NCBI GenBank assembly: GCA_020055645.1
Contig: CM034546.1
Span: 30,070,001 to 30,134,000, forward strand
Length of the DNA stretch: 64,000 bases
DNA from: Tomocerus qinae
Lineage: Eukaryota; Arthropoda; Collembola; Entomobryomorpha; Tomoceridae
Direction of reading: 5' to 3'
The notes beneath the pieces are model-generated. The model was not told where the DNA came from and did not search any database. It was given only the letters and a program-made list of their open reading frames with translations. This document shows positions 1 through 64,000 of this stretch, in pieces. The position numbers and the translations under genes are program-made. Each line of letters begins with the position of its first letter. The stretch's first letter is position 1.

Positions 1-477
1 AGATGACAAGGACGCTGGAAGATAATCGTTGATTAGTCGACGTGGTGGCCCGAATTCATGATAGATGCAGAAAACACCACAGGTTACACCAAAACCAACT
101 GAAAAGGGAATTGTTGCTTTCACAGACATGAGAACCGCTTTGATTTTGAATCCGTGGACATCGTCTCGATTTGTTGGAAATAATTCTGGAATAATAATAA
201 AATCAAAATATAATGGTGACTTACATAGTTACATACTTGATTGGAAAGTTAATCCATCATTGTGAGTATGATCAGAGGCTGCTGTGTGAATTTTAACGTA
301 TACCCGCCCAACAAAACCAATAGACGCTTATAATTATAACAGTGAACCCAGCTAAGGGGACAAATCTAGCACTCAAGAGAAATTCAGCAGGCCATGCATC
401 ACAGTAATAAAAACAATTTCGAAATTCGAAAACATCCCATTAGGTTATTATGTTAACTTTGTAACTACAAAGTATAT

Positions 478-640
478 TTAAATTAATATACTTTTATTTT
501 CTACAATGGTAGGCAAAATTAGCTGCAGACCCAAATTCCTGATAAAAAGGAATTTTCTACACCAAAATAATAACTGTAGATTGTAGCATCAAATACGGAG
601 AACAATGAAAGACTCTATTTTCCAAAAAGCTCGCACAAAG
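478..640 (+). repeat. Dispersed repeat family, copy 1
   Basis: About 160 bp that match, in opposite orientation, the foreign segment inside the satellite at 19128-19296. Shared landmarks in the same order are aattaata, cctgataaaaa, a block containing aataataactgtagat, gtagcatcaaat, and aacaatgaaagactc. Divergence is roughly 15-20% by eye with small indels. No coding capacity, poly-A tail or clear terminal repeats were seen, so the class (SINE, MITE or other) is open. Confidence 0.7.
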
Positions 641-1093
641 TTACAAAAAAGCTCCCATTGAAAATCAAAAAAATTCGATTCCCCGTGGGATTTTGGAAAA
701 ACATACAAAATCCATGAGTACAACTTACGAATAAAATATTTTTAAAGAATAAATAGTGGTACCCAGTATACTGTTATTTAATTATACAAAAAGGTGTGCC
801 AACTATCAAAGAAATCAAGAGGGTAGTAAAAAAAAAAGTAAACCCAGCTCTACTAAATAATGTTGAATAAGTTTGTTGATGTAGCAGAACCAATGGATTG
901 AAGTTTTGAAATGCTATTTAATACGCACATTACTATCATTACTGTTCCCATTCGCTAATCATTTCTATTCACCCCTCACCATTCAACCTTTTTATGTAAA
1001 TTTCCATTTTGGTGTTATAATAATATGTAACGACTCATTTCGGTGGTTTAGAGGAATTGGGCTTGCGCATTTTGATTTTTTGCTTTTAAGGAG

Positions 1094-1206
1094 CCTGCAT
1101 ATATTACGTGTGCAGCTGATGGGAGGAGGAGGTACTCAAAAGTGTTGCAGTCAGCACTTGCGTTACACATGTGGGAGTGGGTTTTGCGTAGCGTAATATA
1201 TGCGGG
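1094..1206. repeat. Inverted repeat, 15-bp arms
   Basis: The arm cctgcatatattacg (1094-1108) is the reverse complement, with one mismatch, of cgtaatatatgcggg (1192-1206). The 83-bp interior is relatively GC-rich for this region. It could be a short hairpin or a remnant of a small inverted-repeat element. No flanking duplication was recognised. Confidence 0.5.
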
Positions 1207-1395
1207 TTCCCTAGGCTGTCCTACCAGACATACATAGTTACATAGATAGATTGGTAAGTTTTTTTCCTTCTGTGTTTATTATATAGAGATGCTAGCATAT
1301 TACCGAATTCATTCAAAAACGAATGTAGACTAACTTTAAACTGTATTAGTTGACTTTAGAATTACATTCAAATATTACAATAACCCAGCACCCAC

Positions 1396-1762
1396 CTTGT
1401 AGATATTTATTCGCATTAAATATCGTAGTTATAATGACTGCTAATTCTTCACTCTTAATCGCAAGTTTTGTACATATGATAACTGCTATGGCATCCGCCA
1501 AACAGAAATAGATGAAGAAAACTATTTGTGTGATTACAAGTGTCTCGACGGGACGAAATAGTTGATGGAAAAGACGGACAGTATAACCTAAAGTTAGCAC
1601 AGCTAAGAAGGTTATGCAAAACCAACAATGAAGTCGCTTTTTCCAATTTTTTGAAGAGGAAACCTTTTTTGTTGCAAAATCCCATTCAAATGGTAAAAAG
1701 GAAAAGTATCCATTGATTTGGTGAAGATAGTCTACAGCGCCAAACAAAATTTCGTTGACCAT
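1396..1762 (-). CDS. Chemoreceptor (gustatory receptor-like) gene, exon 1 only
   Basis: First exon of a probable multi-pass membrane protein. The ATG is at 1762-1760. The frame runs 122 codons plus one base to a good splice donor (CAAG|GTGGGT, exon end 1396). The exon holds a PFEW motif near residues 24-27, then two hydrophobic stretches typical of transmembrane helices (about residues 45-63 and 77-96). It aligns residue by residue with the pseudogene exon at 7774-8170: an initial (D/N)EI, then PF-x-W, a W-K segment, and a helix followed by SE(E/D)-x-x-VI. The donor phase (phase 1) is the same in both. The layout resembles arthropod gustatory receptors, especially those expanded in springtails, but this is family-level inference. 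No later exon was found in the 1.4 kb to the window edge, so the gene is partial here or truncated. Confidence 0.5.
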
Positions 1763-2486
1763 TATGGAGTGTAATTATAGACTGCTTTCTTGGATTGGAT
1801 CTTTCCTGTTTCAAGTTGGCTGTAGTTGTGGAGAATTATTGTGAATGGTTGTCTTAGTATAGTTGACATACAATAAGTTTATTACAGGCCCTTGACTGTT
1901 TGAAGTTAGGTTATGGAAATAAGAAGTATTCATGAAGAATTGTATTAGAATTTTTCTCGGTATACATTACGTTCATTAATTGATGAATAATAAATATGTT
2001 TACCAAGGAGTGACTCTTCCTTATTTCCGTCGTATCAGATTTTGGACATGTTCAGCAAAATAAGGCGGTATATTCTAGTGTTGAAAGCTTTCTAGTTTTT
2101 AATGTCAATTGGATATTTCAAGCATTTCTACACTTTGATAAGCTACAAGTAGCAGGCAGATACTTCTCTATTGGTTTATTTATATAGGAACTGAAAACTT
2201 TTCCTTGAATGTAAATGTAAACCACAAGAATATTGTGAAATATGAAAGGCGTGCGATGTCTCCTGTCTATCTGTATTCTATTTCTTATGTCTGTGTCTTC
2301 TTCGGGGAACACAGAAAACCTTTTGATTAATCATTTTCTTGAGTATTTGAATCCGAGAATCCTATAATGTAGAATGACTATAGAATTATAGTCAAGACTT
2401 ATATATTATATCTTGGTACTGTTTCCACTTAAGTGTAATTAGTACAACATACATGTATAGACAAAACATCAAAAGCCGCATTCATC
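1763..2486. other. Spacer between two chemoreceptor-like genes
   Basis: About 0.7 kb of AT-rich DNA between the start codon of the exon at 1396-1762 and the last stop codon of the upstream chemoreceptor-like pseudogene. It should hold the promoter of the downstream gene, but no TATA box or other motif stands out. The short open frame at 2118-2312 shows no recognisable features. Confidence 0.5.
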
Positions 2487-2634
2487 CTAAAAACAGGGAT
2501 AGCTAATACTTTTGCTATTTTTCCCCTTCTTATAGACTGAAAATAAAACGTGGAATAATCTCTGAATGGTGATCAGATCATCTAAACCAATTCTAAAATG
2601 AATATGCTTGCTTGCAGAATATTTGTAGAAAATT

Positions 2635-2647
2635 ACTGCAGAATATT
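2635..2647. repeat. Target-site duplication, left copy
   Basis: actgcagaatatt, identical to 7158-7170, directly before the GC-rich 5' end of the LINE. The sequence belongs to exon 3 of the chemoreceptor-like pseudogene. The first three bases could also be part of the ACT-repeat tail at the other end, so the true duplication is 10-13 bp. Confidence 0.85.
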
Positions 2648-3024
2648 GAGAGCTCCCGCGCCCGCGTAAGCGAGGAACATCAGCAGAAATTGAACGGGAA
2701 ATCAAAAAATTAGATTTTTAATTGTTTAACCCATTAGATTACTAAAATTGATGTTAGCTTCGTTAACACATATTCACAAACTCTACGCCTAAGTGAAATC
2801 CAATCGAATCCAAGCTCGGTCTAGACAGTGGATTAATTTCCGAAATAATTTTTTGGCAAATCAAAGGCGGGAGTCTAGTGCCGAGCACTCACAAAGGCAA
2901 GTAAAATATCTATTTACGAAAATTTCGCGAAAATTTCGCCATTTTACGTACTCACCAATTATCCGTATTAGCCTGTTCAAATTTCAAACGCAGTTACTAC
3001 CGAGGGCATTTACTTTTTTGTCAG

Positions 3025-3710
3025 ATGACTTTGGAAAGCAGTACTAATACACCGGTAACGAAAAAACGAAAAATAGACGAGATGCAGCTGGAGGACGTAG
3101 CAAAACTAGTTCAAGAACTGGGGAAAAAATAGATAATTCTATTCAACTAGTGACGGATCTGACGAATTTCACCTCTTCCCTCCAGTCTAAAATTACCTCA
3201 CTGGAATCCGATGTACAAAACTGCAATAAAAAAATTCAAGATCTCACAGCGGAAAACCGGAAGCTAATGACTGAAATGAAAGCAAAGAATATGATAATCC
3301 ATGGTATCCAGGAATCACAAGGGGAAACATCAGCTGACATCGTTAAAACTGTGTCCTCTCTATTTAGAGAGATAAACATTAACGGAGTGCAAATTGACAT
3401 TGCTCATCGAATCGGAAAAGTTAGTGGCACTGCAGTCAGACCGATCAAAATTGCGTTAACCTGCTTGAGGGACAAGAATAGACTGATGGCCGGTGCCAAA
3501 AATTTGAAAGCCAATCCAAATACTGCTGGGGTCTTCTTCAATGACGACCTTCCATTAGAAATCAGAAAAGGCCGAGGACTACTTAGAAAGACAAGATCAG
3601 AAGCCGCAGCAAAAGGACATAAGGTTACCTTGAGAGGAGATGTACTTATCATCGATGGAGTCGACTACATCGCCAAAAATGACGCCGTAGTCAAATCGAT
3701 AGAGGCGTAG
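3025..3710 (+). pseudogene. LINE ORF1 (RNA-binding protein), with one frameshift
   Basis: The likely start is the ATG at 3025. The first 35 codons carry a basic KKRK nuclear-signal-like motif and stop at TAG 3130-3132, directly after a run of six A. Reading resumes without a gap in the frame that is open from 3129 to TAG 3708-3710, so a one-base length change in the A-run explains the break. The downstream part starts with a polar heptad-like segment suited to a coiled coil. It continues with an RRM-like core (NMIIHGIQES, later IAHRIGK and RPIKIAL) and a basic C-terminal part (NDDLPLEIRKGRGLLRKTR) as in L1-type ORF1 proteins that bind the element RNA. An assembly error in the homopolymer, or frameshifting in translation, are alternatives to a real mutation. 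Confidence 0.75.
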
Positions 3711-6700
3711 GATGAAGGCAGCAACACACAATCTTCTCTCAAAAAGTCTATCTCTATTATCTTCTGGAATTCGGACGGTCTGGTTAATCAATTCGCGTAT
3801 GATAAACTAAATTTTATTTTGAATCAAAATCCTAACATTTTTTGCATTGCTGAAACTTGGTGTCTAAGTGAAAAGGCAATTAAATGTCAGCAAATTCTTC
3901 TAAAACTAAAACAGCTGTATAAAATAACTATTATCGGTGCTAAGTATAACTTCCGCGCAGGAAGAAATATGGGGGGATTTTTATTAGGTATTAAATTGGA
4001 TATAGATAATTTTGTAAATTACAAAAACAATTCTCAATACTTGGTATCGATCGAAATTGACAAAAACTATGGTATAGATAATAATTTAGTAATTAATTTT
4101 TCGTACTGTGCACCCTCAGTAGACGGAGACAACCATTTTGAAAATATTTTACAGTTACTTGAAAATAATTATCACAAAAACAGAATTTTTATGGGTGACC
4201 TGAACGCAAGGCTGGGTTGTTCTTCCGATCTACACATAAATAGTAAAGATAAAAAGACTAATAACAGAGGTAAAAAACTTTTAGAGTGTAAGCTAAATAA
4301 TTGGTATGTTTGTAATGGCAGTGTCCCGGGGGATTTGAACGGAGAATTTACTTTTGTCAATGCTAACGGAGCCAGCACAGTAGATATTTCCTTGGTGACT
4401 CCGAATGTGTTAAAAAACATAACTAATTTCACTATTCTTGATCAAAATCTCGCAGGCCACTTCCCCTTACTTCTTAAAATGGAAACTGGAAAAACCGAGC
4501 CGAAGAAATTAAAGGCAGTAAGAACCAGGAGAATAAAATGGGAACCAAAGAAAGCAAAATCGTTTGAAATGCAATTAAGGAACATTCATAAGCAACTGAA
4601 CAAAAAGGACCCTAGTTTTGATATTCTAGTCAACTCCATTTATAAAGCGGCACAAGATTGTGGAATGCAAACATCGACTTTCAACGCAAAGGGCAACTCG
4701 TCAGCTCCCCCGTGGGCAGATCAAGAATACATAACCTCCAAGAAATCTCTATCTAATGCACTAAAAAGATTCCGGAAAGCTCATCCTGCCATAGACTACT
4801 ATGAATACCAAACAAGTAAAAATACCTTTTTAGCTAACAAAAAATGGCACAACAATCTAACTATACGTAAAAAAGCGGAATATTTTAATGAAATTCACAA
4901 AAAGATTCTAAAAGCTAGAAACTCAAAGGAATTTTGGGAAGCAATCGGCGTATTCAGACAAGGGGACAAATCAAAAATCTATGGAGACATCACACTGCAG
5001 CAATGGCAGCTTCATTTTAAATCGGTATTCCAGAAATACTCCAACGCTCGTAATGATATAATAACATTCCCACAAAGAACTGAAGATTATCTCGACTCAC
5101 CAATCAACATGTTTGAGCTCAATCTCGCAATCAAAAAAATTGGGAACAACAAGGCAAGTGGACAGGATTGTATCCCAAATGAAGTCTGGAAAGCATTACC
5201 CAAAGAATCCAAAATGGATTTAATCGATTTATTCAACAGAGTACTTTCAACTCCAGAATCAATGCCCGAAAATTGGGGAGAAATTGTAATTGTACCGTTA
5301 TTTAAGAAAGGAAACCCGAATATGACTGCAAACTACCGCCCAATTTCCCTAATCAATACAGTAACAAAACTTTTTACTACAATAATATCGTCGAGATTAA
5401 GTACCTGGTGCGATAAACATAATAAAATCAGCGAATATCAAGCCGGCTTTAAAAAAAACACTGGGTGCGAAGATCAAATATTTATATTGAACACACTGAT
5501 ACAGAAAACAATAAAAAAACCTGGAGGGAAGTTATTCGCACTTTTTATCGACATTTCTCAAGCATTTGATGGAACTTGCCAATCAACTCTTTGGCACAAG
5601 CTCTACAAGGCAGGAATTAGCTCTCAGTTCTTAGCCATGATCCAAACTTTGTACTCCCACGCCAGAGCAGTGATCAGAACACCAGATGGCCTCAGTCAAG
5701 AGATTGAAATCTTCAACTCAGTGCTACAAGGCGAAATTTTATCGCCAAAATTATATACTCTTTTTATAAATGATATAATAGAGGCAATTAACGAAACAGA
5801 AACATCGAGTATCCGCATTGGGAATTGGAAAATTCATATGCTTCTTTTTGCTGATGACATTGTGTGTGTAGCAAAATCGCCGATGGACCTACGGAAAAAA
5901 TTATTACGACTGCAAGAATACTTTGAGGAGAATAAGTTGCAATTAAATCTGGGAAAATCGAAAATAGTCATTTTTAGAAGAGGCACAAACGCACTGAAGT
6001 ATAACTTTTATTGGGGATCGGACAAAATTGAAATAGTGCGAAGCTATACGTATTTGGGAGTTCCATTCCACGCCTCTGGATCTTTTAAAAGAACCAAGGA
6101 TGTTTTTATTTCGAACGCTACAGCAGCCGCCAAAAAACTGATCTCTCTCAACGTGAAAAGCAAAACTAACTCGCTCAGAACACAGGAGAAATTATTTAAT
6201 TCCTAAGTACGGTCAGTTCTCTTTTATGCAGTGCCGGTGTGGGGAATCAACTTCATTAACGAATTTATTTCTTTCCAATTTAGATTCCTCAGGCAAGCCT
6301 TATACCTACCTAGAGAAACACCCAGATGGAAGATAGCATTAGAAACGGGAATGAGCCCCATCGACTCATTCTTACTTAATCTAATTCTTAAGTTCATTAT
6401 CCGTGTCAAATCAAAACCCCCGGGTAAGCTTGTCAGAGATTGTTTTGAGGTTTGTCAAGAGAATTGTCAGGGAATTGAAAATTTTACGCCTTGGTTCCAC
6501 AATCTTTGTAAGTTTCTAGAAGAAAAAAAGTGTTTGCACGTTCTAAAAGATAGACATTTAAATTTGAAAACAGTAAAACGTATTATTAATAATGATAAGC
6601 TAAGAATTAACTCGGAAAACATTGTATTGATGAATAGTAATAGGTCTTGTAATTATAGTTCCATAAAAGCCAAAATAGGTACAGAACAGTACTTATGTGG

Positions 6701-7046
6701 AAAAATACCTTGGTCGGTGGCCAGACTCATTGCGCAAGTAAGAATGAATTTAAACTATATTACCATTGACAGAAAATCTTACTGGTTAAACTATTCTCGT
6801 ATTGGTGGGTTTAAAAATTGCGATTTATGTAACCTTAATGACAATGAAGATGTTTTTCATCTCCTCTTTAAATGTCCGCATTATGCTAATGCACGAAATG
6901 GGTACATAAATTCTCTTTCAGAGGTAAATTACACGAGAAATAATTTTCTAACAATTTTCAAAAACTTAGATCCAAAAAAGGCATGTCTTCTTTATATATT
7001 CTTTAAGCGGGCTATTAAGATAAGAAATTTCATATTAGAATATTAA
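3711..7046 (+). pseudogene. LINE ORF2: endonuclease and reverse transcriptase, one nonsense codon
   Basis: This is the enzyme that nicks the target DNA and primes reverse transcription there. The endonuclease begins at once with the motif IIFWNSDGL and continues with CIAETW (catalytic Glu) and GDLNARLG. The last motif reads AGHFPL, where Asp-His is usual. The reverse transcriptase shows NKASGQDCIPNEVW, NYRPISLINTVTKLF, motif A FIDISQAFD, motif B LQGEILSPKLY and motif C FADD. The C-terminus has a C-x2-C-x8-H-x4-C knuckle (CDLC ... HLLFKC). The frame is about 1,110 codons long and broken only by TAA at 6204-6206; reading continues in the same frame on both sides. It is also in the same frame as ORF1, separated only by TAG 3708-3710, and has no in-frame ATG before 3969, which would be inside the endonuclease. 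An ATG at 3712 lies in another frame and stops at 3807. Confidence 0.85.
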
Positions 7047-7134
7047 TTAGGAATATTTTGTAATGTTTATATCATTATTGTTAAAATACCTATGTAAAAA
7101 CAAGCTATGATTGTGTGTTGTGTGCCAAACAATC

Positions 7135-7157
7135 AATAAAGTACTACTACTACTACT
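7135..7157 (+). terminator. LINE polyadenylation signal and ACT-repeat tail
   Basis: AATAAA at 7135-7140 is followed by a simple (TAC/ACT)n tail that runs into the target-site duplication. Microsatellite tails in place of poly-A occur in several LINE clades, so this marks the 3' end recognised during target-primed reverse transcription. Confidence 0.75.
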
Positions 7158-7170
7158 ACTGCAGAATATT
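7158..7170. repeat. Target-site duplication, right copy
   Basis: actgcagaatatt, identical to 2635-2647. On the minus strand it reads in frame as part of exon 3 of the chemoreceptor-like pseudogene. Confidence 0.85.
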
Positions 7171-8170
7171 TAAATATATTGCTGTATTTGATGATGCCAT
7201 CAGCAGATTCACTAACCACGTCTTTCGATTTGTATCTTAGAAGATATTTACTGCCTTGTCTGAAAAATATTTACAAAAGTAATCATTGCTCCAAGTTTTC
7301 TATCAATGAATAAATTATATATTTAAACTATTTACAGAAACATTTAAACCTAAACGAATAAATGAAATTACATCAACTCACTCCTTTCTTAAGCCTTTAA
7401 TAGCTTCATACACAAGTAGAAGTAATGCAAGAGCAATGAAATTAATACAGGCACAAGGTGATGCCCCCCAAAATTGTATTAACCCAAAGATAAAGAGTAT
7501 TACAAATTGTTGGTATTCTCTTTTGAGTTCTGTATGGAGAGATGTGGGCTCTGTAGGGCCTAATGTCACTGTAGTTGAGAACGAAGTAATTCAGCAAACA
7601 CACGGAGCAATATAGGGAGTTCTCATTGCTCTTACCAAATATTTGTTTAATATTTTTTGTTTGATGGGCACGAATATTTTTATGGTCTTTATCATATCTA
7701 CAATTTTTTTATAAAGCAACATTGAATATATTTAGGTAGAAAAATTATTTCGAATGAATAGTAAGTTCAAACCTTCAAAGTCGTGAGCAATGTTGATCAT
7801 GTTTGTTACAATAACAGTGACGTCCTCTGAATATTTATGCCACAGTATATACGACAAAAATGCTAGGGACCATACAATGGCACCTATACCATAGACACAA
7901 GGTAGGATAGAGAACTAGCCCCACGATTGGCAAATCTAATAGCTGTATGACAATACAGAAGCCTGATTTTATTTCTTTCCACTTTTATTGCGTAGTCTGT
8001 CCTCATTTCCTGCTCCATTTGAACGGACATAATTCGAACATATGTTCCTGATTAATAATGCATTTCACTTCATCAAAAATCTCATCTGGAATTAAATGTA
8101 TAGCTTTCTTATTTTCTTCATTTGAATCCACCTCCAAATTAAGATTAATTTCCATGGTAGTTAGAAACAT

Positions 8171-9085
8171 TAGTTTTTTGGGCTTAGTAAAACTTACGAA
8201 TGGTAGTTTTAGTAGACGCGCTTTCCGCACACTTATTGTACTGTTTTCATTTAATTTGTCTAAACTATTTAAATGCCATTTACTACTTAAGAAGGTAAGT
8301 ATTTGAACATCTTCTGTGTTTATAATATAGATATAATACTCCGGAGCAAGACTTTTATGGACATTATGAATTTATAAACAGTGATTATAATAGCTGCTAG
8401 CAACACATGACATTTCTACATTATATATAGGGCATTTATTATGTTAAAGGGCAATTGTTATATTAGTTATATTATACAATGGTCGCCAAGGTAAATAAAT
8501 ACGATTGCATATTTTGCATTATAGGTACATATAGGTACTTAAATGTAAGCTTAAAGCTAGTAAAATTAAAAAAACAAAATCCACGCAAAATAATAGTTCA
8601 ACATGAGACTTGAATTGTTGACGCCTACTAAAATGTTGGCCCAATTCATTCCAACGCATTTCATACGAAAATTATTAAACTTGATATGCCTAGTAACAAT
8701 CTTAACTGTCAAGGGAAATGTTTCACAGTTCTCTAAACATGTAAAATTAAAACTGAAAATGGACAGCTTTGCAAAATTTTTAATTAGTAACAAATAATTA
8801 AAACATTTTATATTTATATTTTGTTAAATTTTATCCCCCATTAGGTATTATAATAGGGATTAAATTAAATCATGATTACTAAATTAGTTCTATATTACAT
8901 AAATTAAACCTATTTATATTGTAACACCATATTTTATATAAAGTAATCGCTTCTGTCGTGGTTTCGATATTATAGGTCAATTTTAAAAATAGCACAAGGC
9001 ACTAGTGACGTGTAGCTAGTAAATTGGAATGTAAATTGTATAAGTACATTGGTTCGTATGGATTACCATGGTGTCCTATTTTTTA
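8171..9085. other. Intergenic DNA between pseudogene and zinc-finger gene
   Basis: AT-rich spacer between the 5' end of the receptor-like pseudogene and the 3' end of the zinc-finger gene, both on the minus strand. The overlapping open frames at 8566-8793 (minus) and 8603-8797 (plus) have no recognisable domain. An AATAAA on the minus strand overlaps the stop region of the zinc-finger gene (about 9082-9087) and may serve as its polyadenylation signal. Confidence 0.45.
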
Positions 9086-10227
9086 TTATTGGCTGTGAAA
9101 TGATTTATTGTGCGGTCCTAGTGACTTCTTGCAGGAAAAGACAACTTTGCAAGCCTCACATCTATGTCCGATAGCAATATCATAATGTGACTGTACGTGC
9201 GCGATTAATTCCTTTTTGTTATAAACAGGGAATGGACAAAATGGGCATGCAAAGTCTGTTGTCTCTCTTCTCGAATCCTTCGACACTGAAGAAGAGTTGG
9301 TTTTATTTGATTTAGAAGGACTTTCAGCATGGAATTTATTGTAGTGCCATTTCAATTCAATGGGATAGCGAAAGAATGTATTGCACAGGCGACATTTCAA
9401 AGTAGCCTTTTTAGAATGACTTTGTACGTGAAGCTTGAGGCCAAATTTAGTCTTGCATCGTTTAGGACAGTGATCACAAGAATAGACGCTGGTTCCGCTG
9501 ACGTTGCCTTGAGGAGAGTCTTCTCTTGTCTGTGATTGAGATCGTCTGTCTCTTCTTGATGAAGAGGATGACTGCGGACGGTTGTATGGAGTTTTTGTAT
9601 GTACAATCATGTGAACGCCCAATCCCCCTTTAGACTTGCATCGTTTTGGGCAGTAATCACATTGATACTCTTGAAGGATGACGCCAAGTGTGTAATCCTC
9701 CTGGGATTGAGATGCAGCTCGTTTTCTTGGTGAGACACTTGGCGCCGGACGATTATAAGGAGTTCTCGTATGGATATGTGTATGAAGGTTTAGTCCAGCT
9801 TTAGTTCTGCATCGTTTTGGGCAGTAATTGCATTGATATTCCAGAAGAGACGTTTCTGAGGTATAAGTCTCTTCTCGAGTTTGAGACTGAGCTCGTCTGT
9901 CTCTACCTGTTGGGATGTCTAAAGGTAAACGGTGGAGAGAAGTTTGGGATTGTGATCGTTTTAGCATAGATATAGATTGTGTACTCTTAAAAGCCATAGT
10001 CCGATGTGAGACCCGATGAATATCATAAGCATCTTCATCAGTGAAAGGGATGTCCATGGTTCGTGACAGTAATGTAGATCCTTTTTTTCGTAGATTTCTT
10101 TCATCTGTTATATTCTGATCTGTCGAATATTGGGTCTGTGCAAGAATAACGCATGTCTCTGCGGAATTGGGCCTTTCCAAATGGTTTCCGTTGGCGAAAT
10201 AATATCCTGGAAGAAGGGGTCCATTTC
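9086..10227 (-). CDS. Exon 3: C2H2 fingers with repeated finger-linker module
   Basis: Last exon, from the acceptor CTTTCAG (exon begins 10227) to TAA at 9088-9086. It encodes residues 324-703. Three near-identical modules of 57-61 residues each hold one finger with the core YCPKRC or HCPKRC, a TPYNRP linker after the first two, and an SQSQ-containing basic stretch. A further RDRRAQSQTRE copy precedes finger 1, so part of a fourth unit is visible. The last three fingers lack the module and are unlike each other. In the bases this is a tandem repeat of about 177 bp. Confidence 0.8.
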
Positions 10228-11710
10228 CTGAAAGTGGAATCGTTTCTTCGATTTGAATCAGATCTAAATCAACATTAATTTCATAATAACGGTTTTTTAC
10301 TTATAAATTTAAATTTTAGGAAACAATCCAAACCTATAAGCAGCACTATGAATATTTCCAATAACATTTTTAATAATTTTAATAATTATTCATTAATTAC
10401 TAAACTAATTATTTAATGGTATTATCCTTCCATAATTTTTTAATGAATGTTTAATAATTATTTTATTAAATAATTCATTCAATTTTCCAGTATGTAGAAT
10501 CTTGGATACTTTTTTAGATTCTAATCTAGATACTATTTCCACCAGCGTCATTCAATAAATACTTGGCCTTAAATTTATAAATAATAAATTAGAAGTACTT
10601 ATAAATACTAATTTATTGTCTTGTAATAAGTATATCCATTATATGTATCGTTACCTTTATTGTATCCACTACGTATGGAGCTTAATGTCGGAAAATTTTG
10701 AGACTGTTCCATAAGCTGTCCAGGAGGTTCGTTAAGTCTAGGGTCTGCGAAATTACTTGGATAAATATCCGTATCTGGATTGGTCTCATCAATGATTTGG
10801 CAATCTTCATCAAAATCTAAAGTATCTTGACTGTCAATGGAGTCGGCTATACTTGAATCATCACGAAATCCACGCTGCCGACGAACTGCCCGCCTTTCCG
10901 CTTTCTTCATTGATCTTCTGCATTTTAAGACGCTCAAAGTGAACATATCCACATTGCTTGAAACGAAATCTTCAATTTCTGAAAGTTTTTCATCCAGCTG
11001 CATCAAGTTTTTGACATCCTGTGAACATTCCCCGCAGAAAGGAACGACATTGCAAAATGGGATTGACCAATCGAAAAAGTCTTCGTCGATGAGTTCTTTA
11101 TATAAATGTTTCTCGCAGCATTCTGTGATTTTGACGGTCATATCCAAATGGTGCAAATTATTACATTCCCCCACATTGAAAACATTGTGGCACATTCTGC
11201 ATTTTATCTGATTGGCTGTGAATCCTTCAATTTTCACTCCATTAAATGGAGAAATCGGATTGGTTTTTGAGGTCGACAATATTCCCTTCTTCTTCAGATA
11301 TTTTCTATTGGCTAGAATTTTCGCCGCTATGCTCTGCACCGTTGTTTCGATTGCACTGTCCGTCTGTTCTTGTTCTTGGTTCAGATTATAATTTTTTTCG
11401 ATTGAATGCCAACATCCTTGACAAAATGGCAAAACGTCATTAGAGATGATCAAATTCCAATCAAATTCATCCCCTGGTAGAAACAAAATTACAAAAAATT
11501 AATTTAACCCATTTATGTCTATATGTCAAAATTGCATTTAAAAAGTAAAATTATTAAACCTGTTATTTCTGAGAATAAAGTGTCGGCACAACTTTCCATA
11601 ACCCGCTGCTGATATTCCCTTGGCTGATCGTTGGATTCGTTTTCATACGTTGAGTAACAAATGTAACATTTACAGCCGAGGATATTCCATGGCATCTGAG
11701 ATGTACCCAT
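9086..11710 (-). CDS. ZAD-like / six-finger C2H2 zinc-finger protein, three exons
   Basis: Probable nuclear DNA-binding regulator. Exon 1 is 11710-11560, exon 2 is 11473-10655 and exon 3 is 10227-9086; donors are ACAG|GTTTAA and AAAG|GTAACG, acceptors CTACCAG and CTTTCAG. The coding total is 2,112 bases, giving 703 residues, with both junctions in phase 1. The ATG at 11710 has a good context (caagATGG). Two tandem ZAD-like domains are seen. The first has C15/C18 and C68/C71 and is split by intron 1; the second has C142/C145 and C197/C200. They share the pattern FDW ... VLPFC-x2-C or VVPFC-x2-C. A basic stretch (about 232-252) may be a nuclear signal, followed by an acidic, Asp-rich region. 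Six fingers lie at about 456-476, 513-533, 574-594, 602-623, 651-671 and 680-701. Fingers 1-3 share CPKRC and a repeated linker. ZAD domains of insect zinc-finger proteins mediate dimerisation; here the assignment is from the Cys pattern only. The target is unknown. Confidence 0.8.
10228..10654 (-). other. Intron 2 of the zinc-finger gene
   Basis: 427 bases with a GTAACG donor and a CTTTCAG acceptor. It is very AT-rich, with many TTAAT/ATTAA runs. Splicing joins AAA-G to GA so that the reading frame continues from exon 2 into exon 3 without a stop. Confidence 0.7.
10655..11473 (-). CDS. Exon 2: second half of ZAD-like domain 1 and all of domain 2
   Basis: 819 bases encoding residues 51-323. 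It opens with the FDW...CQGC half of domain 1. A linker with an AAKILANRKYLKKKG helix-like segment follows, then domain 2 (CRMC ... CGEC), a basic cluster and a long acidic, probably disordered region. The two domains align over (E/T)xC(A/C)xxLF/LYxE, FDW and PFCxxC, which indicates an internal duplication. Confidence 0.75.
11474..11559 (-). other. Intron 1 of the zinc-finger gene
   Basis: 86 bases, GTTTAA donor and TTTCTACCAG acceptor, splitting ZAD-like domain 1 between its two Cys pairs. Removing it joins the frames as G-GG (Gly). Confidence 0.7.
11560..11710 (-). CDS. Exon 1: start of the zinc-finger protein
   Basis: 151 bases, 50 codons plus one base. It begins with ATG at 11710-11708 and holds the first Cys pair (CKCYIC, C15 and C18; C13 is an extra Cys) and the ESCADTLFSEIT segment that matches ECCEKHLYKELI in domain 2. 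A second ATG at codon 6 is possible but less likely by context. Confidence 0.7.
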
Positions 11711-14700
11711 CTTGACTGATCCTCTTTTAATTAAGTCTATATCTAAAGGTTCAAAGATTTGTCATTTAGTGAATGAAGCATTTTTAGGTCTTTAGATTAT
11801 ATCTTTCTTAATGAATTATAAAATTTTAATTAAAATAGCCAAAGTATTTCTTGGTTGGTTATTTCTTTACAGAAAACCAGAAAAAATTATGTTGACATGT
11901 ATAAATATGTATACTGCATATCTCAGTAAATCTGTAAGAGTAGGTCATTTCGGTTGCAAGAGGTTTTATGGGCTTAGTTCTGCATGAAATGTCGTCTTTT
12001 GTATTCGTAGTAAGGGGCCAAGGAAATAAAACTAAAATTTTTCTTTTCTTAATGGTGTTTTAACACGAATGTAATTATGTCGTCTATTATTAGAATGAGT
12101 TAAGAATTTAAATAGGTTGCATAATTTTTTAAATACATTTTTATTGATAGTTTTAATGTTTCATTCAACATTTTATTACTGTTGTGTCATTTTTGGCACG
12201 CTCTTAATGATAGTTAGGACTTAGGAGTCACGGAGTCGGAGATAATAAAATGTCGTCATTTATTTATACATATCTATTCATTGTCAATCTGGGAGACCTT
12301 CGTTGCTTTTAGCACGTCATAGAAATCGATAGAGATGCATGTAATAAATATTGCATGTAAAGTTGTGAACCAGATGGCCGATGAAATATGTCGTTTAAAA
12401 GTTGTGAAAGGATTTTAAAGTAATAAATAAAGGCATTTTAAATATATCTGTCGATGCTGTCATATTTAATTAGTAGTAATATCACATTTCACAATGTGTT
12501 AGTGTGGTGTTAGTGTATACCTGAACATAGAACTTTCAAGACTGGAACAGGACCAGGAATAATATGTTATAAGGGTATAGGTAGGGTATAGACGAGAATG
12601 GGTAGGGTATAGAATAATGAACAGTTGAGATGAGAGTGTAGAGATATGTAAAGTGCTCCAAGTTATTTGAACTTATTCAACCTAAAAGTACCAGAACATC
12701 TACTCATAGAAATCTATTTCATCATATTTTATAAGTACTATTTTGTATTTATTGTCCTCAAAATTACTACAAATAGTATCGGAACCTGAGTTAGACATAA
12801 CAATACCGAGTTATTAAAATGATATAGGCACTGAAGAGGTAAGACGGGAAGAGGCACGGCACACTTTAGTATTCTCTGCTCTGATTCATTGGCATTGTTT
12901 AGAATTTCAACTTCCCGGTATTTTATTTGCTATATTCAGCAGTGTGGTGAAAGGTACCTATCTGTATCTCTGCTTTATCTAATGCTATGCTTTTCTCCTA
13001 CATTCTTTCTGTAGAATAGAGTAAGAGATTTTTGCTACAGAGATAAAAGTTTTCTGAATATTCCTGCATTGTAGGAACTTGGAGATAAGATAATAGACCT
13101 AGAGATAAGACGACTTATATTATCATTTGGATACATAAGAAATAGGTTGAGACAAAAGTACCCTTTCGAGTCCCCTTTATGACTTCGACTCCAGTCTACT
13201 ATATTATATTGATCTGTAGAATGCAATTTTACTTTATCCTACCATCATGAAGACGAAAGGATGTTTCAGCCCAAGGGAGAGGCAAATCTATACGTATAAC
13301 AGGAACAGGTTGTGGTCATAGCTATTTTGTATTGTTAGACACGTCTCCTAGTCTACTATGCCATGTTCTCACTCTCAGTCATAGCATTTCTCACTAGACT
13401 TGAGGTTGAGTATATATTGAGGCTTTGAGACCACAAACACAAAGTAGTCGGAACAGCAGAGAGAATTCAATTATATACGTGCTATGTAATGCGTTGGTAT
13501 GTAATATTGTATTGCCCTCAATCCATACCATCTACTACGTTTTATTATCAGGTTATGCATTGAAGTAAATCAAATATTGGAAGGACTAATACAATAAAAC
13601 CTACCACTAGAAATGTTATATAACGTTTCTGGTTTAAAAGGAAAAGACCTTTAACCCATTTTTAATGTCAATTTAGAATTTTGACAATTAAAGGAAATTT
13701 ACTTAGTGGACCGTCCCATATAAATTAAATGACAGTGTACATTATTGATTTTGATGAACGCCAGCACTTAAATTGAATTGGCAATCAAGATTAAATAATT
13801 TGATGACTGGAAGTGGAATTAAGGCTTTTGATCTTGACTATGATTGCCATCGAGGTCAAAGATAATCAAATAATGTAGGACTGTATGTGAATTTATGTCT
13901 ATATTGATGAGTGGCAACTGACTAAGCCTGCCTCTCGCATTACCCCTCCTTCCGAAATTCAAGAATACTAAAAAATATTCTCAAGTTAACAAAATAAACG
14001 ATTTTTGGTCATTTCTGCATTGTTTTGGCCGAAATAGAGTAATTATTACGATTTCTTTTTTAGAATAGAGTTAACCTTACTTAGTGAACTGCAAGAGGTA
14101 TCTATGGCAACACAAACCACGAGCTGTTATTGACTGGAACTGGAGTCGACGAGCAAAGGAGCTGTATGTTCAGTACAATTTCCTGTTTGTCGTAGTAATC
14201 TACACAGTTTAACTCGTTTGCACAGTTCACAGCCCTTGCATGTTGTCAAAGCGATAATAAGTATGAATACAGAAAAAAGTAACACAAACTTTTATCCGGA
14301 AAATACAGAATTAAGTTTTTCGACCTTATGTCCTTGTTATGTGATTCTTGGTTATTTATGTATAGGACTTGAAGTTTTCAGTGAATAAAATAATTATTTT
14401 ACTGCTAAAAATGAAGATGACTCAGACTTACTTACTTAGGCTCAGGCAGAATGAGAATGAAAGCAGTTAGCATAATATTATTGTGATAGCTCAAGTTTCT
14501 ACTCCAGAGTTCTCGGCAAATAGCTAAGAGTGTAATAATACTATGTATGTCCACGTGGAGTGGGTAGGGACCTGGTTCACTATGTTGAAGAACAGACCAT
14601 GTATGTCCGTGCGCAAATCATAATCGATAAAACTGTTTACTGTCTTGTCACTATCTGGGCTTAGCCGGTTACAACATAGCTGTTCTATTTCGACTTGTAA

Positions 14701-15396
14701 TGAATAATGAATTTGTGTAGATTAAGTATACTGCCGTATTACATTCCCTACTCTCTCTATACTTTATTATTACATATTCCACAAACTCAAACATAAATAC
14801 AAAAAAGGTAGTTTTTTCCTATAGGAATAGGTTTGTCATAACATCAACAGATATAACATAGCAATAAAAACCATACTCATTTATTTATCAATATTATAAA
14901 TTTCAAACGTCGCCATGGCATCAGAGTGGTTTTTATTCCAGTTAATTTATATTTAAATATACAAATAAGCCCACATCTATCTAATTTTAAAAATAATTCC
15001 TAAATTTTATAATTTGTCACTTAGCTCTGTGTCTGTAATACCAAAAGTGTGCTGACTATGAGCATTAATTACAAAATTGATGAATTTTAGATCTAATTTT
15101 ACACTCTTAAAAATAAACTGTCAAAATTAACATGTTTTCCTGCTCCAATGGACCTACATGATATTGCGTTAAAATTGTTTTGTATCGTATATCTATCCTG
15201 AACGTGCTATCACAATTAAAATATTTTTTAAATTATCAGCATCATTTAGGGGTTGTTTTGACATGCTTTCACACTTAAATTCTGAAAAGATTGGCCGTGG
15301 AAAATAAAACATGAAAAAATGTTATTATTAACATTATAATGTTTTGTTAACCTGAAGTCCTGTATTCTTTTGCTCTGACAGAAATTATTTGATATA

Positions 15397-16104
15397 GGAA
15401 AATGAAAAAAAGTAGATCTTCAGATGACTTTTTTGGCTCTGTTTTATATGCTCTGCTATGTATGCTCTGCTCTGCTATGTTAAAAATCGGTTATGACTAG
15501 TACGTACTATAATGCCTGATGCAATACTTAGCGAAATAGCTCGTGCATCAGATAATCTAATTTTGACAAACATGACCTTTGACCTCTTTATGGAGTCCTC
15601 GGTTGCCAAAATAGGTAATTATTTGGCACTTACCATATCTTTGGCTTGCAAACGATATGGACATTTTTCGACGAAAAATAAAATTTGACCTCTGACATCT
15701 CGTAGAGGTCCACAATAATGAAACATATTATTCCTCAATAAAACATAACTTTATAAGGGCTTTAATTTTAATCGGACAGAATTTTCATGAACCAATTCCT
15801 TATATGAAAAACTGCCTATTTCGAAATTTATTCGTAATTTTGAAAAGTAAGACATTAGAATTTTTCACAAATTCAAAAAAGACCCCGAGATACAGCAATT
15901 GTTGACTTCTGTTCAAAGTTTCATCCAAATCGGTCCAGTAGTTTCGGAGTTATTTCATATTCCGATTTTATGGTGTTATTTCACATAGGCTCTGAAATAC
16001 TGAAAAATGAATTTTTTTGACCTAAGATGTTAGTTCATAATAATAAAGTGCACAGTAAAACAGAGCTAAAAATGTCCTCTGAAGATCTACTTTTTTTATT
16101 TTCC
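15397..16104. mobile_element. 708-bp non-autonomous DNA element with ~50-bp terminal inverted repeats
   Basis: The left end ggaaaatgaaaaaaagtaga (continuing to about 15447) and the reverse complement of the right end (from about 16055 to 16104) agree over about 50 bp with a handful of mismatches, sharing gtagatcttcaga and gctctgtttta. TA stands directly outside both ends (15395-15396 and 16105-16106), the duplication expected for Tc1/mariner-like transposition. The interior has no transposase frame, so this is a MITE-like element mobilised in trans, if at all. It includes a stretch reading aatcggtccagtagtttcgg, which is conserved in style with other insect repeats. Confidence 0.75.
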
Positions 16105-17490
16105 TATTTAATAATAACAATAAACTTGATGCTCATTTGAGACTGCTATGCTATGGAAATTGATTTCATATGGATACCTACTTCCTCTACATACTGTACA
16201 TAAACTTTAATCATATATTATGTTTTGCATAATAAATCACACATAACTATACAAAATATCGAATATTTTAATCTTCAACAGCAATTCCAAAAAAACGTAA
16301 TTTGCCTCCAAAAAATAATTTGTTTCCAAAAATTATTTTGGAGTAGTGGCCTATTTGTTTTTAGTTTTATCAAAACAGGAGTTCAGTTTAATTTATTTTA
16401 CTTTTTTGAGATTAAGTTAAAAATAAACACTCGGAAACAAATACATTTTTAATTAATTGATAATACCTCTTAGTAGTTTTGAGTAAACACGTTGTAATAG
16501 TATTCGGTATGCTGTTTACTTTACACCAGGTCCAACGAACACTAAGCGCACGGAGGTAATAAAATATTAAAGGAACTAAGAATAGACACTAGGGGACTGG
16601 GAACGGGGGAGGTGTTCAAAATGAAAAGGTCTGAAAGCATAAACGGATGCACTTGGAAGGAAGAAATATAATATTATATACTGTGCATCATCACTATGGG
16701 CTATAAGGGTATTATCTATCACTATAGAAAACTACAAAGTTGGGTTGCAGCTTGTCAGAGTCAAAAGTCAGAGCAGGAGAGAAGTCAGAACCAGAAGTGA
16801 GCAGCAGTGGTGGAAAGATAATATGTTGCAACAAAAAACTCTAAACTACCTTCCATACCTTCACGGGTTTCTCTTCTCACTGCTGCCATATGCTATTAAA
16901 CAAAAGCCATTGTGTATTACATTACTACCATCCTAAATTCAACTGCATTACTTTCTCAGAGGCCAAGTAATTTTAAGTCCATGCTTATAAGTTATATACA
17001 ACTACCTATTATTTTTAAAATACAAAGAACAGAAACATGCAAGGCCAACGTGAACTGTAGTAGTGTACAAACATTTATAGGAAATCGATGCAGCGGAATA
17101 TCCTGGACGACAGGGAGAGGTAGTTGTACTAATGTATGGCTATATGGCATATGGAATTTGTCAAGGACACTGTGTTTATCTTTTTAATAATACTGATCTT
17201 TCATTTACACATAACTAACCTATAACCCAGCGTGAACATTAAATATATTCTATACAATTTTCAACATTACTGCGTATATAGGGGATAATATAACACTTAA
17301 TTTATTATACTACCAATTTGAAAGGAATTCCATGTTATACTTAAAATGAAGGTTTTATGCGCAATAATCAGAATAAAACGATATCTATTACATGTTACCC
17401 GTTAATATTAGGTCAACAAAACAATTGCACGTCATGTAAAATCAAAAGCTATTGACTCTGAAGACCATAATCTGAAGCAGAGTTCAACTA

Positions 17491-17668
17491 GCTGGTGGGT
17501 AGTGGCTAGGTGGCTAGTGGGCAAAAGCGGCTAGTGGGCGGGTAAATTAATAGATGGCTAATGGGAAAAAGTGGGCAAAAGTCAAAATTGGGCTAAGAGA
17601 TACACTAAAGGATGTAAAAATTGGCGCAAAATTTTGAATTTTAGGTACTTTTGCTCACTACCCACTTT
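17491..17668. repeat. G-rich inverted repeat next to the satellite edge
   Basis: gtgggtagtg near 17495 and the segment tagtgggcaaaag near 17515 recur in inverted form at 17648-17668 (cttttgctcactacccac). The left side also repeats ggctagtggg in degenerate tandem. It may be a small inverted-repeat element or a locally duplicated G/T-rich stretch; ends and target duplication are unclear. Confidence 0.35.
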
Positions 17669-17980
17669 GTCCCTTTTACCCGGGTGGGTGGGCAAATGTA
17701 ATTTTAGCTCTGAATTCTGAAGACGTAAATCAAGTAACAGCAGATGGGGTGACCACAGGTAAACTAACTTTGTAGATTTTACTTTATTCTATATTAGGTT
17801 AGGTTCAAACAAATCTAAAAAGTTAGATTGCTAGTGGTCACAACAGCTTTGGTTTCATGGTTTTAGTTCTATGAGTATGGATTTGTACTAATTTCAGACT
17901 CAAACTTAAAAAATTCTTAATTTTGCTTCACTGTGCAATATTTTTTGACAGCATGAAGAAAGTTTTAAAACATATTTTTG

Positions 17981-18100
17981 TAAATACTTGATGGCATTAC
18001 CTCTATTTTAAAAATACTTGATGGCATTACCTCTATTTTAAAATTACTTGATGGCATTACCTCTATTTTAAAAATACTCGATGGCATTACCTCTATTTTA
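17981..18100 (+). repeat. Four tandem 30-bp units inside a satellite monomer
   Basis: The segment tacttgatggcattacctct plus attttaaaa occurs four times in a row, each 30 bp, where other monomers have it once. One or two bases differ between units. It is a local slippage or unequal-exchange product near the array edge and produces the repetitive FKIEVMPSS peptide in the minus-strand frame, which is not a gene. Confidence 0.9.
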
Positions 18101-19127
18101 AATAATGATAAATACTGTTTTTGCCTAATGAAGAAACACATGTCACAAACATTCAATTGTGTTTCAGTATAGACTGTATTGTACATTGTACGATTTAGAG
18201 TGTTCACTTTTAGATTTTGTAATCGAGTGTTTATTTCCAGGGTTCTAAAATTTGAATCGGTATGATAAATGTTAAAATTTGTTTCTACCAATCCCAGATT
18301 CAAACTTGAAAAATGCTTAATTTTGCTTCACTGTGCATTATTTTTGAAGAATTATTTGTCAGTATGGTGAAAGTTTTAAAACATATATTTGTAAATATTT
18401 GATGGCATTTATTTTATTTAAAATAATGATAAATACTGTTTTCGCCTAATAAAGACACACATGTCATAAACATTCAATTCTGTGTCGGTATATACTGTAT
18501 TGTACGATCTAAAGTGTTCACTTTTAGAGTGTTTAATGGACTATTTATTTCCAGGGTTCTCAAATTTGAATCGGCATTTTAAATGTTAAAATTTGTTTTT
18601 ACCAATCCTAGTTACAAATTAGAAAAATGCTTAATGTTCCTTCACTGTGTAATATTTTTGAAAAATTATTTGACAGTAAGGTGAAAGTTTTAAAACATAT
18701 ATTTGTAAATACTCGAAGGCATTACTTTTCTTTTAAATAATGATAAATACTGTTCTTGCCTAATTCCGAATCACTTGTCATAAACATTCAATTCTGATTC
18801 AGTATATTCTGTATTATACGATTTAAAGTGTTCACATTTAGATGGTTTAATGTTGTATTTATTTCAATAGTGCTCAAATTTGAATTAGTATGATAAATAT
18901 TCAAATTTGTTTCTACCAATCCCAGTTGCAAACTTGAAAAATGCTTAATGTTGCTTCACTGTGCATTATTTTTGAAGAATTATTTGTCAGTACGGTGAAA
19001 GTTTTAAAACATATATTTGTAAATATTTGATGGCACTACTTTTATTTAAAATAATGATAAATACCGTTTTTGCCTAATAAAGACACACATGTCATAAACA
19101 TTCATTCTGAATTCATTATTATTAGCG

Positions 19128-19296
19128 ACTCTGTGGGATTTTTTTCAAAAATGGAGTCTTTCATTGTTCCCTGAATTTGATGCTACGATCTACAGTTATT
19201 ATTCTGGTGTAGGAAATTCTTTTTTATCAGGTAGTTGGGTGGGGCTGAAGTTAATTTCACCAACCACTGTAGATAATGAAAGTGTATTAATTTAAT
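19128..19296 (-). mobile_element. Dispersed repeat family, copy 2, inserted in a satellite monomer
   Basis: About 170 bp foreign to the satellite, replacing the short segment between cattcattctga and atacgatctaaag of one monomer. Read on the minus strand it matches 478-640 along its whole length. The two copies place the family both outside and inside the array, so it has moved or been copied. Ends are blurred and no clear target duplication is visible. Confidence 0.75.
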
Positions 19297-22200
19297 ACGA
19301 TCTAAAGTGTTGACTTTTAGAGTGTTTAATGGACTATTAATTTCCAGGGTTCTCAAATTTGAATCGGTATGTTAAATGTTAAAATTTGTTTCTATACCAA
19401 TCCTAGTTTCAAACTTGAAAAATGCTTAATGTTGCTTCACTATGCATTATTTTTGAAAAATTATTTGACAGTAAGGTGAAAGTTTTAAAACATATATTCG
19501 TAAATATTTGATGGCATTTTTTTATTTAAAATAATGATAAATACCGTTTTTGCCTAATATAGAAACTCATGTCATAAACATTCAATTCTGATATAGTCTA
19601 TACTGTATGATACGATCTAAAATGTTCACTTTTAGAGTGTTTTATGAACTAATAATTTCCAAGGTTCTCATATTTGAATCGATATTTTAAATGTTAAAAT
19701 TTGTTTCTACCAATCCCAGTTACAAACTTGAAAATTGCTTAATGTTGCTTCACTATGCATTATTTTTGAAAACTTATTTGACAGTAAGGTGAAAGTTTTA
19801 AAACATATATTTGTAAATATTTAATGGCACTACTTTTATTTAAAATAATGATAAATACCGTTTTTGCCTAATAAAGAAACACATGTCATAAACATTCAAT
19901 TCTGTGTCGGTGTATACTGTATTTTCCGATCTAAAGTGTTCACTATTAGATTGTTTAATGGACTATTTACTTCCATGGTGCTCCAATTTGAATTAGTATG
20001 ATAAATATTCAAATTTGTTTCTACTCATTCCAGATTCAAACTTGAAAAATGCTTAATGTTGCTTCACTGTGCATTAATTTTGAAAAATTATTTCGCAGTA
20101 AGGTGAAGGTTTTGCAGCATGTATTTGTAATTACTTAATGGTACTACATTTATTTAAAATAATGATAAACACCGTTTTTGCCTAATAAAGACACACATGT
20201 CATAAACATTCAATTCTGTGTTGGTATATACTGTATGATACGATCTAAAGTGTTGACTTTTAGAGTGTTTAATGGACTATTAATTTCCAGGGTTCTTAAA
20301 TTTGAATCGGTATGTTAAATGTTAAAATTTGTTTCTACCAATCCCAGTTACAAACTTGAAAATTGCTTAATGTTGCTTCACTATGCATTATTTTTGAAAA
20401 ATTATTTGACAGTAAGGTGAAAGTTTTAAAACATATATTTGTAAATATTTAATGGCACTACTTTTATTTAAAATAATGATAAATACTGGTTTTGCCTAAT
20501 AAAGACACACATGTCATAAACATTCAATTCTGAGTCGGTATATACTGTATTATGCGATCTAAAATGTTCACTTTTAGAGTGTTTTATGAACTATTAATTT
20601 CCAGGGTTCTCATATTTGAATCGGTATGTTAAATGTTAAAATTTGTTTCTACCAATCCCAGTTATAAACTTGAAAATTGCATAATGTTGCTTCACTATGC
20701 ATTATTTTAGAAAAATTATTTCGCGGTAAGGTGAAGGTTTTACAGCATGTATTTGTAAATATTTAATGGCACTACATTTATTTAAAATAATGATAAATAC
20801 CGTTTTTGCCTAATAAAGATATACATGTCATAAACATTCAATTCTGTGTCGGTATATACTGTATTATACGATCTAAAATGTTCACTTTTAGAGTATTTCT
20901 TGAACTATTAATTTCCAGGGTTCTCATATTTGAATCGGTATGATAAATATTCAAATTTGTTTCTACTCATTCCAGATTCACACTTGAAAAATGCTTAATG
21001 TTGCTTCACTATGCATTATTTTTGAAAAATTATTTCGCAGTAAGGTGAAAGTTTTAAAGCATGTATTTGTAAATATTTAATGGCACTACTTTTATTTAAA
21101 ATAATGATAAATACTGGTTTTGCCTAATAAAGACACACATGTCATAAACATTCAATTCTGAGTCGGTATATACTGTATTATGCGATCTAAAATGTTCACT
21201 TTTAGAGTGTTTTATGAACTATTAATTTCCAGGGTTCTCATATTTGAATCGGTATGTTAAATGTTAAAATTTGTTTCTACCAATCCCAGTTACAAACTTG
21301 AAAAATGCTTAATGTTGCTTCACTGTGCATTAATTTTGAAAAATTATTTCGCAGTAAGGTGAAGGTTTTTCAGCATGTATTTGTAATTATTTAATGGTAC
21401 TACATTTATTTAAAATAATGATAAATACCGTTTTTGCCTAATAAAGACACACATGTCATAAACATTCAATTCTGTGTTGGTATATACTGTATGATACGAT
21501 CTAAAGTGTTGACTTTTAGAGTGTTTAATGGACTATTAATTTCCAGGGTTCTCAAATTTGAATCGGTATGTTAAATGTTAAAATTTGTTTCTACCAATCC
21601 CAGTTACAAACTTGAAAATTGCTTAATGTTGCTTCATTATGCATTATTTTTGAAAAATTATTTGACAGTAAGGTGAAAGTTTTAAAACATGTATTTGTAA
21701 ATATTTAATGGCACTACTTTTATTTAAAATAATGATAAATACCGTTTTTCCTAATAAAGACACACATGTCATAAACATTCAATTCTGTGTCGGTGTATAC
21801 TGTATTTTACGATCTACAGTGTTCACTATTAGATTGTTTAATGGACTATTTACTTCCAGGGTTCTCAAATTTGAATCGGAATGTTAAATGTTAAAATTTG
21901 TTTCTACTCATTCCAGATTCAAACTTGAAAAATGCTTAATGTTGCTTCACTGTGCATTAATTTTGAAAAATTATTTCGCAGTAAGGTGAAAGTCTTAAAA
22001 CATATATTTGTAAATATTTAATGGCACTACTTTTATTTAAAATAATGATAAATACCCTTTTTGACTAATAAAGAAACCCATGTTATAAACATTCAATTCT
22101 ATGTCGGTATATACTGTATGATACGATCTAAAGTGTTGACTTTTAGAGTGTTTAATGGACTATTAATTTCCTGGGTTCTCAAATTTGAATCGGTATGTTA

Positions 22201-25200
22201 AATGTTAAAATTTGTTTCTACCAATCCCAGTTACAAACTTGAAAATTGCTTAATGTTGCTTCACTATGCATTATTTTTGAAAAATTATTTGACAGTAAGG
22301 TGAAAGTTTTAAAACATATATTTGTAAATATTTAATGGCACTACTTTTATTTAAAATAATGATAAATACCGTTTTTGCCTAATAAAGACACACATGTCAT
22401 AAACATTCAATTCTGTTTCAGTCTATACTGTATGATACGATCTAAAATGTTCACTTTTAGAGTGTTTAATGGACTATTAATTTCCAGGGTTCTCAAATTT
22501 GAATCGGTATGTTAAATGTTAAAATTTGTTTCTACCAATCCCAGTTACAAACTTGAAAATTGCATAATGTTGCTTCACTATGCATTATTTTAGAAAAATT
22601 ATTTCGCAGTAAGGTGAAGGTTTTACAGCATGTATTTGTAAATATTTAATGGCACTACATTTATTTAAAATAATGATAAATACCGTTTTTGCCTAATAAA
22701 GAAACCCATGTCATAAACATTCAATTCTGATTCAGTCTATACTGTATGATACGATCTAAAATGTTCACTTTTAGAGTGTTTTATGAACTATTAATTTCCA
22801 AGGTTCTCATATTTGAATCGGTATGTTAAATGTTAAAATTTGTTTCTACCAATCCCAGTTACAAACTTGAAAAATGCTTAATGTTGCTTCACTATGCATT
22901 ATTTTTGAAAATATATTTGACAGTAAGGTGAAAGTTTTAAAACATATATTCGTAAATATTGATGGAATTTTTTATTTAAAATAATGATAAATACCGTTTT
23001 TGCCTAATAAAGATTCACATGTCATAAACATTCAATTCTGTTTCAGTCTATACTGTATGATACGATCTAAAATGTTCACTTTTAGAGTGTTTAATGGACT
23101 ATTTATTTCCAGGGTTCTCAAATTTGAATCGGTATGTTAAATGTTAAAATTTGTTTCTACCAATCCCAGTTACAAACTTGAAAAATGCTTAATGTTGCTT
23201 CACTGTGCATTATTTTTGAAAAATTATTGGTCAGTATGGTGAAAGTTTTAAAACATATATTTGTAAATATTTGATGGCATTACTTTTATTTAAAATAATG
23301 ATAATTACCGTTTTTGCCTAATAAAGAAACACATGTCATAAACATTCAATTCTGTGTCGGTATATACTGTATTATACGATCTAAAGTGTTCACTATTAGA
23401 TTGTTTAATGGACTATTTACTTCCATGGTGCTCCAATTTGAATTAGTATGATAAATATTCAAATTTGTTTCTACTCATTCCAGATTCAAACTGGAAAAAT
23501 GCTTAATGTTGCTTCACTGTGCATTAATTTTGAAAAATTATTTCGCAGTAAGGTGAAGGTTTTACGGCATGTATTTGTAAATATTTAATGGCACTACTTT
23601 TATTTAAAATAATGATAAATACCGTTTTTGCCTAATAAAGACACATGTCATAAACATTCAATTCTATGTCGGTATATACTGTATGATACGATCTAAAGTG
23701 TTGACTTTTAGAGTGTTTAATGGACTATTAATTTCCTGGGTTCTCAAATTTGAATCGGTATGTTAAATGTTAAAATTTGTTTCTACCAATCCCAGTTACA
23801 AACTTGAAAATTGCTTAATGTTGCTTCACTATGCATTATTTTTGAAAAATTATTTGACAGTAAGGTGAAAGTTTTAAAACATATATTTGTAAATATTTAA
23901 TGGCACTACTTTTATTTAAAATAATGATAAATACCGTTTTTGCCTAATAAAGAAACACATGTCATAAACATTCAATTCTGTTTCAGTCTATACTGTATGA
24001 TACGATCTAAAATGTTCACTTTTAGAGTGTTGAATGGACTTTTTATTTCCAGGGTTCTCAAATTTGAATCGGTATGTTAAATGTTAAAATTTGTTTCTAC
24101 CAATCCCAGTTACAAACTTGAAAATTGCATAATGTTGCTTCACTATGCATTATTTTAGAAAAATTATTTCGCAGTAAGGTGAAGGTTTTACAGCATGTAT
24201 TTGTAAATTCTTAATGGCACTACATTTATTTAAAATAATGATAAATACCGTTTTTGCCTAATAGAGAAATCCATGTCATAAACATTCAATTCTGATTCAG
24301 TCTATACTGTATGATACGATCTAAAATGTTCACTTTTAGAGTGTTTTATGAACTATTAATTTCCAAGGTTCTCATATTTGAATCGGTATGTTAAATGTTA
24401 AAATTTGTTTCTACCAATCCCAGTTACAAACTTGAAAAATGCTTAATGTTGCTTCACTATGCATTATTTTTGAAAATATATTTGACAGTAAGGTGAAAGT
24501 TTTAAAACATATATTCGTAAATATTGATAGCAATTTTTTATTTAAAATAATGATTAATACCGTTTTTGCCTAATAAAGACACACATGTCATAAACATTCA
24601 ATTCTGTTTCAGCCTATATTGTATGATACGATCTAAAATGTTCACTTTTAGAGTGTTTAATGGACTATTTATTTCCAGGGTTCTCAAATTTGAATCGGTA
24701 TGTTAAATGTTAAAATTTGTTTCTACCAATCCCAGTTACAAACTTGAAAAATGCTTAATGTTGCTTCACTGTGCATTATTTTTGAAAAATTATTGGTCAG
24801 TATGGTGAAAGTTTTAAAACATATATTTGTAAATATTTGATGGCATTACTTTTATTTAAAATAATGATAATTACCGTTTTTGCCTAATAAAGATATACAT
24901 GTCATAAACATTCAATTCTGTGTCGGTATATACTGTATTATACGATCTAAAATGTTCACTTTTAGAGTATTTCTTGAACTATTAATTTCCAGGGTTCTCA
25001 TATTTGAATCGGTATGTCAAATGTTAAAATTTGTTTCTACCAATCCCAGTTACAAACTTGAAAATAGCTTAATGTTGCTTCACTATGCATTATTTTTGAA
25101 AAATTAATTGACAGTAAGGTGAAAGTCTTAAAACATATATTTGTAAATATTTAATGGCACTACTTTTATTTAAAATAATGATAAATACCGTTTTTGCCTA

Positions 25201-28200
25201 ATAAAGAAACCCATGTCATAAACATTCAATTCTGATTCAGTCTATACTGTATGATGCGATCTAAAGTGTTCACTATTAGATTGTTTAACGGACTATTTAC
25301 TTCTATGGTGCTCCAATTTGAATTAGTATGATAAATATTCAAATTTGTTTCTACTCATTCCAGATTCAAACTGGAAAAATGCTTAATGTTGCTTCACTGT
25401 GCATTAATTTTGAAAAATTATTTCGCAGTAAGGTGAAGGTTTTACGGCATGTATTTGTAAATATTTAATGGCACTACTTTTATTTAAAATAATGATAAAT
25501 ACCGTTTTTGCCTAATAAAGACACATGTCATAAACATTCAATTCTATGTCGGTATATACTGTATGATACGATCTAAAGTGTTGACTTTTAGAGTGTTTAA
25601 TGGACTATTAATTTCCTGGGTTCTCAAATTTGAATCGGTATGTTAAATGTTAAAATTTGTTTCTACCAATCCCAGTTACAAACTTGAAAATTGCTTAATG
25701 TTGCTTCACTATGCATTATTTTTGAAAAATTATTTGACAGTAAGGTGAAAGTTTTAAAACATATATTTGTAAATATTTAATGGCACTACTTTTATTTAAA
25801 ATAATGATAAATACCGTTTTTGCCTAATAAAGAAACACATGTCATAAACATTCAATTCTGTTTCAGTCTATACTGTATGATACGATCTAAAATGTTCACT
25901 TTTAGAGTGTTTAATGGACTATTTATTTCCAGGGTTCTCAAATTTGAATCGGTATGTTAAATGTTAAAATTTGTTTCTACCAATCCCAGTTACAAACTTG
26001 AAAATTGCTTAATGTTGCTTCACTATGCATTATTTTTGAAAAATTATTTGACAGTAAGGTGAAAGTTTTAAAACATATATTTGTAAATATTTAATGGCAC
26101 TACATTTATTTAAATTAATGATAAATACCGTTTTTGACTAATAAAGATATTCATGTCATAAACATTCAATTCTGTGTCGGTATATACTGTATTATACGAT
26201 CTAAAATGTTCACTTTTAGAGTATTTCATGAACTATTAATTTCCAGGGTTCTCATATTTGAATCGGTATGTTAAATGTTAAAATTTGTTTCTACCAATCC
26301 CAGTTAAAAACTTGAAAATTGCTTAATGTTGCTTCACTATGCATTATTTTTGAAAAATTATTTGACAGTAAGGTGAAAGTTTTAAAACATATATTTGTAA
26401 ATATTTAATGGCACTACTTTTATTTAAAATAATGATAAATACCGTTTTTGCTTAATAAAGACACACATGTCATAAACATTCAATTCTGTGTCGGTGTATA
26501 CTGTATTTTACGATCTAAAAATTTCACTATTAGATTGTTTAATGGACTATTTACTTCCATGGTGCTCCAATTTGAATTAGTGTGATAAATATTCAAATTT
26601 GTTTCTACTCCTTCCAGATTCAAACTTGAAAAATGCTTAATGTTGCTTCACTATGCATTATTTTTGAAAAATTATTTGACAGTAAGGTGAAAGTTTTAAA
26701 ACATATATTTGTAAATATTTGATGGCATTTTTTTTATTTAAAATAATGATAAATACCGTTTTTGCCTAATAAAGAAATCCATGTCATAAACATTCAATTC
26801 TGATTCAGTCTATACTGTATGATACGATCTAAAATGTTCACTTTTAGAGTGTTTTATGAACTATTAATTTCCAAGGTTCTCATATTTGAATCGGTATGTT
26901 AAATGTTAAAATTTGTTTCTACCAATCCCAGTTACAAACTTGAAAATTGCTTAATGTTGCTTCACTGTGCATTATTTTTGAAAAATTATTTGACAGTAAG
27001 GTGAAAGTTTTAAAACATATATTTGTAAATATTTAATGGCACTACTTTTATTTAAAATAATGATAAATACCGTTTTTGCCTAATAAAGAAATCCATGTCA
27101 TAAACATTCAATTCTGATTCAGTCTATACTGTATGATACGATCTAAAATGTTCACTTTTAGAGTGTTTAATGGACTATTTATTTCCAGGGTTCTCAAATT
27201 TGAATCGGTATGTTAAATTTTGAAATTTGTTTCTACCAATCCCAGTTACAAACTTGAAAATTGCTTAATGTTGCTTCACTATGCATTATTTTTGAAAAAT
27301 TATTTGACAGTAAGGGGAAAGTTTTAAACAATATATTCGTAAATACTTGATGGCATTTTTTTTATTTAAAATAATGATAAATACCGTTTTTGCCTAATAA
27401 AGAAATCCATGTCATAAACATTCAATTCTGATATAGTCTATACTGTATGATACGATCTAAAATGTTCACTTTTAGAGTGTTTAATGGATTATCAATTTCC
27501 AGGGTTCTCATATTTGAATCGGTATGTTAAATGTTAAAATTTGTTTCTACCAATCCCAGTTAAAAACTTGAAAATTGCTTAATGTTGCTTCACTATGCAT
27601 TATTTTTGAAAAATTATTTGACAGTAAGGTGAAAGTTGTAAAACATATATTCGTAAATATTTGATGGCATTTATTTATTTAAAATAATGATAAATACCGT
27701 TTTTGCCTAATAAAGAAACTCATGTCATAAACATTCAATTCTGATTCAGTCTATACTGTATGATACGATCTAAAATGTTCACTTTTAGAGTGTTTTATGA
27801 ACTATTAATTTCCAGGGTTCTCATATTTGAATCGGTATGTTAAATGTTAAAATTTGTTTCTACCAATCCCAGTTAAAAACTTGAAAATTGCTTAATGTTG
27901 CTTCACTATGCATTATTTTTGAAAAATTATTTGACAGTAAGGTGAAAGTTTTAAAACATATATTTGTAAATACTTGATGGCATTTTTTTTATTTAAAATA
28001 ATGATAAATACCGTTTTTGCCTAATAAAGAAATCCATGTCATAAACATTCAATTCTGATTCAGTCTATACTGTATGATACGATCTAAAATGTTCACTTTT
28101 AGAGTGTTTAATGGACTATTAATTTCCAGGGTTCTCATATTTGAATCGGTATGTTAAATGTTAAAATTTGTTTCTACCAATCCCAGTTACAAACTTGAAA

Positions 28201-31200
28201 ATTGCTTAATGTTGCTTCACTATGCATTATTTTTGAAAAATTATTTGACAGTAAGGTGAAAGTTTTAAAACATATATTTGTAAATATTTAATGGCACTAC
28301 TTTTATTTAAAATAATGATAAATACCGTTTTTGCCTAATAAAGACACACATGTCATAAACATTCAATTCTGATTCAGTCTATACTGTATGATACGATCTA
28401 AAATGTTCACTTTTAGAGTGTTTTATGGACTATTTATTTCCAGGGTTCTCAAATTTGAATCGGTATGTTAAATGTTGAAATTTGTTTCTACCAATCCCAG
28501 TTACAAACTTAAAAATTGCTTAATGTTGCTTCACTATGCATTATTTTTGAAAAATTATTTGACAGTAAGGTGAAAGTTTTAAAACATATTTGTAAATATT
28601 TAATGGCATTACTTTTATTTAAAATAATGATAAATACCGTTTTTGCCTAATAAAGAAACCCATGTCATAAACATTCAATTCTGAGTCGGTATATACTGTA
28701 TTATGCGATCTAAAATGTTCACTTTTAGAGTGTTTTATGGACTATTTATTTCCAGGGTTCTCATATTTGAATCGGTATGTTAAATGTTAAAATTTGTTTC
28801 TACCAATCCCAGTTACAAACTTGAAAATTGCTTAATGTTGCTTCACTATGCATTATTTTTGAAAAATTATTTGACAGTAAGGTGAAAGTTTTAAAACATA
28901 TATTCGTAAATATTGATGGCAATTTTTTATTTAAAACAATGATAAATACCGTTTTTGCCTAATAAAGACCCACATGTCATAAACATTCAATTCTGTTTCA
29001 GTCTATACTGTATGATACGATCTAAAATGTTCACTTTTAGAGTGTTTAATGGACTATTTATTTCCAGGGTTCTCAAATTTGAATCGGTATGTTAAATGTT
29101 AAAATTTGTTTCTACCAATCCCAGTTACAAACTTGAAAATTGCTTAATGTTGCTTCACTATGCATTATTTTTGAAAAATTATTTGACAGTAAGGTGAAAG
29201 TTTTAAAACATATATTTGTAAATATTTAATGGCACTACTTTTATTTAAAATAATGATAAATACCGTTTTTGCCTAATAAAGACGCACATGTCATAAACAT
29301 TCAATTCTGTGTCGGTATATACTGTATGACACGATCTAAAATGTTCACTTTTAGAGTATTTCATGAACCATTAATTTCCAGGGTTCTCAAATTTGAATTG
29401 GTATGTTAAATGTTTAAATTTGTTTCTACCAATCCCAGTTACAAACTTGAAAATTGCTTAATGTTTCTTCACTGTGTATTATTTTTGAAAATATATTTGA
29501 CAGTAAGGTGAAAGTTTTAAAACATATATTCGTAAATATTGATGGCAATTTTTTATTTAAAACAATGATAAATACCGTTTTTGCCTAATAAAGACCCACA
29601 TGTCATAAACATTCAATTCTGTTTCAGTCTATACTGTATGATACGATCTAAAATGTTCACTTTTAGAGTGTTTTATGAACTATTAATTCCCAGGGTTCTC
29701 AAATTTGAATCGGTATGTTAAATGTTAAAATTTGTTTCTACCAATCCCAGTTACAAACTTGAAAAATGCTTAATGTTGCTTCACTATGCATTATTTTTGA
29801 AAAATTATTTGACAGTAAGGTGAAAGTTTTAAAACATATATTTGTAAATATTTGATGGCATTTTTTTAATTTAAAATAATGATAAATACCGTTTTTGCCT
29901 AATAGAGAAATCCATGTCATAAACATTCAATTCTGTGTCGGTATATACTGTATGATACGATCTAAAATGTTCACTTTTAGAGTGTTTTATGAACTATTAA
30001 TTTCCAGGGTTCTCATATTTGAATCGGTATGTTAAATGTTAAAATTTGTTTCTACCAATCCCAGTTACAAACTTGAAAATTGCTTAATGTTGCTTCACTA
30101 TGCATTATTTTTGAAAAATTATTTGACAGTAAGGTGAAAGTTTTAAAACATATATTTGTAAATATTTAATGGCACTACTTTTATTTAAAATAATGATAAA
30201 TACCGTTTTTGCCTAATAAAGACACACATGTCATAAACATTCAATTCTGTGTCGGTATATACTGTATTATACGATCTAAAATGTTCACTTTTAGAGTGTT
30301 TAATGGACTATTAATTTCCAGGGTTCTCAAATTTGAATCGGTATGTTAAATGTTAAAATTTGTTTCTACCAATCCCAGTTACAAACTTGAAAATTGCTTA
30401 ATGTTGCTTCACTATGCATTATTTTTGAAAAATTATTTGACAGTAAGGTGAAAGTTTTAAAACATATATTTGTAAATATTTGATGGCATTTTTTTTATTT
30501 AAAATAATGATAAATACCGTTTTTGCCTAATAAAGAAATCCATGTCATAAACATTCAATTCTGATTCAGTCTATACTGTATGATACGATCTAAAATGTTC
30601 ACTTTTAGAGTGTTTTATGAACTATTAATTTCCAGGGTTCTCATATTTGAATCGGTATGTTAAATGTTAAAATTTGTTTCTACCAATCCCAGTTACAAAC
30701 TTGAAAAATGCTTAATGTTGCTTCACTGTGCATTAATTTTGAAAAATTATTTCGCAGTAAGGTGAAGGTTTTAAAACATGTATTTGTAATTATTTAATGG
30801 TACTACATTTATTTAAAATAATGATAAATACCGTTTTTGCCTAATAAAGACACCCATGTCATAAACATACAATTGTGTCTCAGTCTATACTGTGTGATAC
30901 GATCTATAGTGTTGACTTTTAGAGTGTTTAATGGACTATTAATTTCCAGGGTTCTCAAATTTGAATCGGTATGTTAAATGTTAAAATTTGTTTCTACCAA
31001 TCCCAGTTACAAACTTGAAAATTGCTTAATGTTGCTTCACTATGCATTATTTTTGAAAAATTATTTGACAGTAAGGTGAAAGTTTTAAAACATATATTTG
31101 TAAATATTTAATGGCACTACTTTTATTTAAAATAATGATAAATACCCTTTTTGACTAATAAAGAAACCCATGTTATAAACATTCAATTCTATGTCGGTAT

Positions 31201-34200
31201 ATACTGTATGATACGATCTAAAGTGTTGACTTTTAGAGTGTTTAATGGACTATTAATTTCCAGGGTTCTCAAATTTGAATCGGTATGTTAAATGTTAAAA
31301 TTTGTTTCTACCAATCCCAGTTACAAACTTGAAAATTGCTTAATGTTGCTTCACTATGCATTATTTTTGAAAAATTTTTTGACAGTAAGGTGAAAGTTTT
31401 AAAACATATATTTGTAAATATTTAATGGCACTACTTTTATTTAAAATAATGATAATTACCGTTTTTGCCTAATAAAGAAACACATGTCATAAACATTCAA
31501 TTCTGTGTCGGTATATACTGTATTATACGATCTAAAATGTTCACTTTTAGAGTGTTTTATGAACTATTAATTTCCAGGGTTCTCATATTTGAATCGGTAT
31601 GTTAAATGTTAAAATTTGTTTCTACCAATCCCAGTTACAAACTTGAAAATTGCTTAATGCTGCTTCACTATGCATTATTTTGGAAAAATTATTTCGCAGT
31701 AAGGTGAAGGTTTTACAGCATGTATTTGTAAATATTTAATGGCACTACATTTATTTAAAATAATGATAAATACCGTTTTTGACTAATAAAGATTTACATG
31801 TCATAAACATTCAATTCTGTGTCGGTATATACTGTATTATACGATCTAAAATGTTCACTTTTAGAGTATTTCATGAACTATTAATTTCCAGGGTTCTCAT
31901 ATTTGAATCGGTATGTTAAATGTTAAAATTTGTTTCTACCAATCCCAGTTACAAACTTGAAAATTGCTTAATGTTGCTTCACTATGCATTATTTTTGAAA
32001 AATTTTTTGACAGTAAGGTGAAAGTTTTAAAACATATATTTGTAAATATTTAATGGCACTACTTTTATTTAAAATAATGATAATTACCGTTTTTGCCTAA
32101 TAAAGAAACACATGTCATAAACATTCAATTCTGTGTCGGTATATACTGTATTATACGATCTAAAGTGTTCACTATTAGATTGTTTAATGGACTATTTACT
32201 TCCATGGTGCTCCAATTTGAATTAGTATGATAAATATTCAAATTTGTTTCTACTCATTCCAGATTCAAACTTGAAAAATGCTTAATGTTGCTTCACTGTG
32301 CATTAATTTTGAAAAATTATTTCGCAGTAAGGTGAAGGTTTTACAGCATGTATTTGTAAATATTTAATGGCACTACTTTTATTTAAAATAATGATAAATA
32401 CCGTTTTTGCCTAATAAAGACACACATGTCATAAACATTAAATTCTGTTTCAGTTTATGCTGTGTGATACAATCTAAAGTGTTGACTTTTAGAGTGTTTA
32501 ATGGACTATTAATTTCCAGGGTTCTCAAATTTGAATCGGTATGTTAAATGTTAAAATTTGTTTCTACCAATCCCAGTTACAAACTTGAAGATTGCTTAAT
32601 GTTGCTTCACTATGCATTATTTTTGAAAAATTATTTGACAGTAAGGTGAAAGTTTTAAAACATATATTTGTAAATATTTAATGGCACTACTTTTATTTAA
32701 AATAATGATAATTACCGTTTTTGCCTAATAAAGAAACCCATGTCATAAACATTCAATTCTGATTCAGTCTATACTGTATGATACGATCTAAAATGTTCAC
32801 TTTTAGAGTGTTTTATGAACTATTAATTTCCAGGGTTCTCATATTTGAATCGGTATGTTAAATGTTAAAATTTGTTTCTACCAATCCCAGTTACAAACTT
32901 GAAAATTGCTTAATGTTGCTTCACTATGCATTATTTTTGAAAAATTATTTGACAGTAAGGTGAAAGTTTTAAAACATATATTTGTAAATATTTAATGGCA
33001 CTACTTTTATTTAAAATAATGATAAATACCGTTTTTGCCTAATAAAGAAACACATGTCATAAACATTCAATTCTGTGTCGGTATATACTGTATTATACGA
33101 TCTAAAATGTTCACTTTTAGAGTGTTTTATGGACTATTTATTTCCAGGGTTCTCAAATTTGAATCGGTATGTTAAATGTTAAAATTTGTTTCTACCAATC
33201 CCAGTTACAAACTTGAAAATTGCTTAATGTTGCTTCACTATGCATTACTTTTGAAAAATTATTTCGCAGTAAGGTGAAGGTTTTACAGCATGTATTTGTA
33301 ATTATTTAATGGCACTACATTTATTTAAAATAATGATAAATACCGTTTTTGCCTAATAAAGACACACATGTCATAAACATTCAATTCTGTGTCGGTATAT
33401 ACTGTATGACACGATCTAAAATGTTCACTTTTAGAGTATTTCATGAACCATTAATTTCCAGGGTTCTCATATTTGAATCGGTATGTTAAATGTTAAAATT
33501 TGTTTCTACCAATCCCAGTTACAAACTTGAAAATTGCTTAATGTTGCTTCACTATGCATTATTTTTGAAAAATTATTTGACAGTAAGGTGAAAGTTTTAA
33601 AACATATATTTGTAAATATTTAATGGCACTACTTTTATTTAAAATAATGATAAATACCGTTTTTGCCTAATAAAGACACACATGTCATAAACATTCAATT
33701 CTGATTCAGTCTATACTGTATGATACGATCTAAAATGTTCACTTTTAGAGTGTTTTATGAACTATTAATTTCCAGGGTTCTCATATTTGAATCGGTATGT
33801 TAAATGTTAAAATTTGTTTCTACCAATCCTAGTTACAAACTTGAAAATTGCTTAATGTTGCTTCACTATGCATTATTTTTGAAAAATTTTTTGACAGTAA
33901 GGTGAAAGTTTTAAAACATATATTTGTAAATATTTAATGGCACTACTTTTATTTAAAATAATGATAATTACCGTTTTTGCCTAATAAAGAAACACATGTC
34001 ATAAACATTCAATTCTGTGTCGGTATATACTGTATTATACGATCTAAAATGTTCACTTTTAGAGTATTTCATGAACTATTAATTTCCAGGGTTCTCATAT
34101 TTGAATCGGTATGTTAAATGTTAAAATTTGTTTCTACCAATCCCAGTTACAAACTTGAAAAATGCTTAATGTTGCTTCACTGTGCATTAATTTTGAAAAA

Positions 34201-37200
34201 TTATTTCGCAGTAAGGTGAAGGTTTTACAGCATGTATTTGTAATTATTTAATGGTACTACATTTATTTAAAATAATGATAAATACCGTTTTTGCCTAATA
34301 AAGACACACATGTCATAAACATTCAATTCTGTGTTGGTATATACTGTATGATACGATCTAAAGTGTTGACTTTTAGAGTGTTTAATGGACTATTAATTTC
34401 CAGGGTTCTCAAATTTGAATCGGTATGTTAAATGTTAAAATTTGTTTCTACCAATCCCAGTTACAAACTTGAAAATTGCTTAATGTTGCTTCACTATGCA
34501 TTATTTTTGAAAAATTATTTGACAGTAAGGTGAAAGTTTTAAAACATATATTTGTAAATATTTAATGGCACTACTTTTATTTAAAATAATGATAAATACC
34601 GTTTTTGCCTAATAAAGAAACCCATGTCATAAACATTCAATTCTGATTCAGTCTATACTGTATGATACGATCTAAAATGTTCACTTTTAGAGTGTTTTAT
34701 GAACTATTAATTTCCAGGGTTCTCATATTTGAATCGGTATGTTAAATGTTAAAATTTGTTTCTACCAATCCCAGTTACAAACTTGAAAATTGCTTAATGT
34801 TGCTTCACTATGCATTATTTTTGAAAAATTTTTTGACAGTAAGGTGAAAGTTTTAAAACATATATTTGTAAATATTTAATGGCACTACTTTTATTTAAAA
34901 TAATGATAATTACCGTTTTTGCCTAATAAAGAAACACATGTCATAAACATTCAATTCTGTGTCGGTATATACTGTATTATACGATCTAAAATGTTCACTT
35001 TTAGAGTGTTTAATGGACTATTAATTTCCAGGGTTCTCAAATTTGAATCGGTATGTTAAATGTTAAAATTTGTTTCTACCAATCCCAGTTACAAACTTGA
35101 AAATTGCTTAATGTTGCTTCACTATGCATTATTTTTGAAAAATTATTTGACAGTAAGGTGAAAGTTTTAAAACATATATTTGTAAATATTTAATGGCACT
35201 ACTTTTATTTAAAATAATGATAAATACCGTTTTTGCCTAATAAAGAAACCCATGTCATAAACATTCAATTCTGTGTCGGTATATACTGTATGACACGATC
35301 TAAAATGTTCACTTTTAGAGTATTTCATGAACCATTAATTTCCAGGGTTCTCAAATTTGAATTGGTATGTTAAATGTTTAAATTTGTTTCTACCAATCCC
35401 AGTTACAAACTTGAAAATTGCTTAATGTTGCTTCACTATGCATTATTTTTGAAAAATTATTTGACAGTAAGGTGAAAGTTTTAAAACATATATTTGTAAA
35501 TATTTAATGGCACTACTTTTATTTAAAATAATGATAAATACCGTTTTTGCCTAATAAAGACACACATGTCATAAACATTCAATTCTGTGTTGGTATATAC
35601 TGTATGATACGATCTAAAGTGTTGACTTTTAGAGTGTTTAATGGACTATTAATTTCCAGGGTTCTCAAATTTGAATCGGTATGTTAAATGTTAAAATTTG
35701 TTTCTACCAATCCCAGTTACAAACTTGAAAATTGCTTAATGTTGCTTCACTATGCATTATTTTTGAAAAATTATTTGACAGTAAGGTGAAAGTTTTAAAA
35801 CATATATTTGTAAATATTTAATGGCACTACTTTTATTTAAAATAATGATAATTACCGTTTTTGCCTAATAAAGAAACCCATGTCATAAACATTCAATTCT
35901 GATTCAGTCTATACTGTATGATACGATCTAAAATGTTCACTTTTAGAGTGTTTTATGAACTATTAATTTCCAGGGTTCTCATATTTGAATCGGTATGTTA
36001 AATGTTAAAATTTGTTTCTACCAATCCTAGTTACAAACTTGAAAATTGCTTAATGTTGCTTCACTATGCATTATTTTTGAAAAATTATTTGACAGTAAGG
36101 TGAAAGTTTTAAAACATATATTTGTAAATATTTAATGGCACTACTTTTATTTAAAATAATGATAAATACCGTTTTTGCCTAATAAAGACACACATGTCAT
36201 AAACATTCAATTCTGTGTCGGTGTATACTGTATTTTACGATCTACAGTGTTCACTATTAGATTGTTTAATGGACTATTTACTTCCAGGGTTCTCAATTTG
36301 AATTAGTATGTTAAATGTTAAAATTTGTTTCTACCAATCCAGATTACAAACTTGAAAATTGCTTAATGTTGCTTCACTATGCATTACTTTTGAAAAATTT
36401 TTTGACAGTAAGGTGAAAGTTTTAAAACATATATTTGTAAATATTTAATGGCACTACTTTTATTTAAAATAATGATAATTACCGTTTTTGCCTAATAAAG
36501 AAACACATGTCATAAACATTCAATTCTGTGTCGGTATATACTGTATTATACGATCTAAAATGTTCACTTTTAGAGTATTTCATGAACTATTAATTTCCAG
36601 GGTTCTCATATTTGAATCGGTATGTTAAATGTTAAAATTTGTTTCTACCAATCCCAGTTACAAACTTGAAAAATGCTTAATGTTGCTTCACTGTGCATTA
36701 ATTTTGAAAAATTATTTCGCAGTAAGGTGAAAGTTTTAAAACATATATTTGTAATTATTTAATGGTACTACATTTATTTAAAATAATGATAAATACCGTT
36801 TTTGCCTAATAAAGACACACATGTCATAAACATTCAATTCTGTGTTGGTATATACTGTATGATACGATCTAAAGTGTTGACTTTTAGAGTGTTTAATGGA
36901 CTATTAATTTCCAGGGTTCTCAAATTTGAATCGGTATGTTAAATGTTAAAATTTGTTTCTACCAATCCCAGTTACAAACTTGAAAATTGCTTAATGTTGC
37001 TTCATTATGCATTATTTTTGAAAAATTATTTGACAGTAAGGTGAAAGTTTTAAAGCATGTATTTGTAAATATTTAATGGCACTACTTTTATTTAAAATAA
37101 TGATAAATACCGTTTTTCCTAATAAAGACACACATGTCATAAACATTCAATTCTGTTTCAGTCTATACTGTGTGATACGATCTAAAGTGTTGACTTTTAG

Positions 37201-40200
37201 AGTGTTTAATGGACTATTAATTTCCAGGGTTCTCAAATTTGAATCGGAATGTTAAATGTTAAAATTTGTTTCTACCAATCCCAGTTACAAACTTGAAAAA
37301 TGCTTAATGTTGCTTCACTGTGCATTATTTTTGAAAAATTATTGGTCAGTATGGTGAAAGTTTTAAAACATATATTTGTAAATATTTGATGGCATTACTT
37401 TTATTTAAAATAATGATAAATACTGGTTTTGCCTAATAAAGACACACATGTCATAAACATTCAATTCTGAGTCGGTATATACTGTATTATGCGATCTAAA
37501 ATGTTCACTTTTAGAGTGTTTTATGAACTATTAATTTCCAGGGTTCTCATATTTGAATCGGTATGTTAAATGTTAAAATTTGTTTCTACCAATCCCAGTT
37601 ATAAACTTGAAAATTGCATAATGTTGCTTCACTATGCATTATTTTAGAAAAATTATTTCGCGGTAAGGTGAAGGTTTTACAGCATGTATTTGTAAATATT
37701 TAATGGCACTACATTTATTTAAAATAATGATAAATACCGTTTTTGCCTAATAAAGACACACATGTCATAAACATTCAATTCTGTGTCGGTATATACTGTA
37801 TGACACGATCTAAAATGTTCACTTTTAGAGTATTTCATGAACTATTAATTTCCAGGGTTCTCATATTTGAATCGGTATGTTAAATGTTAAAATTTGTTTC
37901 TACCAATCCCAGTTACAAACTTGAAAATTGCTTAATGTTGCTTCACTATGCATTATTTTTGAAAAATTATTTGACAGTAAGGTGAAAGTTTTAAAACATA
38001 TATTTGTAAATATTTAATGGCACTACTTTTATTTAAAATAATGATAAATACCGTTTTTGCCTAATAAAGAAACCCATATCATAAACATTCAATTCTGATT
38101 CAGTCTATACTGTATGATACGATCTAAAGTGTTCACTATTAGATTGTTTAATGGACTATTTACTTCTATGGTGCTCCAATTTGAATTAGTATGATAAATA
38201 TTCAAATTTGTTTCTACTCATTCCAGATTCAAACTGGAAAAATGCTTAATGTTTCTTCACTGTGCATTAATTTTGAAAAAATATTTCGCAGTAAGGTGAA
38301 GGTTTTACGGCATGTATTTGTAATTATTAATGGCACTACTTTTATTTAAAATAATGATAAATACCGTTTTTGCCTAATAAAGACACATGTCATAAACATT
38401 CAATTCTATGTCGGTATATACTGTATGATACGATCTAAAGTGTTGACTTTTAGAGTGTTTAATGGACTATTAATTTCCTGGGTTCTAAAATTTGAATCGG
38501 TATGTTAAATGTTAAAATTTGTTTCTACCAATCCCAGTTACAAACTTGAAAATTGCTTAATGTTGCTTCACTATGCATTTTTTTTGAAAAATTATTTGAC
38601 AGTAAGGTGAAAGTTTTAAAACATATATTTGTAAATATTTAATGGCACTACTTTTATTTAAAATAATGATAAATACCGTTTTTGCCTAATAAAGACACAC
38701 ATGTCATAAACATTCAATTCTGTGTCGGTATATACTGTATTATACGATCTAAAATGTTCACTTTTAGAGTGTTTAATGGACTATTAATTTCCAGGGTTCT
38801 CAAATTTGAATCGGTATGTTAAATGTTAAAATTTGTTTCTACCAATCCCAGTTACAAACTTGAAAATTGCTTAATGTTGCTTCACTATGCATTATTTTTG
38901 AAAAATTATTTGACAGTAAGGTGAAAGTTTTAAAACATATATTTGTAAATATTTAATGGCACTACTTTTATTTAAAATAATGATAAATACCGTTTTTGCC
39001 TAATAAAGATTCACATGTCATAAACATTCAATTCTGTTTCAGTCTATACTGTATGATACGATCTAAAATGTTCACTTTTAGAGTGTTGAATGGACTTTTT
39101 ATTTCCAGGGTTCTCAAATTTGAATCGGTATGTTAAATGTTAAAATTTGTTTCTACCAATCCCAGTTACAAACTTGAAAAATGCTTAATGTTGCTTCACT
39201 ATGCATTATTTTTGAAAAATTATTTGACAGTAAGGTGAAAGTTTTAAAACATATATTTGTAAATATTTAATGGCACTACTTTTATTTAAAATAATGATAA
39301 ATACCGTTTTTGCCTAATAAAGACACACATGTCATAAACATTCAATTCTGTGTCGGTGTATACTGTATTTTACGATCTACAGTGTTCACTATTAGATTGT
39401 TTAATGGACTATTTACTTCCATGGTGCTCCAATTTGAATTAGTATGATAAATATTCAAATTTGTTTCTACTCATTCCAGATTCACACTTGAAAAATGCTT
39501 AATGTTGCTTCACTATGCATTATTTTTGAAAAATTATTTCGCAGTAAGGTGAAAGTTTTAAAGCATGTATTTGTAAATATTTAATGGCACTACTTTTATT
39601 TAAAATAATGATAAATACCGTTTTTGCCTAATAAAGACACACATGTCAGAAAAATTCAATTCTGTTTCAGTCTATACTGTGTGATACGATCTAAAGTGTT
39701 GACTTTTAGAGTGTTTAATGGACTATTAATTTCCAGGGTTCTCAAATTTGAATCGGAATGTTAAATGTTAAAATTTGTTTCTACCAATCCCAGTTACAAA
39801 CTTGAAAATTGCTTAATGTTGCTTCACTATGCATTATTTTTGAAAAATTATTTGACAGTAAGGTGAAAGTTTTAAAACATATATTTGTAAATATTTAAAG
39901 GGTCTACTTTTATTTAAAATAATGATAAATACCGTTTTTGCCTAATAAAGATATACATGTCATAAACATTCAATTCTGTGTCGGTATATACTTTATTATA
40001 CGATCTAAAATGTTCACTTTTAGAGTGTTTTATGAACTATTAATTTCCAGGGTTCTCATATTTGAATCGGTATGTTAAATGTTAAAATTTGTTTCTACCA
40101 ATCCCAGTTACAAACTTGAAAAATGCTTAATGTTGCTTCACTGTGCATTAATTTTGAAAAATTATTTCGCAGTAAGGTGAAGGTTTTACAGCATGTATTT

Positions 40201-42459
40201 GTAATTATTTAATGGTACTACATTTATTTAAAATAATGATAAATACCGTTTTTGCCTAATAAAGACATACATGTCATAAACATTCAATTCTGTGTTGGTA
40301 TATACTGTATGATACGATCTAAAATGTTCACTTTTAGAGTGTTTTATGAACTATTAATTTCCAAGGTTCTCATATTTGAATCGGTATGTTAAATGTTAAA
40401 ATTTGTTTCTACCAATCCCAGTTACAAACTTGAAAATTGCTTAATGTTGCTTCACTATGCATTATTTTTGAAAAATTATTTGACAGTAAGGTGAAAGTTT
40501 TAAAACATATATTTGTAAATATTTAATGGCACTACTTTTATTTAAAATAATGATAAATACCGTTTTTGCCTAATAAAGACACACATGTCATAAACATTCA
40601 ATTCTGTGTCGGTGTATACTGTATTTTACGATCTACAGTGTTCACTATTAGATTGTTTAATGGACTATTTACTTCCAGGGTTCTCAAATTTGAATCGGAA
40701 TGTTAAATGTTAAAATTTGTTTCTACCAATCCCAGTTACAAACTTGAAAATTGCTTAATGTTGCTTCACTATGCATTATTTTTGAAAAATTATTTGACAG
40801 TAAGGTGAAAGTTTTAAAACATATATTTGTAAATATTTAATGGCACTACTTTTATTTAAAATAATGATAAATACCGTTTTTGCCTAATAAAGAAACCCAT
40901 ATCATAAACATTCAATTTTGATTCAGTCTATACTGTATGGTACGATCTAAAGTGTTGACTTTTAGAGTGTTTAATGGACTATTAATTTCCAGGGTTCTCA
41001 AATTTGAATCGGTATGTTAAATGTTAAAATTTGTTTCTACCAATCCCAGTTACAAACTTGAAAATTGCTTAATGTTGCTTCACTATGCATTATTTTTGAA
41101 AAATTATTTGACAGTAAGGTGAAAGTTTTAAAACATATATTTGTAAATATTTAATGGCACTACTTTTATTTAAAATAATGATAAATACCGTTTTTGACTA
41201 ATAAAGATTTACATGTCATAAACATTCAATTCTGTGTCGGTATATACTGTATTATACGATCTAAAAATTTCACTATTAGATTGTTTAATGGACTATCTAC
41301 TTCCATGGTGCTCCAATTTGAATTAGTATGATAAATATTCAAATTTGTTTCTACTCATTCCAGATTCAAACTTGAAAAATGCTTAATGTACCTTCACTGT
41401 GCATAATTGTGAAAAATTATTTCGCAGTAAGGTGAAGGTTTTACAGCATGTATTTGTAAATATTTAATGGCACTACTTTTATTTAAAATAATGATAAATA
41501 CAGTTTTTGCCTAATAAAGACACACATGTCATAAACATTCAATTCTGTGTCGGTATATACTGTATTATACGATCTAAAATGTTCACTTTTAGAGTGTTTA
41601 ATGGACTATTAATTTCCAGGGTTCTCAAATTTGAATCGGTATGTTAAATGTTAAAATTTGTTTCTACCAATCCCAGTTACAAACTTGAAAATTGCTTAAT
41701 GTTGCTTCACTATGCATTATTTTTGAAAAATTATTTGACAGTAAGGTGAAAGTTTTAAAACATATATTTGTAAATATTTAATGGCACTACTTTTATTTAA
41801 AATAATGATAAATACCGTTTTTGCCTAATAAAGACACACATGTCATAAACATTCAATTCTGTGTCGGTATATACTGTATTATACGATCTAAAATGTTCAC
41901 TTTTAGAGTGTTTAATGGACTATTTATTTCCAGGGTTGTCAAATTTGAATCGGTATGTTAAATGTTAAAATTTGTTTCTACCAATCCCAGTTACAAACTT
42001 GAAAAATGCTTAATGTTGCTTCACTGTGCATTATTTTTGAAAAATTATTTGACAGTAAGGTGAAAGTTTTAAAGCATGTATTTGTAAATATTTAATGGCA
42101 CTACTTTTATTTAAAATAATGATAAATACCGTTTTTGCCTAATAAAGACACACATGTCATAAACATTCAATTCTGTTTCAGTCTATACTGTGTGATACGA
42201 TCTAAAGTGTTGACTTTCAGAGTGTTTAATGGACTATTTATTTCCAGGGTTGTCAAATTTGAATCGGTATGTTAAATGTTAAAATTTGTTTCTACCAATA
42301 ATCCCACTTACAAACTTGAAAATTGCTTAATGTTTCTTCACTGTGTATTATTTTTGAAAATATATTTGACAGTAAGGTGAAAGTTTTAAAACATATATTT
42401 GTAAATATTTAATGGCACTACTTTTATTTAAAATAATGATAAATTACCGTTTTTTGCCT

Positions 42460-45400
42460 AATAAAGAAACCCTTGTCATAAACATTCAATTCCGATTCAG
42501 TCTATAGCTGAAGGATATTGATCTAAAATAACTACTTCTTTAGAGTGTTTTATGAACTATTATTAATTTCAGGGTTCTCAAATTTGAATTATGTTATGTT
42601 AAAATTTGTTTCTACCAATCTTAGTTACAAACTTGAAAATTGCTTAATGTTGCTCTTCACTATGGCCATTGTAAAATTTTTTGACAGTAAGGTGAAAGTT
42701 TTAAATATATGATTTGTAAATATTTAATATATACTTTTATTTAAAATAATGATAATTACCGTTTTTGCCTAATAAAGAAACACATGTCATTACAAACATT
42801 CACAATTCTGTAATGGTATATTTTCGTATTATACGATCTAAAATGTTCACTTTATATTTATGAACTATTAATTTCCAGTGGTTCTAAATTTGAATCGGTA
42901 TGTTAAATGTTAAAATTTGTTTCTACTCTGTTGAACTTAAAGTTAGTAAACTTGAAAATTGCTTAATGTTGCTTCACCATGCATTATTTTTTGAAAAATT
43001 ATTTGACAGGCAAGGTAGTGTTTAAAACATATATTGTAAATATTTACCGGTACCTACTTTTATTTAAAATAATGATAAATACCGTTTTTGCCTAATAAAG
43101 ACACACATGTCATAAACATTCAATTCTGTGTCGGTGTATACTGTATTTTATGATCTACAGTGTTCACTATTAGATTGTTTAATGGACTATTTACTTCATG
43201 GTGCTCCAATTTGAATTAGTATACAAATATTCAATTGTTTTACTCATTCCAGATTCACTTGAAAATGCTTTTAATGTTACCCACTATGCATTATTTTTGA
43301 AAATTATTTGCAAAGTAAGGTGAAAAGTTTTTAAAGCATGTATTTGTAAATATTTAAAGGGTCTACTTTGATTTAAAATAATGATAAATACCGTTTTATC
43401 TTTAATAAGATATACATGCTACAACATTCAATTCTGTGTCGTATATACTTTATTATACGATCTAAAATGTTCACTTTTAGAGTATTTCATGAACTATTAA
43501 TTTCAGGGTTCTCCATATTTGAATCGGTATGTTAAATGTTAAAATTTGTTTTTACCAATCCCAGTTACAAACTTGAAAATGCTTAATGTTGCTTCACTGC
43601 ATTAATTTTGAAAAATTATTTCGCAGTAAGGTGAAGGTTTTTATACATGTATTTGTAATATTTAATAAATACATTTATTTAAAATAATAAATACCGTTTT
43701 GCCTAATAAAGACATACATGTCATAAACATTCAATTCTGTGTTGGTATATACTGTATGATACGATCTAAAGTGTTGACTTTTAGAGTGTTTAATGGACTA
43801 CAATTTCCAGGCTCTCAAATTTAACTGCATGTTAAATGTTAAAATTTGTTTCTACCAATCCCAGTTACAAACTTGAAGATTGCTTAATGTTACTTCATCA
43901 TGCATTATTTTTGAAAAATTATTTGACAGTATAGTGAAATGTTTTAAAACATATATTTGTAAATATTTAATGGCACTACTTTATTTAAAATAATGATAAT
44001 TACCGTTTTTGCCTAATAAAGAAACCTATGTCATAAACATTCAATTCTGATTCAGTCTTTATAATTGCAAGATACGATCTAAAATGTTCACTTTTAGAGT
44101 GTTTTATGAACTATTAATTTCCAGGGTTCTCATATTTGAATCGGTATGTTAAATGTTAAAATTTGTTTCTACCAATCGTAGTTACAAACTTGAAAATTGC
44201 TTAATGTTGCTTCACTATGCATTACTTTGAAAAATGGACAGTAAAGAGTTTTAAAATATACATTTAAATATTTGATGGCACTTACTTTTATTTAAAATAA
44301 TGATAATTACCGTTTTTGCCTAATAAAGAAACACATGTCAGAAAAATTCAATTTTGTAGTCGGTATATACTGGATGATATGTAAGATCAAATGTTCACTT
44401 TAGATATTTCATGAACCATTAATTTGTGTTCTGTTTATTTAGTCTGTAGGTGTTAGGCTGTTAAAATTGTTTCTACCAATCCCAGTTGCAAACTGAAAAT
44501 GCTTAATGTTGCTTCACTGTGCATTACACTTTTGAAAATTATTTCGCGTGGGTGTATGCTTACAGTATTTTTATTTGTAATTATTTAATGGTACTACATT
44601 TATTTAAAATAATGATAATGACTGTTTGCTTAATAAAGACAAGTCATTATGTCATAAACATTGAATTCCCATGTTGGTATATACTGTATGATACGAGCTA
44701 AAGTGTTGACTTTTAGAGTGTTTAATGGACTATTAATTTATGTTCTCAAATTTGAATCTATATGTTACTGTTAAAATTGTTTCACCAATCCCAGTTACAA
44801 AACTGAAAATTTGCTGATGTTTCACTTATACTATTTTTAAAAATTATTTGACAGTAAGATGAAAGTTTTAAAACATATATTTGCAAATATTTAATGGTAC
44901 CATTTTTATCGTTAATGATAAATATCGTTTTTGCCTAATAAAGACACACATGTCATAAACATTCAATTCGGCATTGGTGTATACTGTATTTACGATCTAT
45001 ATGTTCACTATTAGATTGTTTAATGGACTATTTACTTCCATGGTGCTCCAATTTGAATTAGTATGATAAATATTCAAATTTGTTTTTACCATTCAGATTC
45101 ACACTTGAAAATGCTTAATGTTGCCTACATTTATGCATTATTTGAAAATTATTTTCAAAAAAGTAGAAGCTAAAAGCATGTATTTGTGAATATTTAATGG
45201 CACTACTTTTATTTAAAATAATGATAAATACCGTTTTTGCCTAATAAAGACACACATGTCAGAAAATTCAATTCTGTTTCAGTCTATACTGTATGATACG
45301 ATCTAAAATGTTCACTAGAGTGTTTTATGAACTATTAATTTGCCATTCCTTATATTTGAATCGTGTATGTTGGTCATAAAATTTGTTTCTACCAATCCCA

Positions 45401-47060
45401 GTTACAAACTTGAAAATTGCTTAATGTTGCTTCACTATGCATTATTTTTAAAAATTAATTGGCCAGTATAAAAGTTTTAAAACATATATTTGTAAATATT
45501 TAATGGCAATTACTCTTTTTTTATTTAAAAATAATGATAACAATTAAGCTTTAATAATAAAGACACACACGGTTACAAACATTCAATTCTGTGTCGGTGA
45601 TACTGTATTTTACGATCTAAAGTGTTCACTATTAGATTGTTTATTGGACTATTTACTTCCATGGTGCTCCAATTTGAATTAGTATGATAAATATTAAAAT
45701 TTGTTTCTACTTATTCCAGATTCGCACTTGAAAAATGCTTAATGTTGCTTCACTATGCATTGTTTTGAAAAAATTATTTGCAGTAAGGTGAAAGCTAAAG
45801 CATGTATTTGTAACATGTGAATAAAATTATTTTTATTTAAAATAAATGATAAATACTGTTTCTTCTAAATAAAGAAAGACACATGTCATAAACATTCAAT
45901 TCTGTTTCAGTCTATATCATGATACGATCTAAAGTGTTGACTTTATGTTTAATGGACTATTAATTTCAGGGTTCTCAAATTTGAATCGGAATGTTAAATG
46001 TTAAATTTAGGTTTCTACCAATCCTAAAGTTACAACTTGAAAATGCTTAATGTTGCTTCACTGTGCATTATTTTTGAAAATTATTGGTCATATGGTGAAA
46101 GTTTCAAAACATATATTTGTAAATATTTGATGGCATTACTATTTAAAATAAATGATAAATACTGATTTTAATGATAAATATTGCTACACATGTCATAAAC
46201 ATTCCAATTCATATTTGGATATACTGTAATATGCCATCTAAAATGTTCACTTGTAGAGTGTTTTATGAACTATTAATTTTAGGTCTATATTTGAATCGGT
46301 ATGTTAAATGCGTTAAATGGTTTCTACCAATCCCAGTTATAAATCCTAGCAATGTACAATGTTGCTTCACTATGCATTATTTTAGAAAAATTATTTCGCG
46401 GTAAGGTATGGTTTTACAGCATGTATTTGTAAATATTTAATGGCACTCCATTTATTTAAAATAATGATAAATACCGTTTTTGCCTAATAAAGACACACAT
46501 GTCATAAACACTCAATTCTGTGTCGGTATATACTGTATGACACGATCTAAAATGTTCACTTTTATATTTCATGAATCCATTAATTTCCAGGGTTCCTCAA
46601 ATTTGAATCGGTATGAATAAACGTTTATTTAAAGCTACCAATCCCCGTTACAAACTTGAAAATTGCTTAATGCTGCTTCATCATAATATTTTTGAAAAAT
46701 TATTTGACAGTAAGTGTGAAAGTTTTAAACATATATTTGGGAATATTTAATGGTACTACTTTTTTATTTAAAATAAAGATAAATACTGTTTTTTGCCTAA
46801 TAAAAAAAACCCATATCATAAACAGTCAATTCTGATTCGAATATATCATGATACACCAAAGTGTTCACTATTAGATTGTTTAATGGACTATTTACTTTTA
46901 TGGTGTCTCAATGAATTAGTATGATAATATTCAAATCTGTTTCTACCTATTCCAGATTCAAACTGAAAATGCTTACTGTTTCTTCACTGTGCATTAATTT
47001 GAAAAAAGAGCTGCAGCATGTATTTACGTAGCGTATTTGTAATTATTAATGGCACTACTT
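42460..47060 (+). other. Indel-rich stretch of the satellite array
   Basis: Monomers here carry many single- and few-base insertions and deletions, several per monomer, including breaks in segments that are invariant elsewhere, such as accgttttttgcc, missing bases in tgaaaatgct, and extra bases around cacaattctg. Monomer spacing drifts from about 306 to 318 bp. The change is abrupt at about 42.46 kb and mostly ends near 47.06 kb, with shorter patches around 47.7-48.4, 48.7-48.9, 49.5-49.7 and 54.8-54.9 kb. Uncorrected long-read consensus is the simplest explanation; a truly decayed subarray is the alternative. Confidence 0.7.
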
Positions 47061-50000
47061 TATTTAAAATAATGATAAATACCGTTTTTGCCTAATAAAG
47101 ACACATGTCATAAACATTCAATTCTATGTTTTATATATACTGTATGATACGATCTAAAGTGTTGACTTTTAGAGTGTTTAATGGACTATTAATTTCCTGG
47201 GTTCTAAAATTTGAATCGGTATGTTAAATGTTAAAATTTGTTTCTACCAATCCCAGTTACAAACTTGAAAATTGCTTAATGTTGCTTCACTATGCATTTT
47301 TTTTGAAAAATTATTTGACAGTAAGGTGAAAGTTTTAAAACATATATTTGTAAATATTTAATGGCACTACTTTTATTTAAAATAATGATAAATACCGTTT
47401 TTGTTTAATAAAGACACATGATGTCATAAACATTTAATTCTGTGTCGGTATATACTGTATTATACGATCTAAAATGTTCACTTTTAGAGTGTTTAATGGA
47501 CTATTTATTTCCAGGGTTGTCAAATTTGAATCGGTATGTGAAATGTTAAAATTTGTTTCTACCAATCCCAGTTACAAACTTGAAAAATGCTTAATGTTGC
47601 TTCACTATGCATTATTTTTGAAAATATATTTGACAGTAAGGTGAAAGTTTTAAAACATATATTCGTAAATATTGATGGAATTTTTTATTTAAAATAATGA
47701 TAAATACCGTTTTTGCCTAATAAAGATTCACGTCATAAACATTCAATTCATTTCAGTCTATACTGTATGATACGATCTAAAATGTTCACTTTTAGAGTGT
47801 TGAATGGACTTTTTATTTCCAGGGTTCTCAAATTTGAATCGGTATGTTAAATGTTAAAATTGTTTTCACCAATCCCAGTTACAAACTTGAAAATGCTTAA
47901 TGTTGCTTCACTCTTGCATTAATTTTGAAAATTATTTCAAAAGTAAGGTGAAGGTTTTACAGCATGTATTTGTAAATATTTAATGGCACTACTATTTAAA
48001 ATAATGATAAATACCGTTTTTGCCTAATAAAGATTCATGTATGTCATAAACATTCAATTCTGTGTCGGTATACTCATTTGATGATTCACAGGTCTTCACT
48101 ATTAGATTGTTTAATGGATCATTTACTTCATGGTGCTCCAATTTGAATTAGTATGATAAATATTCAAATTTGTTTCTACCATTCCAGATTCACACTTGAA
48201 AATGCTTGTTGTTGCTTCACTATGCATTATTTTGAAAATTATTTCGCAGTAAGGTGAAAGTTTTAAAGCATGTATTTGTAAATATTTAATGGCACTACTT
48301 TTATTTAAAATAATGATAGTCACTGTTTTTGTTTAATAAAGACACACATGTCAGAAAAATTCAATTCTGTTTCAGTCTATACTGTGTGATACGATCTGTG
48401 CGTTGACTTTTAGAGTGTTTAATGGACTATTAATTTCCGCAGGGTTCACAAATTTGAATCGGAATGTTAAATGTTAAAATTTGTTTCTACCAATCCCAGT
48501 TACAAACTTGAAAATTGCTTAATGTTGCTTCACTATGCATTATTTTTGAAAAATTATTTGACAGTAAGGTGAAAGTTTTAAAACATATATTTGTAAATAT
48601 TTAAAGGGTCTACTTTTATTTAAAATAATGATAAATACCGTTTTTGCCTAATAAAGATATACATGTCATAAACATTCAATTCTGTGTCGGTATATACTTT
48701 ATTATACGATCTGGTACTGTTCACTCTTTAGAGGTTTTATGAACTATTAATTTCCAGGGTTCTCATATTTGAATCGGTATGTTAAATGTTAAAATTTGTT
48801 TCTACCAATCCCAGTTACAAACTTGAAAAATGCTTATCAAGTTGCTTTCACTGTATTAATTTTGAAAAATTATTACGCAGTAAGGTGAAGGTTTTACAGT
48901 ATTTGTAATTATTTAATGGTACTACATTTATTTAAAATAATGATAAATACCGTTTTTGCCTAATAAAGACATACATGTCATAAACATTCAATTCTGTGTT
49001 GGTATATACTGTATGATACGATCTAAAATGTTCACTTTTAGAGTGTTTTATGAACTATTAATTTCCAAGGTTCTCATATTTGAATCGGTATGTTAAATGT
49101 TAAAATTTGTTTCTACCAATCCCAGTTACAAACTTGAAAATTGCTTAATGTTGCTTCACTATGCATTATTTTTGAAAAATTAATTGACAGTAAGGTGAAA
49201 GTTTTAAAACATATATTTGTAAATATTTAATGGCACTACTTTTATTTAAAATAATGATAAATACCGTTTTTGCCTAATAAAGACACACATGTCATAAACA
49301 TTCAATTCTGTGTCGGTGTATACTGTATTTTACGATCTAAAGTGTTCACTATTAGATTGTTTATTGGACTATTTACTTCCATGGTGCTCCAATTTGAATT
49401 AGTATGATAAATATTAAAATTTGTTTCTACTTATTCCAGATTCGCACTTGAAAAATGCTTAATGTTGCTTCACTATGCATTGTTTTTGAAAAATTATTTT
49501 GTGCATAAGAAAGTTTTAAAGCATGTGCATTTGTAAATATTTAATGGCACTACTTTTTTATTTAAAATAATGATAAATACCGTTTTTGACTAATAAAGAC
49601 ACATGTCAACATTCAATTTGTTTATAGTCTGTAATGTGTGATACGATTCAGCGTTGACTTTAGAGTGTTTAATGGACTATTAATTTCCAGGGTTCTCAAA
49701 TTTGAATCGGAATGTTAAATGTTAAAATTTGTTTCTACCAATCCCAGTTACAAACTTGAAAAATGCTTAATGTTGCTTCACTGTGCATTATTTTTGAAAA
49801 ATTATTGGTCAGTATGGTGAAAGTTTTAAAACATATATTTGTAAATATTTGATGGCATTACTTTTATTTAAAATAATGATAAATACTGGTTTTGCCTAAT
49901 AAAGACACACATGTCATAAACATTCAATTCTGAGTCGGTATATACTGTATTATGCCATCTAAAATGTTCACTTGTAGAGTGTTTTATGAACTATTAATTT

Positions 50001-50639
50001 CCAGGGTTCTCATATTTGAATCGGTATGTTAAATGTTAAAATTTGTTTCTACCAATCCCAGTTATAAACTTGAAAAATGCATAATGTTGCTTCACTATGC
50101 ATTATTTTAGAAAAATTATTTCGCGGTAAGGTGAAGGTTTTACAGCATGTATTTGTAAATATTTAATGGCACTACATTTATTTAAAATAATGATAAATAC
50201 CGTTTTTGCCTAATAAAGATATACATGTCATAAACATTCAATTCTGTGTCGGTATATACTGTATTATACGATCTAAAATGTTCACTTTTAGAGTATTTCA
50301 TGAACTATTAATTTCCAGGGTTCTCATATTTGAATCGGTATGTCAAATGTTAAAATTTGTTTCTACCAATCCCAGTTACAAACTTGAAAAATGCTTAATG
50401 TTGCTTCACTCTGCATTAATTTTGAAAAATTATTTCGCAGTAAGGTGAAGGTTTTACAGCATGTATTTGTAAATATTTAATGGCACTACTTTTATTTAAA
50501 ATAATGATAAATACCGTTTTTGCTCACACAAAGATTCACATGTCATAAACATTCAATTCTGTTTCAGTCTATACTGTATGATACGATCTAAAATGTTCAC
50601 TTTTAGAGTGTTGAATGGACTTTTTATTTCCAGGGTTCT

Positions 50640-53600
50640 CAAATTTGAATCGGAATGTTAAATGTTAAAATTTGTTTCTACCAATCCCAGTTACAAACTT
50701 GAAAAATGCTTAATGTTGCTTCACTGTGCATTATTTTTGAAAAATTATTGGTCAGGTATGGTGAAAGTTTTAAAACATATTTGTAAATATTTGATGGCAT
50801 TACTTTTATTTAAAATAATGATAAATACTGGTTTTGCCTAATAAAGACACACATGTCATAAACATTCAATTCTGAGTCGGTATATACTGTATTATGCCAT
50901 CTAAAATGTTCACTTGTAGAGTGTTTTATGAACTATTAATTTCCAGGGTTCTCATATTTGAATCGGTATGTTAAATGTTAAAATTTGTTTCTACCAATCC
51001 CAGTTATAACCTAAAAAATGCATAATGTTGCTTCACTATGCATTATTTTAGAAAAATTATTTCGCGGTAAGGTGAAGGTTTTACAGCATGTATTTGTAAA
51101 TATTTAATGGCACTACATTTATTTAAAATAATGATAAATACCGTTTTTGCCTAATAAAGATATACATGTCATAAACATTCAATTCTGTGTCGGTATATAC
51201 TGTATTATACGATCTAAAATGTTCACTTTTAGAGTATTTCATGAACTATTAATTTCCAGGGTTCTCATATTTGAATCGGTATGTTAAATGTTAAAATTTG
51301 TTTCTACCAATCCCAGTTACAAACTTGAAAAATGCTTAATGTTGCTTCACTCTGCATTAATTTTGAAAAATTATTTCGCAGTAAGGTGAAGGTTTTACAG
51401 CATGTATTTGTAAATATTTAATGGCACTACTTTTATTTAAAATAATGATAAATACCGTTTTTGCCTAATAAAGATTCACATGTCATAAACATTCAATTCT
51501 GTTTCAGTCTATACTGAATGATACGATCTAAAATGTTCACTTTTAGAGTGTTGAATGGACTTTTTATTTCCAGGGTTCTCAAATTTGAATCGGTATGTTA
51601 AATGTTAAAATTTGTTTCTACCAATCCCAGTTACAAACTTGAAAAATGCTTAATGTTGCCTCCATCCTTGCACAATTTTGAAAAATTATTTCGCAGTAAG
51701 GTGAAGGTTTTACAGCATGTATTTGTAAATATTTAATGGCACTACTTTTATTTAAAATAATGATAAATACCGTTTTTGCCTAATAAAGACACACATGTCA
51801 TAAACATTCAATTCTGTGTCGGTATATACTGTATGACACGATCTAAAATGTTCACTTTTAGAGTATTTCATGAACCATTAATTTCCAGGGTTCTCAAATT
51901 TGAATCGGTATGTTAAATGTTTATTTTGTTTCTACCAATCCCAGTTACAAACTTGAAAATTGCTTAATGCTGCTTCACTATGCATTATTTTTGAAAAATT
52001 ATTTGACAGTAAGGTGAAAGTTTTAAAACATATATTTGTAAATATTTAATGGCACTACTTTTATTTAAAATAAAGATAAATACCGTTTTTGCCTAATAAA
52101 GAAACCCATATCATAAACATTCAATTCTGATTCAGTCTATACTGTATGATACGATCTAAAGTGTTCACTATTAGATTGTTTAATGGACTATTTACTTCTA
52201 TGGTGCTCCAATTTGAATTAGTATGATAAATATTCAAATTTGTTTCTACTCATTCCAGATTCAAACTGGAAAAATGCTTAATGTTTCTTCACTGTGCATT
52301 AATTTTGAAAAAATATTTCGCAGTAAGGTGAAGGTTTTACGGCATGTATTTGTAATTATTAATGGCACTACTTTTATTTAAAATAATGATAAATACCGTT
52401 TTTGCCTAATAAAGACACACGTCATAAACATTCAATTCTATGTCCGTATATACTGTATGATACGATCTAAAGTGTTGACTTTTAGAGTGTTTAATGGACT
52501 ATTAATTTCCTGGGTTCTAAAATTTGAATCGGTATGTTAAATGTTAAAATTTGTTTCTACCAATCCCAGTTACAAACTTGAAAATTGCTTAATGTTGCTT
52601 CACTATGCATTGTTTTTGAAAAATTATTTCGCAGTAAGGTGAAAGTTTTAAAGCATGTATTTGTAAATATTTAATGGCACTACTTTTATTTAAAATAATG
52701 ATAAATACCGTTTTTCCTAATAAAGACACACATGTCATAAACATTAAATTCTGTTTCAGTCTATACTGTGTGATACGATCTAAAGTGTTGACTTTTAGAG
52801 TGTTTAATGGACTATTAATTTCCAGGGTTCTCAAATTTGAATCGGAATGTTAAATGTTAAAATTTGTTTCTACCAATCCCAGTTACAAACTTGAAAAATG
52901 CTTAATGTTGCTTCACTGTGCATTATTTTTGAAAAATTATTGGTCAGTATGGTGAAAGTTTTAAAACATATATTTGTAAATATTTGATGGCATTACTTTT
53001 ATTTAAAATAATGATAAATACTGGTTTTGCCTAATAAAGACACACATGTCATAAACATTCAATTCTGAGTCGGTATATACTGTATTATGCCATCTAAAAT
53101 GTTCACTTGTAGAGTGTTTTATGAACTATTAATTTCCAGGGTTCTCATATTTGAATCGGTATGTTAAATGTTAAAATTTGTTTCTACCAATCCCAGTTAT
53201 AAACTTGAAAAATGCATAATGTTGCTTCACTATGCATTATTTTAGAAAAATTATTTCGCGGTAAGGTGAAGGTTTTACAGCATGTATTTGTAAATATTTA
53301 ATGGCACTACATTTATTTAAAATAATGATAAATACCGTTTTTGCCTAATAAAGATATACATGTCATAAACATTCAATTCTGTGTCGGTATATACTGTATT
53401 ATACGATCTAAAATGTTCACTTTTAGAGTATTTCATGAACTATTAATTTCCAGGGTTCTCATATTTGAATCGGTATGTTAAATGTTAAAATTTGTTTCTA
53501 CCAATCCCAGTTGCAAACTTGAAAAATGCTTAATGTTGCTTCACTATGCATTATTTTTGAAAAATTAATTGACAGTAAGGTGAAAGTTTTAAAACATATA

Positions 53601-54830
53601 TTTGTAAATATTTATTGGCACTACTTTTATTTAAAATAATGATAAATACCGTTTTTGCCTAATAAAGAAACACATGTCATAAACATTCAATTCTGTGTCG
53701 GTATATACTGTATTATACGATCTAAAGTGTTCACTATTAGATTGTTTATTGAACTATTTACTTCCATGGTGCTCCAATTTGGATTAGTATGATAGATATT
53801 CAAATTTGTTTCTACTCATTCCAGATTCAAACTTGAAAAATGCTTAATGTTGCTTCACTCTGCATTAATTTTGAAAAATTATTTCGCAGTAAGGTGAAGG
53901 TTTTACAGCATGTATTTGTAAATATTTAATGGCACTACTTTTATTTAAAATAATGATAAATACCGTTTTTGCCTAATAAAGACACACATGTCATAAACAT
54001 TCACCCTGTGTTTGGTATATACTGTATGACACGATCTAAAATGTTCACTTTTAGAGTATTTCATGAACCATTAATTTCCAGGGTTCTCAAATTTGAATCG
54101 GTATGTTAAATGTTTATTTTGTTTCTACCAATCCCAGTTACAAACTTGAAAATTGCTTAATGCTGCTTCACTATGCATTATTTTTGAAAAATTATTTGAC
54201 AGTAAGGTGAAAGTTTTAAAACATATATTTGTAAATATTTAATGGCACTACTTTTATTTAAAATAAAGATAAATACCGTTTTTGCCTAATAAAGAAACCC
54301 ATATCATAAACATTCAATTCTGATTCAGTCTATACTGTATGATACGATCTAAAGTGTTCACTATTAGATTGTTTAATGGACTATTTACTTCTATGGTGCT
54401 CCAATTTGAATTAGTATGATAAATATTCAAATTTGTTTCTACTCATTCCAGATTCAAACTGGAAAAATGCTTAATGTTTCTTCACTGTGCATTAATTTTG
54501 AAAAAATATTTCGCAGTAAGGTGAAGGTTTTACGGCATGTATTTGTAATTATTAATGGCACTACTTTTATTTAAAATAATGATAAATACCGTTTTTGCCT
54601 AATAAAGACACATGTCATAAACATTCAATTCTATGTCGGTATATACTGTATGATACGATCTAAAGTGTTGACTTTTAGAGTGTTTAATGGACTATTAATT
54701 CTCCTGGGTTCTAAAATTTGAATCGGTATGTTAAATGTTAAAATTTGTTTCTACCATTCCCAGTTACAAACTTGAAAATTGCTTAATGTTGCTTCACTAT
54801 GCATTTTTTTTGAAAAATTATTTGACAGTA
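50640..54830 (+). repeat. Higher-order duplication, ~2.19 kb (seven monomers), two copies
   Basis: Rare variants recur in the same order about 2,190 bp apart: aatcggaatg with ttattggtcag, tatgccatctaaaatg with cacttgtagag, agatatacatg, aatgtttattttgtttc, aaataaagataaatacc, aacccatatcat, and the tatggtgctcc monomer type. For example aacccatatcat occurs near 52107 and 54298. Two monomers in the middle differ between copies. Other copies of parts of this block occur near 37.3-38.5 kb and, in noisy form, 45.6-47.1 kb. Confidence 0.65.
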
Positions 54831-57800
54831 AGGTGAAAGCGAAACATATATTTTGTAAATATTTAATGGCACTACTTTTATTTAAAATAATGAGAAGTAT
54901 TTGCTTTGCTTCTAATAAAGACACACATGTCATAAACATTCAATTCTGTGTCGGTATATACCGTATTATACGATCTAAAATGTTCACTTTTAGAGTGTTT
55001 AATGGACTATTTATTTCCAGGGTTGTCAAATTTGAATCGGTATGTGAAATGTTAAAATTTGTTTCTACCAATCCCAGTTACAAACTTGAAAAATGCTTAA
55101 TGTTGCTTCACTATGCATTATTTTTGAAAATATATTTGACAGTAGGGTGAAAGTTTTAAAACATATATTCGTAAATATTGATGGAATTTTTTATTTAAAA
55201 TAATGATAAATACCGTTTTTGCCTAATAAAGATTCACATGTCATAAACATTCAATTCTGTTTCAGTCTATACTGTATGATACGATCTAAAGTGTTCACTA
55301 TTAGATTGTTGAATGGACTTTTTATTTTAGGGTTCTCAAATTTTGAATCGGTATGTTAAATGCTAAAATTCTGTTTTTATCAATCCCAGTTACAAACTTG
55401 AAAAATGCTTAATGTTGCTTCACTATGCATTATTTTTGAAAATATATTTGACAGTAAGGTGAAAGTTTTAAAACATATATTCGTAAATATTGATAGCAAT
55501 TTTTTATTTAAAATAATGATTAATACCGTTTTTGCCTAATAAAGAAACCCATGTCATAAACATTCAATTCTGATTCAGTCTATACTGTATGATACGATCT
55601 AAAGTGTTCACTATTAGATTGTTTAATGGACTATTTACTTCTATGGTGCTCCAATTTGAATTAGTATGATAAATATTCAAATTTGTTTCTACTCATTCCA
55701 GATTCAAACTGGAAAAATGCTTAATGTTTCTTCACTGTGCATTAATTTTGAAAAAATATTTCGCAGTAAGGTGAAGGTTTTACGGCATGTATTTGTAATT
55801 ATTAATGGCACTACTTTTATTTAAAATAATGATAAATACCGTTTTTGCCTAATAAAGACACATGTCATAAACATTCAATTCTGTTTCAGTCTATACTGTA
55901 TGATACGATCTAAAATGTTCACTTTTAGAGTGTTGAATGGACTTTTTATTTCCAGGGTTCTCAAATTTGAATCGGTATGTTAAATTTTAAAATTTGTTTC
56001 TACCAATCCCAGTTACAAACTTGAAAATTGCTTAATGTTGCTTCACTATGCATTATTTTAGAAAAATTATTTCGCAGTAAGGTGAAGGTTTTACAGCATG
56101 TATTTGTAAATTCTTAATGGCACTACATTTATTTAAATTAATGATAAATACCGTTTTTGACTAATAAAGATATTCATGTCATAAACATTCAATTCTGTGT
56201 CGGTATATACTGTATTATACGATCTAAAATGTTCACTTTTAGAGTATTTCATGAACTATTAATTTCCAGGGTTCTCATATTTGAATCGGTATGTTAAATG
56301 TTAAAATTTGTTTCTACCAATCCCAGTTAAAAACTTGAAATTTGCTTAATGTTGCTTCACTATGCATTATTTTTGAAAAATTATTTGGCAGTAAGGTGAA
56401 AGTTTTAAAACATATATTTGTAAATATTTAATGACACTACTTTTATTTAAAATAATGATAAATACCGTTTTTGCCTAATAAAGACACGCATGTCATAAAC
56501 ATTCAATTCTGTGTCGGTGTATACTGTATTTTACGATCTAAAAATTTCACTATTAGATTGTTTAATGGACTATTTACTTCCATGGTGCTCCAATTTGAAT
56601 TAGTGTGATAAATATTCAAATTTGTTTCTACTCCTTCCAGATTCAAACTTGAAAATGCTTAATGTTACTACTGTGCATTAATTTGCAAAAAATTATTTCG
56701 CAGTAAGGTGAAGGTTTTACAGCATGTATTTGTAAATATTTAATGGCACTACTTTTATTTAAAATAATGATAACACCGTTTTTGCCTAATAAAGAAACCC
56801 ATGTCATAAACATTCAATTTGATTCAGTCTATACTGTATGATACGATCTAAAATGTTCACTTTTAGAGTGTTTTATGAACTATTAATTTCCAAGGTTCTC
56901 ATATTTGAATCGGTATGTTAAATGTTAAAATTTGTTTCTACCAATCCCAGTTACAAACTTGAAAATTGCTTAATGTTGCTTCACTATGCATTATTTTTGA
57001 AAAATTATTTGACAGTAAGGTGAAAGTTGTAAAACATATATTCGTAAATATTTGATGGCATTTATTTATTTAAAATAATGATAAATACCGTTTTTGCCTA
57101 ATAAAGACACACATGTCATAAACATTCAATTCTGTGTCGGTATATACTGTATTATACGATCTAAAATGTTCACTTTTAGAGTGTTTTATGAACTATTAAT
57201 TTCCAGGGTTCTCAAATTTGAATCGGTATGTTAAATGTTAAAATTTGTTTCTACCAATCCCAGTTACAAACTTGAAAATTGCTTAATGTTGCTTCACTAT
57301 GCATTATTTTTGAAAAATTATTTGACAGTAAGGTGAAAGTTTTAAAACATATATTTGTAAATATTTAATGGCACTACTTTTATTTAAAATAATGATAAAT
57401 ACCGTTTTTGCCTAATAAAGACACACATGTCATAAACATTCAATTCTGTGTCGGTGTATACTGTATTTTACGATCTAAAAATTTCACTATTAGATTGTTT
57501 AATGGACTATTTACTTCCATGGTGCTCCAATTTGAATTAGTGTGATAAATATTCAAATTTGTTTCTACTCCTTCCAGATTCAAACTTGAAAAATGCTTAA
57601 TGTTGCTTCACTATGCATTATTTTTGAAAAATTATTTGACAGTAAGGTGAAAGTTTTAAAACATATATTTGTAAATATTTAATGGCACTACTTTTATTTA
57701 AAATAATGATAAATACCGTTTTTGCCTAATAAAGACACACATGTCATAAACATTCAATTCTGTGTCGGTATATACTGTATTATACGATCTAAAATGTTCA

Positions 57801-58233
57801 CTTTTAGAGTGTTTAATGGACTATTTATTTCCAGGGTTGTCAAATTTGAATCGGTATGTGAAATGTTAAAATTTGTTTCTACCAATCCCAGTTACAAACT
57901 TGAAAAATGCTTAATGTTGCTTCACTATGCATTGTTTTTGAAAATATATTTGACAGTAAGGTGAAAGTTTTAAAGCATGTATTTGTAAATATTTAATGGC
58001 ACTACTTTTATTTAAAATAATGATAAATACCGTTTTTGCCTAATAAAGAAACACATGTCATAAACATTCAATTCAGTTTCAGTCTATGCTGTGTGATACG
58101 ATCTAAAGTGTTGACTTTTAGAGTGTTTAATGGACTATTAATTTCCAGGGTTCTCAAATTTGAATCGGTATGTTAAATGTTAAAAGGAGCTTAGGGGAAA
58201 TGTAAAGAAACTTTGCTTAAAAATTTGGACATG

Positions 58234-58587
58234 GGCCGATAAACGAAATTGAACCAAAATATAACCAGGCCTAAATTAACCTTTTTAAAATCATATGTGA
58301 TTTTTTCAGAATTATGCTATTTTTTGTTTCGGAGTAATTGGGGTCTGAACGGACAGTGTCTCCCTATTTGAAATGCATTGCATGTGCATTCGGATTAACA
58401 AATGGTCACCGGCCGATAAACGTAGAACCTTGAAAATGATACCACACTTAAATTGGCTATTCAAGAACATTTGCTATTTTTTTTAGAATTATGCTATTTT
58501 TTGTTTGTGATTTATAGAATTTCGAAAAAAAAATTCCGATTTTGAAAAACCTATGCATATAATCTAACGCAGGTATAGCAAGCTAGT
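58234..58587 (+). repeat. Two tandem ~177-bp units
   Basis: ggccgataaacg at 58234 and 58411, and agaattatgctattttttgt at 58308 and 58485, are each 177 bp apart, in the same order. Similarity between these anchors is moderate and falls off in the last third of the second unit. Confidence 0.65.
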
Positions 58588-58629
58588 ATACCACAAGACT
58601 CGTAGTACGAATGAACAATGACCGTTACC

Positions 58630-58651
58630 GTTACTAGGGTATACTAGTAAC
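58630..58651. repeat. Palindrome gttactag / ctagtaac
   Basis: Eight-base perfect arms with a six-base centre (ggtata) within the composite element, shortly before the long hairpin. Confidence 0.7.
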
Positions 58652-58720
58652 GCGGCCCGTCCCCCTGGAGGGTTCGTAACAGGGCTCGTAGCATACCATG
58701 TATACTTATTGCTAATGGTC

Positions 58721-58820
58721 ACAAGGTTTGGTATTGCGGAGTTGCACATGTAAAAGTGCCTGAACTAAGACACTTGTTCAGGCACTTTTATACGCGCAAT
58801 TTCGGATTACCAAACCTTGT
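58721..58820. repeat. 100-nt hairpin-forming inverted repeat
   Basis: Two 45-base arms around a 10-base loop (58766-58775). The inner 15 bp (taaaagtgcctgaac with gttcaggcactttta) and the outer 13 bp (acaaggtttggta with taccaaaccttgt) pair perfectly; the middle 17 bp has about eight mismatches. Size and shape resemble a precursor microRNA or a terminal hairpin of a mobile element. Weaker inverted similarity continues outward for about 35 bp on each side. Confidence 0.85.
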
Positions 58821-59166
58821 TGGGAGTAATTAATTAGGCAGTATACTATACTACCATTGATCGTTGACCAGCCGGTTAAAGTGGCCACCCGGGGGTTTAA
58901 AACATTTGTAAGCCAGTGACTAAAATGGCCAAATGAGGTTAATTTAAATGAAAACATCATTCTTGTTTGGTGGGAAATTCAATAAATGACGATTGTTAGC
59001 CATCAAAGCCACGAGCTATTTTAGTCAATTGGGTGGCCAAAATAATTTTAGCAGATTAAAATAGAACAGTGTTCAAAATTGTGGCTCATATATGGAGCGC
59101 TAACCTAATCAAACATTTCTTTCCCCATGTATGTCACATTTTCATGGATGTGGAAATTGGAGATAA

Positions 59167-59174
59167 TGACGTCA
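59167..59174. promoter_or_regulatory. TGACGTCA palindrome (CRE-like), left
   Basis: Perfect 8-bp cyclic-AMP-response-type palindrome in the context aatgacgtcattt. A second copy in the same context lies at 60194-60201, on the other side of the inverted minisatellite. Function is not implied by the match alone. Confidence 0.4.
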
Positions 59175-59221
59175 TTTGTGTTGCATGTATTTATTAAAAC
59201 ACTTCATAAAACATTGACCAG

Positions 59222-59870
59222 TTTTGAAAAATTTCGAATCTTTTCGACCAATTTCGAATTTCTTCGACTAATTACCAATAATTTTGGTTAATTTCGTATG
59301 TCTTCGACTAACTTCGAATCTTTTCGACTAATTTCAAACTTATTTGACCAATTTAGAATCTCTTCGACCAATTTCGAATTTCTTCCGCCAATTTCGAAAT
59401 TCTTCGCTCAATTTTGAATTTCTTTGACTAATTTTTAAACCTTTTCGACTAAACTAATCGAAAATGTTTGAAACTAGTGAAAGAAATTAAAAATTAATCA
59501 AAGATATACGAAATTAGCCAAAACCATTTGAAATTAGTAGAAGAAATTCAAAATTAGTCGAAGAAATTCAAATTAGTCGAAGAAATTCGAAATTAGTCGA
59601 AGAAATTCGAAATTAGTCGAAGAAATTCGAAATTAGTCGAAGAAATTCGAAATTAGTCGAAGAAATTCGAAGTTAGTCGAAGAAATTCGAAATTAGTCGA
59701 AGAACTTCGAAATTAGTCGAAGAAATTCGAAATTAGTAGAAGAAATTTGAAATTAGTCGAAGAAATTCGAAATTAGTCGAAGAAATTCGAAATTAGTCGA
59801 AGAAATTCGAAATTACTCGAAGAAATTCGAAATTACTCGAAGAAATTCGAAACCAATCAGAAGCATTTGA
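59222..59870. repeat. Inverted 20-bp minisatellite (head-to-head)
   Basis: The right half (about 59460-59870) is a tandem array of gaaattagtcgaagaaattc with about 16 near-perfect units at 59540-59850 and diverged ones beside them. The left half (about 59222-59455) holds about 11 diverged units of the reverse complement (ttcttcgac, aatttcgaa). The turning point is near 59451 (cgactaaactaatcga). A transcript or single strand could fold into a stem of more than 200 bp. Homogenisation is strong only at the distal part of the right arm. Confidence 0.9.
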
Positions 59871-60070
59871 AGTATTCAAAAACAAGCAATACCGGATTTT
59901 TTAAAATTCGAAATTAGCTTAAAAATATTGGTTTCTCTGCTACCATTCTTAAGTCAGGGAAATTATATTGTTAATTACGTGGCCTGTCTTTCCGCGAAAG
60001 CGCGTCAGCTCGACTATTCTTGGGCCATATGCAGACTATAATCTTTCGTCGATAGAAATCTCTTTTTGGT

Positions 60071-60145
60071 GGTAACTTGCCCCTTAACTTTTGACGATAA
60101 CTGGCCCCTTAACTTTTAACGATAACGGGCCCCTTAACTGTGGCT
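60071..60145 (+). repeat. Three GC-rich units, gccccttaac
   Basis: gccccttaac with a gataac-type spacer occurs three times at about 30-bp spacing (near 60079, 60104 and 60129). The last two read ggccccttaac. It is unusual in base composition compared with the flanks. Confidence 0.7.
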
Positions 60146-60193
60146 TTCCAAAATTCTGAAACTGTGAGTTGCTACGGGTAAAATTATTAAAAA

Positions 60194-60201
60194 TGACGTC
60201 A
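60194..60201. promoter_or_regulatory. TGACGTCA palindrome (CRE-like), right
   Basis: Same octamer and nearly the same flanks (aatgacgtcattt) as 59167-59174. The two sites bracket the inverted minisatellite and the GC-rich triple repeat. Confidence 0.4.
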
Positions 60202-60277
60202 TTTTCGTAGGCCATATTGCAAATCATTGAAATTGGTCTGTTTTAGCCGAAGTTGCTATTCTTACACGATAAGGACC

Positions 60278-62645
60278 TTTGTTTCTACCAATCCCAGTTA
60301 CAAACTTGAAAAATGCTTAATGTTGCTTCACTGTGCATTATTTTTGAAAAATTATTGGTCAGTATGGTGAAAGTTTTAAAACATATATTTGTAAATATTT
60401 GATGGCATTTTTTTATTTAAAATAATGATAAATACTGATTTTGCCTAACAAAGACAAACATGTCATAAACATTAAATTCTGATTCAGTCTATACTGTATG
60501 ATACGATCTAAAATGTTCACTTTTAGAGTGTTTTATGAACTATTAATTTCCAGGGTTCTCATATTTGAATCGGTATGTTAAATGTTAAAATTTGTTTCTA
60601 CCAATCCCAATTACAAACTTGAAAATTGCTTAATGTTGCTTCACTATGCATTATTTTTGAAAAATTATTTGACAGTAAGGTGAAAGTTTTAAAACATTTA
60701 TTTGTAAATATTTGATGGCATTTTTTTATTTAAAATAATGATAAATACAGTTTTTGCCTAATAAAGAAACACATGTCATAAACACTCAATTCTGTGTCGG
60801 TATATACTGTATTATACGATCTAAAGTGTTCACTATTAGATTGTTTAATGGACTATTTACTTCCATGGTGCTCCAATTTGAATTAGTATGATAAATATTC
60901 AAATTTGTTTCTACTCATTCCAGATTCACACTTGAAAAATGCTTAATGTTGCTTCACTATGCATTATTTTTGAAAAATTATTTCGCAGTAAGGTGAAAGT
61001 TTTAAAGCATGTATTTGTAAATATTTAATGGCACTACTTTTATTTAAAATAATGATAAATACCGTTTTTGCCTAATAAAGACACACATGTCATAAACATT
61101 CAATTCTGTTTCAGTCTATACTGTGTGATACGATCTAAAGTGTTGACTTTTAGAGTGTTTAATGGACTATTAATTTCCAGGGTTCTCAAATTTGAATCGG
61201 TATGTTAAATGTTAAAATTTGTTTCTACCAATCCCAGTTACAAACTTGAAAAATGCTTAATGTTGCTTCACTGTGCATTATTTTTGAAAAATTATTGGTC
61301 AGTATGGTGAAAGTTTTAAAACATATATTTGTAAATATTTGATGGCATTACTTTTATTTAAAATAATGATAAATACTGGTTTTGCCTAATAAAGACACAC
61401 ATGTCATAAACATTCAATTCTGAGTCGGTATATACTGTATTATGCGATCTAAAATGTTCACTTTTAGAGTGTTTAATGGACTATTTATTTCCAGGGTTCT
61501 CAAATTTGAATCGGTATGTTAAATGTTAAAATTTGTTTCTACCAATCCCAGTTACTAACTTGAAAAATGCTTAATGTTTCTTCACTGTGCATTATTTTTG
61601 AAAAATTATTTCGCAGTAAGGTGAAGGTTTTACAGCATGTATTTGTAAATATTTAATGGCACTACTTTTATTTAAAATAATGATAAATACTGGTTTTGCC
61701 TAATAAAGACACACATGTCATAAACATTCAATTCTGAGTCGGTATATACTGTATTATGCGATCTAAAATGTTCACTTTTAGAGTGTTTAATGGACTATTT
61801 ATTTCCAGGGTTCTCAAATTTGAATCGGTATGTTAAATGTTAAAATTTGTTTCTACCAATCCCAGTTACTAACTTGAAAAATGCTTAATGTTTCTTCACT
61901 GTGCATTATTTTTGAAAAATTATTTCGCAGTAAGGTGAAGGTTTTACAGCATGTATTTGTAAATATTTAATGGCACTACTTTTATTTAAAATAATGATAA
62001 ATACCGTTTTTGCCTAATAAAGACACACATGTCATAAACATTCAATTCTGTGTCGGTATATACTGTATTATACGATCTAAAATGTTCACTTTTAGAGTGT
62101 TTAATGGACTATTTATTTCCAGGGTTGTCAAATTTGAATCGGTATGTGAAATGTTAAAATTTGTTTCTACCAATCCCAGTTACAAACTTGAAAAATGCTT
62201 AATGTTGCTTCACTATGCATTATTTTTGAAAATATATTTGACAGTAAGGTGAAAGTTTTAAAACATATATTCGTAAATATTTGATGGCATTTTTTTATTT
62301 AAAATAATGATAAATACCGTTTTTGCCTAATAAAGAAACACATGTCATAAACATTCAATTCTGATTCAGTCTATACTGTATGATACGATCTAAAATGTTC
62401 ACTTTTAGAGTGTTTTATGAACTATTAATTTCCAGGGTTCTCATATTTGAATCGGTATGTTAAATGTTAAAATTTGTTTCTACCAATCCCAGTTAAAAAC
62501 TTGAAAATTGCTTAGTGTTGCTTCACTATGCATTATTTTTGAAAAATTATTTGGCAGTAAGGTGAAAGTTTTAAAACATATATTTGTAAATATTTGATGG
62601 CATTTTATTTATTTAAAATAATTACAAACTTGAAAAATGCTTAAT
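60278..62645 (+). repeat. Satellite array, ~314-bp monomer, distal block
   Basis: About 7.5 further monomers, same orientation and phase as the main block after the composite insertion. Two neighbouring monomers (about 61,390-62,000) are nearly identical, sharing gttactaacttg and tactggttttgcc. The array ends irregularly: at 62,625 the sequence jumps from aaaataat to ttacaaacttgaaaaatgct, skipping most of a monomer, then leaves the satellite at about 62,645. Confidence 0.9.
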
Positions 62646-64000
62646 ATTCATAATATCTCAGCCATTGATATCGGAAGATCATTTTGTTTGTTCTGTTTCT
62701 GTTTTCATCTTTTGAATTTAGTACGCACATAATTGAATAATATTACCAATGAGTTTTTTAGTGTTTCGTTTTCAAATAAATCGATTACAAAAGTCAATTT
62801 CAGTAAACAAATTATCAATCATAACTTTAAAATTTGGACCATACTATGTTTACAATTTGATAATTATAACTAATTAATGAATTACCAAAAGCAGCCCAAA
62901 TTGGCTTTCCATGTTGCTAAATTGGGTTTTGTTATACAATTAATTTTTACGATTTAAATCCACTGTCGTGCACTGTCACTTATTTTTGTATAAATGACCT
63001 ATTTTAGGCATAAACGATGTCTTTTATATTTAACTTGGTATATTTGGCCTACATGATTTGATTTGTGGTTGTTGTACGAAACATTTCGAATTAAAACTGG
63101 GATTTATATCAAAATTGAAACAATATCTTTTTTAACATGTTTATGCTTATTAATTTCACTACCAATTTATAAATTGTTATGCACATTGTTATAGTCCCAT
63201 CCATTGATATCGGAACATTCATTTTGTTTGTTCTATTTTCAACGGCAAATTCAGCACCTACATAGTTTATTATTGCGAGCTAGTATTTTTTATTAATTAT
63301 GTCATTTTTAAATAAATCAATTACAAAAGTCAATTTCAGCCAACATATTATCACTCATACACTTAAAACTTGGACCATATTATATTTACATTTTTAAAAT
63401 TACTACTAATTTATGAATTACCAAAGGTTTATAGGTTTTGGTAAACCATTTATTTTTACCATTTAAATCCACTGTCGCGCACTGTCACTTATTTTTGTAT
63501 AAATGACCTATTTTAGGCATAAACGATGTCTTTTATATTTAACTTGGTATTTTTAGCCTACATGATTTGATTTGTGGTTGTTTTACGAAACATTTAGAAT
63601 CAAAACTGGGATTAATATCATAATTGAAACAATATCTTTTTTGCATGTTTATGCTTAATATTATTAATACCAATTTATAAATTGTTATGTAGAATGTTAT
63701 AGTGTCAGCCATTGATATCGGAACATTTATTTTGTTTGTTCTATTTTCATCGGCAGAATAGAGTACGCACATAATTTATTATTGCGAGCTAGTATTTTTT
63801 ATTAAGTAGTTCATTTTCAAATAAATCAATTACAAAAGTCAATTTCAGCCAACAAATTATCAATCATACACTTAAAACTAGGAACATATTATGTTGACAA
63901 TTTGAAAATTATAACAAATTAATGAATTACCAAAAGCAGCCCAAATTGTCTTTCCATGTTGCTAAAATGGATTTGTTTAAACCATTTATTTTTACGATTT
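62646..64000 (+). repeat. Second tandem repeat, ~510-540-bp unit, continuing past the window
   Basis: ccattgatatcgga followed by attttgtttgttct occurs near 62681, 63221 and 63729. Between them run caattacaaaagtcaatttc, gcactgtcacttatttttgt and gcataaacgatgtcttttat in the same order. Two full units and part of a third are visible; unit 2 lacks about 30 bp (the gcagcccaaatt to tttccatgttgct part) present in units 1 and 3. No similarity to the 314-bp monomer was seen. The frame at 63539-63772 is a by-product of the repeat. Confidence 0.9.

Follow-up and report, generated by a model that had tools for sequence, protein, structure and literature searches.

A young LINE inserted in an apparently long-decayed member of a large multi-membrane-span gene family in Tomocerus qinae

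In a 64,000-nucleotide stretch of the Tomocerus qinae genome (hereafter, the window), a non-LTR retrotransposon lies within the remains of a three-exon gene (Table 1). This arrangement raises the question of whether the insertion disabled a working gene or landed in one that was already dead, and the further question of whether the gene encoded a chemoreceptor. The analysis described below favors, with a probability of about 0.9, an account in which the LINE was inserted into an already long-decayed pseudogene, an exon deletion is probably older than the LINE, and the lesions of the LINE itself came later. The nature of the host gene family is a separate matter on which the evidence is divided.

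Table 1. Features of the locus (positions within the window)
Feature	Position	Strand	Basis
Gene B (second multi-TM gene), first exon	1394..1762	-	sequence comparison
Exon 3, 3' part, with deletion junction and insertions	2450..2633	-	paralog alignment; homology to tandem units
Target-site duplication, 5' copy TACTGCAGAATATT	2634..2647	+	identical 14-mer
Non-LTR retrotransposon (LINE): ORF1, ORF2, AATAAA, (TAC)n tail	2648..7159	+	Pfam; sister-copy alignment
LINE ORF1	3027..3710	+	alignment with sister copy L049
LINE ORF2 (endonuclease + reverse transcriptase)	3711..7046	+	Pfam; alignment with L049
Target-site duplication, 3' copy; TAC overlaps tail repeat	7157..7170	+	identical 14-mer
Exon 3, 5' part, in frame with paralogs	7171..7259	-	paralog alignment
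Exon 2 remnant	7372..7679	-	paralog alignment; ends placed by hand
Exon 1 remnant	7773..8155	-	paralog alignment; ends placed by hand

In ORF2 of the element, Pfam search identified RVT_1 above its cut-off (E = 1.4e-30). Two endonuclease profiles fall just short of theirs, Exo_endo_phos_2 at 7.9e-6 (26.2 bits, where 27.4 are required) and Exo_endo_phos at 1.4e-4, and a weak C-terminal match to zf-RVT (0.0035) also stays below the cut-off. There are no LTRs around the element, given that the longest direct repeat between positions 2300 and 8400, among 20 listed of 26 families, is 44 nt at 70%. With reverse transcriptase and an APE-like endonuclease in ORF2, a target-site duplication, a 3' simple-repeat tail and no LTRs, the element is a full-length APE-type LINE, antisense to the host gene. 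The ORF2 architecture, the short target duplication, the simple-repeat tail and the antisense position in a gene are all shared with known APE-type LINEs, and mechanistically there is nothing new here; the difference is that the search turned up few close copies, a single one at 99% and a pair at 90% over the 3'-most 954 bases.

The sister copy L049, which aligns from 2654 to 7159 of the window LINE except for a nested insertion of its own, differs at 71 of 4495 compared bases. It has the same layout and is flanked by its own duplication, TACACCATGTAAAT, which, as read by eye, likewise begins with TAC. In the region 4483-7157, where the two copies differ at 41 positions, the outgroup L050 places 15 of the differences on the side of the window copy and 22 on that of L049 and leaves 4 unassigned, so that about 0.6% of this region is private to the window LINE. 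Even this value is an upper bound, since the distribution of the ORF2 differences over codon positions 1, 2 and 3 (12, 8 and 26, respectively) implies that some of them predate the insertion. An in-frame TAA at 6204-6206 in ORF2 is present in the window copy only (it is absent from L049, L050 and L051), and an A run near 3124 in ORF1 is one base shorter than in L049, which stays in frame. Given that neither the stop nor the 1-nt frameshift is found in L049, the window LINE probably arrived with open frames. As noted originally, the LINE is young by comparison of the copies, a recent arrival at this locus.

The 14-mer TACTGCAGAATATT occurs exactly twice in the window, immediately flanking the element. 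The originally proposed 13-bp target duplication is real, with identical flanks, but its length can only be given as 11-14 bp because the (TAC)n tail may account for its first three letters. When the LINE and one flank copy are removed, 86 open codons run across the junction on the minus strand, and the predicted open empty site holds to this extent; however, 50 of 2000 dinucleotide shuffles did as well, so the open frame is modest evidence only. The acceptor of exon 3, TTTTTCAG at 7260 (placed by hand), is located at the same place as in the paralogs, in agreement with the claim of a splice-consistent third exon. An empty allele of the exact insertion site was not found among 16 non-self right-flank matches (63-74% identical), nor was an empty-site copy found in the neighboring tandem units, in which the exon is represented by its tail alone, from about residue 86 on.

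The same site can be followed in paralogs within this genome. The start of exon 3 has counterparts in eight paralog exons, and six of these (L009, L014, L015a, L015b, L016 and L018) run through the site in one frame; L011 also extends past the site, with a frame shift just after it and a stop at residue 99. In L013, exon 3 breaks off after residue 25, near the corresponding position, and gives way to unrelated sequence that had no LINE match; we regard this as a coincidence. The window LINE had no match in any of the eleven loci checked.

Alignment with the paralogs reveals lesions in all three exons of the window gene. Exon 1 carries an 8-nt insertion (8006-7999), a 39-nt deletion (~7941) and a 2-nt insertion (~7885), from which the stops in the frames of this exon result. 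The intron 1 acceptor AG is absent from the position that it occupies in the paralogs, and exon 2 contains a TGA at 7593-7591 and an apparent 4-nt insertion at the 3' end. Measured against the six full-length paralog exons, which are about 510 nt long, exon 3 lacks ~251-258 nt. The paralog sequence that falls between the two exon 3 halves is open coding sequence in all six, so its interpretation as an intron was rejected. Exon 3 also contains frame-shifting insertions of 2 nt at ~2559 and 5 nt at ~2530, and therefore the end of the previously proposed open frame, down to 2490, is out of register.

As judged from these alignments, the decay of the gene is much deeper than that of the LINE. A strict count of frame- and splice-breaking lesions gives 6 for the gene, over ~950 nt, and 2 for the coding sequence of the LINE, over ~4020 nt (P about 0.001); inclusion of the large deletion and the 4-nt insertion gives 8 against 2 (P about 5.5e-5), and a harsher count gives 5 against 2 (P = 0.004), where the lesions were counted by eye on alignments and the test assumes equal per-base rates and approximate lengths. 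The terminal branch of the window gene (~0.32 substitutions per site) shows nearly equal rates across codon positions: the ratio of positions 1+2 to position 3 is 0.97, with a wide bootstrap range of 0.68-1.48, compared to 0.37, 0.58 and 0.59 on the L014, L015b and L018 branches. The difference between the window ratio and the mean of these three was zero or below in none of 100 bootstraps. For L016 the ratio is 0.94; its acceptor is misplaced, and this gene, which may be a young pseudogene, is a poor yardstick. Support in the tree is only 66-68 for three of the inner branches.

Lesion density and codon-position decay together indicate that the gene was dead well before the LINE arrived, in line with the original expectation that the young element would allow the order of events to be dated. 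That the LINE killed a working gene and all the remaining lesions came afterwards is compatible with the open frame across the empty site and with its location inside conserved coding sequence; nevertheless, such a scenario is highly improbable, considering that private change in the LINE amounts to about 0.6% at most, with two coding lesions of its own, whereas the gene has a long terminal branch, near-equal codon-position rates and several-fold more lesions per base. The timing of the ~250-nt exon 3 deletion is a closer question. Its junction is best placed at ~2615, separated from the target duplication by only ~20 bp, and the duplication 10-mer GCAGAATATT recurs exactly at this junction (2614-2623); furthermore, a weaker alternative junction coincides with the duplication edge (2634-2635). 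These features would fit a deletion that was caused by the insertion or followed it. Target-site deletions usually remove the target duplication, however, and here it is intact on both sides. The homology of the tandem units to exon 3 stops at 2611/2612, and these units, which lack the deletion, have diverged from the window by 15-20%, so that the interval preceding the LINE was far longer than the one since. We therefore consider a deletion concurrent with or later than the insertion unlikely, and one that predates the LINE most likely.

Under the favored reading, in which the gene died first, the host gene would have decayed as a member of a large multi-membrane-span family, with the exon 3 deletion arising most likely ahead of the LINE. 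The full-length element would then have been copied into the last exon by target-primed reverse transcription, producing a target duplication of ~14 bp whose TAC matches the TAC-repeat tail, and would later have acquired its own frameshift and stop.

What was the host gene? The family's last exon has 150 scored matches among 522 candidates in the genome, 145 of them on contig C1 and 145 stop-free, and the window gene is, by homology, a dead member of this very large expanded family of predicted multi-TM proteins of ~400 aa encoded in 3 exons. Its reading as a gustatory receptor found no support in the sequence searches, in which nothing rose above chance, the outcome originally named as counting against a receptor. 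Pfam yielded no 7tm_7 match for any piece of the gene, the L016 model protein or six A1 members, only weak unrelated ones among the latter (DUF1576, 0.0028, and GST_C_7, 0.049, each in one of the six) and a further weak GST_C_7 match (0.15) among the host-family and gene B proteins; a PDB sequence search with the family members tested found no match. When the family was compared, profile to profile, with six 7tm_7 genes from this genome, the score was 16.2, a value attained in 19 of 40 block-shuffled controls (13.5-22.3); an earlier version, with two proteins misframed, had scored 20.1 in one direction and 14.9 in the reverse. Of 247 candidates for the 7tm_7 profile itself in the genome, 111 were scored and 46 matched, none of them at the fetched family loci.

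Gene B, whose first exon has two further tandem copies in L053, resembles the host family faintly (hhalign E = 0.004, probability 8.5%; tblastn 0.001 and 0.008) and likewise has only weak unrelated Pfam matches (DUF6463, 0.069; Prion_bPrPp, 0.38; FA_desaturase, 0.02; Prominin, 0.1; GerA, 0.3).

Like arthropod gustatory receptors (Pfam 7tm_7, PF08395), the family members are ~400 aa long, have similarly spaced hydrophobic stretches and form a multicopy set with pseudogenes. By simple hydropathy, the correctly framed models of L014, L016 and L015b contain 6, 7 and 5 such stretches (L009 and L018, with 8 and 3, were misframed in that run), compared to 5-8, with much the same spacing, in the six 7tm_7 genes. 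Unlike those receptors, the family lacks a profile match and scores at chance level in the profile-profile comparison; the C-terminal TYhhhhhQF motif (or T/SxxxxxxQF), which PMC9998090 gives as a gustatory receptor feature, is absent by eye from all six paralog last exons; and the introns of L014 and L018, read by hand, are in phases 1 and 2, with no further intron in the last exon, whereas GRs are described in the same paper as having phase 0 intron(s) toward the 3' end. The term chemoreceptor-like covers no more than similarity in length and hydropathy pattern. That the family is not a receptor at all and represents some other multi-TM family has a nearly even chance: the missing database matches, the chance-level score, the distinct 7tm_7 loci, the C-terminus and the intron phases all argue for it, against the length, the 5-7 hydrophobic stretches, their receptor-like spacing and the large copy number. 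A tentative candidate of somewhat lower standing is that the family represents a cryptic expansion of the chemoreceptor type (7TMIC, a class defined by seven TM helices, a long TM4-6 anchor and a split TM7), distinct from the 7tm_7 receptors of the genome; it would then have a sensory role. In this respect, the cryptic gustatory-receptor-like (Grl) proteins that came out of structure screens are multi-TM as well and, according to PMC9998090, are recognized by predicted structure rather than by sequence; the host family, in contrast, has many matches in one genome. Among the papers retrieved on springtail-type receptor families, no title or abstract opening names it.

The insertion itself is routine, an ordinary LINE landing in a dead gene, and its value is that the decay of the host gene can be read with the young element as a clock. 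Of greater interest as a lead is the large multi-TM family, perhaps sensory, that profile searches missed in the Tomocerus qinae genome; if this is a receptor family, receptor counts that rely solely on such profiles would fall far short.

The searched genome assembly (334 Mb in 115 contigs, with the window on contig C1) contains a near-identical sister copy of the window LINE at 42.12 Mb of the same contig (locus L049). The ORF2 of the window LINE contains a reverse transcriptase domain (RVT_1, Pfam E = 1.4e-30) and an endonuclease slightly under the cut-off (E = 7.9e-6); a weak zf-RVT match (0.0035), likewise under the cut-off, is located at the end of the ORF. The original prediction placed a 13-bp target duplication of this LINE inside a third exon of a minus-strand gene; the exon is real and the flanks are identical, but the shared flank is a 14-mer. 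The sister copy has its own flanks, TACACCATGTAAAT, which begin with TAC as those in the window do, and both sites fit target-primed reverse transcription, during which the TAC of the target would pair with the TAC tail of the LINE. Within ORF1, the sister copy carries a nested insertion of ~420 bp (~945-1357 of the locus).

Coordinates of the host gene, the LINE and other features of the window
Feature	Position	Strand	Remarks
Complete LINE	2648-7159	+	ORF1, ORF2, AATAAA, TAC repeat
LINE-flanking identical 14-mer	2634-2647 and 7157-7170		two occurrences in the whole window
Host gene exon 1	8155-7773	-	paralog comparison, ends placed by hand
Host gene exon 2	7679-7372	-	paralog comparison, ends placed by hand
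Host gene exon 3	starts 7259	-	paralog comparison, placed by hand
Gene B (MVNEI...) first exon	1762-1394		two more copies in L053 (C1:30060500-30070100); at least three first exons
C2H2 zinc finger open frame, 404 aa	9086-10300	-	zf-C2H2, Pfam E = 2.8e-15
Satellite array	19295-58185		~124 copies of a 314-bp repeat unit matching at 88%; more than half of the window

A genome search with window positions 7157-8371 yielded 17 places, including the window itself, the other 16 being covered by ten fetched regions, from which a three-exon structure emerges. Among these paralogs, L014 (413 aa) and L018 (416 aa) keep uninterrupted frames after splicing. The start of exon 3 is matched by eight paralog exons; in six of them (L009, L014, two in L015, L016 and L018), a single frame continues across the LINE site as far as the exon end. 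In L011, exon 3 passes the LINE site, with a frame shift directly after it and a stop at residue 99; in L013 (oriented 2951), it ends after residue 25 in unrelated sequence, near the place homologous to the LINE site. The window LINE matched none of 11 loci (the paralog loci and L053), the interrupting sequence of L013 included. An insertion of ~620 bp within exon 1 of L009 (oriented 3090-3713) indicates that this paralog is probably dead itself.

The joined exon 3, predicted to be open once the LINE is taken out, is indeed in the true frame from 7259 through the duplication, but it lacks 251-258 nt of the ~510 nt found in paralogs, and past the deletion junction insertions of +2 and +5 disrupt the frame. 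Summed over six paralogs, position 2615 fits the junction best and 2634-2635 is a weaker alternative; a third occurrence of the duplication 10-mer GCAGAATATT lies on the junction, at 2614-2623. Because the 86 open codons across the joined site were equalled in 50 of 2000 shuffles, the open frame taken alone says little.

The lesions of the gene, counted by eye on alignments, bear out the pseudogene call: exon 1 has +8, -39 and +2 changes, and the exon 2 region a TGA, a lost acceptor and an apparent +4, in addition to the ~250-nt deletion and two insertions in exon 3; small indels next to the duplication were left out of the count. The LINE is young, as proposed, differing from its sister at 71 of 4495 compared bases; among the 41 differences in 4483-7157 polarized with an outgroup copy (L050), 15 are private to the window, 22 to L049 and 4 unassigned. 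Since its ORF1 frameshift and ORF2 stop are both absent in L049, the LINE probably inserted with both frames open. Counting only strictly frame- or splice-breaking lesions gives 6 in the ~950 nt gene and 2 in the ~4020 nt LINE (binomial tail about 0.001); other counts give about 0.004 (5 vs 2), 2.3e-4 (7 vs 2), about 5.5e-5 (8 vs 2) and 1.3e-5 (9 vs 2).

Independent evidence comes from a tree built on eight sequences, some of them incomplete, with 296 codons retained; of the inner supports, three are 66-68 and two are 100. Here the terminal branch of the window gene measures 0.317 substitutions per site for codon positions 1+2 against 0.326 for position 3, a ratio of 0.97 (bootstrap range 0.68-1.48). 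The same ratio is 0.37 for L014, 0.58 for L015b (one of the L015 copies), and 0.59 for L018 and L017; two very short branches give 0.34 and 0.46, whereas L016 has a high value, 0.94. In every one of 100 bootstraps, the window gene had a higher ratio than L014, L015b and L018 considered jointly; the difference spanned 0.16-0.98 (95% range). By rough arithmetic from these figures, the neutral decay of the gene is, even at the low end, about twentyfold the private change of the LINE. The host gene was most likely already dead when the LINE arrived, an order that the original prediction had left open.

The region immediately downstream is a tandem array whose ~5 kb unit combines gene B, a second multi-TM gene, with dead tails from exon 3 of the host family; in L053, the gene B first exons, 77% and 80% identical to that of the window, alternate with such tails. 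Homology of the window to the units ends at 2611/2612, at the deletion junction, and the units extend into the exon part missing from the window; hence the deletion is probably later than the separation of the units (80-85% identity). It would most likely be older than the LINE, because far more time elapsed before the insertion than after it. In the same region, window 335-759 is common to L009, L010 and L013 (78-88% identity), and inverted copies of 334-1026 (80%) and 1025-1290 (86%) are present in the downstream units; 334-1290 is probably another mobile element.

The chemoreceptor-like nature proposed for the gene is supported by none of the sequence tests. Pfam searches with window pieces, the L016 model protein and paralog exons gave nothing relevant (few matches, weak and unrelated), and PDB sequences had no match to the host family. 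With 111 of 247 candidates scored, the gustatory-receptor profile 7tm_7 matches this genome 46 times, and therefore genes of this type are present; none of the 46 is at the ten fetched family loci, and two (C1:20.32 and 76.18 Mb) are within ~4 kb of other family exons, on the opposite strand. A profile-profile comparison of the family with six 7tm_7 genes scored 16.2, and 19 of the 40 controls made by shuffling scored at least as high. Two features given for gustatory receptors in PMC9998090 and PMC5644144, a TYhhhhhQF end and phase 0 introns, are both absent here. Nevertheless, hydropathy (5-7 stretches in three correctly framed models vs 5-8 in the six 7tm_7 genes) and family size favor the proposal: the last exon has 150 scored matches (522 candidates), 145 on C1 and 5 on C5, and 145 of the 150 are stop-free. 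The family is best described as multi-TM and possibly receptor-like; fold-based structure screens, according to PMC9998090, recovered receptor-like proteins. Overall, this is an ordinary, fairly well-resolved case of a young LINE within an old pseudogene; what deserves follow-up is the large family that the profiles miss.
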